NCBI RefSeq assembly: GCF_002000985.1
Contig: NZ_CP018822.1
Location: 1,320,001 to 1,384,000, forward strand
Source of the DNA: Streptococcus gallolyticus subsp. gallolyticus DSM 16831
Lineage (GTDB): Bacteria > Bacillota > Bacilli > Lactobacillales > Streptococcaceae
Reading direction: 5' to 3'
DNA length: 64,000 nt
In this document: one piece after another, positions 1-64,000 of the stretch
Layout of the letters: the number at the start of each line of letters is the position of its first letter
How positions within the stretch are numbered: the stretch's first letter is position 1
The notes under the pieces: generated by a model
Seen by the model: only the letters and a program-made list of their open reading frames with translations
Databases searched by the model: none
Told to the model about the DNA's origin: nothing
Program-made: the position numbers and the translations under genes

Positions 1-276
1 ACCAATAACAATGGCAAAGTAAAGAGATAAAATCCCCATAGTACAGTTGTAAGCTTGCAAGTATAGCGGTGCAATCTTATCAACCGAGTTTGCCCAAAGT
101 GTGGTCAAGGCTGGAATCGGAAATGCTTGTGGGATAATACTCAATACAAGGAACATTGACCCAACAATGGTGAAGGGAATACTTGCCATACCAGCGGCAA
201 CAATAGCACGAACAGGACGCCAAGTAGAAACTTTTCCCATTGGACCCATTAGGTACTTTTCTAGAAATTCAAACAT
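1..276 (-). CDS. celD: Cellobiose/lactose-family PTS EIIC permease (partial, C-terminus outside window)
   Basis: The 92 visible N-terminal residues begin MFEFLEKYLMGPMGKVSTW and run into hydrophobic helices, typical of the membrane EIIC subunit that imports cellobiose or other beta-glucosides with phosphorylation. The ATG at 276 follows a strong AGGAGGAG ribosome site. It is the last visible gene of the cel operon (EIIB, regulator, EIIA, membrane ORF, EIIC), the order known from Streptococcus mutans. Family EIIC proteins are about 420-450 aa, so most of the gene lies off the left edge. Family is secure; the exact sugar is inferred from context. Confidence 0.9.
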   Translation of the reverse strand, partial: MFEFLEKYLMGPMGKVSTWRPVRAIVAAGMASIPFTIVGSMFLVLSIIPQAFPIPALTTLWANSVDKIAPLYLQAYNCTMGILSLYFAIVIG

Positions 277-316
277 CTTTTACTCCTCCTAAAAACTATA
301 GAATGTTTGTGATTGA

Positions 317-832
317 TTAATTTAGTGATGCCAAATATTGTTGAATACGATAATATTGCTTATCTGAATTGTGATTAATACGTCCTAATTTTACTAGCAT
401 CCATGATGCCATAAGAATCCCAAGTAATAACATCACGATAAGAAAAATTTGAGTCGTTGTAGATTCAGATAAGAATGGGTAAAAATAATGATATTGGTTA
501 AACAAAGTCGCTAAAATTAAAACAATATTTACTGCAATAATCAGTTGAAAATACAGTTTTGTCTTAACAGCTGGTTTTTGTTCTCTTGAATACATCCGTG
601 ATTGTTCCCACATACAAATGGCACCGAATACAGCCATAAAGAAAGGGATAACAATGAAACTCACATTATCAGTAGAGAAAAACATCAATATCCAATAGAG
701 ATTGACAAAGAAGAAGAATGCCACCACATAACGAATTAGGAAATAACGTGTGTAATACATATTTTTTATCCCATTTTCACGTCTTGTTTCATCTAACTTC
801 TTTTTCTCTTGTTCTGTTAAAGCTGCCATCAT
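317..832 (-). CDS. Four-helix membrane protein of unknown function in the cel PTS operon
   Basis: I do not recognise a functional family. The 171-aa protein has a charged N-terminus, then about four hydrophobic segments (roughly residues 29-52, 56-74, 93-111 and 127-147) and a short basic tail. It lies 14 bp after the EIIA gene and 40 bp before EIIC on the same strand, so it should be co-transcribed. The S. mutans cel operon carries an unnamed ORF at the same place. A role in permease assembly or stability is a guess. Two adjacent ATG codons are possible starts behind a GAGGGG site. Confidence 0.85.
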   Translation of the reverse strand: MMAALTEQEKKKLDETRRENGIKNMYYTRYFLIRYVVAFFFFVNLYWILMFFSTDNVSFIVIPFFMAVFGAICMWEQSRMYSREQKPAVKTKLYFQLIIAVNIVLILATLFNQYHYFYPFLSESTTTQIFLIVMLLLGILMASWMLVKLGRINHNSDKQYYRIQQYLASLN

Positions 833-846
833 TTATCCCCTCTCAA

Positions 847-1161
847 CTAATTAACTTTTTTATATAACTCTAGCATTTCAAGTGCAACTTCTCGAAGTGT
901 CATCGTTGTCATCAAATGGTCTTGGGCATGAACCATGATGATTTCAATTTTAATCTCTTTACCACCTGCGTACTCTTGTAGCAAATTGGTTTGTGCTTGA
1001 TGAGCCTTCAAAAGTTCGTCATTTGATTCTTGTAATTTCTGTTCTGCCAGGTCATAATTGCCTTCGCGCATGGCGTCAAAGGCTTCATGAACCATTGTTC
1101 TGGCATTCCCAGAATTTAAGATAATTTCAAATGCTGCGACTTGTAACTCTTCTGGATTCAT
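847..1161 (-). CDS. celC: PTS EIIA component, lactose/cellobiose family
   Basis: At 104 aa this has the usual length of the Lac-family EIIA, the cytoplasmic trimeric carrier that passes phosphate from HPr to EIIB. The motif VHAQDHLMT places the phosphorylatable histidine at residue 78 and the trimer metal-site aspartate at residue 81, the same numbering as characterised EIIA-Lac proteins. It starts 7 bp after the celR stop and is translated in series with EIIB and EIIC. High confidence in family; cellobiose specificity comes from the adjacent 6-phospho-beta-glucosidase. Confidence 0.95.
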   Translation of the reverse strand: MNPEELQVAAFEIILNSGNARTMVHEAFDAMREGNYDLAEQKLQESNDELLKAHQAQTNLLQEYAGGKEIKIEIIMVHAQDHLMTTMTLREVALEMLELYKKVN

Positions 1162-1168
1162 ATAACTC

Positions 1169-3157
1169 CTACCTTTCTTTTATTTTAAAAAATAATGTTC
1201 TAAATTCTTCAAATGATTGGCAGGCTAACATTTGCTCTTGAAGGTCTGGTTCATCAACCAAATCAACAATGGCAGAGGTTAGCTCTGGCAAGCCATCATT
1301 TTCATGAATTGACATTGACATTAAAAAGACAATTTTGATTGACGGATATTGGTCATCCCATAATAACTCATCTTGAATTAAAGCAACCGCAAAATGATGT
1401 TTACTACCGACAGCTTTCATCGGATGTGGAACAGCGATGTGTTCACCGAAAATAATAGAACTCATTGCTTCACGTTGTTTCATCATATCAAGCATACGTT
1501 TTTCAAACTGGTCATTTTCATGTTTAGAAATGCTTTTTACCAGCTTTCTCAATACTTCGTCTTTAGAAACATTGGACAAGATAAAGAAAGCTTCTTTTGA
1601 AAAATAGTCGTCAAATACTTCTCTGACACTAAGTTCAGAAGTCTCATCTTCCATTTTTCTCAATGACGTTGACGTATTTAAATGTGAAATGCCGTGCTTA
1701 ATCTCTTGTAACTCCTCATCTGTCAGAAAAACTGATACAGTAAAAACGGGAATATTGAAAATCAAATTTGACAAATCAATCGAAGAAACGATAAAGTCAA
1801 TTCCTTTTAATTTCTCATCATTAATTTCATAATAACCAATCACATCCGTAATCGAAATCAGGTTTCCCAGTTCATTTTCAATTCTACTTTTTAACATTTG
1901 TGCGCTTCCATATCCCGTTGCACAAATGACAAGAACATTGTATTTTCGTTGTTCTTTGTAACGTTCTTTAGCAGCCATAAAATGTAGCGCAATGTATGCG
2001 ATTTCATTTGGTGTTAAAGAAAAAGATTGAAAAGTTGGCATTGTGGTAATGACTTGCTCTGCCAATTGATACATTTCTTGGTAATTAGCTTGAATTTCCG
2101 TAGTCAAAGGATTTTCCAAGACCACCTTACCTTCCAAACGAATCAACATGGTTGATAAATGTGCCAAAAGTCCTTCGATTAACTGAAAATCATTTTTGAC
2201 TTCTGGATTGATTTTTTCAATACTGTCAATGAGCTCTTGACGCATCTGCTCTTGCATGCTTTCGGAAACATAGCGCGCGTTTCCATGACTTTTTGAAATC
2301 AAATGCAGAGTAATGTAATCTACTTCTTCGACTGGAAAATCAATTCCCGTTGATACGGACACACGTTTTAAGATATTATCAGCAATCTGCCGTTCTGGTA
2401 ATTCACGTAGCTTTAACTCTTCCTCTTCTAATTTACTGATTTTAAACCCTTCCGTAATACGACGAATGGCTAAAGCAATATGAATCACCAAATTTTGAAT
2501 CACAAAATCAGATAGCTTGAGCCCACCTTCTCGACATTCATCAAGCACAATAATGGTCAACTCTTCAAAAGAAATCCTCTGATTAAGCAATTCATTATCA
2601 ACATAAGAGTGCATGGTATCGATAAAACCAGATGAAATAAAATAATCCATGATGAATCGCCGTTTATCACGTTCTGACCCCGTTACGTAAACACCCTTAT
2701 TAGCCTTACTTTCAATCTTTAAATGATATGGTTTAAATTTTTGTCTTATCTTTTTAAAATCACTAGATAACGTTGACCGACTGACATATAATTCATCTAC
2801 TAAATCGTCAAAATAAATTTCATTTTGCTCAAACAAAAGTTTATTTAGCAGATAATTGTAACGGTCATTGATATCCGTAATACTTTGATAATCAAAATGG
2901 TGGTCATTGATATGATTTTCTTCCAAGAAATCAGCCAAAGCGTCGTCATCTAAAACGTCTAACTTATAACCATAACCTTGTTTGGAAATCAAATCAATTC
3001 CAGAATAATCATCTAATTTTTCAACAAGTGTTTTATAGTAAGTTCTAATTGTTCTGTCCGAACAGTTCAAATGTGCTGCTAGTTCTTTACTAGTAACAAA
3101 TTTATCCCTATCTTTCATCAGATATTGGATAATTTGCTTTTCTTTTTTATTTAACAC
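1169..3157 (-). CDS. celR: CelR-type PRD-containing transcriptional activator with EIIB- and EIIA-like domains
   Basis: Domains in order: N-terminal Mga/HTH segments (about residues 1-160), two PRD modules with conserved histidines (near LVIHIALAIRR, DYITLHLISKSHGNAR and IAYIALHFMAAKERYK), a Gat-type EIIB-like domain with CATGYGSAQM, and a C-terminal Fru/Mtl EIIA domain with GEHIAVPHPMKA. Such proteins activate their PTS operon when phosphorylated by HPr and dephosphorylated by their own EII. The reading frame is open to a TTG at 3175, but the GGAGG site lies inside that extension and is spaced 11 nt before the GTG at 3157, which I prefer. It sits inside the operon between EIIB and EIIA, so it is probably autoregulated. 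Confidence 0.92.
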   Translation of the reverse strand: MLNKKEKQIIQYLMKDRDKFVTSKELAAHLNCSDRTIRTYYKTLVEKLDDYSGIDLISKQGYGYKLDVLDDDALADFLEENHINDHHFDYQSITDINDRYNYLLNKLLFEQNEIYFDDLVDELYVSRSTLSSDFKKIRQKFKPYHLKIESKANKGVYVTGSERDKRRFIMDYFISSGFIDTMHSYVDNELLNQRISFEELTIIVLDECREGGLKLSDFVIQNLVIHIALAIRRITEGFKISKLEEEELKLRELPERQIADNILKRVSVSTGIDFPVEEVDYITLHLISKSHGNARYVSESMQEQMRQELIDSIEKINPEVKNDFQLIEGLLAHLSTMLIRLEGKVVLENPLTTEIQANYQEMYQLAEQVITTMPTFQSFSLTPNEIAYIALHFMAAKERYKEQRKYNVLVICATGYGSAQMLKSRIENELGNLISITDVIGYYEINDEKLKGIDFIVSSIDLSNLIFNIPVFTVSVFLTDEELQEIKHGISHLNTSTSLRKMEDETSELSVREVFDDYFSKEAFFILSNVSKDEVLRKLVKSISKHENDQFEKRMLDMMKQREAMSSIIFGEHIAVPHPMKAVGSKHHFAVALIQDELLWDDQYPSIKIVFLMSMSIHENDGLPELTSAIVDLVDEPDLQEQMLACQSFEEFRTLFFKIKER

Positions 3158-3205
3158 AGAAAAGGACACCTCCAAACAACAATAGAACCATTATAACACA
3201 TCAAT

Positions 3206-3523
3206 TTAGATATTTTCCTTCACCAAAACAGCCATTTTTTCAATTCCCATTGGAATTGGAATGTACGCTTGTGGTGGAATTTGTACGATTGGTTTGTTTG
3301 TTTTTGCTGCTGCATCAGCCAATTGTTTGAAATTCATTTTCGTTTGTGGACTGACAAGATACAGATCGTATTTGTCAGCTTCGATGCGTTTTTGTCCTTC
3401 TGGAACACCAACGGCATCCATCTCAATGTCGTTTCCTTGTTCTTGGAGGAGTGTCATTGTCTTTTTGGCAATCATTGATGATGACATCCCACCAGCACAG
3501 ATAATTAAAGCTTTTTTAGCCAT
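3206..3523 (-). CDS. celB: PTS EIIB component, cellobiose family
   Basis: This 105-aa cytoplasmic EIIB has its phosphocysteine at residue 9 in the motif ALIICAGGMSSSM. It receives phosphate from EIIA and gives it to the incoming beta-glucoside at EIIC. It is the first gene of the operon; an AAGGAG site precedes the ATG, and a cre-like box lies about 40 bp upstream. Length and motif match the Lac/Cel EIIB family. Confidence 0.95.
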   Translation of the reverse strand: MAKKALIICAGGMSSSMIAKKTMTLLQEQGNDIEMDAVGVPEGQKRIEADKYDLYLVSPQTKMNFKQLADAAAKTNKPIVQIPPQAYIPIPMGIEKMAVLVKENI

Positions 3524-3563
3524 AATGTGAATCTCCTTTGTTTTTTATTTACACATTCATTTT

Positions 3564-3578
3564 ATAAAAACGCTTACA
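3564..3578. promoter_or_regulatory. Probable CcpA (cre) box in the cel operon promoter
   Basis: ATAAAAACGCTTACA matches the cre consensus WTGNAANCGNWNNCW at 14 of 15 positions on one strand, and a 1-bp-shifted copy matches 14 of 15 on the other. It lies about 40 bp upstream of celB, inside the likely promoter, consistent with catabolite repression of cellobiose genes. Confidence 0.6.
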
Positions 3579-3683
3579 TAAAGTAAATGTACTCTTTTTC
3601 CTCTTTGATAAGGAAAATACTTCACCAAGTGCGGAAAATCAAGATTAAGAGCCTTACAATTTCCGTAATGATTGTGGCATAAA

Positions 3684-3721
3684 ACTAAAAAAACAGACGA
3701 AAAAGTTATTTTTTTCGCCTG
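3684..3721 (-). terminator. Rho-independent terminator after the two small membrane ORFs
   Basis: An 11-bp stem (CAGGCGAAAAA pairing with TTTTTCGTCTG, one G-T pair) is followed by seven T on the minus strand. It ends the transcript from 4448 and separates it from the cel operon promoter. Confidence 0.7.
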
Positions 3722-3776
3722 AGTTTTTCTTGATTTACTGACCAAAAAATGTTTGTTTCTTGAAAGTATGTTCTTT

Positions 3777-4109
3777 TCAAACAAAAGTATATAATTTTAT
3801 ATAGGTAACCTGAACTTGATTAGTGGTTAATCCAAGTTCTTTTACAATCAACTGCTGCAATTTTTTATCATTAATTTTAGAGTACACACGGTAGTTTTTG
3901 CCGTTGCTGTCAGCATGGATAACGTCAATTGTTTCTCGTAATTTACGATTGCTTAGCAATTCTGGCAAGATGTCAACGTCTTTAAACTGAATGAGATAAG
4001 GACCTCCCATTTGCTCACCTTGCGCATAGTATTCCTTTTGATAACGGCTACTAAATACCCAAACACCAGCAATGATTATGACAAAAGCAAGAATAATCCA
4101 ATTCATCAC
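3777..4109 (-). CDS. Small membrane-anchored protein, paralogue of the next gene
   Basis: Function unknown. The 110-aa protein has one N-terminal hydrophobic helix (about residues 3-20) and a soluble tail of mixed alpha/beta character. Its layout (helix, VVFSSRYQ-type junction, a patch with PELLSNRKLRE, then a helix and a terminal strand) parallels the gene upstream, which has LPDLSQNTKLK at the matching place, so the two look like a diverged tandem duplication. GTG at 4109 and ATG at 4106 are both possible starts. It begins 12 bp after its neighbour and is followed by a terminator. Confidence 0.7.
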   Translation of the reverse strand: MMNWIILAFVIIIAGVWVFSSRYQKEYYAQGEQMGGPYLIQFKDVDILPELLSNRKLRETIDVIHADSNGKNYRVYSKINDKKLQQLIVKELGLTTNQVQVTYIKLYTFV

Positions 4110-4121
4110 TCCGCTCTCTTT

Positions 4122-4448
4122 CTAAATCATTCCAAGTGCTCCTGACAACTGCGCTGTTTGCACGTGAATCTCGGTTGAATCCAAATGGTATTCTTTCATC
4201 AAAAGCGTCTTGAGCTCTGTATCATTAAGCCTAGATTGCACCGAACAACTCTGTTCAGATTTGCCAACAACTCTAACATTATTTTTTAGCTTGGTATTTT
4301 GGCTTAAATCTGGCAGCTTGCCACCATTTGTCATTGTAATCACATAATTATACCCAAATGTTTTGGTTACCCAAATCTTAGCGCGGAAAGCTTGGACAAC
4401 TGCCGCAATCAATAAAATAATAAAAATTGTAACGATAATGCCTACCAT
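4122..4448 (-). CDS. Small membrane-anchored protein of unknown function
   Basis: A 108-aa protein with an N-terminal transmembrane helix (about residues 2-20) and a soluble domain of about 80 residues. It is the first of two similar genes between the cel operon and the SemiSWEET gene. No catalytic motif is visible. A GGAGG site lies upstream of the ATG. The pair is bounded by terminators on both sides and seems to be its own two-gene unit. Confidence 0.7.
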   Translation of the reverse strand: MVGIIVTIFIILLIAAVVQAFRAKIWVTKTFGYNYVITMTNGGKLPDLSQNTKLKNNVRVVGKSEQSCSVQSRLNDTELKTLLMKEYHLDSTEIHVQTAQLSGALGMI

Positions 4449-4588
4449 ACTACGCCTCCTTTTTCCCTTATATGGTATTTTTTTATTTTACGCGATTAGT
4501 ATATTCCTTTTTGAAAGCCCTGTCAATCCTTTACTATCAACGGATTCCAAGATAGTTAAATAGGATAATTCATTTCAAATTTTCAATC

Positions 4589-4628
4589 AAAAAATCCTCT
4601 AAAACGCAGATGTACCAGCACTTCAGAG
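4589..4628 (-). terminator. Rho-independent terminator after the SemiSWEET gene
   Basis: An 11-bp stem with three G-T pairs (CTCTGAAGTGC pairing with GCGTTTTAGAG) is followed by GATTTTTTG on the minus strand, directly downstream of 4642. Confidence 0.6.
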
Positions 4629-4641
4629 AATTTTTAAAAAA

Positions 4642-4881
4642 TTATTTATAAATCAGTTTGCAAATCAGAATCGTTCCTGCTAGTGTAGCGGAAATGCTAT
4701 TCGCAGCAATCAAAGCAATGTCAGAAATGGAAATGCCGTGTGCTAGCCAGAGTAACATTCCTGTCACAGACATGCTATACATACCTAAAGAGATAGATTC
4801 TGTATCTTTCGTTTTTAAGACTTTTACCACTTGGGGAACAAAGCCCAAGGTGGTTAGTGAAGCGGCAATCAATCCAATCAT
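4642..4881 (-). CDS. SemiSWEET / PQ-loop family small sugar transporter-like protein
   Basis: The 79-aa protein has three hydrophobic helices and the PQ-loop motif TLGFVPQVVKVLKTKD in helix 1, with the conserved asparagine (IAANSIS) in helix 3. This is the size of bacterial SemiSWEETs, which form dimers that equilibrate sugars across the membrane. It follows the 6-phospho-beta-glucosidase, but a strong terminator lies between them, so it is expressed by read-through or from its own promoter. A role in exporting or balancing glucose is inferred only from that neighbour. Confidence 0.85.
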   Translation of the reverse strand: MIGLIAASLTTLGFVPQVVKVLKTKDTESISLGMYSMSVTGMLLWLAHGISISDIALIAANSISATLAGTILICKLIYK

Positions 4882-4903
4882 CAGTTATCCTTTCTCATCT
4901 AAC

Positions 4904-4943
4904 AAAAACCTTCATGAGACAGGAGATTGCAGTCTCATAAAGG
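4904..4943 (-). terminator. Rho-independent terminator after bglA
   Basis: A 12-bp stem (CCTTTATGAGAC with GTCTCATGAAGG, one G-T pair) is followed by TTTTTG on the minus strand. It separates bglA from the SemiSWEET gene. Confidence 0.75.
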
Positions 4944-4955
4944 TTATTAACTCAC

Positions 4956-6438
<1,483 letters not shown>

Positions 6439-6450
6439 AAACGAGAATAG

Positions 6451-6480
6451 AAAAAATTTCCTAAGTTATTAGGAAATTTT
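6451..6480 (-). terminator. Perfect 12-bp palindromic terminator after the ABC1-kinase gene
   Basis: Arms AAAATTTCCTAA and TTAGGAAATTTT with a 4-nt loop and extra T on the minus strand, directly downstream of the stop at 6489. Confidence 0.7.
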
Positions 6481-6488
6481 TGACATCT

Positions 6489-8060
6489 TTATTTATGTTT
6501 GAACATCAAGACAAGCTCCCATACCAATAAAATAGAAGCAAGACCAAAAAGAAATTTGGAAATTTCTTGCATTGCGACATTAAAACTAAGCAGAGCTGCG
6601 GTTAACATAACTGCCAGAAATAAAATGCTCACAACAAAGCGATTAGCTATTTGACTGATGGTCTTAATACGATTTTTATAATCATAAATGTCATGATTGA
6701 TTAAAATCCGACCATTGAGCATCTGTTCAAGTAACTGATTAAGCCGACGTGGAATATTTTTCCCATTTTTCAATTGATAAAAGAGCTCAATCAGTAACGT
6801 TTCCTTGTTCAGGGCCTGTTTTAACATGTCAGGTCCCATATTTTCTAAGAAATAATTTTTAGCAAGCGTCATCAAGTCAACTTCTGGGGCTAATTCACGG
6901 AAAATTCCTTCAATTTGTAGCGCAGCTTTTTCCAAAATCGTAATCTGCGGCGAAGCCTTCAAGCCATTTTTGACGAAAACGTCCAGCAAATCTTCCAATA
7001 AATCTGTGATAGATAAGACACCCAAATCCAAACTAGAATATTTCGCCAGCATTCGTTCAACATCTTGGCTAAGTGCTGTTTTATTTATTGAAGTATCAAA
7101 ACTTGTGACAGACAAAATGCCTTGCATCATCCCTTCAACATCTTGTGCCGTAAAGCTGTAAAGAATATCATTTAACGCCACGCGCATGCCATTTTCCAGA
7201 TTTCCCATAATCCCAAAGTCAATAAAATAAATTTTTCCTTCAGAAATAAAGAGATTTCCTGGGTGTGGGTCACCATGAAAATAGCCGTCTTTAAAGACTT
7301 GTTTGATAAAACTTAGCATCAGCTTCTTACCAATGTCTTCCAAATCATAGCCAGCTTTAATCAATTCTTCATAATGATTGATAGGAATTCCTGAAATATA
7401 CTCCTCAACAACCATACGTGATGTGGTATATTCGTCAAAAACTTCAGGAATGGCAATGCATTTTATCGATTGATTTAACTCAGCAAAAGTAAGCATCGCT
7501 TGCGCTTCGTTACGAAAATCGATTTCTTTCGTCAAGCTATCCTTGAGCTGCTGCAAAACCTCTGATAAATTAACCATGGGCAACATTGCCTTGGGAATGC
7601 GCCGCGACAAGCCAATCAACAATTCTAAATCTTCTTCGATAATTTCTGGCAAATGCGGTCGCTGAATCTTGACAACAACTTCTTTGCCATTAAGCAAAGT
7701 AGCTCGATGTGTCTGAGCAACCGAGCCACTTGCCAAAGGCTCTGAAGAAATGCCTGCAAAAACTTCCGAAATGGGTACTGGTAACTCTGCAGCAATTGCC
7801 TCCATGACAACCTCTTGCGGTAATGGAAGAACATCGCTTTGCAGCTTGCTTAATTCTCTAATATAAGCTTCAGGAAATAAATCACTTCTCGTTGAAAGAA
7901 TTTGTCCGATTTTGACAAAACTAGGACCTAATTTCTCGAAAGCTAAACGTAATTTACGAGGTGTTGATTTGTCCTCGATAGTTTTTCCTTTTTCTTTTAG
8001 CGTTGTTAAACCGACCGAGCTGAAAGCTCCGATGATTTCTCTTAAGCGCTTATTTGACAT
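6489..8060 (-). CDS. ABC1/UbiB-family atypical kinase, membrane-anchored
   Basis: The 523-aa protein has the UbiB/ABC1 hallmarks: the KxGQ-type segment FVKIGQILSTR near residue 50, the Ala-containing nucleotide loop ASGSVAQTHRA near 120, a VVVKIQRP lysine, FHGDPHPGNLF near 280 and the metal-site FIDFGIMG near 295. Two C-terminal hydrophobic helices anchor it. UbiB proteins support isoprenoid-lipid metabolism in other bacteria; streptococci usually lack ubiquinone, so the substrate here is open. It begins 8 bp after a phasin-like gene on the same strand. Confidence 0.9.
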   Translation of the reverse strand: MSNKRLREIIGAFSSVGLTTLKEKGKTIEDKSTPRKLRLAFEKLGPSFVKIGQILSTRSDLFPEAYIRELSKLQSDVLPLPQEVVMEAIAAELPVPISEVFAGISSEPLASGSVAQTHRATLLNGKEVVVKIQRPHLPEIIEEDLELLIGLSRRIPKAMLPMVNLSEVLQQLKDSLTKEIDFRNEAQAMLTFAELNQSIKCIAIPEVFDEYTTSRMVVEEYISGIPINHYEELIKAGYDLEDIGKKLMLSFIKQVFKDGYFHGDPHPGNLFISEGKIYFIDFGIMGNLENGMRVALNDILYSFTAQDVEGMMQGILSVTSFDTSINKTALSQDVERMLAKYSSLDLGVLSITDLLEDLLDVFVKNGLKASPQITILEKAALQIEGIFRELAPEVDLMTLAKNYFLENMGPDMLKQALNKETLLIELFYQLKNGKNIPRRLNQLLEQMLNGRILINHDIYDYKNRIKTISQIANRFVVSILFLAVMLTAALLSFNVAMQEISKFLFGLASILLVWELVLMFKHK

Positions 8061-8068
8061 AAATCATC

Positions 8069-8362
8069 CTACTCTTTATCATCAGATGCTGATTGTTTCA
8101 AGAGCGCATCCAATTTATCTTCAAGACGAGAAACATCTTCTTTAGTAGCATATTGAACAGTTTTCGTTTTAACATCCAATTGGTCAAGTAATTCTTTTGC
8201 TTCATCTTCGCCTTTTCGTTTTAATTCAGACTGTAATTCTTTGCCTTCTTCAACGGTCAAGCGACCTTTTTCAACCAATTCTTTGACAAAAGCGTCAGCT
8301 TTTTCCAAAGTCATTGAAGTCAAACCAATACCAGCTAACAAGACTTTTTTCAACTCATCCAT
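8069..8362 (-). CDS. Phasin-family-like helical protein paired with the UbiB kinase
   Basis: A 97-aa, highly charged and predicted helical protein: an amphipathic N-terminus (MDELKKVLLAGIGLTSMTLEKA), a turn with KGRLTVEEGKEL, and a C-terminal coiled coil (SRLEDKLDALLK). This resembles the PhaF/phasin-like family often encoded beside ABC1 kinases. A GGAGG site precedes the ATG. Co-transcription with the kinase gene is likely from the 8-bp gap. Partner or scaffold role is inferred. Confidence 0.8.
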   Translation of the reverse strand: MDELKKVLLAGIGLTSMTLEKADAFVKELVEKGRLTVEEGKELQSELKRKGEDEAKELLDQLDVKTKTVQYATKEDVSRLEDKLDALLKQSASDDKE

Positions 8363-8499
8363 GATAATTCCTCCTTGAACGATTTTTATAACAATTGTTT
8401 ACCCTTTCATTCTACTACTTTTAAGTCAAAATAGCTAAAGGAAACCAATCATTTCATGAAATTTTCTGACAATAGCGGTGATATTTTTGACTCCAAAAA

Positions 8500-8643
8500 C
8501 AAAAACTCCGCCTAAAACAAAGGAGATTGCGTTGTCTTTGCGGAGTTTGTAAGGGTATAAGAGGTGTGTTTGCCAAACACTTAAATCACGCCAGCCCTGC
8601 TATCTGTTTTGAGAGGTCTTGGTCATGATTCACCTAAATTATA
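8500..8643 (-). ncRNA. Candidate small RNA or terminated leader upstream of the phasin/UbiB genes
   Basis: In a 450-bp gap without a credible long ORF, the minus strand has TATAAT at 8638-8643 (no good -35). About 130 nt later it has a terminator: AAACTCCGC pairing perfectly with GCGGAGTTT (8503-8511 and 8540-8548), an inner CAAAG/CTTTG stem, then T-rich sequence. Between them is a GTGTTT/AAACAC hairpin and a GC-rich stretch with CAGGGCTGGCG. I do not recognise the family; I compared it mentally with SRP, 6S, tmRNA and CiaR-dependent RNAs without a match. It could be a free sRNA or an attenuator for the genes starting at 8362. Confidence 0.4.
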
Positions 8644-8814
8644 ATGCTTTGTCTATCACAGCGCTAACATTATCCTTTCAGATTATGATACTTTAACACG
8701 ATATTAAAAAGAAAATTTTCGGAAAAAATCAAAGTATCCGTTTCCAATTTTTAGTCGATTTTGATATAATAACATTACATAATAATACTATACTATGATT
8801 GGGATGATTAATAT

Positions 8815-9738
8815 ATGAAAAATAATACTGACCCATTGGAAATAAAAATAGATGAAAACAAACATCTCTTGCCTTATGATTATTACAGTACGGTTGTTGA
8901 ACATGGGCGTCCTGACGTCCTTTTCCATTGGCACCCAGAAATCGAAATCAATTATATCTACGAGGGCTCGGCTCGTTTCCACATTGATTATGATTATTTT
9001 AACAGTCAAGCAGGTGATATTATCCTCATCCGTCCAAATGGAATGCATTCGATTCACCCACTTGAAAATCAAAAACACGTCACTGATACTTTCCGATTCC
9101 ACCTCGATATGATTGGACATTCTACCGTTGACCAAGTCAGTCTAAGGTATTTGCAACCGTTGCAAACCAGTCTCTACAAATTTGTCCCACGCATTCAACC
9201 AGGAATGGAAGGGTACGAGGATATCAAAGAATGTCTCTTTACCATTTTTGAGCTTTCTAAAAACGAAGGACGTCATTTTGAACTGCTACTCAAATCAAAA
9301 TTAAACGAATTCTTATATCTTCTTTTCTATCACCATTATGTATTACGTAAAAATACTGATGATGCTTACCGCAAAAACGAGCAAATTCGTGAATTGATTG
9401 ATTACATTAACAATAATTATCAAAAAAATCTCTCGATTGATTTTCTTTCACAATTTATGGGTTACAGCAAAACACACTTTATGGCAGTCTTTAAACAACA
9501 CGCTGGCACATCTTGCACCGAATTTATCATTCAAGTTCGCTTGAACAAAGCTTGCGACTTATTAATCAACACAGCTGACCCAATTTTAGAAATTGCTACC
9601 ACTGTTGGCTTTAACAACTTATCTAATTTCAACCGACAATTCAAACGTTACTACGAACTCACACCGAGCCAATACCGCAAACAATTCAAAAAAGCCCACT
9701 ACATCGGACCTCACCCATCACGAAATCTCAAAAATTAA
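8815..9738 (+). CDS. AraC-family transcriptional regulator with N-terminal cupin domain
   Basis: The 307-aa protein starts with a cupin ligand domain (about residues 20-110, with FHWHPEIEINYIYEG and AGDIILIRPNGMHSI) and ends with two AraC helix-turn-helix motifs (about residues 205-300, ending in NLSNFNRQFKRYYELTPSQYRKQ). It probably senses a sugar or related ligand, as cupin-AraC proteins near carbohydrate genes do. A TATAAT lies at 8764-8769. It stands alone on the plus strand between minus-strand units, so its target is not obvious; bglP is convergent. Confidence 0.9.
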   Translation: MKNNTDPLEIKIDENKHLLPYDYYSTVVEHGRPDVLFHWHPEIEINYIYEGSARFHIDYDYFNSQAGDIILIRPNGMHSIHPLENQKHVTDTFRFHLDMIGHSTVDQVSLRYLQPLQTSLYKFVPRIQPGMEGYEDIKECLFTIFELSKNEGRHFELLLKSKLNEFLYLLFYHHYVLRKNTDDAYRKNEQIRELIDYINNNYQKNLSIDFLSQFMGYSKTHFMAVFKQHAGTSCTEFIIQVRLNKACDLLINTADPILEIATTVGFNNLSNFNRQFKRYYELTPSQYRKQFKKAHYIGPHPSRNLKN

Positions 9739-9742
9739 CAAC

Positions 9743-9768
9743 AAAACACTAAGCATGCTTAGTGTTTT
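9743..9768 (+). terminator. Perfect 26-bp palindrome terminator after the araC-type gene
   Basis: The 13-bp arms begin AAAACACTAAGCA and are perfectly self-complementary, followed by a short T run. It may also stop transcripts from the other strand. Confidence 0.75.
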
Positions 9769-9870
9769 TAGTTGCAATGAATTGAAGTTTAAAGACTTCA
9801 GACTCAAAACTTTGACATGGAATTCCACAAGAAGTCGCTTCCGAGGAAGTAGCAAAAAATTTTTCCAGTC

Positions 9871-9899
9871 AAAAAAGAACGCCTAACAGCGTTCCTTTT
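9871..9899 (-). terminator. Rho-independent terminator after bglP
   Basis: Minus-strand stem GAACGC/GCGTTC extended by A-T pairs and followed by TTTTTT, just downstream of the bglP stop at 9907. Confidence 0.75.
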
Positions 9900-9906
9900 A
9901 ACTTAA

Positions 9907-12016
<2,110 letters not shown>

Positions 12017-12137
12017 TAAAACTTTTTTACAGCAAAACAACATTTTCATAATTTATGAAAACGAATTCTTCGCCTTTTATTGTCACAAAGCGAATTTACA
12101 ACATTTTTCACAATGTTTTCATTTTAAAAAATTTTTA

Positions 12138-12174
12138 CAAAAAAATTTCTCCTCAAATCACTTTGAAGAGAAAT
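12138..12174 (-). terminator. Rho-independent terminator after licT
   Basis: A 13-bp stem (ATTTCTCTTCAAA with TTTGAGGAGAAAT, one G-T pair) is followed by seven T on the minus strand. It makes bglP depend on its own promoter. Confidence 0.75.
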
Positions 12175-12187
12175 CTAATGCTTTTTA

Positions 12188-13027
12188 TCAGTTATGACTG
12201 GTTTCCAAACGTTGAATGTGAATAGTGATATAAACTTGTTCATCACGACTCATTGGAAAATCATAACTACTTTCGATATAATTTTTTATTTTTTCAGAAC
12301 ATGAAAAGGCAACGGGGTAGTTTAATTTGACTTGTTCATATAAAAAACTATCATTTTTTCCTTGAACAACGCCATTAACAACACGCTGAGCAAAATACTG
12401 AATATGAGTAATAAAACGATTATAACTTACCGAATCTTCATCAACGACCTTGCCATAAAACAGACGAACAATGCCTAAAATATCCGTGACAATCTTTGAA
12501 ATCTGATAATTTTGCTCTACCATTCCCGAATCTTTTTGGGCATTGATAAAATGCAAAGCAATCGATGAAATCTCATCATCAGGCAAAATGACACCTAGCT
12601 TTTCAAAGATAATCTTTAACGCATCCCTTCCAAGCTGATATTCCTTTGGAAAAAATTTACGAATCTCCCATGATAACGGATTTTGAATGGTTATGTTTTC
12701 ACGAGTTCGTTGAAGCGTATAATGCAAGTGGTCTGCTAAAGCAATATAAAAGGCAGTATCAAAAGTGGTTCCAAGAACTTCTTGACCATGCTTGATAATG
12801 TCGAGGACGACCTCAGTTTCTGCTGGTGATAAATCAAGATAGACACGTGTCAATTCATTGGTTGTATCTTTGTCCTGCATAACAAACGTCTTTTCAACTA
12901 AAGCAGTATCGATTTCATCACCCGGCTTTTTTTGAAAACCAAGCCCTCTTCCCATGACAATGATTTCCTCTCCGTCATCCCCTTTAGCCAAAACAACATT
13001 GTTATTATAGACTTTATCAATTTTCAT
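12188..13027 (-). CDS. licT: BglG/LicT-family transcriptional antiterminator
   Basis: The 279-aa protein has an N-terminal co-antiterminator RNA-binding domain (about 1-55, MKIDKVYNNNVVLAKGDDGEE) and two PRDs with the regulatory histidines seen in ADHLHYTLQR, IALHFINAQ, FITHIQYFAQR and YITIHIQRLE. BglP phosphorylates and inactivates it when no beta-glucoside is available; HPr phosphorylation activates it. GAGGAG precedes the ATG. It has its own RAT leader, so it should control its own expression as well as bglP. Confidence 0.95.
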   Translation of the reverse strand: MKIDKVYNNNVVLAKGDDGEEIIVMGRGLGFQKKPGDEIDTALVEKTFVMQDKDTTNELTRVYLDLSPAETEVVLDIIKHGQEVLGTTFDTAFYIALADHLHYTLQRTRENITIQNPLSWEIRKFFPKEYQLGRDALKIIFEKLGVILPDDEISSIALHFINAQKDSGMVEQNYQISKIVTDILGIVRLFYGKVVDEDSVSYNRFITHIQYFAQRVVNGVVQGKNDSFLYEQVKLNYPVAFSCSEKIKNYIESSYDFPMSRDEQVYITIHIQRLETSHN

Positions 13028-13062
13028 CTTCTACTACTCCTCAAAAAAATTCGGAAAGAAAA

Positions 13063-13130
13063 GGCAAAACTAGCGTACACAAAAAGCACTGCGTTTTAAC
13101 ACAATCTCTAAATGTACACTAGGTTTTGCC
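13063..13130 (-). terminator. Leader terminator of licT
   Basis: Minus-strand arms GGCAAAAC-CTAGTGTACA and TGTGTACGCTAG-TTTTGCC form a long stem with one bulge, followed by TTTTC. The 5' arm overlaps the RAT. Confidence 0.75.
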
Positions 13131-13150
13131 TGCTTAACCAGTAACAATCC
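13122..13150 (-). promoter_or_regulatory. RAT antiterminator site in the licT leader
   Basis: The minus strand reads GGATTGTTACTGGTTAAGCA followed by GGCAAAACC, almost identical to the bglP RAT. It implies LicT autoregulation by antitermination. Confidence 0.88.
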
Positions 13151-13164
13151 TCTTACCTTCTCCC

Positions 13165-13193
13165 ATTGTACCAAAACTTTTTGCAAAATGAAA
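13165..13193 (-). promoter_or_regulatory. Candidate licT promoter
   Basis: Minus strand -35 TTTCAT (13188-13193), 17-bp spacer, -10 TACAAT (13165-13170), 15 bp before the RAT. Confidence 0.5.
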
Positions 13194-13223
13194 GGGAATT
13201 CATAAATTCTTTTATCGTTCAAA

Positions 13224-14756
13224 TTACATTAGCAATTCTCTGACTTTCCCAATTTCTGGCTCATTGACCACCAAAAAGATTGTATCGCCTGCATTTAATC
13301 GTGTATTGCCTGATACCACTTCTGATTTTTTGGCATGAATTTGAGTTGTAATAAGAACATTTTTAGGAAGTGTCAAGTCTCTGACGTATTTTCCAGCAAT
13401 TTTATCGGAAACCGTTAATTCAATCAACGTTGGTTCGATGACCTCTCTATCTTGTGGCACAGAAAGTTTAGCAAGTAAAGCTTCATAGATTGGCTCACCT
13501 TTTAACAAATCCATTGCGATATATGCAACCAAAGTCACCACGGCAATCGTCATCAATTGACGGAAATCACCAACCATTTCAGTTACTAAAAACATTGCTG
13601 TCAGTGGCGCTTTTGAAATCGCCCCAAAATAGCCCGCCATTCCTAAAACGACAAACAAGGACAAATAATGACTAGAATACAAACCGAATTGTTCAAAAAA
13701 TAGCCCAAAACCAAAGCCCAAAAGTGCTCCCAAAGTCAAAATCGGAAGAAAAATCCCACCAGGAAGTCCACTTGAGTAACTCAACATACTCCACACAAAG
13801 CGGATGATAAAGTATAGGCAAACAATCATAAGAGTCAGGTGACTTGTCGATAACGAAGTAATCAAGCCATTTCCGCCACCTAGCAATTGCGGATAGAAAT
13901 AGCCGATTGGCAAGATTAAAATAGCAGCAAAGATACCGTAAAAATGACTTGGAATGTGACACACTTTTCCAAGAAAGTCGTAGATGATAGTTGCCTTCAA
14001 AGTCGTTTTTTCATAAACATATCCCATAACGCCTAAAAAAGCACCCAGCAATAGTAAAATCCAATAGTGCTTCAATGGCAATACCGCCAAATCTCCTGGC
14101 ATATCAAGAACTGGCGTCAAACCAAAAATATTAAGCGAAATAAAATTAGCAACTAAACTGGCGACTAAAGCGGTAATCCAAACCAAACGTGAAAATTGAT
14201 GATAGATTTCTTCGATAACAAAAAGCAAACCTGCAATCGGAGCATTAAAAGCTGCCGATAAGCCTGCTGCCGCACCACTCGCAATCAAAACACGTTGCTC
14301 CATGCGTTCTGCTTTTAAAGATTTGGCAACACCTTTTCCTGCCATGGCACCTAACTGAATACTTGGTCCTTCACGCCCAAGCATAAATCCCATTGAAATC
14401 GCTAAGACACCACCGACAAATTTCTTCCAGAGAACAGACCACCAATTTGGGTGAAGCAATCCTTTCAATTCCCCTTCGACATGAGGAATCCCAGAACCTT
14501 TGATGTCAGAATCGGATTTAATCAAAAAGCCAATGGCAACAACAATGAACAAAGTCACTCCCAAAATGAGAATTAAAAGACTTGGCTGTTCGTGTGACAA
14601 CTCATAATAATTGACAACTTTGGCAGAAATGAAACCAATCAAAAGGCGAAATAAGCTAACCACAATACCTGACACGCAGCCAACCACAATCCCTCGCCAA
14701 ACAAAACTGAGAATAGAGGAAAGCGAAAATTCATATTCTCGATGATAACTATCCAT
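13224..14756 (-). CDS. CLC-family chloride channel / H+-Cl- exchanger with C-terminal RCK_C-type domain
   Basis: The 510-aa protein has the CLC selectivity motifs GSGIPHVEG (about residue 92), GREGPSIQLG (about residue 125, with the gating glutamate) and GIFLPILTLGA (about residue 340), in a body of many hydrophobic helices. The last 80 residues form a soluble TrkA-C-like domain. Presence of the gating glutamate points to proton-coupled chloride exchange, useful in acid stress or charge balance. It is monocistronic between licT and potD. Confidence 0.93.
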   Translation of the reverse strand: MDSYHREYEFSLSSILSFVWRGIVVGCVSGIVVSLFRLLIGFISAKVVNYYELSHEQPSLLILILGVTLFIVVAIGFLIKSDSDIKGSGIPHVEGELKGLLHPNWWSVLWKKFVGGVLAISMGFMLGREGPSIQLGAMAGKGVAKSLKAERMEQRVLIASGAAAGLSAAFNAPIAGLLFVIEEIYHQFSRLVWITALVASLVANFISLNIFGLTPVLDMPGDLAVLPLKHYWILLLLGAFLGVMGYVYEKTTLKATIIYDFLGKVCHIPSHFYGIFAAILILPIGYFYPQLLGGGNGLITSLSTSHLTLMIVCLYFIIRFVWSMLSYSSGLPGGIFLPILTLGALLGFGFGLFFEQFGLYSSHYLSLFVVLGMAGYFGAISKAPLTAMFLVTEMVGDFRQLMTIAVVTLVAYIAMDLLKGEPIYEALLAKLSVPQDREVIEPTLIELTVSDKIAGKYVRDLTLPKNVLITTQIHAKKSEVVSGNTRLNAGDTIFLVVNEPEIGKVRELLM

Positions 14757-14869
14757 ATAAAACTCCTTAATTTCTCAAATGCAACAAACTTTTTACGATG
14801 TTTGCGATTTTCCTGAAATATTAGTCACTATTATTTTATCAAAACTAAGATAACTTTTCGAGATGCAAA

Positions 14870-14901
14870 TCAAAAGAAGCTGAGCACTTCGTCTCAACTT
14901 C
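14870..14901 (-). terminator. Rho-independent terminator after potD
   Basis: A 9-bp stem (GAAGTTGAG with CTCAGCTTC, one G-T pair) is followed by TTTTGATTT on the minus strand, just downstream of the potD stop. Confidence 0.7.
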
Positions 14902-14910
14902 CTAAAATCA

Positions 14911-15984
14911 TTATTTACGATACATTTTAAATTGTAGATAGAGGTCATTATAAATCCCTAGCCATTTTTGTCCGAGATTATCATAAACTTCAAGGTTTTC
15001 AATGGTTTCTTCAGAAGGGTAAAAGGCTTGGTCATTTTTAACGTCATCTGGTAACAATTCTTTGGCAGCGTCATTTGGTGTCGAATAACCAATGTATTCC
15101 GCATTTTGCGCAGCATTTTCAGGTCTCAACATAAAATTGATAAAAGCGTAAGCTTCGTCGATATGTTTGGCTGTTTTTGGAATAACCAAATTATCAAACC
15201 AAAGATTTGACCCCTCACTAGGCACGACATAATGCAGGTGTTCGTTAGAATCAAGCATTTCACTAGCTTCACCAGAGAAAGTCACTCCAATGGCAGCATC
15301 ACCATTAATCATGTACCCTTTCATTTCATCGCCGACAATAGCTTTGATATTTGGAGTTAAATCGTCTAACTTCTGAGAAGCCGCATTTAACTCTGACAAT
15401 GACTTGGTATTAAGACTATATCCTAACGTTCCAAGTCCAATCCCCATAACTTCACGCGCTCCGTCAACAAGCATGATGTCGTTGGCGTATTCCGAATTCC
15501 AGAGGTCTGACCAATGCTCTGGCGCGTTTTCTACCATGGTGTCATTATACACAATGCCCAATGTTCCCCAGAAATATGGGATAGAATAATCGTTGTTTTC
15601 ATCAAAGCTTAGCCCAAGAAATTCGTCACCGATATTTTCCAAGCCTGTGATTTTTGACTTATCTAACTTGATAAGAAGATTTTCTTTTCTCATCTTATCA
15701 ATCATATAATCTGACGGCACAGCGATATCATAAGTCGTTCCACCTTGTTTTATCTTGGTGTACATCGATTCGTTGGAATCAAACGTTTCGTACTGAACTT
15801 CAATTCCTGTCTCATCCGTAAATTTTGTAATCAAATCAGGGTCAATATAATCTCCCCAATTGTAAATAACCAGTTTATCCGATTGACTTGTTGAACTTGT
15901 CGTCTTTTGCATGTAAACAGAAACGCCAAACAAAACAAGTGTGACCGCAATCACGCCCAATACAAAAGAATATAATCTACGCAT
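14911..15984 (-). CDS. potD: Spermidine/putrescine ABC transporter substrate-binding protein
   Basis: The 357-aa periplasmic-binding-type protein has an N-terminal membrane helix (about residues 5-22) then the PotD signature KLVIYNWGDYIDPDLI, and PYFWGTLGIVYN further on. It delivers polyamines to PotBC. The ATG at 15984 follows GGGGG at 6 nt and overlaps the potC stop by 8 bp. The helix has no lipobox cysteine, so it is held by an uncleaved or signal-peptide helix. It is last in murB-potABCD. Confidence 0.95.
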   Translation of the reverse strand: MRRLYSFVLGVIAVTLVLFGVSVYMQKTTSSTSQSDKLVIYNWGDYIDPDLITKFTDETGIEVQYETFDSNESMYTKIKQGGTTYDIAVPSDYMIDKMRKENLLIKLDKSKITGLENIGDEFLGLSFDENNDYSIPYFWGTLGIVYNDTMVENAPEHWSDLWNSEYANDIMLVDGAREVMGIGLGTLGYSLNTKSLSELNAASQKLDDLTPNIKAIVGDEMKGYMINGDAAIGVTFSGEASEMLDSNEHLHYVVPSEGSNLWFDNLVIPKTAKHIDEAYAFINFMLRPENAAQNAEYIGYSTPNDAAKELLPDDVKNDQAFYPSEETIENLEVYDNLGQKWLGIYNDLYLQFKMYRK

Positions 15985-16765
15985 CACGATCCCCCTTATC
16001 TTGCGAAATAAAGTAATAACCAATTACAAGCAAAATACTAAAAAGAAAGACAATCGTTGAAAGAGCGTTAATTTCTAGAGAAATACCACGGCGTGCTCGT
16101 GAATAGATTTCGACAGATAGGGTTGAAAAACCATTACCTGTTACAAAAAAGGTTACTGCAAAATCATCCAATGAATAGGTAAACGCCATGAAGAAACCTG
16201 AAATAATTCCTGGCGTCAAATATGGCAACATGACTTCTTTTAACATTTGCCAAGGCGTTGCTCCTAAATCATAAGCAGCGTTAATCATGTCGTCATTCAT
16301 TTCTTTCAAACGTGGCAAAACCATTAACACCACAATTGGAATAGAAAAAGCAATGTGACTAAGCAAAACTGTCATAAAACCAAGATTGAAATGAAATAGC
16401 TCTGCTAAACGGGTAAAGAGAATCAGGAAACTTGCCCCAATCATCACATCAGGTGCCACCATAAGAATATTATTCATTGAAAGAATGGCGTGCTGATGTT
16501 TTCGGCGTGCTTGGTAGATGAAAATCGCACCAAATGTCCCAATAGCTGTTGCTAAAATGGAACTCAAAAACGCCAAAAAGAAAGTTTGAATGAGAATCAA
16601 CATCAAACGACTATCCGCAAACATTTCCGAATAATGCTCTAAGGTAAAACCAGTAAAGCCATTCATATCCCCGCCTTGATTAAAAGAATAAAAAATCAGA
16701 TAACCAATTGGAATATAGAGGATGATAAAGACCAGTGTCAAATAAAGATTGGCAAATTTTTTCAT
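15977..16765 (-). CDS. potC: Spermidine/putrescine ABC transporter permease PotC
   Basis: This 262-aa permease has about six helices and the EAA-type loop AAYDLGATPWQMLKEV that contacts PotA. It begins with MKKFANLYL and overlaps the potB stop by 4 bp, showing translational coupling. It forms the channel with PotB. Confidence 0.95.
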   Translation of the reverse strand: MKKFANLYLTLVFIILYIPIGYLIFYSFNQGGDMNGFTGFTLEHYSEMFADSRLMLILIQTFFLAFLSSILATAIGTFGAIFIYQARRKHQHAILSMNNILMVAPDVMIGASFLILFTRLAELFHFNLGFMTVLLSHIAFSIPIVVLMVLPRLKEMNDDMINAAYDLGATPWQMLKEVMLPYLTPGIISGFFMAFTYSLDDFAVTFFVTGNGFSTLSVEIYSRARRGISLEINALSTIVFLFSILLVIGYYFISQDKGDRDA

Positions 16766-17556
16766 TTTCTTCTCTCCTTAGTCACCCACATCGTAGCCAA
16801 CATTGCCATGATTAAAATCACACCAATGGTGGAGCCCATACCCCAATTCTGTGTTGTCAAGAAATGTTGCTCAATGGCTGTACCAAGAGTAATCACACGA
16901 TTACCACCAATCAAGCGTGTCAGCATGAACAAGCTCAAACTTGGGATAAATACTGACTGAACACCACTTCTCACGCCGTTAAGCGATAAAGGAAAGACAA
17001 CTTTGACAAAGGTCTGTAATTCATTTGCCCCCAAATCTCGACTAGCATTGATAAGATTGCTATCAATGTCATCAAGCGCATTGAAAATCGGCAAAATCAT
17101 AAACGGAATTTCAATATATGAGGCAACAAAAATAAAGGAAAAATCTGTGAACAGAATTTGCTTAGGTCCAATACCAACAAAGCTCAAAAACGCATTGACA
17201 CCACCTTGTTGCCCGAAAATTCCCATAAAAGCATAAGCTTTCAGCAAAAGGTTAATCCATGTCGGCAATACAACCAACATCAACAAGAGTTGCTTATGTT
17301 TCAAACGTGTCAAAAAATAAGCTGTTGGGTAAGAGATAAGCAAGGTCACCAATGTGATAATGGCAGCATATAAAATCGAATTGAAGCTCATGCGAATGTA
17401 AGTCCATGAACTAAAAAAGGTTTTATAATTATCAAGGGTAAAATGACCTTGAATGTCGAAAAAGGACTGCCAAAGAATCATAATCACAGGGGCAATGACA
17501 AAAAGAAGCAACCATAGCACATAAGGAATTGAGAAGAAACTAGAGTTTTTCTTCAT
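16762..17556 (-). CDS. potB: Spermidine/putrescine ABC transporter permease PotB
   Basis: A 264-aa permease with about six helices and the EAA-type loop [18 protein letters not shown] start it at the ATG of [10 protein letters not shown] (17556), which follows AGGAGGAG; an upstream extension of seven codons lacks its own site. It overlaps potA by 17 bp. Confidence 0.94.
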
Positions 17557-18694
17557 TTCGCTCCTCCTCAATCGCATGAATCAAGCCATCTTCATGTTCT
17601 TCCATTTCGACATATTCTTCCAGACGGGCATCAAATTCTTCTTCTGTCTCATTAAGGCGCATGATATGGATATCTTCAGGCGTAAAATCAAGCCCAATAA
17701 CTTCGCCCTCAATCGCCTTACGAGTTGAATGAATCATCCATTCGTTTCCTAATTCGTCATGAGCGATAATCTCATAGTGAACACCACGGAAAAGCTGTGT
17801 ATCAACTTTAACACGTAATTTTCCTTCTTCTGGCAAAGTGATTTGCAAATCTTCTGGACGAATAACCACTTCAACAGCTTCATTTGGACGCATTCCACCA
17901 TCAACGGCTTCAAAACGTTTGCCGTTGAACTCGACCAAATAATCTTCAATCATTGTTCCTGGTAAAATATTTGATTCCCCAATGAAAGTCGCCACAAAGT
18001 GGTTAATTGGTTCATCGTAAATATCAACAGGTGTCCCAGATTGCACGATTTCACCGTCATTCATGACAAAAATCCAATCTGACATAGCCAAGGCTTCTTC
18101 TTGGTCATGAGTGACAAAAACAAAGGTAATGCCTAAACGTTGTTGCAGCTCGCGCAGCTCATATTGCATTTCTGTCCGCAACTTCAAATCTAAGGCTGAT
18201 AAAGGTTCGTCAAGTAAAACGACACGCGGTTCATTGATAATCGCACGCGCAATCGCCACACGTTGGCGTTGACCACCAGACAATTTCTGAATCGGACGTT
18301 TTTCAAAACCAGCCAAACGCACCATTTTAAGAGCTTCTTCCACACGACGTTCGATTTCTTTTTTATCAACTTTTTTTAATTTAAGAGGAAAAGCGACATT
18401 TTCAAAAACATTCATATGTGGGAAAAGCGCATAATTTTGGAAAACGGTATGGACATCACGTTTATTAATGGGAATATCATTGATACGTTGACCGTCGAGA
18501 TAAACATCTCCTGTCGTCGCATCTAAAAGCCCAGCAATGATATTCAAAATCGTTGATTTTCCTGACCCTGAAGCACCAAGTAGGGTATAAAACTTTCCTT
18601 CTTCAAGTTCAAAATTAATGTCCTTTAAAACAACAGTACCGTTATCTTCAAATACTTTTGATACGTTTTTAAACGCAATAATTGGATTAGTCAA
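17540..18694 (-). CDS. potA: Spermidine/putrescine ABC transporter ATP-binding protein
   Basis: The 384-aa ATPase has Walker [10 protein letters not shown] at residues 40-48, signature LSGGQRQR near 140, Walker [13 protein letters not shown] near 165 and a C-terminal TOBE domain for regulation or substrate coupling. It energises PotBCD polyamine uptake. It lies 27 bp after murB, a linkage conserved in streptococci. Confidence 0.96.
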
Positions 18695-18721
18695 TTCTCA
18701 TAAAACCTCCTTGGAGCTTCT

Positions 18722-19624
18722 TTAACGTTTCTTTTCGCCGATAATTCGGACTTCACGCTCTAAACGAACGCCAGAATTTTGTTCAACTGTGTCAATGACA
18801 TGAGCAATCAAGTCCTCATAGTCTTGTGCATTACCATCAGCCACATTTACCATAAAGCCAGCATGTTTTTTACTAACTTCAACACCACCAATACGGTGAC
18901 CTTTTAAATTTGCTTCGCTAATTAATTGTCCAGCAAAATGTCCAACGGGACGTTTGAAAACAGAACCACATGACGGGTATTCTAGAGGCTGTTTTAACTC
19001 ACGTAAATGAGTTAAACGTGCCATTTCTTGTTCGATTAAAACGTAATCACCTGGTTTTAAGGCGAATTTTGCTGAAATGACCACATCACCACTATCTTGA
19101 ACAGCTGAATGACGATAGCCAAACTTCATATCACGAGCTTCAATTGTCTTGATTTCACCTTCTTTGGTAATCACTTGCGCTGATACCAAGATATGTGAAA
19201 TTTCACCGCCATAAGCGCCAGCGTTCATAAACACAGCGCCACCAACGCTACCAGGGATACCACAAGCAAATTCAAAGCCTGTCAAGCTATGGAATTTAGC
19301 AATGCGCGTCGTTTCAATTAAATTAGCTCCTGCTTCTGCTTCAATCACATAACCATTGACCGTAACAGTGTTAAGTTTATCAAACATAATAACAAAGCCA
19401 CGAATACCACCATCACGCACGATGATGTTACTAGCATTTCCTAGCACCATCCATGGAATATTATTTTTATTAGCAAATGTAACAATTCGTGCTAACTCGT
19501 AACGATTTCGCGGAAAAGCTAAATAATCCGCTGGACCACCGACTTTCGTATAGGTGTATTTTTTTAGCGGTTCGTCAACACGAATATCGATTCCTTTTAA
19601 TTCTTCATTTAAAAATTCTAACAT
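18722..19624 (-). CDS. murB: UDP-N-acetylenolpyruvoylglucosamine reductase
   Basis: The 300-aa FAD enzyme makes UDP-MurNAc for peptidoglycan. It shows the FAD-binding [14 protein letters not shown] and [12 protein letters not shown], the catalytic region [18 protein letters not shown], and the serine-proton-donor motif [10 protein letters not shown], typical of type I MurB. The ATG at 19624 follows GGAAG; the open frame reaches a TTG at 19633 that overlaps that site. It heads murB-potABCD; a terminator upstream separates it from folK. Confidence 0.95.
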
Positions 19625-19694
19625 TTCTTCCAACTCTACAATTCTTTAATAAAATAGTGGGCGCATGTTGTTAAAATCACTTGAACTCACTACT

Positions 19695-19716
19695 AAAAAA
19701 TCGGCATAAAGCCGAC
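19695..19716 (-). terminator. Rho-independent terminator after the folate operon
   Basis: Minus-strand hairpin GTCGGC-tttat-GCCGAT with TTTTTT, between folK and murB. Confidence 0.7.
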
Positions 19717-19752
19717 CTTAATTATATCAAAAAAATCAGCTTTTGACGATAG

Positions 19753-20232
19753 TTAAACCAGAAGTTTTCGGACCTCTTGGACATTTAAATGCGCCAGATA
19801 AGATGAAATTGATTGTCCATTAAGTTGAAGTTGCGGAGCGATTTCCTCTAACGGTACCAAAACAAAAGCTCGTTCTGTCATGTAAGGGTGCGGAACGCTC
19901 AAATTTTCAGTAGCAATCGTCTCATTACCATACAACAGAATGTCGATATCAATGGTACGAGGTCCCCAATGCTCATGCCTAACACGCTTCAGCTCTTTTT
20001 CGATGTTTTGACAAGCAAGTAATAATTCTTGCGGCGTCAAATCTGTCTCGAGCTCACAACAACTATTCAAAAAATCATCTTGGTCGGTCTTTCCCCATGC
20101 TGCTGTCTCATAAAATGAAGAGACCGACGTCACAGAAGTCTGTGCTAATTGTTCTAAGCGTTCAAGCGCAGCCAGTAAATAAGCTTTTTTATCGCCGATA
20201 TTGCTTCCTAAGCTCAAATAAACCTTTGTCAT
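19753..20232 (-). CDS. folK: 2-amino-4-hydroxy-6-hydroxymethyldihydropteridine diphosphokinase
   Basis: The 159-aa HPPK transfers pyrophosphate from ATP to the pterin alcohol before condensation with pABA. It has VYLSLGSNIGDK at the start, SSFYETAAWG for pterin binding and the signature RHEHWGPRTIDIDILLYG with metal-site aspartates. The start overlaps the folB stop by 4 bp. Last gene of the folate operon. Confidence 0.96.
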   Translation of the reverse strand: MTKVYLSLGSNIGDKKAYLLAALERLEQLAQTSVTSVSSFYETAAWGKTDQDDFLNSCCELETDLTPQELLLACQNIEKELKRVRHEHWGPRTIDIDILLYGNETIATENLSVPHPYMTERAFVLVPLEEIAPQLQLNGQSISSYLAHLNVQEVRKLLV

Positions 20233-20591
20233 GCGCGCTCCCGTTCTAACTCAATACCAACCGCATCATAATGCCCATTGATTGGCGGATTTTCTTTAAA
20301 AATCTTAATGTTAATGGCTTGAACTGGAGGAAATTGTTCAAAAATAGCTTGACAAATTGCTCCTGCCAAACGTTCAATTAAAGCGTAGCGTTCTTCTTCA
20401 ACTTGTCTTTTTATCGTTTCAAAAACCAGTCCATAATGAACAGTATCTTCTAGCACATCAGACTGTGATGCTTTTTGTAAATCGACAGACAAGGTGCAAT
20501 CAACGACAAAAATCTGACCAAGCGTTTGTTCTTCAGCTAACGCTCCATGGTAGCCATAAAAACGGCAATCTTTTAAATGTATTTTATCCAT
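20229..20591 (-). CDS. folB: Dihydroneopterin aldolase
   Basis: The 120-aa enzyme cleaves dihydroneopterin to the hydroxymethyl pterin. It has the conserved DKIHLKDCRFYGYHGALAEE with substrate-site glutamate and tyrosine, and KENPPINGHYDAVGIE at the C-terminus. The ATG at 20591 fits family length; no clear ribosome site is visible and the frame is open to a TTG four codons upstream, so the start is less certain. Tightly coupled to folK. Confidence 0.93.
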   Translation of the reverse strand: MDKIHLKDCRFYGYHGALAEEQTLGQIFVVDCTLSVDLQKASQSDVLEDTVHYGLVFETIKRQVEEERYALIERLAGAICQAIFEQFPPVQAINIKIFKENPPINGHYDAVGIELERERA

Positions 20592-20657
20592 ATTAGTAAT
20601 CAATCAGAAAAGAAGAATCCCTACCCAGTGGCAAAGATAACTTCTCTCCTACCCCTT

Positions 20658-21458
20658 TCAACTCAGTTGACTAATCACTTTAACAATGTCACGATTAACG
20701 TCAACGTTATGTACACGAACAATTTGGCAACCTTTTGCGACAGCCCAAGCTGATAAAGCAGCTGTTCCCATATCACGGTCGGCAGCTAACGTTCCCCCAC
20801 CAAGCAAATAATCAACCGTACGTTTACGTGAAATTCCAAAAAGAACTGGATAACCGAGCTTACAAACCGCATCTAATCCTTTTAGCAATTCGATATTTTG
20901 TGCCTCGTTTTTAGCAAAACCAAACCCTGGGTCAATCCAAATATTTTCAAGCGCAACACCTGCGTCCAAAGCAGCTTGGGCACGTTCTGTTAAAAAATCA
21001 CAAACTTCTTTAGTGATATTATCGTATTTTTCTTCCTCTTGATTATGCATCAAAATGATAGGAACATTTTTCTCAGCTGCCAGCGCCAGCATTTTTCCAT
21101 CATAAAGACCAGCCCAAACGTCATTTAAAATATCAGCACCTGCTTCCAAGGCAGCCCGTGCTGTTTCAGTTTTATATGTGTCAATACTCACCAAAACATC
21201 AAAACGTTCTTTGAGCGCTCTGATAACAGGAACAACACGATTAATTTCTTCTTCTGCTTCAACGAAAGTATAGCCTGGGCGAGTTGATTCACCACCAACA
21301 TCAATAATCTTAGCTCCTGCTGCAATCATTTTTTCAGCCTGAGCAAGGGCATTTTCAATAGAAGTGTAAGAACCGCCATCAGAAAAAGAATCTGGGGTCA
21401 CATTAAGTATCCCCATGATACAAGCTGTTCCGTCAATCTCGTGTTTTCCAATTTTCAT
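20658..21458 (-). CDS. folP: Dihydropteroate synthase
   Basis: The 266-aa TIM-barrel enzyme joins pABA to the pterin pyrophosphate and is the sulfonamide target. It carries GILNVTPDSFSDGGSY near residue 15 and DVGGESTRPG near 50, plus WIDPGFGFAK and GISRKRT. Two ATG codons are adjacent; the second (21458) is better spaced from GGGGAG. It lies between folE and folB in the operon. Confidence 0.96.
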   Translation of the reverse strand: MKIGKHEIDGTACIMGILNVTPDSFSDGGSYTSIENALAQAEKMIAAGAKIIDVGGESTRPGYTFVEAEEEINRVVPVIRALKERFDVLVSIDTYKTETARAALEAGADILNDVWAGLYDGKMLALAAEKNVPIILMHNQEEEKYDNITKEVCDFLTERAQAALDAGVALENIWIDPGFGFAKNEAQNIELLKGLDAVCKLGYPVLFGISRKRTVDYLLGGGTLAADRDMGTAALSAWAVAKGCQIVRVHNVDVNRDIVKVISQLS

Positions 21459-21495
21459 CATGTCTCCCCTTATATGCTAACGTGTCAGTAAGGTC

Positions 21496-22059
21496 TTATT
21501 TTCCTAAAATCAGTGATAAAATTTCATTTCGTTCTTCACGATTTTCTTTGAAAATACCTTTTGCAACAGTTGTTATGGTTTTGCTACCAGGTTTCTTGAT
21601 ACCACGCATTGTCATACACATATGCTCTGCTTCAAGCATGACAAAAACGCCCTTAGGATGCAAAGCTTCTTCAAGTGCAGTAGCAACTTGGTCAGTCAAA
21701 CGTTCTTGTAATTGCGGACGTTTACTAGCCACTTCAACGGCACGCGCTAACTTACTCAAACCAGTCACACGACCGTCACTTGGCAAATAAGCAACATGAG
21801 CTTTCCCATAAAAGGGAACCAAATGATGTTCACACATTGAATAAAATGGGATATCTTTAACTAAAACTACTTCATCATGATTTTCTGTAAAAACAGCTGT
21901 AAATTGATCTTTTGGGTCTTCATTTAAGCCTGAAAACATCTCTTGGTACATTTTAGCAACACGTTTTGGGGTATCCAATAACCCTTCACGCTCAGGATTT
22001 TCTCCCAAGGCTTCTAAAAGTTGGTAAACTGCTGCTTCGAGTTTTTCTTGATTTGCCAT
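21496..22059 (-). CDS. folE: GTP cyclohydrolase I
   Basis: The 187-aa enzyme performs the first step of folate synthesis. Zinc ligands are visible in [11 protein letters not shown] and [11 protein letters not shown]. The ATG of MANQEKLEA at 22059 follows GGAAGAG; the frame extends four codons to a TTG that overlaps the ribosome site. It follows folC by 37 bp. Confidence 0.96.
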
Positions 22060-22096
22060 TATCTCTTCCAATCTTTTTTATTTTTTCTATTATAGC

Positions 22097-23350
22097 TTAA
22101 TTTTGCTGTCTTGACAAAAGCACAGGACGTACTTGTGATATGAAATAGAGCGACCCCGTGATAAGGTAAAAATCATCTTTACTGTCACTATCGATTTGCT
22201 TAACCCAGTCCTTCCAATCTGGAACTTTATGATATTGTTCTGGGTAATTTTCCAAAGCAAGCGAATTGTGATACTCAAACGTCGTTACATCAACATCCGC
22301 TAGTTGACTAAGCAATGCTAACATCGAGTCAATCGGCTTTGTATCAATAGCTGCAAATAAAATGTGCAAATTCTTGTCCTTGTACGCCTGCATGACATTA
22401 ACGAGAGCTTGAACGCTTTCATTATTGTGTGCGCCGTCAATCATCACATTTGGAAACATAAGTTCTGTTCGCCCAACCCAATGTGTCTGTGCCAAGCCAT
22501 ATTTGATAATTTCTTTAGTGACTTTTGGATACGTTTTACTTAATAGCAACGCAGCCGTAATAGCAAGGCTAGCATTGCTAATCTGATGTTTACCTAGCAT
22601 TGCTAAACGAATATCCTCGAGATTTTCTTGTCCTTGATAATCAAAGCCATTTTCAGTTTCATTAACCGAAAAATCCTTTTTAAATTCATACGTTTGGCTG
22701 CCACAAGCTTGCGCTTTTTTAAGGAAAACTTGACGAACATTATCACGTTCTGTGGCAAAAATGAATGGAACATGTTCTTTCAGGACACCTGCTTTTTGCT
22801 CAGCAATTTCTGCATAAGTCTGCCCTAAAACATTCTGGTGGTCTAAACCGATTGAAGGACAAATAACCGCTAAAGCTTTAAAAACATTTGTTGAATCATA
22901 AAGCCCACCCATACCTGCCTCGATAAAAGCAATATCAACAGGGTGCATATGCCCAAAATATTCAAACATCAAGACCGTGATAACTTCAAATTCTGTCGCA
23001 GGTTCTAAAGTCGTTTCAAGCGGCAAACGTTCCACTACTGGACGAACACGCTCAACCAAGTCAAGAAAATCAGTCTCTGAAATCATTTGACCGTTTAAAC
23101 TAATACGTTCACGAAAATCAACAATGTAAGGAGAGGTAAATGTCCCAACCTCATAACCAGCTAGTGAAAAAATATGTTGTAGATAGCTAGTCACCGAACC
23201 CTTACCATTCGTTCCGACAACATGGACAGCTGATAGCTTTTCCTGAGGATTGCCAAGTTCTTCCAACATCCAAGCCATCCGTTCCAAACCAGGCTTAATT
23301 CCAAATTTTAACTTGCCATGAATCCAATCTAAAGCTTCTTGATAATTCAT
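22097..23350 (-). CDS. folC: Folylpolyglutamate synthase / dihydrofolate synthase
   Basis: The 417-aa Mur-ligase-type enzyme adds glutamates to folate. It has the P-loop VVGTNGKGSVTSYL near residue 40, FTSPYIVDFRERI, IEAGMGGLYDSTN, and the DGAHN motif of the C-terminal domain. The start at MNYQEALDW fits the family; its ATG overlaps the stop of a 26-codon upstream frame (TAATG). First gene of folC-folE-folP-folB-folK. Confidence 0.95.
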   Translation of the reverse strand: MNYQEALDWIHGKLKFGIKPGLERMAWMLEELGNPQEKLSAVHVVGTNGKGSVTSYLQHIFSLAGYEVGTFTSPYIVDFRERISLNGQMISETDFLDLVERVRPVVERLPLETTLEPATEFEVITVLMFEYFGHMHPVDIAFIEAGMGGLYDSTNVFKALAVICPSIGLDHQNVLGQTYAEIAEQKAGVLKEHVPFIFATERDNVRQVFLKKAQACGSQTYEFKKDFSVNETENGFDYQGQENLEDIRLAMLGKHQISNASLAITAALLLSKTYPKVTKEIIKYGLAQTHWVGRTELMFPNVMIDGAHNNESVQALVNVMQAYKDKNLHILFAAIDTKPIDSMLALLSQLADVDVTTFEYHNSLALENYPEQYHKVPDWKDWVKQIDSDSKDDFYLITGSLYFISQVRPVLLSRQQN

Positions 23351-23487
23351 TAGTGAATTTCCCAATATGACCAAAAATACTCATAAAAAAAGAAAAGTAA
23401 AACCGTCATTTCCGAACAAAATCTTTTCATAATGAATTTTTAGTCTATGTTTTATCCTTTCTGTCTTGACTTTACAATAACACTTCT

Positions 23488-23493
23488 ATTATA
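23488..23493 (-). promoter_or_regulatory. Likely -10 of the folate operon promoter
   Basis: Minus strand TGC-TATAAT, about 140 bp before folC; no good -35 stands at 17 bp. The leader it would create is about 130 nt long and holds a 26-codon frame (23350-23430) whose stop overlaps the folC start. Confidence 0.45.
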
Positions 23494-23526
23494 GCACAAG
23501 AAATCGCTAAAAAGCTTGATAATCAG

Positions 23527-23817
23527 ACTTTCTTCAAAGAAAGTTTCTGAATGTAGACAAACTTACTTTTAACTCAAAATAAGTTGCAAACAATTGTTGT
23601 CTCACTGTTCGATTTCAGGATTATTTGCGAACGAAGTAAGCACAAAAACGATACTTTGTGCCGCTTAAACAATCTGGGAGATTGTTTAAGGTTGCAGATA
23701 AGAGAAACGAAGTTTCTCCTACATCTCGGAAGTTTTAAGAATTCCTTGGATTCCTTCAATAGTCCACTGGACTATTGAACCTGCCGTCGACTCAAACCAT
23801 TTACTGGATGGTTTGAG
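23527..23817. repeat. Dense array of perfect inverted repeats (six hairpins in about 290 bp)
   Basis: Successive perfect stems lie at 23527-23544 (ACTTTCTT/AAGAAAGT), 23640-23661 (GCACAAA/TTTGTGC), 23664-23690 (12 bp, CTTAAACAATCT), 23702-23718 (GAGAAAC/GTTTCTC), 23755-23779 (11 bp, TTCAATAGTCC) and 23791-23817 (10 bp, CTCAAACCAT). No convincing gene is present in 23494-23963. The array resembles a dispersed intergenic repeat or decayed mobile element rather than terminators, because T runs are absent. Confidence 0.7.
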
Positions 23818-23916
23818 GTCTGAGCCTAGAAATAAAAAAGCGAGAAACCTAAGGGAAGTATCAAAAAAGACTTTTTCTTCAGCCTGAGACTTTCTTCAAA
23901 GTAAGTTTTCTCTAAA

Positions 23917-23951
23917 AAAACAGAACCTAGTTTTAAACTAAATTCTGTTTT
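23917..23951 (-). terminator. Rho-independent terminator after the amino-acid-binding lipoprotein gene
   Basis: Minus-strand stem AAAACAGAA/TTCTGTTTT extended by TTAGTTT/AAACTAG with one mismatch, followed by a T run, just downstream of the stop at 23964. Confidence 0.75.
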
Positions 23952-23963
23952 AGTTATTTGAAA

Positions 23964-24842
23964 CTAATCTACGTTACCACCTTCGACAACCAAATCATCA
24001 GGGTTAGCTGCGTCTCCATAAACAGGTTCAAGCGTTTCTTCGTAATCTTTATGGAAAAAGTTTTCTTCGCCTAATGTCTTGATTTCGTCGTTAATCCAGT
24101 CAAGAAGTTCTGTGTTTCCTTTTTGGACAGCTGGAGCAATCGTATCAGTATCTCCTAAACTTGTAATTCCAACTTCGTAACCTTTATTTTCCAATGCCCA
24201 AGCAAGAACCTCTGTATTATCAGTTGAAAGAGCATCACCACGACCATCAAGAAGCGCTTGATAAGCTTCGCTATATTGGTCATATTTTAATAAATTAACT
24301 TTTGGATAATTCTTTTCAAAATAAGTTTCAGCAGTTGTTCCTTTACCAACAATCAATGTTTTTCCTTCCAAATCATCAACAGAAGAAATCAATTTACTGC
24401 TTGGTGAGACAACTCCAAGTGCAACTTTCATATATGGAAGCGCAAAATCGACTTGTTCAGCACGTTCATCGGTAACTGTAAAATTCGCTAGGATAATATC
24501 AACCTTAGCCGATGTCAGGTATTCTACACGGCTAGCGGGGTCAACAGCGACATATTCCACATCCACGCCTAAATCCTTGGCTAAGCGATCAGCAAAATAA
24601 ACATCATATCCTTGATAGTCTCCCTTATCATCAACGTAGCCAAATGGCTTTTTATCAGAAAAGACACCAATCTTGATTGTTCCGCTCTCTTTGATTTCAT
24701 CTAAAGTACGAGCTTTTGCTGTATTTCCTGATGACGAACTACTAGATGACGTTGAAGAAGAGGATTTTGATGTCGAACAACCGACTAACAAAACCACAAC
24801 TAACAAACTAACAATCGCTAAAAAACGTTTTACAATTTTCAT
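23964..24842 (-). CDS. Amino-acid ABC transporter substrate-binding lipoprotein
   Basis: A 292-aa family-3 solute-binding protein. The signal peptide ends in the lipobox LLVGC (lipidated C22), followed by a serine-rich linker. Motifs such as GTIKIGVFSDKKPFGYVDD and VDIILANFTVTDERAEQVDFA are typical of polar-amino-acid or cystine-binding proteins. AAGGAG precedes the ATG. It is last in the operon with an ATPase and two permeases. A LysR-type operator shared with the 54-63 kb cluster precedes the operon, which suggests a sulfur amino acid as ligand (inference). Confidence 0.92.
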   Translation of the reverse strand: MKIVKRFLAIVSLLVVVLLVGCSTSKSSSSTSSSSSSSGNTAKARTLDEIKESGTIKIGVFSDKKPFGYVDDKGDYQGYDVYFADRLAKDLGVDVEYVAVDPASRVEYLTSAKVDIILANFTVTDERAEQVDFALPYMKVALGVVSPSSKLISSVDDLEGKTLIVGKGTTAETYFEKNYPKVNLLKYDQYSEAYQALLDGRGDALSTDNTEVLAWALENKGYEVGITSLGDTDTIAPAVQKGNTELLDWINDEIKTLGEENFFHKDYEETLEPVYGDAANPDDLVVEGGNVD

Positions 24843-24875
24843 ATATAACTCCTTTTTATAATTAATCACTAAAAC

Positions 24876-25622
24876 TTAACCAACCGTTGAAAAATCAAAC
24901 ACATTTAAAAAGTCACGTGCGCGTTGTGTCTTAGGTTGCGTGAAAAACGCCTTGGCATCATTTTCCTCAACGATATGACCATTTTCCAGAAAAATGATAC
25001 GATCAGCAATGGCTTTGGCAAATTGCAACTCATGGGTCACAATAATCATGGTTCGACCTTCATTTGCCAATTCACCAATCAACTCTAAAACTTCTCTGAC
25101 CATTTCAGGGTCTAGCGAAGCTGTCACTTCGTCAAATAAAATGACCTTTGGATGCAAAAGCAAGCTCCTCACAATCGCCACACGTTGCTTTTGTCCACCT
25201 GATAGTTCATGCGGAAAACTGTTTTCCCTACCAGCCAAACCAACACGTTCCAAAAGTTCTAAAGCTTCTGCTTCGACTTCCTTTCGCGGACGTTTTTGTG
25301 CTCTGGTAGGAGCCAGCAAGAGATTTTTCAAAACGGTCAAATGAGGAAAAAGGTCATAAGATTGAAAAACCATGCCAATTTTTTGGCGAATCAAAGGTAA
25401 CTCTTTAGGGTTATTTAAAATTTCTTCCCCCTCAAGGCTCACAACACCTGATTGAATGGATTCCAAACCGTTAATGCAACGTAGCAAAGTTGATTTTCCA
25501 CAGCCTGACGGACCTAAGATAACCAACACCTCACCTTCGTCAACTGAAAACGACAAATCATTCAAAACATTGTGTTCACCATAGGATTTCTTTAAATCGC
25601 TAATTTCTAAAATCGGTTTCAA
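24876..25622 (-). CDS. Amino-acid ABC transporter ATP-binding protein
   Basis: A 248-aa GlnQ-type ATPase with Walker A GPSGCGKST, LSGGQKQRVAIVRSLL and Walker B VILFDEVTASLDPE. I place the start at the TTG at 25622, eight nt after AAGGAG and 5 bp after the permease stop; the longer frame starting at 25721 would run through the permease C-terminus. It energises the permeases upstream. Confidence 0.93.
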   Translation of the reverse strand: MKPILEISDLKKSYGEHNVLNDLSFSVDEGEVLVILGPSGCGKSTLLRCINGLESIQSGVVSLEGEEILNNPKELPLIRQKIGMVFQSYDLFPHLTVLKNLLLAPTRAQKRPRKEVEAEALELLERVGLAGRENSFPHELSGGQKQRVAIVRSLLLHPKVILFDEVTASLDPEMVREVLELIGELANEGRTMIIVTHELQFAKAIADRIIFLENGHIVEENDAKAFFTQPKTQRARDFLNVFDFSTVG

Positions 25623-25627
25623 CTGCT

Positions 25628-26305
25628 CTACTCCTTCCACACTTTTTCTAAATACATTGATAATCGTGAAATTGGAAAACAAACCGCAAAATACATCAAG
25701 AATATCAGTCCATATATCCAAATCGCTGCGCTTGGTACCGTGAGACGGTTAGCTTCGATAATTTGCTGCCCGACTTTCACCACTTCCACAACTCCTATCA
25801 AGACAATCAATGACGTTGTTTTTATCATCCGTGTCATCAAATTAACCGCTTGTGGCAATAATCGCCGTAAAATCTGCGGAATAATCACATAAATGAATAA
25901 CTGCGTTTTTGTTAGCCCTAAAGCTAGCCCACTTTCGAATTGATGTTTGGGTAGCGATGTTAGTGCTCCGCGAACAAGGTCACCCATCTCAGCAATTCCC
26001 CACATTGAAAAGACAATAAGCGCCGCAACTTCTCCCGATAAATTAAGATTAAATGTTCGTGCCAAACCAAAATAAACTAAAAACAATAGTACCAATTGTG
26101 GCATTATTCTGATAAATTCCAAATAAATCTGAGCCAAGACGCGTACGATACGAAAACGTGAGGTCATTACAAAACCGAATAAAAAGCCGAAAACAATCGA
26201 AATCACAATTGACAATAAAGAGATATTAATCGTCACCAACAGCCCTTGAAATAACCGCCATAAATTATTTCCCTGAAAGAGCACTTGTAGCCCCGAATCC
26301 TGCAT
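25628..26305 (-). CDS. Amino-acid ABC transporter permease (second of pair)
   Basis: The 225-aa His/Glu/Gln/Arg/opine-type permease has four to five helices and the EAA-like loop ESGLALGLTKTQLFIYVIIPQILRR, here split by conserved Gly. AGGAGG precedes the ATG at 26305. It is intact, unlike the permease upstream, whose frame-restored end would overlap it by 41 bp. Confidence 0.92.
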   Translation of the reverse strand: MQDSGLQVLFQGNNLWRLFQGLLVTINISLLSIVISIVFGFLFGFVMTSRFRIVRVLAQIYLEFIRIMPQLVLLFLVYFGLARTFNLNLSGEVAALIVFSMWGIAEMGDLVRGALTSLPKHQFESGLALGLTKTQLFIYVIIPQILRRLLPQAVNLMTRMIKTTSLIVLIGVVEVVKVGQQIIEANRLTVPSAAIWIYGLIFLMYFAVCFPISRLSMYLEKVWKE

Positions 26306-26949
26306 GACGTAACCTCCTTTCAATCAATCTTGCTACCAACGAAATTGGCAAAAGAACGATCAAGTATGCCAAAACCAACATCAATAGCGCCTCATCAGTC
26401 TCGTAATACAAGCCAATCAAATCTTTTGCAACATACATCAAATCTGCTAAAGCAACAATTGAAAAAAACTGACGTTTCTTTAATCAAAAAAATAACATTA
26501 GCAACAAGCGATGGCAAAGAAACAGCTAAAGCTTGCGGAAAAATGACATAAAAGAAATTTTGAACTGGCTTTAAGCCGATACTCAAACCAACTTCGTACT
26601 GCGTTTTCGAAATAGCTTCCAAACCTGACCGAAATGATTCTGCCATATAAGAACCACCAAGAAAAATCAAGCCGACAACCGCGCACATCTCTGATGATAA
26701 AACAATACCAATCTTTGGCAACCCAAAATAAAGAAAATAAAGCTGTATCAAAAGCGGCGTGTTACGTGATAACTCAATGTAAACCTGACAAATTTGACTC
26801 AAAACAGGAATCTTATAATATTTAATCAAACTAATCAAAAGTCCTAAAACAAAAGCACCTAAAATCCCAAAAAATGCTAGACGAATCGTCAGCACCAACG
26901 CCTCTTGATACAAGGGAATATTCGCACGAATAAACTCCCAATTGAACAT
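26265..26949 (-). pseudogene. Amino-acid ABC transporter permease disrupted by a +1 frameshift in a T7 run
   Basis: The frame starting at 26949 gives 184 residues that match this permease family up to NVIFLIKETSV and then turns into an unrelated tail at a run of seven T (minus strand, plus-strand A7 at about 26462-26468). Dropping one T restores SVFSIVALADLMYVAKDLIG and continues in the correct frame to a stop at 26265, a 227-residue permease of normal length. The total span is one base longer than a multiple of three. It could be a real loss, slippage-based phase variation, or a sequencing error. First gene of the operon; an operator-like element and TATAAT lie upstream. Confidence 0.85.
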
Positions 26950-26975
26950 AATATCCCTCCAAACGTTATAAAGGT

Positions 26976-26981
26976 ATTATA
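26976..26981 (-). promoter_or_regulatory. -10 box of the amino-acid ABC operon
   Basis: TATAAT on the minus strand, exactly 22 bp downstream of the 40-bp LysR-type element. A second TATAAT lies at 26986-26991. Confidence 0.6.
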
Positions 26982-27003
26982 AAAAATTATACCCCGCTCG
27001 TGT

Positions 27004-27043
27004 ATTCTAAATTATTTATAGGTAGCCATAAATAATTTTTATA
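27004..27043 (-). promoter_or_regulatory. LysR-type operator, copy A of four
   Basis: Minus strand: TATAA, then TTTATGG, CTACC, TATAAATAATTTAGAAT. It includes an 8-bp inverted repeat TTATTTAT/ATAAATAA spaced by 8. It aligns without gaps over 40 bp with copies at 58370, 62596 and 62941. Confidence 0.75.
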
Positions 27044-27097
27044 GCGAGAATACAGCACTAATTATTTTTTCCAATAGCTAACAAATTTTCTCTTCTC

Positions 27098-27134
27098 CCA
27101 AAAACAAAGCTGGACAAAATGTCCAGCTTTGTTT
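27098..27134 (-). terminator. Strong terminator after pabB
   Basis: A perfect 15-bp stem (arm AAACAAAGCTGGACA) with a 3-nt loop, followed by T5 on the minus strand. Confidence 0.85.
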
Positions 27135-27197
27135 AAGTAATTATAGTTCCAATATATAATGATTTTGACTTCAACAATTTGAAAAAATAGAATGAGA

Positions 27198-28916
27198 TTA
27201 TATAATGTCTATCTCATAAAGCCCACGAACGCTATTACACACATAAATATGGTCAGCATTCTCCAAATCTGTCTTTGTTAAATAGCGTTCAGTTACTTCT
27301 CCTTGTTGAATTAAATACTTCCTATATATGCCATCTAATATCCCAACTTCAACTGGCGGAGTATAATAAGTCCCATCGATTTCTAAAATAATATTCCCTA
27401 TTGAAGTTTCTTGCAAATAGCCATCACTAGAAATGAAAACTTGTTCCTTATCAGAATTAGGAATATGAGGGCGATAACTTGTTTTAAAATAGGTAAAGGG
27501 TGAATCACACGCTTCTTCTCTTTGAACCAATTTAGCCTGTAAAAATGTTGAGGGCAAATCTTCTAACATCGACACTTCAAACGATAGTTGACCAGATTTA
27601 TGAAGTAATACCCTTAGACGATAATCAGACAAATCTAGTGTCTTAAGCAATTCTGAAATTTTATCTAAAAATTCTGTTTCAGAAAAAGGCCATCCAAAAA
27701 ATCGAGCCGAACTTTTTAAACGCTTTGTATGCTCTTTAAGGAAAATTACCTTTTTTTGTGTAATCTTAGCCGTTGTTAAAATATCGAATGTGGGCTGTGA
27801 TTTATACAAAAAAGCACTCTTTTCACGTGTTTCCCTGTACTCACTTTCCCATTCACTATCCCAAGTAATCCCCCCACCAACACCGTAGATTGCTTGATCA
27901 TCCTTCACCTGAATTGTTCTAATAGCAACATTAAAAATTGCTCTGTCATCGTGAGGCAAACATATTCCAATAGAACCACAATAGACACCTCGTGGAGAAG
28001 GTTCTAGCTGATTGATTATTGACATTGTCGAAATTTTAGGTGCTCCTGTTATGGAACCACACGGAAAAAGGGCGTTAAAAATATCAAATAGAGATAAATC
28101 TTTCTTCAATTGACTTTCAATCGTTGAAGTCATTTGCCAAACAGTAGAATATTGTTCGATATCACAGAGTTTGCTTACTGTTACACTTCCCAATTCTGAA
28201 ATACGTCCCATATCGTTTCTTAGAAGATCGACAATCATCATATTTTCAGAGCGATTCTTACTATCATTAGCTAACCAATATTTATTTCTAAAATCTTGCG
28301 CATCATTAATCCCACGAGCAACAGTACCTTTCATTGGACGTGTTGTCAATTTTGAGCCATTTTTTTCAAAAAATAATTCTGGACTCATTGATAAGACGGC
28401 AAAATCATCATGTTCAATATAACAATTATATTTGGCATCTTGTTCAATCACTAGCCGATTGTAAAGCTCAAAAAGATTCGAATTAATTCTATTATGAAGC
28501 TGTACAGTATAATTAACTTGATAGGTATTTCCCTGACGAATTTGTTGTCTAATTTCTGAGATAGCTTTCTCATATTCATCTTTATCCGTCTTAGATTCCC
28601 AAACTTGTGGCATTGTGATATTCATCTCGTAATCAAGAGGAAAGGGTTCTTTTTTTACTTCACTATGAACCGTAAAGTAAACAAGGTATTCCCCAGATAA
28701 CGGAAAAGTCTTTACAGAAAAATTGTTTTCAAATGCTTTTCCTGCCTCATAACTGACATAACCAACAACATAGTATCCTTGACTTTGATAATAAACTACT
28801 TTCTTAAGAATAGCCTCTACATCATCAATCAACTTTGTTGCTAATATTTTTACTGGATTTTCAAAAATTAATCGGTGTCCCAATTCTTTGAAATCAACCA
28901 CAGTCTTTTTATGCAT
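27198..28916 (-). CDS. pabB: Aminodeoxychorismate synthase component I fused to 4-amino-4-deoxychorismate lyase (PabB-PabC)
   Basis: The 572-aa protein has a chorismate-binding domain (about residues 100-360, with IRQGNTYQVNYT, TRPMKGTVARG, NDMGRISELGSV and CGSITGAPK) and a C-terminal class-IV aminotransferase-like domain (about 370-572, with STIGNI-type LQETSIGNIILE). Together they make p-aminobenzoate from chorismate for the folate operon nearby. AAGGAG precedes the ATG. It is last in hom-thrB-rarD-pabB. No pabA is present in the window. Confidence 0.92.
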   Translation of the reverse strand: MHKKTVVDFKELGHRLIFENPVKILATKLIDDVEAILKKVVYYQSQGYYVVGYVSYEAGKAFENNFSVKTFPLSGEYLVYFTVHSEVKKEPFPLDYEMNITMPQVWESKTDKDEYEKAISEIRQQIRQGNTYQVNYTVQLHNRINSNLFELYNRLVIEQDAKYNCYIEHDDFAVLSMSPELFFEKNGSKLTTRPMKGTVARGINDAQDFRNKYWLANDSKNRSENMMIVDLLRNDMGRISELGSVTVSKLCDIEQYSTVWQMTSTIESQLKKDLSLFDIFNALFPCGSITGAPKISTMSIINQLEPSPRGVYCGSIGICLPHDDRAIFNVAIRTIQVKDDQAIYGVGGGITWDSEWESEYRETREKSAFLYKSQPTFDILTTAKITQKKVIFLKEHTKRLKSSARFFGWPFSETEFLDKISELLKTLDLSDYRLRVLLHKSGQLSFEVSMLEDLPSTFLQAKLVQREEACDSPFTYFKTSYRPHIPNSDKEQVFISSDGYLQETSIGNIILEIDGTYYTPPVEVGILDGIYRKYLIQQGEVTERYLTKTDLENADHIYVCNSVRGLYEIDII

Positions 28917-28931
28917 CCAAACTCCTTGTCT

Positions 28932-29819
28932 TTACCTGCTTTTCTTCCGCAACGACATCAGCTGTCCTAAGATAAAAATAGCAATCGCTATCCAGATGAA
29001 AATAAAACCACTAACTTCTCCATTGCCTACCTTTTCGTGAAAAACGAACACGGCTATTGCCAGTTGAATTGTGGGATTGATGTATTGGATAAACCCAATG
29101 ATATTCAACGGCGCACGTTTTACCGCTTCTGCAAACAGCAACAAAGGAATCGCCGTCACAATGCCAGATACTAAAAGTAGCACATTTTCTAGCAAGCTAT
29201 AATCTAATAAACTTTCTTTTGAAAAGAATAGCAAATAGATAAGCACAAAAGGGGCGACAACACTACTTTCTACCAACATGGCAACGTCACTGGATAACTT
29301 GACATTTTTCTTAACCAGTCCATACAAAGCAAAGGTAACTGCTAACAGTATCGAAACAAGAGGCACCTGCCCTGTGTTAATTGCTAAAATTCCCACACCA
29401 ATGCCTGCAATGATAATCGCCGCAGTCATCCATGGACTCAATCGTTCATGTAGGAAAACTAATGCTAATAATATTGACACAAGGGGCATAATATAATAGC
29501 CAAAACTAGCTTGTGTTGCCTGCTGGTGACTAACTGCAAAGATATAAGTTAACCAATTCAATGCAATCAAAAAACTTGCCAAAACAGCCATAGCAAGTTC
29601 TTGCTTATGACTGATAAGTTGGCGAATTTCACCACGGTATCGCTCCTTATTTTTGGATAAAACCATGTAAACCAACATTGTTAAAACAGTAAAAATAATG
29701 CGATAAGAAAAGGTGTTATATGAATTAACACCTGAAAGTAATTTCCAATAAAGGGATAAAAAGCCCCACAAAATATAGGTTATTAAGCCAAGCAAAATCC
29801 CCAAATTAGTCTTTTTCAA
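28932..29819 (-). CDS. rarD: RarD/EamA-family permease (DMT superfamily)
   Basis: A 295-aa protein with about ten hydrophobic helices, matching RarD-type drug/metabolite transporters ([18 protein letters not shown] near the start, [17 protein letters not shown] near the end). The TTG at 29819 follows AAAGGAG at 6 nt and overlaps the thrB stop by 14 bp. The longer frame to 29894 lies within thrB. Substrate is unknown; amino-acid efflux is possible from its place in the threonine operon. Confidence 0.88.
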
Positions 29820-30672
29820 CAAAAACTCCTTTAGTATCAACGTAAAGTGCGACAACTTCACCATCCAAAGCGAGCGCTTCAAGGCGCTCAACAAGCTCTG
29901 CTTCTTTTGCTTTTGGAGCCAAGGTCATAATCGTTGGACCTGCACCAGATAGGTAAGTTGCATAGGCACCAACCTCGTGAGCTGCTTCTTTAATCGGTGC
30001 AAATTCTTTAACTAGTTTTTGACGGAAACGTTCATGGAAAAGGTCAGCTTCAATCGCTTTTCCAGCTTTTTCCAAATCACCTGTTAGAAGCGCAGCAATA
30101 GCTACATTGGCAATTGATGAGGCAGCAACAGCTTCCTTATAAGAAAACTCATTTGGCAACACATTGCGGCTATCGCTAGTCTTTAATTCATAATTAGGAA
30201 TGAAAGCCACAAAAGAGGCTTCAGGAAAGGCAGCAACGGCACTATTGACCTTTTCATCAACATAAGATGAAATAACAAGATTACCAAAAATAGCTGGCGC
30301 AACATTGTCTGGATGCCCTTCGATTTTTGTTGCAATCACCAATTTTTCATCAGCTGAAAGCTGTAAATGAGCCAACTGATTAGCTAACTCAATTCCAGCC
30401 ACAATAACTGATGAAGATGACCCTAATCCTCGTGCTAGCGGGATATCTGAAACCATTTTAATACGATGTGGTTGTAGGTCAGCTTTCACTTGTAAAGCTG
30501 TCGTAATCAAAAGATTTGTTTCGTCACTAGGAACGTCACCCAAATCATGTAAAACCTCCCATTTTTCAGAAGGCTCTAAAATCTCAATCGTTAAGTACTT
30601 AGAAACCGCTACGCCGACCGAATCAAAGCCTGGTCCAACATTAGCAGAGGTTGCTGGTACTGTAATTCTCAT
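29806..30672 (-). CDS. thrB: Homoserine kinase
   Basis: The 288-aa GHMP kinase phosphorylates homoserine for threonine synthesis. It shows [19 protein letters not shown] at the N-terminus, the phosphate loop [16 protein letters not shown] and [13 protein letters not shown]. It lies 58 bp after hom. Length is normal. Confidence 0.96.
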
Positions 30673-30730
30673 ATCATTATCATACTCAAAAGGTAGTCTT
30701 GAGCTTTTCCTTTCACTTAATCAGTTATTA

Positions 30731-32017
30731 TTATTCGCCTAATACTTTAAGTGTATTAACCACTTGGAAATCTTCTACCGCTTCCAATTTAGCTGTTACA
30801 TCAGCCAACTGTGTTTTACTCATTGAGTGTGTAATGATAACCACACGCGCACGTGTACCATTGGCTTTTTGTTGAAGCACTTGTTCAAATGAAATATTTT
30901 CAGAATTGAAAATTTCAGCTAAACGAAGCAATTGACCTTTTTTATCAGGGGTATTAATCGCAAAGTAATAATGGCTCTTCACATCTGCAGGATTTGCCAA
31001 TGTTGTTTCACGAACAAATTCGTTAAATGGTTTCCCAACATTACCGTCTTTAATACGACGACAAATACGGATAATATCAGCAGTTACAGACGTTGCTGTT
31101 GGTTTTTGACCAGCACCAGGTCCATAATACATTGATTCCCCGATACCGATTGACTCCACAAAGACAGCATTCATAACATCGTTAACACTAGCAAGCGGAT
31201 GTGCTTTTGGCAAGAAAGTTGGTGAAACTTCTGCTGAGATACCTGATTCAACTTCACGCACATCTCCGACCAATTTGATGACATAGCCAAGTTCTTGAGC
31301 GACAGCAACATCATCTGGTGTGATTGTTGTGATTCCCTTATGTGCAACATCATCAAAATCAATCGTCATTCCAAAACCAAATTGGCTTAAAATAACAGCT
31401 TTATAGGCAGCATCGATACCTTCGACGTCATTTGTTGGGTCACTTTCAGCATAACCAAGCTCTTGAGCTGTTTTAAGCGCATCTTCGTAAGTCCAACCTT
31501 CATCAACCATTTTAGTCATCATAAAGTTAGATGTACCATTAAGAACACCCAAAATACGTGTAACTTTATCAGAAGTAAGCGAATTAGCAAGTGTACGAAG
31601 AATTGGGATACCACCAGCAACAGCTGCTTCATAATAGAAAGCAACGCCCTTATCTTTGGCAAGTTCAATTAATTCTTTACCATGAGTGGCAATCAAGTCT
31701 TTATTGGCAGAAACAACATTTTTTCCTGCTTCAAGTGCTTTTGTAATGAATGTACGAGCAGGCTCAATGCGTCCCATTAATTCAATAACAATGTCAATGC
31801 TATCATCACTCAAAATATCATCAACATTTGTAACGAAATTATAATCATTTCCAGCAGCTAACAAACGATTTTTTTCGTCATCATCTTTGACAAGAACCTT
31901 AGTGATTTCAATCGTGTCATGGGCTGCTTCAGTAATTTTTGATTGATTTTCTTTCAAAAGGAAAGGAACACCACTGGCAACAGTACCAAAACCGAGTAAA
32001 GCAATTTTTATTGACAT
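30731..32017 (-). CDS. hom: Homoserine dehydrogenase
   Basis: The 428-aa enzyme reduces aspartate semialdehyde to homoserine. It has a Rossmann start [14 protein letters not shown], the catalytic core with [11 protein letters not shown] and [10 protein letters not shown], and a C-terminal ACT domain (about 350-428) for threonine feedback. I start it at MSIKIALLG (32017), which follows AAGGAG. It heads hom-thrB-rarD-pabB. Confidence 0.96.
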
Positions 32018-32238
32018 CTTTTTCTCCTTAATAAGCAAATTTCGAACAGCATAGCCAAATTTTCAGGCTACCCACTCTCAAATAAAAACATTTCCTACAT
32101 TATACCATAAAATTATTCAGAATTTACAGAAAAATAACGTCCTTTGAAAATCTTTCCACAATTTACAGTAAACAGTTCCCTTTGTCTTAAAAAATAGTAC
32201 AATAGGAGTAGATTTTTGCGAGGAGATCGTTAAATATT

Positions 32239-33189
32239 ATGGAAAAACGTCGTCAACATCAAAAACATAGCAACAAGCCATTAGCTATTATAAATATTAT
32301 TCTATTAATAGCCTGTATTGTCGCAAGTGTTTTTCTTTTTATAGCTTTAAAGGAGAACAACTTCATTTTTTCAACAACTAAAACCGAACAAGTGTCATCA
32401 TCAAGTGCTAGCCATACAAATACTACCACGACTTCTTCTGCATCAACGGTGACAAGCGACAGCTCTTCTGCTAATACCAATGAAAACGAGGTTAACTGGG
32501 TAAAACAGGATTCAAATGTCTCTGTTCCCATTCTTATGTATCACGCCATCCACGTTATGGCTGCGGAAGAAGCTTCAAATGCTAACCTCATCGTCGATCC
32601 GACAACATTTGAAAGCCATATTCAACGTCTTTCTGAAGAAGGTTACTACTTTTTAACACCCGAAGAAGCCTACAAAGTTTTAACTGAAAATGTGCTTCCA
32701 AACGGCAATAGTAAAATTGTTTGGTTAACGTTTGATGATAGCCTTTGGGATTTTTATGACAATGCTTACCCTATCTTGCAAAAATACGGTGCAAAAGCAA
32801 CAAACAATGTCATTACAAGCACTGTTGGAAATAGCGGAAATTTATCACTTGATGAAATGTTAGAAATGAAAGCAAACGGCATGTCTTTCCAAGACCACAC
32901 CGTGACACATCCTGACTTGTCAGCTAGTGATGACGCAACTCAGACTTCTGAAATGGAAGATTCTAAAAACTATCTCGATACCAATCTTAATCAAGATACT
33001 ATCGCTATCGCCTATCCAGCTGGGCGTTATTCTGACACAACACTTCAAATTGCAGCAAACCTTAATTATAAACTCGGCCTAACGACCAACGAAGGTATTG
33101 CCAGTGCTAGCGACGGCTTATTATCATTAGACCGTGTCCGTATCTTGCCGACAACAACTGCTGATAGCCTTATCGCAAGTATTAGCTAA
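32239..33189 (+). CDS. Membrane-anchored polysaccharide deacetylase (NodB domain)
   Basis: The 316-aa protein has a cytoplasmic basic start, one helix (about residues 17-38), a Ser/Thr-rich linker (about 50-90) and a CE4/NodB domain. Metal-site residues are seen in VWLTFDDSLWDF and the His pair of DHTVTHPDL; PAGRYSD and LTTNEG follow. Such proteins de-N-acetylate peptidoglycan or other surface glycans and can help resist lysozyme. It is transcribed divergently from hom and followed by a terminator, so it is probably monocistronic. Confidence 0.92.
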   Translation: MEKRRQHQKHSNKPLAIINIILLIACIVASVFLFIALKENNFIFSTTKTEQVSSSSASHTNTTTTSSASTVTSDSSSANTNENEVNWVKQDSNVSVPILMYHAIHVMAAEEASNANLIVDPTTFESHIQRLSEEGYYFLTPEEAYKVLTENVLPNGNSKIVWLTFDDSLWDFYDNAYPILQKYGAKATNNVITSTVGNSGNLSLDEMLEMKANGMSFQDHTVTHPDLSASDDATQTSEMEDSKNYLDTNLNQDTIAIAYPAGRYSDTTLQIAANLNYKLGLTTNEGIASASDGLLSLDRVRILPTTTADSLIASIS

Positions 33190-33197
33190 CATATCAT

Positions 33198-33232
33198 AAA
33201 AGCCCCCTTTCAAAAAAAGAGGGCTTTCTTGC
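33198..33232 (+). terminator. Rho-independent terminator after the deacetylase gene
   Basis: Stem AAAGCCC/GGGCTTT around a T/A-rich loop, followed by a short T-rich stretch. Confidence 0.65.
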
Positions 33233-33259
33233 TATAATCGTATTGTTATCAGCTTATTG

Positions 33260-33439
33260 CTATTTATTTTTCTTATGATTTCTAACGAAACTATAGATTA
33301 AGAAAGCTAAATTTCCTAAAAAAAGCGCCGACCATAAATACACAAATACCATATTTGAATGGGCAATATTGTAAATAATTGCCACAAAGAAAATAATCAA
33401 ATAGATGACTGACATGTAATAAAAAGAATTATTTTGCAT
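33260..33439 (-). CDS. Small two-helix membrane protein (59 aa)
   Basis: The 59 codons begin MQNNSFYYMSVIYLIIFF and hold two hydrophobic helices (about residues 8-24 and 30-50) with a basic C-terminal tail (RNHKKNK). An AAGGAG site lies 9 nt before the ATG, and a promoter with TAGACA (33489-33494), 17-bp spacer and TAAGAT (33466-33471) stands upstream. Good start signals and the coherent hydrophobic pattern argue for a real gene. Function unknown. Confidence 0.7.
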   Translation of the reverse strand: MQNNSFYYMSVIYLIIFFVAIIYNIAHSNMVFVYLWSALFLGNLAFLIYSFVRNHKKNK

Positions 33440-33465
33440 ACGTCACAGCTCCTTCAACCTGTCAT

Positions 33466-33494
33466 ATCTTATCATAATTTTAGAAGGCTGTCTA
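33466..33494 (-). promoter_or_regulatory. Promoter of the 59-aa membrane protein gene
   Basis: -35 TAGACA (33489-33494), 17-bp spacer, -10 TAAGAT (33466-33471) on the minus strand. Confidence 0.55.
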
Positions 33495-33684
33495 TTATTG
33501 GGCAGAGCTCTAAAAATTTTCGTATTATATTATAGAAAAAACTTACCAAAACTAGATAAAACGAAGCTTAATTGGATCGAAATTTTATATTTATCTTATT
33601 AACTAAGCAATCATAAATGCGGTTTCATTTTGTAAAAATATTTTTATGTGGGCCTTATTTTATCTATACTTTAGGTTAGAGTGG

Positions 33685-33710
33685 TATAATGGAACTAATA
33701 TATAGCTATA
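33685..33710 (+). promoter_or_regulatory. TetR-gene -10 box with adjacent palindrome
   Basis: TATAAT at 33685-33690 is followed 10 bp later by the 10-bp palindrome TATAGCTATA (33701-33710), placed near the start of transcription where a TetR autorepressor would bind. The 328-bp gap 33440-33767 holds nothing else I can name. Confidence 0.4.
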
Positions 33711-33767
33711 AACAAGGAGCTCCCAACTCTCGTTTTCTTTGTTTTCCTGTTAGGAAGGGGTCGCAGC

Positions 33768-34364
33768 ATGATAGACGGAAAAACAAAACAAACTAAAGAA
33801 ACCAAGGATAGGCTTTTTCAAGCTCTTATCTCCCTAATGGAAAATAAAAGCTACGAAGAAATCAAAATTAAGGATATTCTTGATTTGTCAGGCGTTTCAA
33901 GACGAACATTTTACCGACATTTTGCCAATAAAAATGAATTACTAAATCACTATTTTGAACAAATTATCAATCGTTACCTTACTGAAAGAAAGTATTTTAC
34001 TGAAACGGATAATTTTGAGGATATGTTGGCTGAATCAATGAACTTTTGGTATCAAGAACGTGAAACATTGCACATCTTGATAAAACACCAACACTACGAT
34101 TTTTTCTTTCACCAATTCAACGAGCATGCCAAGGAAGTTTACATGAGTATCACACTTCCATGGTTCGCTTACAGCGGGAAAATTGATACCCAAAATTATG
34201 CAATGAGCTTTATCGTTGGCGGTTACTACAACACCTTGCGCAATTGGCTCATGCAGGAAAATCCAGAAGAACCAAAGAAAATTGCTCACGACATCCAACG
34301 AATGATTATCAAACTGACCGATTTCTTTGATTTAGACGAAACAAATAACATTGATAACCTTTAA
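33768..34364 (+). CDS. TetR/AcrR-family transcriptional regulator
   Basis: The 198-aa protein has an N-terminal HTH (about residues 10-57: IKIKDILDLSGVSRRTFYRHFANKNELL, a standard TetR helix-turn-helix, split here only by charged residues) and a helical C-terminal ligand domain (DhaS/TetR_C type). A GGAAGGGG site precedes the ATG. There is no obvious target operon beside it; the deacetylase upstream and the lipoprotein downstream are candidates only by position. Confidence 0.9.
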   Translation: MIDGKTKQTKETKDRLFQALISLMENKSYEEIKIKDILDLSGVSRRTFYRHFANKNELLNHYFEQIINRYLTERKYFTETDNFEDMLAESMNFWYQERETLHILIKHQHYDFFFHQFNEHAKEVYMSITLPWFAYSGKIDTQNYAMSFIVGGYYNTLRNWLMQENPEEPKKIAHDIQRMIIKLTDFFDLDETNNIDNL

Positions 34365-34375
34365 CAAATAAAATC

Positions 34376-34429
34376 GACTCTGTATTCCATGCAAAATCAA
34401 GGTTGGCATAGAATATAGAGTCTGTTTTT
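34376..34429. terminator. Bidirectional terminator between the TetR gene and the lipoprotein gene
   Basis: A 17-bp imperfect stem starting GACTCTGTATTC and ending GAATATAGAGTC, with T-rich sequence on both strands. Confidence 0.7.
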
Positions 34430-34443
34430 CTGTTCTAAAATCA

Positions 34444-34908
34444 TTAATTATCTGCGTTGTCGTCATACAATTTTTTTAGACCAACCAATGTCTTATAGTA
34501 GTCGTTCAGCAACTCAGTCTTACGGTCTGAATCATTTAAATAATCTTCTGCTGTTGTATAGTATTTATATAGATTAGCATATTGTTTGGCTACATCATCT
34601 GTATCAACCTCTTTTTTATTTTCAGCTTTTTCTTTAGCATCCTCAAGATAATCTGAATACGATTCATTTACATGGTCTAACCAATAATAACGTTTCTTTT
34701 CTTTCGCTTCGTGATCGTCTTCATTTTCAAGGTCAACATTCCCCGTCAAGTAATTGTAAGTTACTCCTGCACCCGCTAAATTAGAGACCGCTTTATTATC
34801 ACCTAAATGATCAGGTAAGTTACTAAAACCACCTAACGTAGAATTGCTACATCCCACTACTAAAAATAGCGATACTACTGATAACACAAAAATTGCAATT
34901 TTTTTCAT
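34444..34908 (-). CDS. Small lipoprotein of unknown function
   Basis: A 154-aa secreted protein with signal peptide and lipobox LVVGC (lipidated C20). The mature part is charged, helical and rich in Tyr, Asp, Glu and Lys (DLENEDDHEAKEKKRYYWLD). No catalytic motif is seen. It is monocistronic between the TetR and XRE genes. Confidence 0.8.
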   Translation of the reverse strand: MKKIAIFVLSVVSLFLVVGCSNSTLGGFSNLPDHLGDNKAVSNLAGAGVTYNYLTGNVDLENEDDHEAKEKKRYYWLDHVNESYSDYLEDAKEKAENKKEVDTDDVAKQYANLYKYYTTAEDYLNDSDRKTELLNDYYKTLVGLKKLYDDNADN

Positions 34909-35025
34909 AATATTCTCCCAAGTTCAATAGTTTATCCAAATTACACTCAATATATTAGGTATAGTCAATGAATTAAGTATGATATTTTGAAACTTGTAAT
35001 CCAAAATGTGAAAGCGAGCAACAAA

Positions 35026-35226
35026 ATGATTACTTATGACCCATTTTATAAAACCTTAAATAAGAAAAATATGTCTGAATATGAGCTGATATTTAAACAT
35101 GGAATATCTGCAAACACTCTACATCGAATGAAAAAGGGTGAAGCTATCACTACAAAAACATTAGATACATTGTGTTTCATACTTGACTGTAAAGTCGAAG
35201 AGGTTATAGAATACCGAAACGAATAA
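35026..35226 (+). CDS. Small XRE/Cro-type DNA-binding protein (YozG-like)
   Basis: From the ATG at 35026 the 66-aa protein is nearly all helix-turn-helix: TLNKKNMSEYELIFKHGIS then ANTLHRMKKGEAITTKTLDTL and CFILDCKVEEVIEY, the pattern of YozG/Cro regulators. The frame is open 13 codons upstream, but those lack the domain and a good ribosome site. It may regulate the divergent lipoprotein gene, but that is inference. Confidence 0.8.
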   Translation: MITYDPFYKTLNKKNMSEYELIFKHGISANTLHRMKKGEAITTKTLDTLCFILDCKVEEVIEYRNE

Positions 35227-35258
35227 CCGCCCCTTTTTTGCCCCTTTTCTTAAGATAC

Positions 35259-35291
35259 AAAAAAACCGCTAGTCCTAAGACCAGCGGGTTT
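35259..35291 (-). terminator. Terminator of the rplJ-rplL operon
   Basis: Minus-strand stem AAACCCGCTGGTC/GACTAGCGGTTT (one G-T pair) followed by seven T. Confidence 0.85.
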
Positions 35292-35326
35292 ATGCGTTTT
35301 ATTAGGCTACTTGAGTAGTTACCCTA

Positions 35327-35695
35327 TTATTTAAGAGTAACTGAAGCTCCAGCTTCTTCAAGTTTAGCTTTGATTTCTTCAGCTTCTGCAGTTGCAACGC
35401 CTTCTTTAACGTTAGCAGGTGCACCATCAACAAGAGCTTTAGCTTCTTTAAGACCAAGACCTGTAACTTCACGTACAGCTTTGATAACAGCAACTTTTTT
35501 ATCGCCAGCTGCAGTCAATTCAACGTCAAATGAGTCTTTAGCAGCACCAGCGTCTGCAGCACCAGCAGCAGCTACAGCTACAGGAGCAGCTGCAGTTACA
35601 CCAAATTCTTCTTCGATAGCTTTTACAAGATCGTTCAATTCAAGGATTGAAGCTTCTTTAATTTCAGCAATAATGTTTTCAATGTTCAATGCCAT
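35327..35695 (-). CDS. rplL: 50S ribosomal protein L7/L12
   Basis: The 122-aa stalk protein recruits translation factors. It has an N-terminal dimer domain ([20 protein letters not shown]), an Ala-rich hinge (about residues 35-52) and the conserved C-terminal domain ([20 protein letters not shown]). ATG at 35695 follows GGAGG. Second gene after rplJ. Confidence 0.98.
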
Positions 35696-35763
35696 TGTAG
35701 ATTCCTCCAAAATATTAATTGTTTTATTAGATAATTGTTTGTAGCGTTAAGCTACCATACGCA

Positions 35764-36267
35764 TTAAGCAGCGTCGTCTTCTTTGTTGTCTGCAACTGCT
35801 TTGACAGCAAGTGCAACGTTGCGAACTGGCGCTTGAAGTACAGAAAGGAGCATAGATAGAAGTCCTTCGCGGTTTGGCAATGATGCAAGGGCAGCGATTT
35901 CTTCTTTTGAAGATACAGCGCCTTCGATTGCTCCACCTTTGATTTCAAGTGCTTCAGCATCTTTAGCAAAGTCACTAAGAACTTTTGCTGGTGCAATAAC
36001 ATCTTCGTTAGAGAACGCTACTGCAGATGGTCCAACGAAAAGATCTTTCATTTCGTCAAGACCTGCTTTTTCAGCTGCACGAGTCAAAATTGAATTTTTG
36101 ATAACTTTAAATTCAACACCGTTTTCACGAAGAGTACGGCGAAGAACTGTATCTTGTTCAACTGTAAGACCGCGTGAATCAACAACAACGATAGATGCAG
36201 CAGCTTTCATTTTTTCAGCAACAGCATCAACTTGTTCAGCTTTTTTAGCAATAATTGCTTCACTCAT
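35764..36267 (-). CDS. rplJ: 50S ribosomal protein L10
   Basis: The 167-aa protein anchors L7/L12 dimers on the large subunit. It begins [16 protein letters not shown] and contains [25 protein letters not shown] precedes the ATG. It probably controls its own operon by binding the L10 leader upstream. Confidence 0.98.
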
Positions 36268-36289
36268 TAGTTTTACCTCCGTTATTATT

Positions 36290-36415
36290 TTTGGGCTAGG
36301 TACAAAAAAATTCGCACCTAAACCTAGACACGAAAGTACAAATACGTTATTTCATCATTACGTTTTGTGCCTCGGCAGGAATATTATGAGCACGGCTCCC
36401 CTGCTGTCTTAGGTC
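36290..36415 (-). ncRNA. Ribosomal protein L10 leader
   Basis: The minus-strand leader carries the pattern of L10 leaders: a GACAGCAGGGGAGCCGTGCTC segment close to CTGCCGAGGCACAAAAC, then a hairpin (GTGTCTAGGTTTAGG/CCTAGCCC region) with TTTTTTT. Binding of the L10-(L7/L12) complex there should stop rplJL transcription. Confidence 0.8.
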
Positions 36416-36438
36416 AGTTTCATTACAAAACCTTAATT

Positions 36439-36467
36439 ATTATATCCAATATTCCTCCTTGTGTCAA
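36439..36467 (-). promoter_or_regulatory. Consensus promoter of rplJL
   Basis: Perfect -35 TTGACA (36462-36467), 17-bp spacer and perfect -10 TATAAT (36439-36444) on the minus strand. Confidence 0.9.
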
Positions 36468-36620
36468 CACTTTTTATGAAATATTTTATTTTTTCATTTC
36501 TTTTCATGTTTTTAAATATCCTTTAAAGATGGGAAAAATCCAAAAAACAGATTATAGTATCGGTTTAGTTTTGTATAAAACGTTTTCTTTTAAAAAAATC
36601 AGATTTTTTGCATATAAATA

Positions 36621-36650
36621 TTTGACTTTTACTGACCAATGGTATATTAT
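36621..36650 (+). promoter_or_regulatory. clpL promoter with probable CtsR operator
   Basis: -35 TTGACT (36622-36627), 17-bp spacer, -10 TATTAT (36645-36650). TTTGACTTTTACTGACC (36621-36637) matches the inverted CtsR heptad repeat at 11 of 14 defined positions and overlaps the -35, so heat-shock control by CtsR is likely. Confidence 0.7.
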
Positions 36651-36683
36651 AGTATCAGAAGGTGATTGATAGGAACAATTAAG

Positions 36684-36760
36684 AAATCTCTTTAAATACG
36701 ACCTCTCTACTACGATTTGTAAAGACTAAAGAGATTTAACCTTCCAGGTACTAAATCGTA
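36684..36760 (+). promoter_or_regulatory. Structured clpL leader with two incompatible or pseudoknotted helices
   Basis: A perfect 11-bp helix pairs 36684-36694 (AAATCTCTTTA) with 36727-36737. Within its loop TACGATTT (36711-36718) pairs perfectly with AAATCGTA (36753-36760) outside it. The two can form a pseudoknot or alternate. Confidence 0.5.
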
Positions 36761-36805
36761 CAATAGTATCATTTTAGAAAATATGATTGAAAAGAGGTAA
36801 TATTT

Positions 36806-38914
36806 ATGGCAAATAATAATTTTTACGGAAGAGATCCTTTTGGAAATATGGATGACATTTTTAATGAACTTATGGGTAACATGGGCGGGTACAATTCAGA
36901 AAACAGACGCTATTTGATTAATGGGCGCGAAGTTACTCCTGAAGAATTTGCACAATATCGCCAAACAGGTAAGCTCCCCGGAAACGCGGAATACCAAGAA
37001 GGGACGCCTGCTTCTGCTCCTAAAGAAGATGGTATCTTGGCAAAATTAGGAACAAACTTGACCGAACGCGCACGCGCTAACGAACTCGACCCTGTTATTG
37101 GACGTAACAAAGAAATCCAAGAAACTGCTGAAATCTTGTCACGTCGTACCAAAAACAACCCTGTCCTTGTGGGGGACGCAGGTGTTGGTAAAACAGCCGT
37201 TGTCGAAGGCTTAGCGCAAGCTATTGTCAATGGTGATGTGCCAGCAGCTATCAAAAATAAAGAAATTATTTCTATTGATATTTCTGGTCTTGAAGCTGGC
37301 ACACAATATCGTGGTGCTTTTGAAGAAAATATCCAAAACCTTGTCAAAGAAGTTAAAGACGCTGGTAATATCATTCTCTTCTTTGATGAAATCCACCAAA
37401 TTTTAGGCGCAGGGTCAACTGGTGGCGACTCTGGTTCGAAAGGCTTAGCTGACATTCTCAAACCTGCACTTTCTCGTGGCGAATTGACCGTTATCGGTGC
37501 AACAACTCAAGACGAATATCGTAATACTATTTTGAAGAATGCTGCGCTCGCTCGCCGTTTCAACGAAGTCAAAGTAAATGCTCCTTCTGCTCAAGATAGC
37601 TTTAATATTTTAATGGGAATTCGTGATTTATATGAAAAACACCACAACGTTATTCTCCCTGATAATGTGTTAAAAGCCGCTGTTGATTTTTCAATTCAAT
37701 ATATCCCACAACGTAGTTTGCCAGATAAAGCTATTGACTTGATTGATATGACTGCTGCTCATTTGGCTGCTCAACACCCTGCAACTGATGTCAAATCTCT
37801 TGAAAAGGAAATTGCAGACCAAAAAGAAAAACAAGAAAATGCTGTGGCTAAAGAAGATTACGAAGCAGCCCTCAATGCCAAAGTTCGTATCGAAGAATTG
37901 CAAAAACAAATTGACAACCATACGGAAGGGCAAAAAGTTACAGCTACCGTTAATGATGTGGCAGAATCTGTCGAACGATTAACTGGTGTTCCCGTGTCAA
38001 ATATGGGAGCAAGTGATATTGAACGCTTGAAAGAATTAGCTAGCCGTTTGAAAGGTAAAGTCATCGGACAAGATGAGGCTGTTGAAGCCGTCTCACGTGC
38101 CATTCGTCGTAACCGTGCTGGTTTTGACGAAGGTAATCGACCAATTGGTAGTTTCCTCTTTGTCGGTCCTACTGGCGTTGGTAAGACAGAGCTTGCTAAA
38201 CAATTAGCCCTTGATATGTTCGGCTCAAAAGATGCTATTATCCGCCTTGACATGTCTGAATACTCTGATCGCACAGCCGTTTCTAAATTAATCGGTACAA
38301 CTGCTGGCTATGTTGGCTACGACGACAATAGCAACACGCTTACTGAACGTGTTCGTCGTAACCCATACTCAATTGTTCTTCTTGATGAAATTGAAAAAGC
38401 TGACCCTCAAGTCATCACACTTCTTCTCCAAGTTTTGGATGATGGTCGTTTGACAGACGGTCAAGGTAATACGATTAACTTTAAGAATACCGTCATCATT
38501 GCTACCTCTAATGCTGGATTCGGCAACGAAGCTTTGACTGGTCAAGATGATAAAGATAAGAAAATTATGGATCGTATCGCTCCATACTTCCGCCCAGAAT
38601 TTCTTAACCGTTTCAACGGTATTATCGAATTCTCTCACTTGACTAAAGAAGATTTGAACGACATTGTTGACTTAATGCTTGACGAAGTTAGCAAGACCAT
38701 TGCCAAGAAAGGCATTGATTTGGTGGTTAGTGATGCTGCTAAACAACACCTTATCGAAGAAGGTTATGATGAAGCCATGGGTGTTCGACCACTCCGCCGT
38801 GTCATTGAACAAGAAATCCGCGATAAAATCACTGATTTCTACCTCGATCACACAGATGTTAAACACCTTAAAGCTGACATGGTTGACGGAGAACTAGTCA
38901 TCAGCGAAAAATAA
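36806..38914 (+). CDS. clpL: ATP-dependent chaperone ClpL (Hsp100)
   Basis: The 702-aa protein is the length of streptococcal ClpL and shares its N-terminus ([20 protein letters not shown]). It lacks the Clp N-repeat and has two AAA domains: Walker [10 protein letters not shown] and B ILFFDEIH in the first, GPTGVGKTE and [12 protein letters not shown] in the second, with a short UVR-like middle coil ([20 protein letters not shown]) between. It disaggregates proteins and supports heat and stress tolerance without ClpP. Regulation by CtsR is suggested by the promoter. Confidence 0.96.
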
Positions 38915-38938
38915 TTCCTATTTTTAAACACTCCTATT

Positions 38939-38967
38939 AAGCTCAACTCACAGAAGTTGGGCTTTTT
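38939..38967 (+). terminator. Terminator after clpL
   Basis: Stem AAGCTCAACT/AGTTGGGCTT (one G-T pair) followed by TTT. Confidence 0.75.
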
Positions 38968-39020
38968 CTATGGTATTTTGATAAAATAGAATAGCTAAAA
39001 AGTTTACAAAGGATAATGAT

Positions 39021-39668
39021 ATGCAACTTACACTTTATAATCTTTATCAAAAAATGCTAACACATATGGGAGCAACGAATTGGTGGCCTGCTGATTCCAA
39101 GCAACAAATCATCATTGAGGCTATTCTCATTCAAAACACGACTGAATTAAATGCTACTAGGGCTTCACAACTTATCAAATCAGTTAGCAACTACGATTTG
39201 CAAGTGCTGGTGGATATGCCTAAAGAAAACTTAGAAGAGCTTGTCCGCCCTGCTGGTTTTATGAAAAATAAAAGCAAGGCTATTCAAGAAGTGGCTAGTT
39301 GGTATTTGGCGCATGAGGAAAATCCTACAAAAATTGTTCAACAGTATGGTAGCTCATTGCGAAAAGTCTTATTGTCTTTGCACGGTGTTGGACCAGAAAC
39401 TGCTGATGTTCTCATGGCTTATATCTTTGACCAGCCGCAATTTATCGCTGATAAATACGCTCGTACATTATTTACACAATTAGGAATTAATGATTTAACT
39501 GACTATAAAAGCTTAGCAATATTGCTCGCAGAACTTCCGCAACCATTTACCTTTGCGGATGCACAAGAATTCCACGGATTAATTGATGAATTTGGCAAAC
39601 AATATTTTCATCCTGTCGAGGACTTTCAGAAAAGTTTTCTAGCAGGTGACCAGTTGATTTTGAAATAA
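39021..39668 (+). CDS. HhH-GPD base-excision DNA glycosylase (endonuclease III-like, MagIII-like)
   Basis: The 215-aa protein has the helix-hairpin-helix LHGVGPETADVLM and the catalytic aspartate in FIADKYARTLF. The lysine that E. coli endonuclease III uses for lyase chemistry (GVGRKTA) is a glutamate here, and the C-terminal four-cysteine iron-sulfur cluster is missing. This points to a monofunctional glycosylase like 3-methyladenine glycosylase MagIII. It stands alone after clpL. Confidence 0.85.
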   Translation: MQLTLYNLYQKMLTHMGATNWWPADSKQQIIIEAILIQNTTELNATRASQLIKSVSNYDLQVLVDMPKENLEELVRPAGFMKNKSKAIQEVASWYLAHEENPTKIVQQYGSSLRKVLLSLHGVGPETADVLMAYIFDQPQFIADKYARTLFTQLGINDLTDYKSLAILLAELPQPFTFADAQEFHGLIDEFGKQYFHPVEDFQKSFLAGDQLILK

Positions 39669-39758
39669 GTGTCATTTTTTCTGAAAATGAGCTAGTTAGC
39701 CGTTTGAGAAAGTGCTACAATAAAACTATTGAGCTTATTGTAGAAAGAAGGAAATGAT

Positions 39759-40445
39759 GTGAACGAATTAGAATATATGCCTCAAAACAGTCGCTTTGAG
39801 GCCATTTTACTTGGCTTTTTGGGAGGCGCTTTAGATGTCTATTGTCAAATACAATTCGACACCTTGGTCGCAACTCAGACTGGTAATATTCTTTTTCTAA
39901 TCGCCGATATTAGTCATAGTCCATTGCAGCAAACGCTGATTCGCTTGTTTTCTGTTCTTTTCTTCTCGATTGGTTTCATGTTTGGTTTGCATGTGCGTGC
40001 CAATGCCAAAACAGCCTTTTGGAGAGTTTATGCTCTGCTACCGTTGTTGATTGTCACAATGATTTTGCCACTATTGCCAGATATTCGTTTACTTTGGGTT
40101 GTCTTGTTGGCACTAGCAACTGGGCTATTGACTTTGACATTTTCAGGTAGTCAGATTGAATCACACGCTTATTCTATTCTGATGACGTCTGGGAATTACC
40201 GTAAAATGATAACAGCTTGGCATCAGTATTTTAATGCCGATGAAAAAATGTGTGCTATGAAGCGCCAAGCTATCAATTACTCCCTTGTTGTTATTAGTTT
40301 TGTCATCGGCGCTATCACGACAGCTATTTTATATCATTTTACACATGAAAAAACTATCTGGATAGTAACGCTAAATCTCGCTTGCATTATCTACCATTAT
40401 TCAAGTGTCGTTGTCCGCTATCGCTTGCAAGCTTGTAATATTTGA
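39759..40445 (+). CDS. DUF1275 (YoaK-family) membrane protein
   Basis: The 228-aa protein has about six helices and the family features LGFLGGALDVYCQIQFDTLVATQTGN, split over helix 1, and GSQIESHAYSILMTSGNYRKM. It starts at GTG (39759) behind AAGGAA. The role of YoaK proteins is not established; transport is suspected. Confidence 0.88.
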   Translation: MNELEYMPQNSRFEAILLGFLGGALDVYCQIQFDTLVATQTGNILFLIADISHSPLQQTLIRLFSVLFFSIGFMFGLHVRANAKTAFWRVYALLPLLIVTMILPLLPDIRLLWVVLLALATGLLTLTFSGSQIESHAYSILMTSGNYRKMITAWHQYFNADEKMCAMKRQAINYSLVVISFVIGAITTAILYHFTHEKTIWIVTLNLACIIYHYSSVVVRYRLQACNI

Positions 40446-40450
40446 TATTA

Positions 40451-40482
40451 AAAAAGGTCAGGAAATTATCTTGACCTTTTGT
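40451..40482. terminator. Bidirectional terminator between the DUF1275 gene and mmuM
   Basis: Stem AAAAGGTCA/TGACCTTTT with an imperfect GA/TC extension, T runs on both strands. Confidence 0.8.
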
Positions 40483-40484
40483 TA

Positions 40485-41435
40485 TTATTCTCGAAAGGCT
40501 TGGGCTAGGCATGCGATATCTTCTGGGCTTGTGCGACAGCAACCGCCGACTATTTTTGCGCCTAATTGGTGCCAAGCTCTGCTATTTTCAAGAAGAGTGT
40601 GTGAATTATCTGGTATGGATTTCCAAGTTTGTGTTGCACCGTCGTAAATCTCGCCAGAATTTGGATATGTCACCAAAGGCTTCTTGGGCGAAACCGTTCG
40701 AATCCGTTTTAGCAAGCCAGAAATAACGGCAGGGCTACTGCAATTGATGCCAAAAGCCAAAATTTGCGGACTTTGTTCACACAGAGCCGCTACTTCTTCA
40801 ATCGGCGTTCCGTCGGAAATATGTTTATCATCCTGTGCCGTAAAAGAAATATAGGCTTCTGTTTGCGGAAATTCTGTCGCCAATAAATCAAGCAAGGCTT
40901 TAGCTTCAGCAACATTAGGAATCGTTTCAATTCCTAAAAAATCACTTCCAGCAGACAGTAAAGCCTGAATACGTGGGCGGTGAAATGCCTGATATTCTTC
41001 TTGCGTCAGCTGATAATTGCCATTATATTCAGAGCCGTCAGCTAAGTAAGCTGCATAAGGTCCGACATCCCCAGAAATCAAAGGATAAGGGCGTTTTTTC
41101 TTTGCCTCATCAGATAAACCATTCCAAAAAATATCTCGTGCTTGTCTAGCTAAAGTCACTGTCAAAGAAATAATATCCAACGCTTCTTTTTCAGATAAAC
41201 CAAAATCCTTTAACCCTTGAACAGTCGCTTGATAACTAGAAGTTGTTAAAATATCAGCACCAGAACGTAAATACACATCATGCAAATCTTGGATAACGCT
41301 TGGATTTTCCAATAAATATTTAGCAGACCAAAGTTTGCCCGAAACGTCATAACCACGCTTCTCAAGCTCAGTTCCCAAAGCGCCGTCTAAAATCACATAA
41401 TCTTGACTGGCTAGCAATTCTTTAAATGTTCCCAT
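40485..41435 (-). CDS. mmuM: Homocysteine S-methyltransferase
   Basis: The 316-aa zinc enzyme makes methionine from homocysteine and S-methylmethionine. Zinc cysteines are seen in GINCSSP and GGCCRTSP, and substrate-site residues in DGALGTELEKRG. It lies 12 bp after mmuP. A MET-box-like site precedes the pair. Confidence 0.95.
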   Translation of the reverse strand: MGTFKELLASQDYVILDGALGTELEKRGYDVSGKLWSAKYLLENPSVIQDLHDVYLRSGADILTTSSYQATVQGLKDFGLSEKEALDIISLTVTLARQARDIFWNGLSDEAKKKRPYPLISGDVGPYAAYLADGSEYNGNYQLTQEEYQAFHRPRIQALLSAGSDFLGIETIPNVAEAKALLDLLATEFPQTEAYISFTAQDDKHISDGTPIEEVAALCEQSPQILAFGINCSSPAVISGLLKRIRTVSPKKPLVTYPNSGEIYDGATQTWKSIPDNSHTLLENSRAWHQLGAKIVGGCCRTSPEDIACLAQAFRE

Positions 41436-41447
41436 AGTAAATCCCTT

Positions 41448-42824
41448 CTACCACTTCTTATAACGCAAATAATGGTAAACATAACACAAAATGACAAATG
41501 GAATCCCAAAATACAAGCCTGCACGCTGCGAAGCATCCCAAGCAATTCCGATAATCGAAATCACCAAAAGAATAATGGTAATATAAGGCAAAACTGGTGT
41601 AAAAGGCGTTTGATAAGACAATTCATCAAGAGAATGTTCTTTCAAAAATGCCTTACGAAAATTGATTTGTGCCATTGGAATGGATAACCAAACAACCACA
41701 ACCGCAAAACCTGCAATCGATACCAAGGCAAGATAAACCGTATCTGCCGCATAAATACTTGAAAATAGTGACAAGACCGCACCTGCCATTGACAAAAGAA
41801 GGGCACGCATTGGGACACCGTGTTCATTGATTTTGACGACCTTTTTTGACAACATTCCTTCGTTTGCCAAAGACCAAAGCATACGGCTAGAAGCATAAAG
41901 TCCTGAATTTCCCGCCGATAAAATCGCTGTTAGAATGACAAAATTCATAATATCTGCCGCAAAAGGAATCCCCATTTTATCAAATACATCAACAAATGGC
42001 GCTGTCGAAACCCCAGCTTCCTTCATTGGTAATAGCGAAGCGAGAACCACGATTGTCAAAACAAAGAAAATCACTAGACGACCAATCGTTGTTTTGATTG
42101 CCTTAGACACAGCTTCTTTTGGATTGTCCGTTTCACCAGCTGCAATACCGATTAGCTCTGTCCCAGAAAAGGCATAATTAACCGCCAACATGACAGAAAT
42201 AACAGCTGTAATTCCCTTCGGAAAAGCACCGTTTGCCGTTAAATTTGTAAAAAGAATTGCTTTGTGTTCTCCGTCAAATGAGACTAAACCAAGCATCGCT
42301 CCCAGCCCCAAAATAATGAAAATAATAATCGCAATCACCTTAATTGAGGCGAAGAAAGATTCTGCTTCAGCAAAACTGCGTACACTTAGGGCGTTAATCG
42401 CAAAAATAATCACCGCAAACAAAGTCGCAAAAAGCCACGTTGGTACGTTTGGAAACCAACGTCCCATTAGCATAGCCGCACCGAGGAATTCTGTCCCTAG
42501 CGCAACCGTCCAACAAATCCAGTATAGCCAAGCAACTGTAAAACCTGTCCCAGGGCTAATAAATTTTGTGGCATAAGTGTGAAACGAACCTGTAACTGGC
42601 ATGGCAACAGCTAATTCACCCAAAGATAACATAACGAGATAAACAACCACTGCTCCCACTAGATAAGATAAAACAGCTCCCAACGGTCCAGCTTGAGCGA
42701 TAGTATAGCCCGAACTTAAAAACAAACCTGTACCTATCACACCGCCAAGTGACAACATAAATAAATGACGACTGGTCATTTTTCGCTGAAACTGACCTTC
42801 GTTTTCAAAATTATGATTTTCCAT
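41448..42824 (-). CDS. mmuP: S-methylmethionine / amino-acid permease (APC family)
   Basis: A 458-aa permease with 12 helices and the APC motif MLSLGGVIGTGLFLSSGYTI in helix 1. Pairing with mmuM indicates S-methylmethionine as the likely substrate. The start is well placed upstream of MENHNFENEG. High confidence in family, moderate for substrate. Confidence 0.92.
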   Translation of the reverse strand: MENHNFENEGQFQRKMTSRHLFMLSLGGVIGTGLFLSSGYTIAQAGPLGAVLSYLVGAVVVYLVMLSLGELAVAMPVTGSFHTYATKFISPGTGFTVAWLYWICWTVALGTEFLGAAMLMGRWFPNVPTWLFATLFAVIIFAINALSVRSFAEAESFFASIKVIAIIIFIILGLGAMLGLVSFDGEHKAILFTNLTANGAFPKGITAVISVMLAVNYAFSGTELIGIAAGETDNPKEAVSKAIKTTIGRLVIFFVLTIVVLASLLPMKEAGVSTAPFVDVFDKMGIPFAADIMNFVILTAILSAGNSGLYASSRMLWSLANEGMLSKKVVKINEHGVPMRALLLSMAGAVLSLFSSIYAADTVYLALVSIAGFAVVVVWLSIPMAQINFRKAFLKEHSLDELSYQTPFTPVLPYITIILLVISIIGIAWDASQRAGLYFGIPFVILCYVYHYLRYKKW

Positions 42825-42901
42825 ATAACCCTCTCAATTTTTAATATGTTTATGATAGCACAAGATTTTGAGAAAAGATAATAGTCATTATCTATCAATT
42901 T

Positions 42902-42918
42902 ATTAGTTAAAAACTATA
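42902..42918 (-). promoter_or_regulatory. Possible MtaR (MET-box) site upstream of mmuPM
   Basis: ATTAGTTAAAAACTATA resembles the streptococcal MET-box TATAGTTTNAAACTATA with three mismatches, one right half being perfect. It is about 80 bp before mmuP. The rest of 42825-43096 holds nothing I can name. Confidence 0.45.
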
Positions 42919-43096
42919 ACAAAAAACTGAAACAAAAGTGTTCAGCTTCTTTGCTGTGTCATTATAATTCCAAGACGCAATACAATCTGGATTGTTGAAG
43001 GTCTCTGTCAAAAAATATAAAAACAATGATTTTCAACTTTAGACAACTTAAAATTTCCCATACGCATACAAATTTGCACCCACATAGCACAAACAA

Positions 43097-43119
43097 AAAA
43101 GACTGGAGACCCAGCCTTT
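43097..43119 (-). terminator. Terminator after engB
   Basis: Minus-strand stem AAAGGCTGG/CCAGTCTTT (one G-T pair) followed by T6. Confidence 0.75.
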
Positions 43120-43121
43120 TA

Positions 43122-43715
43122 TCACAATTCATCTAAAATACTATCCCAAGATTCGTCTAAACCTGTGCGGTCAACGGATGAAAAGATAATAAATTTATCT
43201 GATTTATCAAAGTTTAATTTCTTTTTGATTGCTGATTCATGCTTGTTCCATTTACCACGAGGAATCTTGTCAGCTTTTGTGGCAACAACAATAACAGGAA
43301 TCTCATAATATTTTAGGAAGTCGTACATTTGAACGTCATCAGCGCTTGGGTCATGACGAAAATCAACCAAGCTGACAACGGCACGCAAATTATCACGACT
43401 TACCAAGTATTCTTCAATCATCTTGCCCCATTTGGCGCGTTCTGATTTAGAAACTTTGGCATAGCCATAACCAGGCACATCAACAAAACGCAATTTATCA
43501 TCAATATTATAGAAATTAAGCAATTGTGTTTTTCCTGGCTTACTAGATGTACGAGCTAGATTTTTACGCCCTAAAAGGGTATTGATAAAGCTCGACTTTC
43601 CAACATTTGAACGCCCAGCAAGCGCAATTTCTGGTAAATCATCTTGCGGATAATGGGATTTATTGGCTGCGCTCAACAGAAGCGAAGCATTGTGGGTATT
43701 TAAATACTCAGTCAT
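43122..43715 (-). CDS. engB: Ribosome-biogenesis GTP-binding protein EngB/YsxC
   Basis: The 197-aa TrmE-Era-EngA-type GTPase acts in late 50S assembly. It has the P-loop [12 protein letters not shown], the switch [15 protein letters not shown] and the base motif ATKADK. The ATG at 43715 follows AAGGAG and lies 10 bp after clpX; the longer frame runs into clpX. Confidence 0.96.
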
Positions 43716-43725
43716 CGTCAGCTCC

Positions 43726-44955
43726 TTACGCAATTTCCAAAATTGGTTTGTCTTTGCCTTCAACAGCCGCTTTAGTGATACGAACCTTAGTCACTTCTTC
43801 TTGGCTAGGAATTTCAAACATGATATCCATCATAGTTTCTTCAATAATTGAGCGTAAACCACGAGCTCCTATCTTGCGTTCAATGGCTTTGTTAGCAATA
43901 GCTTGCAAAGCATCTTTATCAAATTCTAGTTCAACACCGTCGTATGATAATAGCGTTTGATATTGTTTAACCAAGGCATTACGTGGTTCTGTCAAGATAC
44001 GAACCAAATCATCAGCCGTCAACTGTTCAAGTGCCGCTACAACTGGCAAACGTCCGATAAATTCTGGAATCAAGCCAAATTTTTGAATATCCTCTGAAAT
44101 GATTTCTTGCATATAAGAAGCATTTTCATCAATTTTACGGTTATTTTGACAAAAACCGATAACCTTTTCACCTAAACGTTGTTTGACAATATCTTCGATA
44201 CCATCAAAAGCACCGCCGACAATGAATAGGATATTTTTAGTGTCAATTTGAATCATTTCTTGGTTAGGGTGCTTACGTCCACCTTGAGGTGGTACGCTAG
44301 CAACTGTTCCTTCAATGATTTTAAGAAGTGCTTGTTGAACACCTTCACCTGAAACATCACGTGTAATTGAGACATTTTCACCTTTTTTAGCGATTTTATC
44401 AATTTCATCCACGTAAATAATACCGCGTTCGGCGCGTTCGATATTAAAATCAGCTGCTTGAATTAATTTCAAGAGGATATTTTCAACATCTTCACCAACG
44501 TATCCTGCTTCTGTCAATGATGTCGCATCAGCAATCGCAAACGGTACATTCAATGTTTTAGCCAAAGTTTGAGCTAGGAATGTTTTTCCTGAGCCTGTAG
44601 GACCAATCATCAAAATGTTTGATTTTTGCAAATCAACATCTTCTTCGTTGCGACTTTCCGCAAAAGAAACACGTTTGTAATGGTTATAAACAGCTACGGC
44701 AAGCGCGCGTTTGGCACGGTCTTGACCAACGACATATTCGTCAAGAGTTGCTAACAACTCTTTAGGTTTTGGAACTTCCGCTAAATCTGCAAGAACTTCC
44801 TCAGCAAGTTCTTCTTTGATAATTTCTTGTGACAAAGCCACACACTCATTACAGATAAAAACATTGTTTCCTGCAATGATTTTTTTTACTTCATCTTGGC
44901 TTTTTCCACAGAATGAGCAATAAACTTTTACATCATTTGTTCGATTTCCAACCAT
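43726..44955 (-). CDS. clpX: ATP-dependent Clp protease ATP-binding subunit ClpX
   Basis: The 409-aa unfoldase has an N-terminal C4 zinc finger (C13, C16, C35, C38), Walker [10 protein letters not shown], Walker [10 protein letters not shown] and IGF-like loop VIGFCQNN for ClpP docking. It lies between a small ORF and engB, the usual streptococcal order. Confidence 0.97.
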
Positions 44956-44987
44956 CTTTTATTCTCTCTAATTCTATTCTCTCTAAA

Positions 44988-45158
44988 TTAAAATAAGGTA
45001 CCATACACGGCATGAATGGTATTGACTATATTTGTAAAGGCATTTAAAAACAAAAGAACTGCCAATCCATATCGTTTTTTTCTAAGTGCTGGGAGGGCAC
45101 ATAAAATACAAATAACCGCTAAGAAAGCCGTGAATACCCCAAAAATACTTCTTTGCAT
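44988..45158 (-). CDS. Conserved small membrane protein between dfr and clpX (56 aa)
   Basis: The 56 codons begin MQRSIFGVFTAFLAVICIL and hold two hydrophobic helices (about 5-22 and 31-46) joined by RKKRYG. GGGAGGT precedes the ATG, and the gene fits the gaps between dfr (17 bp) and clpX (32 bp). An ORF of this size stands in the same place in S. mutans, as far as I recall. Function unknown. Confidence 0.75.
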   Translation of the reverse strand: MQRSIFGVFTAFLAVICILCALPALRKKRYGLAVLLFLNAFTNIVNTIHAVYGTLF

Positions 45159-45174
45159 TCCTACCTCCCTATTT

Positions 45175-45669
45175 TTATTTTTCTAAGACTGTAATGGTAA
45201 AGTCGTAGGCATTTTTATCATCTTTTTCGTTGAAGGTTTCAGAGACTTTTCTAAAGCTTGTCAAATCAACGTCTGGGAAATACGTATCACCTTCAAAAAC
45301 ACCATGAACCGTTGTTTTAATAATAGCATCACAATGCGGTAGAAAAGCTTTATAGATACTAGCTCCACCAACGATATAAAGGGTCTTATCCTGCTTTTCA
45401 AACCAATCAAAAACCTCGTCCATGTCATGAACGATTGTTACACCATCTGCCTCAAAGGACTTGTCTCTTGTTAAAATCAATGTTTCGCGTCCTGGAAGAA
45501 TACGGCGATTCATTCCGTCAAAGGTGACACGCCCCATTAAAAGGGCTTGTCCCATGGTTGTTTCCTTAAAGTGTTTTAATTCTTTTGGTAAACGCCATGG
45601 CAAGCCATCATTTACTCCGATTAAACGATTTTCATCTTCTGCCCAAATGGCAACGATTTTCTTTGTCAT
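45175..45669 (-). CDS. dfrA: Dihydrofolate reductase
   Basis: The 164-aa trimethoprim-sensitive-type enzyme reduces dihydrofolate. It has AIWAEDENRLIGVNDGLPWR with the active-site acid in LPKELKHFK, and IVGGASIYKAFL for NADPH. It follows thyA by 87 bp and so regenerates the folate that ThyA oxidises. Confidence 0.97.
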   Translation of the reverse strand: MTKKIVAIWAEDENRLIGVNDGLPWRLPKELKHFKETTMGQALLMGRVTFDGMNRRILPGRETLILTRDKSFEADGVTIVHDMDEVFDWFEKQDKTLYIVGGASIYKAFLPHCDAIIKTTVHGVFEGDTYFPDVDLTSFRKVSETFNEKDDKNAYDFTITVLEK

Positions 45670-45756
45670 ACAGTCCTCTCATTTCGTCTATTTCATTTTA
45701 TCAGATTTCCCTAAAAAATGCAGAAATGTGATACGGAAACGACCACAAAAGAGGGA

Positions 45757-46596
45757 TTAAATAGCCAAATCAAATTTTAATTGTGGTTTAACTGGCTCAT
45801 AATCAACTAATTCAAAATCTTCTGGTTTAATATCAAAGAAATCTGTTCCGTCTGGCACGTTGAGTACCAAACGTGGTTTACAATCCGTAGATTCGCGAGA
45901 AAGCAATTCTCGAGCTTGCTCAAATTGATTATCGTAGATATGCAAGTTATTGACAAAGTAGAAGAATTTTCCCACTTTCCAACCAAAATGCTTAGCAATC
46001 ATCATTTGAAGGGCAACATATTGCATAGCATTGATGTGGTGTGAAACAAGCATATCATTTGAACGTTGAGTCAAAGTAGCATCAAGGTAAATCTCACCGT
46101 CAACACGACGCACATCATACATTGTCTGAAAAGCACATGGCAAAAGTCCGTCTGTATTTTCAAAAGCTTCGTAATCCCAAAGTGAGATGACATTGCGACG
46201 ATTCCATGGATTTTCCTCTAATTGTTTCAATATTTTACGGATAATGTCGTGTTTTTTGACAACAGCACCATAACGTTCACCAATCGTTCCAGAGTTGTCA
46301 ACTTCCCAGTCATTCCAATATTTGACATTGTATTTATCATTTAAAACTGATAAATCATTCGTTTGGTCTTGATAAATCCAAAAGATTTCGCGAATAGCAC
46401 TTTTAATTGGAATAGGGCGGAGAGTTGTAATCGGAAATTCCCCCTTACTCAAATCATATTCAGCAAACGCTCCCGTAACGTATTTTGAATTAGCTTGTCC
46501 ACCGCTTTGGTAAACAGGGCGAGCATTTTCTGAAAAGACACCTTCTTCCATAATTTTTTTGATATTTTCTTTAAAAATCACATCAGCTTTTGTCAT
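45757..46596 (-). CDS. thyA: Thymidylate synthase
   Basis: The 279-aa enzyme makes dTMP with methylene-tetrahydrofolate. The catalytic cysteine is in [10 protein letters not shown], with [16 protein letters not shown] and HIYDNQFEQ following. The ATG of MTKADVIF (46596) stands 8 nt after AAGGAG. Confidence 0.97.
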
Positions 46597-46810
46597 GCCA
46601 TTCACTCCTTTGGATTTTTTGATTTTGTTAAAAAATCATTCCTTCCTATTTTATCTGAAATAAACAAAAAAAGCTAGTATTTTTCTTGTATTCAAAATAT
46701 TTTGCCCATTACTTTGACGAATGAAATAAATAATTTTTTTGTAGAGCATTTTCACAACTTTATGGTAGAATTATGAATGGACATTTAGTCACTCAATTAA
46801 TAATAATCAC

Positions 46811-46894
46811 GAACTCACTATGCCATAAGACATTTGAGCTAATTATGAGTTAGCTAGGCAGGTACTCGTAAACATTGTAGTATCAGGTGAGTTC
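46811..46894 (+). promoter_or_regulatory. Structured 5' leader of mvaS
   Basis: Nested perfect pairings: GAACTCAC (46811-46818) with GTGAGTTC (46887-46894), TGCC (46821-46824) with GGCA (46857-46860), AGCTAA (46837-46842) with TTAGCT (46850-46855). It lies 22 bp before the mvaS ATG and has no T run. A -10-like TAGAAT at about 46765 precedes it. Confidence 0.45.
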
Positions 46895-46916
46895 AATCAT
46901 TCAGAAAGGTTTATTC

Positions 46917-48095
46917 ATGAAAATCGGTATTGATAAAATCGGGTTTGCGACATCACAATATATGCTAAACATGGATGATTTAGCTGAAAGTCGTCAAGTT
47001 GATCCTGAAAAATACAGCAAAGGTTTGCTGTTAAGAACGCTTAGTATTGCACCTGTCAATGATGACATTGTAACTCTTGGTGCTTCTGCTGCTGACAGCA
47101 TTCTTACTGATGATGACAAAGAAGCCATTGATATGGTTATCGTTGCGACAGAATCATCTGTTGACCAAAGTAAAGCGGCAGCAACTTGTATTCACAACCT
47201 TTTGGGAATTCAACCTTTTGCACGTAGTATCGAGATGAAAGAAGCTTGTTACAGTGCGACAGCAGCGCTTGATTACGCTCGCTTACACGTTGAAAAACAC
47301 CCAGAATCAAAAGTCCTCGTTATTGCTTCTGACATTGCTCGTTACGGGGCCCACACTTCAGGGGAACCAACGCAAGGTGCTGGTAGCATTGCCATGCTTA
47401 TCTCACAAGACCCACAAATTTTGCTCTTAAATGATAATTCTGTTGCTCAAACACGCGACATTATGGACTTCTGGCGTCCTAATTATTCAACAACGCCTTA
47501 TGTCAATGGTATTTATTCAACCAAACAATACCTTGATATGTTGAAAACAACATGGGCAGAATTTCAAAAACGCTTTAATACATCACTTTCTGATTTTTCA
47601 GCTTTCTGTTTCCACTTACCATTTCCAAAATTAGCCCTTAAAGGCTTTAATAAAATTATGGATAAAACATTGCCAGCTGATTTGCAAAAAAAACTTAAAG
47701 CTAATTTTGAAAGCTCTATCCTTTATAGTAAACAAGTCGGAAATATGTACACTGGTTCACTCTTCCTTGGACTCCTTTCACTTCTTGAAAATAGTGAAAA
47801 CTTGGTAGGTGGTGACGATATCGCCTTCTTCAGCTATGGAAGTGGCGCAGTTGCTGAAATTTTCACTGGAACATTGGTTGAAGGTTTCAAAGACAAGCTT
47901 AAAAATAGCCGACTTCAAGAACTCAAACAACGTATTGCTCTTTCTGTTGAAGATTACGAAAGAATCTTCTTTGAAGAACCTGTTTTAGATGCTGACGGCA
48001 ATGCTTCTTTTGCAAATTACAAAACTGGAACATTTGCCCTCAAAGAAATTCGTGGACACGAAAGAATTTATGGAAAAACAAACGAAATCGACTAA
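46917..48095 (+). CDS. mvaS: Hydroxymethylglutaryl-CoA synthase
   Basis: The 392-aa enzyme condenses acetyl-CoA with acetoacetyl-CoA in the mevalonate pathway. The general acid is E79 (VATES) and the nucleophile C111 (KEACYSATAAL), the same numbers as the S. aureus enzyme. AGAAAGG precedes the ATG at 46917; the ten-codon extension upstream lies in the leader structure. Its 3' end overlaps mvaA by 26 bp. Confidence 0.96.
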   Translation: MKIGIDKIGFATSQYMLNMDDLAESRQVDPEKYSKGLLLRTLSIAPVNDDIVTLGASAADSILTDDDKEAIDMVIVATESSVDQSKAAATCIHNLLGIQPFARSIEMKEACYSATAALDYARLHVEKHPESKVLVIASDIARYGAHTSGEPTQGAGSIAMLISQDPQILLLNDNSVAQTRDIMDFWRPNYSTTPYVNGIYSTKQYLDMLKTTWAEFQKRFNTSLSDFSAFCFHLPFPKLALKGFNKIMDKTLPADLQKKLKANFESSILYSKQVGNMYTGSLFLGLLSLLENSENLVGGDDIAFFSYGSGAVAEIFTGTLVEGFKDKLKNSRLQELKQRIALSVEDYERIFFEEPVLDADGNASFANYKTGTFALKEIRGHERIYGKTNEID

Positions 48096-49353
48096 AGTTA
48101 ACTGGAGTGGATTCTCCAAAAAAACAATAACTGAACGTCTTGAACATTTGGAAAATAATCATCTTTTAAGCACTGAAACACTTAATGACTTAAAAGAAAA
48201 TACCTTGCTATCGCTTGAAACAGCCAATCAGCTAACAGAGAATGTTTTGGGAACTTTCTCTTTGCCGTTTTCGGTTGCTCCTGATTTTCAGGTTGATGGT
48301 GCTACTTTCAACGTTCCAATGGTAACTGAAGAACCTTCAGTGGTAGCGGCGGCTAGTTTTGCAGCTAAAATCATCAAACGTTCAGGTGGTTTTAAGACCA
48401 AAGTTCATTCTCGAAAAATGATTGGCCAAGTTGCCCTTTATGATGTGGTAGACAAAGCTATCGCAAAAGAAACTATCCTGAATCATTCTGCGCAGCTATT
48501 GACTTTAGCCAATGAAGCTCACCCTTCTATCGTAAAACGTGGTGGCGGCGCTAGAGAATTGACTATGGAAGAAAAAGATGAGTTTCTGATCGTTTACTTG
48601 ACGGTTGATACACAAGAAGCTATGGGAGCCAATATGGTCAACACCATGATGGAGGCTTTAGTGCCTAGTCTGGAAGAACTTTCTGGCGGAAAAACTCTAA
48701 TGGCAATTCTTTCAAACTATGCAACGCAGGCGCTGGTTACCGCCGAATGTCAAGTTGACCTTCGCTACCTCAGCCGCAACAAAGAGGAAGCTCATGAGTT
48801 GGCTCAAAAATTTGAACTGGCAAGCAAACTTGCTCAAGTTGATGTTTATCGTGCTACCACGCATAATAAAGGGATTTTTAATGGTATAGATGCCGTTGTC
48901 TTGGCAACTGGAAATGACTGGCGAGCTATCGAAGCAGGCGCTAACGCCTATGCTTGCAAAGACGGACAATACCGTGGTTTAGCAACTTGGTCATTTGATA
49001 AAGAACAACAAGTGCTTCGCGGTCAATTAACGCTCCCAATGCCAATCGCAACACGCGGTGGTTCTATCGGACTTAACCCAACCGTTAAAATCGCTCACGA
49101 ACTATTAGGGCATCCAGATGCACAAACACTTGCAAAAATCATTGTTTCTGTTGGGCTAGCACAAAATTTCGCTGCCGTGAAAGCATTGACTTCTACTGGT
49201 ATTCAGGCAGGACACATGAAATTGCAAGCCAAATCATTAGCACTTCTTGCTGGTGCCACTGAAAACGAAGTTGGCAAAGTGGTTCAACAACTCTTGCAAG
49301 CACCACATATGAATTTAGAAACTGCCAAAACAATTCTAAAAAATCTGAAATAG
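48070..49353 (+). CDS. mvaA: Hydroxymethylglutaryl-CoA reductase, class II
   Basis: The 427-aa enzyme reduces HMG-CoA to mevalonate. It has the class II features ENVLGTFSLPFSVAP with the catalytic glutamate, AMGANMVNTMMEAL for cofactor binding, and THNKGIFNGIDAV. I start it at the ATG at 48070 inside mvaS; the longer frame to 47989 is deeper in mvaS. Followed by a terminator. Confidence 0.95.
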   Translation: MEKQTKSTKVNWSGFSKKTITERLEHLENNHLLSTETLNDLKENTLLSLETANQLTENVLGTFSLPFSVAPDFQVDGATFNVPMVTEEPSVVAAASFAAKIIKRSGGFKTKVHSRKMIGQVALYDVVDKAIAKETILNHSAQLLTLANEAHPSIVKRGGGARELTMEEKDEFLIVYLTVDTQEAMGANMVNTMMEALVPSLEELSGGKTLMAILSNYATQALVTAECQVDLRYLSRNKEEAHELAQKFELASKLAQVDVYRATTHNKGIFNGIDAVVLATGNDWRAIEAGANAYACKDGQYRGLATWSFDKEQQVLRGQLTLPMPIATRGGSIGLNPTVKIAHELLGHPDAQTLAKIIVSVGLAQNFAAVKALTSTGIQAGHMKLQAKSLALLAGATENEVGKVVQQLLQAPHMNLETAKTILKNLK

Positions 49354-49355
49354 AT

Positions 49356-49386
49356 AAAGCGTCTGGAACCTCCCAGACGCTTTTTT
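49356..49386 (+). terminator. Terminator after mvaS-mvaA
   Basis: Perfect 11-bp stem AAAGCGTCTGG/CCAGACGCTTT and a run of T. Confidence 0.9.
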
Positions 49387-49461
49387 ATAACTGTAATTGA
49401 ACGAAAAAGATTAAGTTTTCTGATTTTTTTGACATTATTTCTCCAAAATGAAGGTTTTTTC

Positions 49462-49509
49462 TTGACAATATTTTTTAGAGATTATATAATCTAGTTATCG
49501 ATACTAGAT
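49462..49509 (+). promoter_or_regulatory. Consensus promoter and palindromic operator of the DUF1836-hlyIII pair
   Basis: Perfect -35 TTGACA (49462-49467), 17 bp, perfect -10 TATAAT (49485-49490). A perfect 7-bp inverted repeat ATCTAGT/ACTAGAT spaced by TATCGAT (49489-49509) overlaps the -10 and the start of transcription, the position of a repressor site. Confidence 0.8.
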
Positions 49510-49529
49510 AAAGAGGTAAATAAAACTTT

Positions 49530-49973
49530 ATGACAATGTCTTATCCAAAATGGTCTGAATTACCAGATATAGATTTATATTTAGATCAGGTACTGCTGTA
49601 TGTCAACCAAATCGGCGAAGCCAATCATCAAAACGAAAAAGGATTAACGGCTTCTATGATTAACAATTATGTTAAACATGGGCATCTCGAAAAGCCGATT
49701 AAGAAAAAATACAGTCGTAAGCAGGTGGCACGATTAATTGTCATTACAAGTTTAAAAAACGTCTTTTCCATTCAAGAAATTAGCCAAACATTGGCAATTT
49801 TGACAGCGGACAACCAATCACAAAAACGTTATGATGATTTTGTTGCTTGCATGAATGGTGAAAAGATAGACGACTTACCTCCTGTTGTCGTTTCAGCTTG
49901 TCAAACATTGCAGCTGTATTACCAAACTCACCAATTAGTTCAAGAATTAGAAGGAGAAAAAGATGAATGCTAG
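49530..49973 (+). CDS. DUF1836 protein with MerR-like helix-turn-helix
   Basis: The 147-aa protein matches DUF1836: GLTASMINNYVKHGHLEKP then KYSRKQVARLIVI and FSIQEISQTLAIL, which reads as a MerR-type winged helix without an effector domain. It overlaps the hemolysin III gene by 11 bp. A strong promoter with a palindrome precedes it, so it may repress itself. Confidence 0.85.
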   Translation: MTMSYPKWSELPDIDLYLDQVLLYVNQIGEANHQNEKGLTASMINNYVKHGHLEKPIKKKYSRKQVARLIVITSLKNVFSIQEISQTLAILTADNQSQKRYDDFVACMNGEKIDDLPPVVVSACQTLQLYYQTHQLVQELEGEKDEC

Positions 49974-50619
49974 CATGACTATGAAATTAAGTAAACGTCT
50001 TTCATTCGGCGAAGAAGTCGCAAATAGTGTCACTCACGCTGTTGGAGCTGTGGCAATGCTTGTCCTGCTTCCTATCACTGCCATTTATAGTTATCAACAT
50101 TATGGTATAGAAGCAGCTGTCGGCATGTCTATCTTTGATATTAGCCTTTTCTTGATGTTTCTATCATCGACAATTTATCATTCTATGCAATATGATTCAC
50201 CGCAGAAATTCATTTTGCGGATTATCGACCACAGTATGATTTACATTGCTATTGCAGGGTCTTACACTCCTGTCGCTCTCTCTTTAGTAGGTGGCTGGCT
50301 CGGATACGTTATTATTATCTTGCAATGGGGCGCAACTATTTTTGGTATTTTATATAAAATTTTTGCCAAGAAGATTAATGAAAAATTCTCACTCTTTCTC
50401 TACTTGCTTATGGGCTGGTTAGTGATTTTCATTATTCCAAGCATTGTTAGTAAAACTGGCGTTGCTTTCTGGCTACTAATGCTTGCTGGTGGTCTTTCAT
50501 ATACTATCGGAGCAATCTTCTACGCTAGAAAACGTCCTTACGACCACATGATTTGGCACCTCTTCATTTTACTAGCTTCAGTGCTACATTACATTGCCAT
50601 TGTTTATTACATGTTGTGA
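49963..50619 (+). CDS. Hemolysin III / PAQR-family membrane protein
   Basis: The 218-aa protein has seven helices and the PAQR histidines in SSTIYHSMQY, DHSMIYIAIAGSYTP and HMIWHLFILLASVLHY. These likely bind zinc and could support a lipid hydrolase function. GGAG precedes the ATG. Hemolysis is not implied by sequence. Confidence 0.9.
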   Translation: MNASMTMKLSKRLSFGEEVANSVTHAVGAVAMLVLLPITAIYSYQHYGIEAAVGMSIFDISLFLMFLSSTIYHSMQYDSPQKFILRIIDHSMIYIAIAGSYTPVALSLVGGWLGYVIIILQWGATIFGILYKIFAKKINEKFSLFLYLLMGWLVIFIIPSIVSKTGVAFWLLMLAGGLSYTIGAIFYARKRPYDHMIWHLFILLASVLHYIAIVYYML

Positions 50620-50636
50620 TAAATTTAGTAATATAT

Positions 50637-51663
<1,027 letters not shown>

Positions 51664-51698
51664 TTACCTCAATCCAAATTGGTCTGACTAAACTTAAT

Positions 51699-52706
51699 TT
51701 ATCTTTCATCACTTAATCTTTCTTGATATAGTATTTCAATACCAGCTTTCTGCCAACGTTGGGCGAGTTCGTGGCTGTCGCTTTCTGAGAATGATATTGC
51801 AATACCACAGTCGCCGCCGCCTGAGCCAGATGATTTTGCAATGACATCTAAACCTTTTTCAGCAGATTTCAACGCCTTTAATTTGTCATTGTAAATAGCT
51901 GAGCTTAAACCGAGCAACAAATCACTAACTTTTTGCAGGCTTGCCTTAACAGCCATCTTATCACCCGTTTGAAGGGCTTGCTTACAGATTTGAACATTTC
52001 TTTCTGTATCCTCAAGAAACGCTTTTGTAATGGCTGATTTGACTAAATTAATCATATCTTTTGAAATGGACGGTTGTTTTGTCCAGCCTACCAAGAAATC
52101 ACATGCCAACGCAGGTTTGATGATTTCGATATGATAGCCCCAGTCTTTAGCAAGTACAGTTTTGATGTCTTCTGTTGCAATCCACGTTGACACTTTTTGA
52201 CGGTCAAAAGAGGTGAAAGCCACCAAATCATCGTAAGCAATACAAGCTATATCGCCCATAGAACCATTGTCCCCCAGTTTTAAAAGCGTATAGGAAGCAA
52301 GCTTGAAAATGGTATCTGCTGATAAATTTAGCTCATAAAATGCGGACAAGGCTTTGAGCGTTAACACCGTCACTGAACCACTTGACCCAATGCCAAATTT
52401 CTTACCGTCACGCTCTAACTTTCCAGTAATATCGAGTTTAAACGCTGGTAAATTATGCAAAGATTTGTCAAGGTAAGTAGCCAGAGTTACAATGGTTTGC
52501 TGAATGAGCGCATAATTCTTATCTACTGTCATATCAGTAGCGTAGTCAAACATGTCTGAAAAAAGGGTAATTTTTTCGGCTTCTTTGACTGTCGCTGTCA
52601 TATGAATGGGAATATTTTTCAAAATAGCAGTTTGCCCAGGGGTTAGTATGGCATATTCGCCTGCAATATAGAGCTTTCCACCTGTCTGCACACTAATCGT
52701 TTTCAT
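51699..52706 (-). CDS. mvaK2: Phosphomevalonate kinase
   Basis: The 335-aa GHMP kinase has GGKLYIAGEYAILTPGQTA at its start, the P-loop FGIGSSGSVTVLTLKAL and SGSGGGDCGIAIS near the C-terminus. ATG at 52706 overlaps mvaD by 14 bp. Third step of the lower mevalonate pathway in this operon. Confidence 0.95.
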   Translation of the reverse strand: MKTISVQTGGKLYIAGEYAILTPGQTAILKNIPIHMTATVKEAEKITLFSDMFDYATDMTVDKNYALIQQTIVTLATYLDKSLHNLPAFKLDITGKLERDGKKFGIGSSGSVTVLTLKALSAFYELNLSADTIFKLASYTLLKLGDNGSMGDIACIAYDDLVAFTSFDRQKVSTWIATEDIKTVLAKDWGYHIEIIKPALACDFLVGWTKQPSISKDMINLVKSAITKAFLEDTERNVQICKQALQTGDKMAVKASLQKVSDLLLGLSSAIYNDKLKALKSAEKGLDVIAKSSGSGGGDCGIAISFSESDSHELAQRWQKAGIEILYQERLSDER

Positions 52707-53643
52707 CTGGTAACACCTTAGTACGTGATGCAATCACACGATAGTTTTCTTCAAAACGTTTTGTTAAGCGCTCTAAATTTTCTTCCAAACAAAGAACTTT
52801 AACATTTGGACCTGCATCCATTGTGAAATAGCATTTTTCACCTTGAGCGCGCAGCGATTTAACAAAATCCATAGCTGCATAAGTCTCATCTGTCAAATAA
52901 TTGAATGGTGGATTAGCGTGTGTGTTAGTATCGTGCATGGCAAGCGCATTGCGTTCTGTCAATTCTCCAACTTTCTCAAAATCATTGGCTTTCAAATAAG
53001 CAAGCATATCCTTATAATCTTGCTCAGATTGTTTGACCCAATCCGCAAAAGTTGTTGACGTTTCAGCACAGCGTTTCATGCCTTCACGACTAGAAATTGG
53101 TTTCTTGCTATCGCTTAAAACAAGCATAATCATTGCTAATTTGAGATCAGTTTGCACTGGATAAATGTCTCCGCTGTCTTTATCCCACGCAGCAATCGGT
53201 CCAAAGAATGAACGCGATGATGACCCTGAAGCAAATTTGGCTTTTTGTGCCAACTCTGATTGATTTAAGCCAGTTTCGAAAAGTTCATTACAAGCCTTTA
53301 CAAGCGCTGAAAGTCCACTTGAACTTGATGATAAACCTGCAGCGGTTGGCATGTTATTGCTAGTTTCAACTTTGACAAATTCGGAACGTCCACCACGGTA
53401 TTGGTCGATAATGGCAGAAATTTTTGCGTGTTCTTTTTCATCTTGCAAGACACCATTGATGTAAAATTCATCATGACCAACCGATTGTGGTAAAAAAGAA
53501 ACAGTTGTTGTGGTAAACATATTTTCCAGAGTCAAAGAAATACTGCTAGTTGCTGGAATCATCTTGACAGCGTCAGCTTTCCCCCAGTATTTGATAATAG
53601 CAATGTTGGCATATGATTTTACCGTTACAATTTTTCGATCCAC
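52693..53643 (-). CDS. mvaD: Diphosphomevalonate decarboxylase
   Basis: The 316-aa GHMP-type enzyme makes IPP. It shows SYANIAIIKYWGKAD, the P-loop MPTAAGLSSSSSGLSAL and MDAGPNVKVL. It starts at GTG (53643) behind AGGAGGAG and overlaps mvaK1 by 19 bp. Confidence 0.96.
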   Translation of the reverse strand: MDRKIVTVKSYANIAIIKYWGKADAVKMIPATSSISLTLENMFTTTTVSFLPQSVGHDEFYINGVLQDEKEHAKISAIIDQYRGGRSEFVKVETSNNMPTAAGLSSSSSGLSALVKACNELFETGLNQSELAQKAKFASGSSSRSFFGPIAAWDKDSGDIYPVQTDLKLAMIMLVLSDSKKPISSREGMKRCAETSTTFADWVKQSEQDYKDMLAYLKANDFEKVGELTERNALAMHDTNTHANPPFNYLTDETYAAMDFVKSLRAQGEKCYFTMDAGPNVKVLCLEENLERLTKRFEENYRVIASRTKVLPDEND

Positions 53644-54503
53644 GTTTGAACCGCTCCTCCTTCTTTTAATGCGTTACTTATTTTTTCTGCGTCAGCTTTG
53701 GTACTTGCAAGAGCAATAATACAGCCTCCAAGTCCGCCACCACTCATCTTGGCTCCAAGGGCACCATTTTCCAAAGAAAGCTTAACCAGTTGGTCGGCAA
53801 CGTCAATGCTGACACCAATAGCTTGTAAATGAGCGTGTGCTTTGGTCATCATGTAACCAATTTTTTGAATATCTTTGTCTTGAATAGCTTTTTGAACAAT
53901 TTCGGTTAAATCACCGAGGACTGCCAGATGTGGTAAATTCGCCTCTTCTGCCTGTGCAACCTTCTCAACAGCTTCACGCGTATTACCATAAATTCCCGTA
54001 TCTGCAATAACCAAATAAGCATCCAAATCTAAATCAAGGGTACTAAAACCGATGTTACGGATAAAAGTAATGGCTTTATCACTCAAACAAGTCTTGGCAT
54101 CAAGCCCACTTGGATTTGAATGTGCAATAATCTCTGCTTTATTCACCAAAATTTCCAGAGTATCCATATCAATGCTTTGCTCAAAATAATCAAAAACAGC
54201 ACGGATAGCTGCGATAGAAACCGCTGCTGATGACCCCATGCCACGTTTTTGTGGAATTTCAGAACGAATCGCATAGGTAATGGAAACATCTGTGTGATTT
54301 AGGTACTCTAACGCCGCATAAACGGCAGTTGATAACGTGTCATAAAAATCAAAGTGAATCTTTTCTTCAGCTGGATAAATATGACATTCAACCTCAATTC
54401 CTTGAAGCGGAATCGCAATGGCAGGATAGCCATAAACAACGGAATGTTCACCCATCCAAATAATCTTACTATGCGCCTTACCGACGCCAATTTTCTTAGT
54501 CAT
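53625..54503 (-). CDS. mvaK1: Mevalonate kinase
   Basis: The 292-aa GHMP kinase has GKAHSKIIWMGEHSVVYGYP, P-loop KRGMGSSAAVSIAAIRA and KMSGGGLGGCIIAL. First gene of the mvaK1-mvaD-mvaK2-fni operon. Confidence 0.96.
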   Translation of the reverse strand: MTKKIGVGKAHSKIIWMGEHSVVYGYPAIAIPLQGIEVECHIYPAEEKIHFDFYDTLSTAVYAALEYLNHTDVSITYAIRSEIPQKRGMGSSAAVSIAAIRAVFDYFEQSIDMDTLEILVNKAEIIAHSNPSGLDAKTCLSDKAITFIRNIGFSTLDLDLDAYLVIADTGIYGNTREAVEKVAQAEEANLPHLAVLGDLTEIVQKAIQDKDIQKIGYMMTKAHAHLQAIGVSIDVADQLVKLSLENGALGAKMSGGGLGGCIIALASTKADAEKISNALKEGGAVQTWIEKL

Positions 54504-54589
54504 GTTCTTCTCTTACAATTTTTAGTTTACACTCCATTTTATCATTGTTCCACAAAAAAAGCGACTTTTACTAGAAAATAAATGCCGCT

Positions 54590-54637
54590 ATAAAAAAACA
54601 AACGAAGCTGGAAAAGTGCACTCAACTTCGCTTGTTT
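54590..54637 (-). terminator. Terminator of the GNAT/GHR operon
   Basis: Minus-strand arms AAACAAGCGAAGTTG and CAGCTTCGTTTGTTT (one mismatch-type pair) followed by a T run; about 160 bp after the last gene. Confidence 0.7.
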
Positions 54638-54795
54638 ATGTCAGTAATAATGGTTAGAGGTGAAGAAAGCGATGAAGCTATAAAACAGACTTCCTATTAG
54701 CCAACTTATATCATTTCAATGTACAATTTATTAGCCACTTTTAACACTGTAATTATGAACTGAATTCTTAATTTCAATCAACCATGCTCGCAAAC

Positions 54796-55839
54796 TCAAT
54801 CAATCAAAAATTTTTGTTCTGGTGTTTTTGAAAGGTATTTGCGTTTTTGTGGTGTTGACCAAATAGCATCGAAATCAATATCATCAGCGAACCGTGAGTT
54901 GAAATCGACAAATAATTTTTCTTTCTTGGTATCCCAACCACGCGCTATATCATGAAAATAAGTATTGTGTTTAAAGGCTGGAATTTCATACAAATCACGC
55001 GCATAGCCCCAAATATTAGTGTACTCGGAAATTCGTTTTTTGATTGGACCTAAATTTCGGTAGTAATGTGTATCAAAGCGTGCTAAGGTGACAAAAAAGC
55101 GCACATCGCTATCTGTAACATAATCACCAAATAAAAATCTATTATTCTCCAATCGTTTTTCAAGCACATCTAAAGTTGTGAAAAAATCATCGAATGCCTC
55201 CTCGTAAGCAACTAAGGATTGTGCAAACATCATTCGATAAACGCCATTGTTAACAAATGGAAAAAGAACATTATCATTCAAATTATCAATATCAGCACGC
55301 AATTCTTCTGGGTAGAGATTAGGGGCATTTACTTTTTGGAATGGTTTAAAGTTAACTTCTAAATAATTAGTCAATCGATGATAATCATTATTAACAACTG
55401 TATAAGTTTCTAAATCTACAAGAGCTGGTACAGTTGTACGACCAGTATAGTCTGGATCGGCACGATAATAAAATTCAGATAAGAATTCGGCTCCTGTTGT
55501 TGGGTCAACTTGGTTTTCGTAAGCAGCAAAATCCCATCCATATCGGCGTTTTTCTGGATCTTCGTAATCATGTCCAACAATAGTAACAGAAATGGCATCT
55601 TCTAAACCTAGTAATTCTCGAACAATAGAAGCACGATTTGACCAATGGCATCCTTTTGCCCAATATAAATGATAACGCCCTTTTTCTGCTTTTAATTCGC
55701 CCTCACCATCTCCAAATGGTGTTGTAAAATGATTTGGTTGGCGTTGAAAAGCACCGCGTTCATCAATTTCTGTTTTCGTTTCAACGGGACGAATTTTTAT
55801 TTCTACTGGCTTGATATTAGGATTTGTATAGTTTGGCAT
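54796..55839 (-). CDS. Glutathionyl-hydroquinone reductase-like protein (GST family, Omega/Xi type), divergent paralogue
   Basis: The 347-aa protein has the YqjG/ECM4 layout: thioredoxin-like N-half with HLYWAKGCHWSNRASIVREL, ADPDYTGRTTVPALVDLETY, and a helical C-half. The catalytic-type cysteine is C64, but the motif is GCHW and not the usual ACPW found in the gene upstream. Known family members remove glutathione from glutathionyl-hydroquinones. It is last in the operon headed by a solute-binding protein and probably under the LysR-type operator at 58370. Confidence 0.88.
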   Translation of the reverse strand: MPNYTNPNIKPVEIKIRPVETKTEIDERGAFQRQPNHFTTPFGDGEGELKAEKGRYHLYWAKGCHWSNRASIVRELLGLEDAISVTIVGHDYEDPEKRRYGWDFAAYENQVDPTTGAEFLSEFYYRADPDYTGRTTVPALVDLETYTVVNNDYHRLTNYLEVNFKPFQKVNAPNLYPEELRADIDNLNDNVLFPFVNNGVYRMMFAQSLVAYEEAFDDFFTTLDVLEKRLENNRFLFGDYVTDSDVRFFVTLARFDTHYYRNLGPIKKRISEYTNIWGYARDLYEIPAFKHNTYFHDIARGWDTKKEKLFVDFNSRFADDIDFDAIWSTPQKRKYLSKTPEQKFLID

Positions 55840-55855
55840 AGTATTTCTCCCTTAA

Positions 55856-56812
55856 TTAAATATAGTGACGACTAGCACGGTCATGTGGTAAATCCCAAAT
55901 ACTCAAATCGGGACCTTTTGGTAAAATTTGATGAGGATTATCAACAGCGCTTAAATGATAATGTTTCTTGATATGGTCAAAATTGGTAGTTTCTTTAAAA
56001 GCCTCTTGCTGATAAAGGTCACGCGCATAACCCCAAAGATTAGGAAAATCAATTAAACGATTGCGATTACAGCGAAAACCATTATAGTAGGCAATGTCAA
56101 AACGCACGAGAGAGACGTAAAGTCGAATATCAGAGTCCGTTAATCGCTCACCGAATAAATATCGACTATGTGCTAATCTTTCTTCCAATTCATCCAACCG
56201 TTGAAATAATTTATCATAAGCTTCTTCATAAGCTTTTTGACTCGTAGCAAAGCCTGCTTTGTAAACACCGTTGTTAATGTCATGAAAAATAATCTCATTT
56301 AAAGCATCAATATCAGCACGCAATTCTTCTGGATAAAGGTCAGGAGCTTCTGTACTATGAAATGGTGTCCAATCCGTCTCCCAAATTTTCAGCAAATTAT
56401 AAAAGTCATTATTAACAACTTCTTTTGTTTGCAAATCCACTACTGCTGGGACAGTAAAACGTCCCTGATAAGCAGAATCAGTTTTTAAATACAATTCACT
56501 TAAATAACGAACACCAAGGACAGGGTCAGTATTATTTTTATCCAAACTAAACTCCCAATCTGTCCGATTAACCCCCACAGGACGAATAGGATTAACAACG
56601 CCTACGCTAATAACATTTTCTAACCCCAACAGTTTAAGAGCAATTAATTGCCTGTGTGCCCAAGGGCAAGCATATGAAACAATCAATCTATAACGATTCT
56701 TCTCAACAGGTAACTGACCTTCTTCTTTTCCAAAAGGAGTTGTAAATCTGGTTTTCTGGCGTTTAAAATGTCCTGAATCATCTACTTCTTTGCTAACAAA
56801 TTTAGTTGTCAT
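55856..56812 (-). CDS. Glutathionyl-hydroquinone reductase-like protein (GST family, Omega/Xi type)
   Basis: The 318-aa protein has the canonical YqjG/ECM4 active site SYACPWAHRQLIALKLLG with C49, GRFTVPAVVDLQTKEVVNND and the helical C-terminal half (DSDIRLYVSLVRFDIAYY). It should reduce glutathionyl or other thiol adducts of quinols. It overlaps the 48-aa ORF upstream by 4 bp and is followed by its paralogue after 16 bp. Confidence 0.92.
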   Translation of the reverse strand: MTTKFVSKEVDDSGHFKRQKTRFTTPFGKEEGQLPVEKNRYRLIVSYACPWAHRQLIALKLLGLENVISVGVVNPIRPVGVNRTDWEFSLDKNNTDPVLGVRYLSELYLKTDSAYQGRFTVPAVVDLQTKEVVNNDFYNLLKIWETDWTPFHSTEAPDLYPEELRADIDALNEIIFHDINNGVYKAGFATSQKAYEEAYDKLFQRLDELEERLAHSRYLFGERLTDSDIRLYVSLVRFDIAYYNGFRCNRNRLIDFPNLWGYARDLYQQEAFKETTNFDHIKKHYHLSAVDNPHQILPKGPDLSIWDLPHDRASRHYI

Positions 56813-56955
56813 AGTCTTTCCCCACTTTCGATTTCTTCTAAGAATAAAAGTGAAATATCTTCTAAATAACCATTTGCTTGTAAGCTTGTTAAACGATATA
56901 TCATTGAACGCGGGTCATCTTCATAAATAAAAAGAGATTTTAACAATTTTTTCAT
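56809..56955 (-). CDS. Small 48-aa protein between the GNAT and GHR genes
   Basis: The frame from the ATG at 56955 reads MKKLLKSLFIYEDDPRSMIY and ends LLFLEEIESGERL. It begins 1 bp after the GNAT stop behind AAAGGACGG and its stop overlaps the GHR start (ATGA), so it is likely translated as part of the operon. I do not recognise it. The longer frame to 57099 lies in the GNAT gene. Confidence 0.6.
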   Translation of the reverse strand: MKKLLKSLFIYEDDPRSMIYRLTSLQANGYLEDISLLFLEEIESGERL

Positions 56956-56956
56956 A

Positions 56957-57442
56957 CTAATACCGTCCTTTCTCACTATCAAAGCGATAATTTTCTGGTA
57001 AAAAGAACCCTTCATCTTCCATCCATTGTAAACTCTCAGGTGTTCCATGATCAAAGTGAGCAAAAGCTGTTTTATTGCGACGGAAACCATATTTTTCATA
57101 TAAAGTGAGTGTTTGTGGATGTGTATAAAGAATCACATTAATTCCTGCTAGTTTTTCTAATAAGGTTGTGATAATGGTATGCCCAATGTGCTGTCCTTGA
57201 TAATCTGCAGCAACTGCAACGTTATAAATCGCTCCTTGCGAAACAAAATCAGTCAAAGCACGTCCAACTCCAATCACTTTATTTCCATCTTTGATATAAA
57301 TAGTAATGTCGCTGTTACGAAAAGACTTTTCAGTTTGTTTGACATCTGTATTGCTAGCAAGCCCTGCTGAATGCAAAACATCAGCAACTTGTTGAAAATC
57401 CACCTTATCCGAATCTGTTTCAATCGTATATTTAAAAGTCAT
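56957..57442 (-). CDS. GNAT-family N-acetyltransferase
   Basis: A 161-aa acetyltransferase: GVGRALTDFVSQGAIYNVAVAADYQGQHIG holds motif A with the acetyl-CoA loop, split here by the beta-strand, and LYEKYGFRRNKTAF is motif B. Its place with a solute-binding protein is like ytmI of the B. subtilis sulfur operon, whose products act on N-acetylated S-compounds. Substrate is inferred only. Confidence 0.9.
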   Translation of the reverse strand: MTFKYTIETDSDKVDFQQVADVLHSAGLASNTDVKQTEKSFRNSDITIYIKDGNKVIGVGRALTDFVSQGAIYNVAVAADYQGQHIGHTIITTLLEKLAGINVILYTHPQTLTLYEKYGFRRNKTAFAHFDHGTPESLQWMEDEGFFLPENYRFDSEKGRY

Positions 57443-57451
57443 AACAATCTC

Positions 57452-58306
57452 CTAATCATCATAAGTTGGTGAATAATCTTCATCAAAATACTTTTCATTA
57501 ATTTGTTTAGAAGTTCCGTCCTCAACGACTTCTTTAAGAGCAGCATTAATATCCTCTGCTAGTTGCGTTTCTTCTTTTCCAACAACAAAATAACTATATG
57601 GTTCAGACATTAAAGCTGTTGACAAGTCTCCACTAATCGTTTTCCCCGTTAAATCCAAGCTATACTCTTTTTGATAGTATTCAAACATTGGTTTATCCAT
57701 AACGAGAAAATCATATTTACCACTTTCAACGCCTTCAAGTTGTGATTTTAAATCCTCAGAAGAATAATTGAGTTCAATCGTATTGTCTGGATTTGCTTTA
57801 TTATATTCTTCGATTGCTGTTGTTGAATTTACACCTGATGACCCAACCGTTGATAAACCAGCTAAATCTGACCATTCATCGGCTGTTTTGGCTTTATCGC
57901 TACCGTTTTTAAAAATAACGACGTAAGAATTTTTAAAAATTGGATCTGTAAAAAGATAATTTTTTTCACGTTCGGCGTTTTTGGCTAAATTATTCACTGC
58001 AATTTGATAGCGTCCTGAAGTTAGCCCAGAAAAAATAGATGAAAATTCAACCTTGACGATTTTTAATTTATACTGAGGCAATTTTTCAAAAACAGCTTTG
58101 ATTAATTCAATATTTTGTCCAGTTAGTTCACCATCTTCCTCATAAGTAAAGGGTTTTGGCGAGCCACTTGTTGCCGCAACAACGGTGATTTTTTCACTAG
58201 AATCGGACTTGGCTTCACTAGTATTTTTAGTTACTTTATCAAAAATCAATAGCCCTACTAACGCTACTACAATAATAGAAATAATCCATTTTACTTTTTT
58301 CTTCAT
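57452..58306 (-). CDS. Amino-acid ABC transporter substrate-binding protein (membrane-anchored)
   Basis: A 284-aa family-3 binding protein with an N-terminal helix (about residues 6-24) and no lipobox cysteine; SGSPKPFTYEEDGELTGQNIEL begins the ligand domain, interrupted here by its linker. It resembles TcyJ/TcyK cystine-type proteins. ATG at 58306 follows GGGGG at 7 nt. It heads the operon and may share the permeases and ATPase encoded at 58456-60617. Confidence 0.9.
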   Translation of the reverse strand: MKKKVKWIISIIVVALVGLLIFDKVTKNTSEAKSDSSEKITVVAATSGSPKPFTYEEDGELTGQNIELIKAVFEKLPQYKLKIVKVEFSSIFSGLTSGRYQIAVNNLAKNAEREKNYLFTDPIFKNSYVVIFKNGSDKAKTADEWSDLAGLSTVGSSGVNSTTAIEEYNKANPDNTIELNYSSEDLKSQLEGVESGKYDFLVMDKPMFEYYQKEYSLDLTGKTISGDLSTALMSEPYSYFVVGKEETQLAEDINAALKEVVEDGTSKQINEKYFDEDYSPTYDD

Positions 58307-58341
58307 TCTCATTCCCCCTAAAGGTTTTATTAAGTACAACT

Positions 58342-58347
58342 ATCTTA
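58342..58347 (-). promoter_or_regulatory. -10-like hexamer of the GNAT/GHR operon
   Basis: TAAGAT on the minus strand, exactly 22 bp downstream of the 40-bp element at 58370-58409. Confidence 0.55.
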
Positions 58348-58369
58348 CCACCACCTCATAAGTCTGCAT

Positions 58370-58409
58370 AATCTATCTTTTTTATAGACCGCCATAGATT
58401 TCTTTTATA
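58370..58409 (-). promoter_or_regulatory. LysR-type operator, copy D of four
   Basis: Minus strand: TATAA, AAGAAATC, TATGG, CGGTC, TATAAAAAAGATAGATT. Aligns without gaps with copies at 27004, 62596 and 62941. Confidence 0.75.
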
Positions 58410-58420
58410 TTCATCTATCA

Positions 58421-58451
58421 CAAAAAACATCGGTACGTTGGCATACCGATG
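58421..58451 (-). terminator. Terminator after the ABC ATPase gene
   Basis: Perfect stem CATCGGTA/TACCGATG followed by TTTTTT on the minus strand, so the GNAT/GHR operon needs its own promoter. Confidence 0.85.
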
Positions 58452-58455
58452 CTTT

Positions 58456-59214
58456 TTAAATCACTGGGTCTATATTGAGTTCTGGGATGATGCGGGTTAA
58501 GAATTGTTTGGTGCGTTCTTCTTTTGGTTTGCTGAAGAATTCTTTTGGGTCGCCTTCTTCGATAATGTGTCCGCCTTCCATAAAGATGACATGTGTTGCC
58601 ACATCACGCGCAAAGCTCATTTCGTGAGTGACGACTACCATAGTGACCCCTTCTTGGGCTAATTCTTTCATGACATCAAGAACATCTCCAATCAATTCTG
58701 GGTCAAGGGCAGATGTCGGCTCGTCAAATAAAATGACATCAGGTTTCACAGCGATAGCACGCGCAATTCCAATCCGTTGCTGTTGCCCACCAGACAATTG
58801 ACTAGGATAGTAGTCTTTTTTCTCTAAAAGCCCAACTTTTTTCAGCGCATTTTCAGCAATTGGGATAGCTTCTTCTTTTGGAATCTTGCGAGCAATGACT
58901 AATCCTTCCAAAATATTTTCAATAGCCGTTTTGTTAGCAAATAAATTATAATTTTGGAAAACAAAGGCTGTTTTTTTGCGAATTTCAAGGACATCCTTGC
59001 GACTGATTTTTGCCAAATCGTAGGTCTTGCCATCTAGTATCAACTCCCCAGCGTCAGCTTTTTCAAGATAATTAAGAGACCGCAAGAAAGTTGTTTTTCC
59101 TGAACCAGAAGGTCCCAAGATGACAACAACATCACCTTGATTGACTGTCAAACTAATCCCGTCTAAAACTTTTTTATCTCCAAATGATTTTTCGATATTT
59201 TTAACTGATAACAT
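58456..59214 (-). CDS. Amino-acid (cystine-type) ABC transporter ATP-binding protein
   Basis: The 252-aa ATPase has Walker [25 protein letters not shown] and Walker [15 protein letters not shown], like TcyN/GlnQ. Last gene of the UroD-like/SBP/permease operon. Confidence 0.94.
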
Positions 59215-59234
59215 AGAAAACTCCTAACTTGACC

Positions 59235-59915
59235 TCAAACAATTTGAGCACGTTTTTCTAAAAATTTAAAACCGTATTGAATAAGCCCACAAATCACAAT
59301 ATAAATAATGAAAATAACAAAATAGGATTCAAAATAATGGTAACCATAAGCGGCTTCAATCTTAGCAATTGCCGTGATATCTTTCACCGTCATCACAAAA
59401 ACAAGAGAAGTCCCCTTGACGAGATTAATCACCAAGTTGCAAAGATTTGGTAGCGCCTGACGAATAGCTTGCGGAAAAACTATTCTAATATAAGCTTGAC
59501 TGGTCGAAAGCCCAATCGCCTGTGCAGCTTCTAACTGTCCTTTATCAACCGTTAAAATGGCAGAGCGGATAATCTCAGATAGGCTTCCAGTAGTCATAAG
59601 CCCAAAAATAATGTAAGCGTAATAAATAGGATTAATGTCAAAAATATTAAAACCTGTGGCTTTCAATAGCTGGTTAATCAAACTTGGAAAAAGACTATAA
59701 AAAAATAAAATCAGTAAAATAGCTGGTGTCGAACGAATAAAGGCGAGATAAATAACTGAAAATCCCGTAACACCTTTCACCTTATAAATGCGACCTAAAG
59801 CTAGAAAAAGAGCTGGAAAGAAACTCAAAAGAATGGAAACAACCATAATTCCCAAGGTTACTGGAATCCCAGAAAGAGTTTTGACAAATGTTTCTAAAAT
59901 GTAAGAAAAATCCAT
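59235..59915 (-). CDS. Amino-acid ABC transporter permease (TcyM-like)
   Basis: A 226-aa permease with about five helices and the loop EAAQAIGLSTSQAYIRIVFPQ that binds the ATPase. Follows the other permease by 9 bp. Confidence 0.93.
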   Translation of the reverse strand: MDFSYILETFVKTLSGIPVTLGIMVVSILLSFFPALFLALGRIYKVKGVTGFSVIYLAFIRSTPAILLILFFYSLFPSLINQLLKATGFNIFDINPIYYAYIIFGLMTTGSLSEIIRSAILTVDKGQLEAAQAIGLSTSQAYIRIVFPQAIRQALPNLCNLVINLVKGTSLVFVMTVKDITAIAKIEAAYGYHYFESYFVIFIIYIVICGLIQYGFKFLEKRAQIV

Positions 59916-59924
59916 AATCCCTCC

Positions 59925-60617
59925 TTAACCTCGTGTCGTGTCTAACTCATTTTCAATGAAATGTGTTCCAACAGCTAAAATTAACGCTAAAACCCAGTAA
60001 ATAATGGCAACCGCTGTATAGGTTTCAAGCGAATAATTGCCCAGATTTCGTGAAATAACCAAATTTCCAGCACCCATTAAATCAACCAGACCAATCGTAT
60101 AGGCTAAAGCAATGTCTTTTAATAGATTAATAATCGCTGTCGTGATATTGGGGAGTGCAATCCGAAACGCCTGTGGCAAAAGGATTCTGACAAATGTCTG
60201 ATAATCTGTTAAACCAATACTAAGCCCTGCTTCTAATTGACCTTTAGGAAGTGCTTGATAAGAGGATTTAAAAACTTCTGAGATACTAGCTGCAAACAAC
60301 AATGTCATCGCTAAAATAACAAACACTGAACGAGACCAACCATTGACATCGATGCCTAACCACCATTCTAAAAAACGAGGTAAACCATAAAAAACCAAAA
60401 AGATAAGCACAATAGGTGGCGTACATCTTAAAATAAAGACATATCCTCTTGCAAAAGAGGATAAGCTTTTTTCACCTGACAACTGTGACCAAGCCAAAAA
60501 CAGTCCTAACAGGCTTCCAAATAAAATGGTCAATACTAAAACCCATAAAGTCAGAGGTAAAGCTGATAAGATTTCTGGAAGAAATGTTATCACACGAGAC
60601 GGTTCATAAGAAACCAT
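59925..60617 (-). CDS. Amino-acid ABC transporter permease (TcyL-like)
   Basis: A 230-aa permease with EAGLSIGLTDYQTFVRILLPQ as the coupling loop. ATG at 60617 follows GGAGG at 5 nt. Forms the channel with the permease downstream. Confidence 0.93.
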   Translation of the reverse strand: MVSYEPSRVITFLPEILSALPLTLWVLVLTILFGSLLGLFLAWSQLSGEKSLSSFARGYVFILRCTPPIVLIFLVFYGLPRFLEWWLGIDVNGWSRSVFVILAMTLLFAASISEVFKSSYQALPKGQLEAGLSIGLTDYQTFVRILLPQAFRIALPNITTAIINLLKDIALAYTIGLVDLMGAGNLVISRNLGNYSLETYTAVAIIYWVLALILAVGTHFIENELDTTRG

Positions 60618-60626
60618 AGGCACCTC

Positions 60627-61505
60627 CTAGTCTGTGACGTAACTAAAGACATCTTCTCCAAAGTATTTTTCAGAAAGTTTTGCGATTGTGCCGTCTTCTT
60701 TCAACTCTTTAATAGCTTTATCATATTCTTTGGCAAAGGCTTCATTAGTAGCATTTTTATGAATCAATGGATAAGTTTCAATGCCTTTATATGGGAACCA
60801 TGTTAATTGGTCAGCATATTGATGATAAGCACCATCTTCGTCTTGAACAGCTTCTTCAAATGACAACTTGATTGAGAAATAAGCATCGTAACGTCCTTCA
60901 AGAACCCAAGCATAGGCATCCGCAACAGAGAAACTTTCTGATTCTGTCAATTCAATCGGATTTTTAGCTGTTTTATTGTACTCTTGAATCACATTATATT
61001 GAGCATTTTGTGGTGAAATTGGAACGAGTTTACCACCGCTATTAGCAAATGAATCGATATCTGTGTATTTTGATTCATCTTCTTTACGAATGGCAAAGCC
61101 AATCACACTAGCACCAATGGCTTCGTCTGGAATCACAAATTTTTCAGCACGTTCAGCGGTGTACCATGCACCTTTGACACCAATATCGTATTTTCCAGAT
61201 TCAAGACCAATCAGCAAATCTTCGTCACTTGTTCCTGTGTATTCGAATTTATAATTTTTCAATTTTTTATCGACAGCCTTCAAAACAGCAACTTCAAATC
61301 CGTCACTTTCACCATTTTCATCGACATAATCGTATGGCACATAGTTTTGTGTATGAGCGACTTGAAGGGTAGTCACCTTGTCTGAATCGCCAGATGAGCT
61401 TTGAGCACTTGCGGTCGTCTTACCTGTTAATTGACGTCCAATTACTGTCGCTGCAACAAGCGCTACAACAACTCCACCAGCAACAATCCATTTTTTCTTA
61501 CTCAT
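60627..61505 (-). CDS. Amino-acid ABC transporter substrate-binding protein (TcyJ/K-like)
   Basis: The 292-aa protein has an N-terminal helix (about 7-22, no lipobox) and a family-3 ligand domain (ENGESDGFEVAVLKAVDKKL, SGKYDIGVKGAWYTAERAEK). It follows the UroD-like gene by 26 bp and precedes its permeases. A cystine-like or S-substituted amino acid is a likely ligand (inference). Confidence 0.92.
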   Translation of the reverse strand: MSKKKWIVAGGVVVALVAATVIGRQLTGKTTASAQSSSGDSDKVTTLQVAHTQNYVPYDYVDENGESDGFEVAVLKAVDKKLKNYKFEYTGTSDEDLLIGLESGKYDIGVKGAWYTAERAEKFVIPDEAIGASVIGFAIRKEDESKYTDIDSFANSGGKLVPISPQNAQYNVIQEYNKTAKNPIELTESESFSVADAYAWVLEGRYDAYFSIKLSFEEAVQDEDGAYHQYADQLTWFPYKGIETYPLIHKNATNEAFAKEYDKAIKELKEDGTIAKLSEKYFGEDVFSYVTD

Positions 61506-61531
61506 ATAAATCCACTCCTTTTCCTAAAAAC

Positions 61532-62533
61532 TTATAAAGCAACCGCTTCTTTCACCCAATCAATACGTTCTGACGAAATATCACTTGGTACGGTACAATC
61601 TGCTCCAATCACAACGCCTTGACGTCCTGCTTCATCAAGCAATTCTTTGACTTTTCCTTGAATAGCTTCTTTACTGCCAAGGTACAATAAACCTTTTTCA
61701 GTATTTTCAAAGCCACCAAGAACTGTTTTGCCACCGAACAATTGACGTCCTTCTGATAAGCTGACACCTTCCAATTCAACTGCCCAGTTAATGACATCTG
61801 CGGGATAATCTGTGTAATACGTAATGTCATTTGTTGCGCCTTCATAACCACAGATGTGAAGAATATTCGTACCACCAGCAGAAATCGCACGATTCAAAAT
61901 GTGAAGCTCACCTGGTTTAATCACTTGGTTGTATTCTTCTTTGCTTGAACGTAAATCTTGCAAATTTTGAACGCTGAGGTAAATACCGTCAACTCTTGCT
62001 TCTTTAATTAAACGTTTTGTTAAGATGCCAATGTCGCCAGCAACCACGTCCAAAACTTCTTTAGTCAACTCAGCATCTTCCTTGATAAAGTTTTCAATGA
62101 TTTCATCACCATTGCCGCCTTTTCCTGCCAATTGCCACTTCAAATAAGTCACAGGAGCAAAAATATTATAGAAAGAAGCAATATCTTCTGGGAAATCTTC
62201 ACGTATTTCTTTGGCTAATTCAACTTGTTGTGTAATCCAAGGATGATTTTCACCGATAGAGACAATTCCTTCTAATTCTTTGATAGAAGTGACACCTTGA
62301 TGAATTTGTTCATTAGGATAAGTGAAGAAGCCGTCACTCATCACCTTGACAAAATCTGGATTGACGTCTGAAACGAATTTCTTATGTCCTGCGATATTTT
62401 TATTGAAAATCTCAGGATTAAAACCGTCGCCTCTTTCATCATCCGTTGTGAAATGATACCAAAATCCGACAGGAACTTTGTCGACTTTTTCATTTTTAAA
62501 TGCTTTTAAAACCCATTCTCTCTTTGTTGTCAT
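61532..62533 (-). CDS. UroD-superfamily protein with MtaA-type zinc methyltransferase residues
   Basis: The 333-aa protein has the uroporphyrinogen decarboxylase fold signature (REWVLKAFKNEKVDKVPVGFWYHF region, FAPVTYLKW, GGKTVLGGFEN). It carries the zinc set of methylcobamide:thiol methyltransferases: H226 and C228 in LHICG and C313 in GADCTVP. No heme genes are nearby, so a thiol methyl-transfer role is more likely than decarboxylation. ATG at 62533 follows AAGGAG; the longer frame is untranslated leader. First gene of the transporter operon. Confidence 0.88.
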   Translation of the reverse strand: MTTKREWVLKAFKNEKVDKVPVGFWYHFTTDDERGDGFNPEIFNKNIAGHKKFVSDVNPDFVKVMSDGFFTYPNEQIHQGVTSIKELEGIVSIGENHPWITQQVELAKEIREDFPEDIASFYNIFAPVTYLKWQLAGKGGNGDEIIENFIKEDAELTKEVLDVVAGDIGILTKRLIKEARVDGIYLSVQNLQDLRSSKEEYNQVIKPGELHILNRAISAGGTNILHICGYEGATNDITYYTDYPADVINWAVELEGVSLSEGRQLFGGKTVLGGFENTEKGLLYLGSKEAIQGKVKELLDEAGRQGVVIGADCTVPSDISSERIDWVKEAVAL

Positions 62534-62564
62534 AATCTGTTTCTCCTTTGCTTTTGGTATGACA

Positions 62565-62573
62565 ATTATACTA
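62565..62573 (-). promoter_or_regulatory. -10 region of the UroD-like/transporter operon
   Basis: TAGTAT (62568-62573) stands 22 bp after the LysR-type element; TATAAT (62565-62570) overlaps it at 25 bp. Confidence 0.55.
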
Positions 62574-62595
62574 TCATGCATTTTTATACTTGAAA

Positions 62596-62635
62596 AATCT
62601 ATATTTTTTATGAATAGCCATAAGATTTGCTTATA
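62596..62635 (-). promoter_or_regulatory. LysR-type operator, copy B of four
   Basis: Minus strand: TATAA, GCAAATC, TTATGG, CTATT, CATAAAAAATATAGATT. Contains the inverted repeat TTATG-N6-CATAA. Confidence 0.78.
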
Positions 62636-62645
62636 GCAAAAAACA

Positions 62646-62685
62646 AAGAAAAAGCCAGTCAAGATATTCTCTCGACTGACTTTTT
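62646..62685 (-). terminator. Terminator after the 62-aa membrane protein gene
   Basis: Minus-strand arms AAAAAGTCAGTCGAG and CTTGACTGGCTTTTT with T5. Confidence 0.8.
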
Positions 62686-62689
62686 ATCT

Positions 62690-62878
62690 TCAAGGCAAAT
62701 GTGTCAAACTTTTTAAGCAATTAAGATACTGTAAATCTTCTTTCGTGATTTCAGAGCTCTGGTAATCAGAAATCAATTGGTTAAAAGGAGATATTTTCAA
62801 AAAAATAAGAAGAGATAAGACAAAAATTATTAGTGTTACTATTGAAATGTTTCTTAACTGCTTTTCGGTTACTATCAT
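62690..62878 (-). CDS. Small single-helix membrane protein (62 aa), divergent from lysR
   Basis: From the ATG at 62878 the protein reads MIVTEKQLRNISIVTLIIF, then more hydrophobic residues to about 33 and a polar tail (SDYQSSEITKEDLQYLNCLK). GGAAG lies 9 nt before the ATG. It has its own terminator, and a LysR-type operator with -10 TAAGAT precedes it. Not recognised; may be a transporter accessory peptide. Confidence 0.65.
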   Translation of the reverse strand: MIVTEKQLRNISIVTLIIFVLSLLIFLKISPFNQLISDYQSSEITKEDLQYLNCLKSLTHLP

Positions 62879-62912
62879 AGACACGTCTTCCTTCAAGATT
62901 TTTAGTAATTCT

Positions 62913-62918
62913 ATCTTA
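62913..62918 (-). promoter_or_regulatory. -10-like hexamer of the 62-aa gene
   Basis: TAAGAT on the minus strand, 22 bp after the 40-bp element at 62941-62980. Confidence 0.5.
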
Positions 62919-62940
62919 CCACGTCTCTTTTCATTCGTAT

Positions 62941-62980
62941 AATCTAAATTTTTTATTATTATCCATAAAATCTGCTTATA
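62941..62980 (-). promoter_or_regulatory. LysR-type operator, copy C of four, in the lysR divergent region
   Basis: Minus strand: TATAA, GCAGATT, TTATGG, ATAAT, AATAAAAAATTTAGATT. It sits between the small gene and lysR, the usual place of a LysR autoregulatory site. Confidence 0.78.
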
Positions 62981-63113
62981 ATCTAGAAAACTAATGACGG
63001 GTTATAAAAAAATCTTATCACGGCTTTATTTTTTTCTATCAGAAATTTACTGATTTTTTAATCTTATTTTTGCTATAATGACAACAACTATTATGAAGAA
63101 GGGATGAGGTTTT

Positions 63114-64000
63114 ATGAATTTTCAACAATGTCGTTATGTTGAAGCAGTCGCTCGTGTAGGTTCTTTTAGTCAGGCAGCTAAGGAATTATTTATGACTCAA
63201 CCCAATTTATCAAGTTCTATTAAGGATTTAGAAAATGAATTAGGGGTTCAACTGTTCACACGTTCCAATACAGGCACGCGCTTAACTGAAGATGGCTATG
63301 ATTTTTTGAAATATGCCAAACGTATTATCGGTGAGCTTGATTTGCTTGAGCAACGTTACCATGACCAATTTAAAAAGAGTTTCACGGTAGCATCGCATCA
63401 TTATGATTTCTTGTCAATTCCGTTGGCTAAGGTTGCCCAACAATTCAATCAAGATTATCAAGAATTTCAAACGATTGAAACGACCACTAAGAAAATCTTA
63501 GAAAGTGTTGCTCGTTTTGAAGCTGATTTGGGTATTATTTATCTGGATGACGAAAATAAGCATATTTTGGAATCTTCCTTGGAACACCAAGACTTGGAGT
63601 TTACGTCTTTGGGTGATTTTCCAACACGTGTCTTTCTTAGACGTAATCACCCATTGGCACATAAGGATGTCATTTCTGAAAGCGACTTAAAAGGTTACGA
63701 CCAAATTCGCTTCCGTCAGGAACAATCAGGTTTGAATTTTGACGAGGATGCCTTGCAAATTCACGATGAACAGCACGTGCTTTATAGCAATGACCGTGGA
63801 ACAGTCATGAATTTACTTTGTGCAACAGACGCCTACGCCTCTGGTCTTGGAATTGTAAATAGCTTCGTTCGTGACCAAATTGTCCTCATTCCTCTGCAAG
63901 ATAGTCCTAAACATACCCTTGGATATGTGACCAATAAAAAGAAAAAAGTTTCAAAAATTGGAACAGCCTTTATCCAAGAAATCAAGAAAAGCCTCAATGA
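63114..64000 (+). CDS. LysR-family transcriptional regulator (3' end outside window)
   Basis: The frame is open from the ATG at 63114 to the last base (295 codons), so the family length of about 300 aa is nearly complete. The N-terminus is a LysR winged HTH (RVGSFSQAAKELFMTQPNLS, then SSIKDLENELGVQLF), followed by the effector domain with FEADLGIIYLDD and GTVMNLLCATDAYASGLGI. A TGCTATAAT lies about 35 bp upstream. It is similar in layout to CmbR/YtlI sulfur regulators; its own promoter region carries one of four copies of a shared operator. Confidence 0.9.
   Translation, partial: MNFQQCRYVEAVARVGSFSQAAKELFMTQPNLSSSIKDLENELGVQLFTRSNTGTRLTEDGYDFLKYAKRIIGELDLLEQRYHDQFKKSFTVASHHYDFLSIPLAKVAQQFNQDYQEFQTIETTTKKILESVARFEADLGIIYLDDENKHILESSLEHQDLEFTSLGDFPTRVFLRRNHPLAHKDVISESDLKGYDQIRFRQEQSGLNFDEDALQIHDEQHVLYSNDRGTVMNLLCATDAYASGLGIVNSFVRDQIVLIPLQDSPKHTLGYVTNKKKKVSKIGTAFIQEIKKSLN

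Follow-up and report, generated by a model that had tools for sequence, protein, structure and literature searches.

The LysR-type regulator HomR of S. mutans requires O-acetylserine. The available parts of PMC5131005 and PMC4048456 group HomR with MetR and CysR as three related paralogs of the LysR type and credit it with activating tcyDEFGH and genes for thiosulfate; activation of metBC is reported as well (PMC5131005), and HomR control of metEF is listed for S. gallolyticus, S. gordonii, S. mutans and S. pneumoniae (PMC3616900). The portion of PMC4048456 at hand names O-acetylserine as the likely cofactor of CysR, and that of PMC5131005 places a CmbR box of L. lactis 46-53 bp upstream of the start (centre of the box), with a second box 8-10 bp upstream. 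Here we compare with these systems a window of S. gallolyticus DNA (the whole stretch analysed, 64,000 nt).

The 40-bp element and its promoter geometry

The original prediction described four copies of a 40-bp element on the minus strand, each upstream of a minus-strand gene and followed at a fixed distance by a -10-like hexamer, and read them as marking a LysR regulon. All four were recovered at the predicted positions, without gaps over 40 bp and each 5´ of a minus-strand gene, and in every copy the hexamer starts exactly 22 bp past the element.

27004..27043, minus strand: putative 40-bp operator copy 1, promoter of the second amino-acid ABC operon
26976..26981, minus strand: -10 hexamer TATAAT of copy 1, 22 bp after the element, offset conserved
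58370..58409, minus strand: putative 40-bp operator copy 2, promoter of the SBPb-GNAT-GST2-GST1 cassette
58342..58347, minus strand: extended -10 TGGTAAGAT (hexamer TAAGAT) of copy 2, 22 bp after the element
62596..62635, minus strand: putative 40-bp operator copy 3, promoter of the URO-D/tcy-like ABC operon
62568..62573, minus strand: -10-like TAGTAT of copy 3, 22 bp after the element
62941..62980, minus strand: putative 40-bp operator copy 4, lysR divergent region, upstream of the small ORF
62913..62918, minus strand: extended -10 TGGTAAGAT (hexamer TAAGAT) of copy 4, 22 bp after the element

In the copy at 62596, TAGTAT is overlapped by a TATAAT shifted 3 bp downstream, and the copy at 27004 has a second TATAAT 10 bp upstream.

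Ungapped pairwise identity among the copies is 26-34/40, and the common blocks that had been claimed are borne out by 22 of 40 invariant columns: TATAA (1-5), TATGG (14-18), ATAAA (25-29), AA (31-32), TAGA (35-38) and T40. With leave-one-out matrices, each built from three copies and scored on the fourth, the left-out copies score 30.9, 29.1, 39.5 and 34.9 bits. The top window site other than a copy has 9.7-11.7 bits, and twelve random 64-kb sequences from a Markov model peak at 12.3-13.9 bits. A chance repeat was rejected on this comparison (29-40 bits for left-out copies vs at most 13.9 in random sequences). Rfam gave a single match in the window, to an L10 leader (36296-36431), and an RNA element was likewise rejected. 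Searching the whole genome (2,492,900 bp) with a 38-bp pattern at up to three mismatches gave exactly four matches, the window copies, and an 89-column profile of the four scored them at 62-65 bits, with the next site in the genome at 15.5. The element is not common at unrelated loci: genome-wide, these four are the strong sites. A broader model added two weaker sites of this genome beyond the window, one of 29.7 bits before a PF04143 sulfur transporter gene (G000:115956) and a partial match of 21.1 bits at 249630.

An extended -10 (TGN) is present in three of the four window copies. Across 99 distinct sites from the window and relatives, TANNNT stands at exactly offset 22 in 93 and an extended -10 (TG) is found in 79, in a set that includes near-identical relatives, the window itself and sites fetched with models containing -10 columns; for 31 sites located by the 40-bp core alone, without -10 columns, TANNNT holds this offset in 28. 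A dyad, TTATG-N6-CATAA, is centred at element position 20.5, so its symmetric pairs are T-N12-A. By column counts in the 99-site set, the element shows no symmetric T-N11-A of the kind expected of a LysR-type interrupted dyad, and has an asymmetric T16-N11-A28.

Genes downstream of the copies and the adjoining LysR gene

The genes that follow the four copies, and the divergent regulator gene, are given below (G234 is an S. mutans genome).

23964..24869, minus strand: second ABC operon, substrate-binding protein, below cut-offs
24876..25721, minus strand: second ABC operon, ATPase, GlnQ/TcyN-like, below cut-offs
25628..26323, minus strand: second ABC operon, permease, TIGR01726 above cut-off
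26395..26949, minus strand: second ABC operon, permease, TIGR01726 above cut-off
54796..55839, minus strand: glutathione S-transferase-like protein GST1, PF13410 and PF13409
55856..56812, minus strand: glutathione S-transferase-like protein GST2, PF13410 and PF13409
56957..57442, minus strand: GNAT acetyltransferase, PF13508 and PF00583
57452..58339, minus strand: substrate-binding protein SBPb, PF00497
58456..59214, minus strand: ABC ATPase, best NCBIfam match TcyN, below cut-off
59235..59915, minus strand: ABC permease, PF00528
59925..60623, minus strand: ABC permease, PF00528; best NCBIfam match PRK15100 cystine permease, below cut-off
60627..61505, minus strand: substrate-binding protein SBPa, SMU.933-like, PF00497
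61532..62533, minus strand: URO-D/methyltransferase-like protein, SMU.932-like, PF01208; the G234 counterpart is also PF01208 and ends like SMU.932
62690..62896, minus strand: small ORF with no family, 68 aa from TTG or 62 aa from ATG; judged by eye, probably a membrane peptide with one span
63114..64000, plus strand: LysR-type regulator gene, PF00126 and PF03466; extends beyond the window, 301 aa in full

The copy at 62941-62980 lies between lysR and the small divergent ORF, where one copy had been predicted. The regulator (LysR 63114) has both domains above cut-off (PF00126, 77.6 bits; PF03466, 56.1 bits), and its full-length ORF was seen in locus L113. NCBIfam gave it no name, none of the best 25 of 55 families scoring above its own cut-off, and its PDB sequence matches were other LysR-family proteins. 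Related LysR paralogs, at 31-40% identity, are present in each of 40 sampled genomes (at least one per genome), including genomes that lack an ortholog of LysR 63114 (LysR-negative); the CysR/CmbR-type copy of S. gallolyticus itself adjoins lspA/rluD-like genes and is 38% identical to the 63114 protein. The three groups (63114 type, CysR/CmbR and CpsY/MetR) are related to one another.

Across this genome and its relatives, the genes with sites include cystine-type ABC transporters, the PF04143 sulfur transporter, an M20 hydrolase, Met_synt_2, an NlpA lipoprotein, the GNAT/GST cassette and an AhpD-like protein.

Conservation and co-occurrence with the LysR gene

The element is kept in related species with the same geometry. 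In four S. equinus/vicugnae loci (L005-L008), the second ABC operon with its own copy directly adjoins the cluster, which supports the proposed link between the cluster and this operon 30 kb away; the operon is also preceded by the element in L131 and, by eye, in L171. The same four loci have counterparts of copy 4 and of the small ORF (50-59% identical). The SBPb-GNAT-GST cassette is preceded by the element in L016, L017, L118, L143, L146, L150 and L151; the L118 cassette gave no GNAT match. Sites also precede the URO-D/tcy-like ABC operon and lie beside lysR in relatives. In three Enterococcus loci, lysR, URO-D and ABC genes stand in tandem, with weak sites (9.4-15.4 bits) ~15 bp after lysR that keep the same -10 spacing.

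An ortholog of LysR 63114 is found in 30 of 197 Streptococcus genomes, this one included, and the strong sites track its presence, which supports the predicted LysR regulon. With a model of the four window sites, a site of at least 29 bits occurs in 27 of the 29 other LysR-positive genomes and in 0 of 167 LysR-negative ones, where the best is 28.6, among the matches listed. With a broader 30-site model, all 30 LysR-positive genomes reach at least 36 bits and the best LysR-negative site 31.3, again among the matches listed. These genus-wide searches were run with stricter filters. The window-four-site test is the cleaner one, since its sole training source is this genome and the 30-site model was partly trained on sites from several of the genomes tested. 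In two genomes (L012 = G098 and L013 = G181, paired through their contig coordinates), lysR has no adjoining site and strong sites are found elsewhere. Four more LysR-positive genomes (G201, G208, G234 and G265) lie outside the 197; the site search among them covered G234.

LysR-negative genomes have 20-26-bit sites, with the same or one-base-shifted -10 spacing, in 8 of 10 fetched regions; these regions, like 40 others fetched, were hand-picked from the listed matches rather than random. A paralog may therefore share the motif. CysR and LysR 63114 might read overlapping versions of one ancestral motif, with 63114 a specialised duplicate holding the stronger sites; we regard such joint control as possible, although somewhat doubtful. 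Strong and weak sites have a common geometry, the three LysR groups are related, and C26-, NlpA/MetQ- and AhpD-type genes have sites in both LysR-positive and LysR-negative genomes. The AhpD link in the latter consists of motif matches close to AhpD genes, in a search of 284 genomes (197 for the LysR and motif tests), and the single fetched region, L161, has no core site. The weak sites were, however, inspected in just those 10 regions, two of which have no core site above 10 bits.

It is unlikely that a different sulfur LysR paralog (CysR/CmbR or CpsY/MetR) uses the element as its operator and that LysR 63114 is a mere neighbour. Such paralogs are ubiquitous in the sample (40/40), the weaker sites of LysR-negative genomes stand before NlpA/MetQ-type and C26 genes, and CmbR of S. 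pneumoniae controls spd-0150, metEF and gshT according to the available part of PMC5131005. CysR/CmbR-only control is nevertheless not adopted because the strong sites follow the 63114-type LysR (27/29 vs 0/167), and paralogs present in LysR-negative genomes too do not alone explain them. Dispersed mobile or repetitive DNA without a regulatory role, which four similar copies and the sharing of one copy and its gene cassette between species at high identity would suit, is highly improbable and was rejected: the copies precede genes and 93 of 99 sites hold the -10 offset, just four copies occur in 2.49 Mb, and outside the element the four aligned promoters have little in common beyond promoter-like columns.

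Candidate regulator and comparison with described systems

Taking the whole explanation jointly, we consider it likely, with good confidence, that the 40-bp element is the putative operator of LysR 63114 at activator-dependent promoters for sulfur scavenging. In the relatives surveyed, the full-strength element is confined to carriers of the regulator gene, and so it very probably switches on the import of cystine-like sulfur compounds. LysR 63114 would join CysR and CpsY(MetR) as the third paralog of this streptococcal group, and its operator would be linked with constant spacing to a weak promoter that depends on an activator. The dyad would be centred near -54, with TATAA as the distal half-site and a proximal TAGATT whose end meets a degenerate -35 (TNNNCA), followed by a 17-bp spacer and the extended -10 TGNTANNNT. 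We infer that a LysR tetramer carrying a sulfur-metabolism effector, perhaps O-acetylserine, would bind there and activate by touching RNA polymerase at -35. When sulfur amino acids are short, importers whose substrates would be cystine or S-substituted cysteines, together with accessory enzymes, would be switched on.

In S. mutans G234, the LysR 63114 ortholog is 69% identical and divergent from a SMU.932/933-type operon, where a 54.9-bit site is found; the first two proteins of the operon end as SMU.932 and SMU.933. We take tcyDEFGH to be SMU.932-936 in S. mutans. By score, the top three sites of this genome belong to SMU.932, SMU.961 and an M20 gene. Exactly three LysR proteins match the 63114 protein at E<=1e-30, the other two adjoining lspA/rluD-like and pyrD-like genes (named by eye), and by elimination LysR 63114 is probably the ortholog of HomR, a naming that is not airtight because G234 has five PF00126 genes, vs four reported for S. 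mutans. At E<=0.01, G234 has only three sites and one partial 19.2-bit match, none recognised at metBC; no gene within the 3-kb surroundings of the partial match was recognised as metBC, which itself was not located. The S. gallolyticus genome gave no site that could be tied to metEF. The metBC and metEF results, like the presence of the ortholog in just 30 of 197 genomes, count against the explanation.

In the accessible part of PMC10782952, the ten proteins most accumulated in a clpX mutant of S. mutans include SMU.962, 961, 932 and 933 (Table 1), and GFP fusions to the C-terminal tripeptides of these proteins are brighter without ClpX. Proteolysis thus has data behind it as an explanation for this joint rise, to which co-regulation would be an addition or an alternative. 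In a partial text of PMC10233336, tcyDEFGH and hipO are among the genes rising on immR depletion.

The regulator has probably been described before in a relative, and the element has a wider reach than in the descriptions found. A repeat noticed by eye becomes a defined element with fixed promoter geometry, usable to predict LysR targets in carrier genomes, and an AhpD/acyl-CoA-dehydrogenase-like pair, the GNAT/GST cassette, the M20 hydrolase and the small ORF would be assigned to one sulfur regulon. Tentatively, this regulon might be a dispersed, modular salvage pathway for S-substituted cysteines and glutathione adducts, in which importers take up both kinds of compound, to be trimmed to cysteine by GST-like, C26 gamma-glutamyl hydrolase, GNAT, M20 and URO-D-methyltransferase-like enzymes. 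Because the modules have similar units of operator plus promoter, a cassette transferred to another species would, if this is true, come under the recipient's LysR control on arrival; the SBPb-GNAT-GST cassette suggests an example of this.

The system most resembles the HomR regulon of S. mutans, with a LysR-type regulator that is one of three paralogs and whose ortholog there is divergent from the SMU.932/933 operon; thiosulfate genes are said to be HomR targets, and here the PF04143 sulfur transporter gene has a site. It differs in its additional targets in the window (the second ABC operon, the SBP-GNAT-GST cassette and the small ORF) and in that HomR is reported at metBC, where no S. mutans site was recognised. 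CmbR of L. lactis, compared by description, is likewise a LysR sulfur regulator with paired boxes above -35, near the position inferred for the -54 dyad and TATAA half-site; CysR/CmbR is, however, a different gene, and such paralogs are in every sampled genome, unlike the 63114 type. The ytmI operon contains an acetyltransferase and a hydrolase. In YtlI (AscR)-ytmI of B. subtilis and Listeria, as described in the available part of PMC9239247, a divergent activator also stands beside a TcyJKLMN-type cystine importer operon, whereas in S. gallolyticus the genes are spread over several promoters.

The 40-bp element and its promoters

The original prediction described a 40-bp element repeated four times on the minus strand, and all four copies were found where it had placed them, ungapped and with the shared letters claimed for them (TATAA, (T/C)TATGG, ATAA and TAGA(A/T)T). 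Features of the window:

27004-27043, minus strand: copy upstream of a second ABC operon
36296-36431, minus strand: leader of ribosomal protein L10 (RF00557, scoring 87.7 bits), the sole Rfam match in the window
58370-58409, minus strand: copy upstream of the SBPb-GNAT-GST2-GST1 cassette (second binding protein, GNAT acetyltransferase, two GST-like proteins)
62596-62635, minus strand: copy upstream of a URO-D-family gene and cystine-type ABC operon (the tcy operon)
62690-62896, minus strand: small ORF of 62-68 aa
62941-62980, minus strand: copy in the LysR divergent region, upstream of the small ORF
63114 to beyond the window end, plus strand: LysR-type regulator gene (301 aa, both LysR domains over the Pfam cut-offs)

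The small ORF, with its own predicted operator copy upstream, has one likely membrane span and a terminator-like inverted repeat downstream (~62644-62680), both noted by eye; it is 50-59% identical in four relatives and had no match in Pfam or NCBIfam.

Across the copies, 22 of the 40 positions are invariant, and any two copies are identical at 26-34. Matrices built from three copies gave the remaining one 29.1-39.5 bits; elsewhere in the window no site exceeded 11.7 bits, and twelve random 64-kb controls, generated with a first-order Markov model trained on the window, gave no more than 13.9. A pattern search of the whole 2,492,900-bp genome allowing up to three mismatches returned exactly these four copies, which scored 62-65 bits on the four-copy profile, the next site reaching 15.5.

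As also predicted, a -10-like hexamer begins 22 bp past the element in every copy. Read from the sequence, three of the four have an extended TGN at the -10, and in two copies another -10-like hexamer lies nearby, 10 bp further upstream in one case and 3 bp further downstream in the other. When only the 40-bp core was used for the search, 31 sites were found, of which 28 carry TANNNT exactly 22 bp past the core, the exceptions being one site each in regions L008, L011 and L015. The wider set comprises 99 distinct sites, each scoring 22 bits or more, from all regions fetched to that point, the window's four included; TANNNT stands at offset 22 in 93 of them (the next commonest offset has 11 sites) and is an extended -10 in 79. 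Column 44 of this set is C in 98% and column 45 is A in 82%, so that a degenerate -35 (TNNNCA at 40-45) would stand 17 bp before the -10. The dyad TTATG-N6-CATAA has its centre at element position 20.5, and would be centred at about -54 if transcription starts ~7 bp past the -10. The best-supported reading of these sequences is a LysR activator acting at a predicted 40-bp operator that would lie directly against the -35 of a weak promoter of the extended -10 type.

Co-occurrence with the LysR ortholog

An ortholog of the 63114 LysR (E up to 1e-85; identity 62-100%) was present in 30 of 197 Streptococcus genomes, our own included. The proposed LysR regulon was supported by a model built from the window's four sites only: sites scoring 29 bits or more turned up in 27 of the 29 other genomes with the ortholog and in none of the 167 without it. 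The two below this threshold reached 28.3 (G072) and 26.6 bits (G180), and the best score without the ortholog was 28.6 (G017 and G040). A 30-site model, trained in part on the species it was run on, gave no less than 36.0 bits in every one of the 30 genomes with the ortholog; among the others the top score was 31.3. Related LysR genes are also found in genomes lacking the ortholog: among 40 sampled, 35 of the 36 without it had two and the other had one, while three of the four with it had two further genes and the fourth had one.

Scanning a genome collection for this LysR gave 20 loci: 16 were full Streptococcus matches, one was a partial match from Streptococcus and three came from Enterococcus. 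When L005-L023 were searched with the matrix of the window copies (40 bp), 16 of these 19 loci had sites above 12 bits; L012, L013 and L020 had none. L012 and L013 have no site beside lysR, yet their genomes (G098 and G181, paired through contig coordinates) have strong sites elsewhere, which argues for action in trans. The three Enterococcus loci have a weak site (9.4, 15.4 and 13.5 bits) ~15 bp past lysR, with the -10 spacing kept.

Eight of ten regions fetched from genomes without the ortholog had a core score of 20-26 bits (L157-L159 and L162-L166); the other two had no core site above 10 bits. Three of these sites precede a C26-like gene, with the -10 one base off; four precede NlpA/MetQ-type genes and one another gene, all five with TAAGAT at offset 22. 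They may represent a related motif used by a paralog, possibly the CysR/CmbR version.

Predicted targets

At relatives' LysR loci, the same operons lie downstream of the sites as in the window, including the URO-D/ABC operon (for example L005-L008, L014 and L016-L018) and the SBPb-GNAT-GST2-GST1 cassette (L016 and L017). The suggested link between the ABC operon 30 kb away and the cluster is strengthened by L005-L008, where that operon directly adjoins the cluster and has a site. An upstream site is also found for M20 hydrolase (L010 and L023) and C26 hydrolase genes (L019 and L023).

Around listed sites of our own choosing we surveyed 40 regions, keeping the best site in each. Targets were named from BLAST matches to proteins of the window, from position relative to an AhpD search, from Pfam results for representatives and by reading. 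The gene listed first was AhpD-like in 13, with an acyl-CoA-dehydrogenase-like gene next in those read; a cystine-type ABC operon in five (L119, L127, L130, L131 and L138; beginning >450 bp from the site in L119 and L130); the SBPb-GNAT-GST cassette in five (L118 without a GNAT match); an M20 hydrolase in five; a PF04143 sulfur transporter in four; the URO-D operon in three; a C26 hydrolase ahead of a binding protein, by eye, in two (L136 and L149); and a formate/nitrite transporter family, Met_synt_2 or NlpA/MetQ-type gene in one each. The common theme of these predicted targets is sulfur acquisition. The PF04143 regions include a fifth, weaker site in our own genome (G000:115956-116019, L133; 29.7 bits), and relatives of this transporter in L126 and L153 have stronger upstream sites. 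A sixth own-genome match (G000:249630-249663, L213) is partial, at 21.1 bits. In L136, the C26-like gene appears as neighbouring ORFs of 88 and 132 aa and may be broken. In L122 (G127), two ORFs that by eye resemble an IS3-type transposase pair look like an insertion within a predicted operon, between its AhpD-like and acyl-CoA-dehydrogenase-like genes.

The cassette with its promoter (window 54701-58430) is 89-91% identical in DNA to its G130 counterpart (L150) over the 3.25 kb compared, whereas in that genome the tcy operon is 64-70% and lysR 70-78% identical to the window's. This difference suggests that the cassette has been exchanged between species together with its predicted operator.

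The predicted S. mutans regulon and known systems

We identified G234 as S. mutans because its protein ends match those of SMU.932, 933, 961 and 962 in Table 1 of PMC10782952. Some of these ends are common to sister species; among the loci searched, that of SMU.961 occurs only in G234. In G234 the strongest sites lie at SMU.932, with 54.9 bits, at SMU.961, with 51.0, and at an M20 gene, with 33.8. The M20 assignment was checked with Pfam, and we take this gene to be hipO; the next match is partial, at 19.2 bits. PMC10782952 places SMU.962, 961, 932 and 933 among the ten proteins that accumulate most in a clpX mutant; its authors, with GFP-fusion data, read them as ClpXP substrates. In PMC10233336, many genes rise upon immR depletion, tcyDEFGH and hipO included. 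Both data sets fit the predicted S. mutans regulon.

G234 has exactly three related LysR genes at E up to 1e-30, the 63114 ortholog among them; by eye, the other two adjoin lspA/rluD-like and pyrD-like genes, fitting CysR and MetR/CpsY. Three related S. mutans proteins are named in the literature, CysR, MetR and HomR (PMC4048456), and HomR is said to activate tcyDEFGH and thiosulfate genes (PMC5131005). From the number of paralogs, these neighbourhoods and HomR's reported targets, the 63114 LysR is, by elimination, most likely HomR. Three points count against this name. PF00126 genes number five in S. mutans, versus four reported. metBC is another reported HomR target, and our motif search of the S. 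mutans genome found no recognisable site for it. According to PMC3616900, HomR controls metEF, the species named being S. gallolyticus, S. gordonii, S. mutans and S. pneumoniae; this agrees poorly with an ortholog that 30 of the 197 genomes carry, and with our sites.

The regulon is most likely a HomR regulon. The literature searched, which left out most subscription papers, yielded in its accessible text no description of the predicted 40-bp operator. In their mode of working, the 63114 LysR and its element would resemble the CmbR and YtlI systems.
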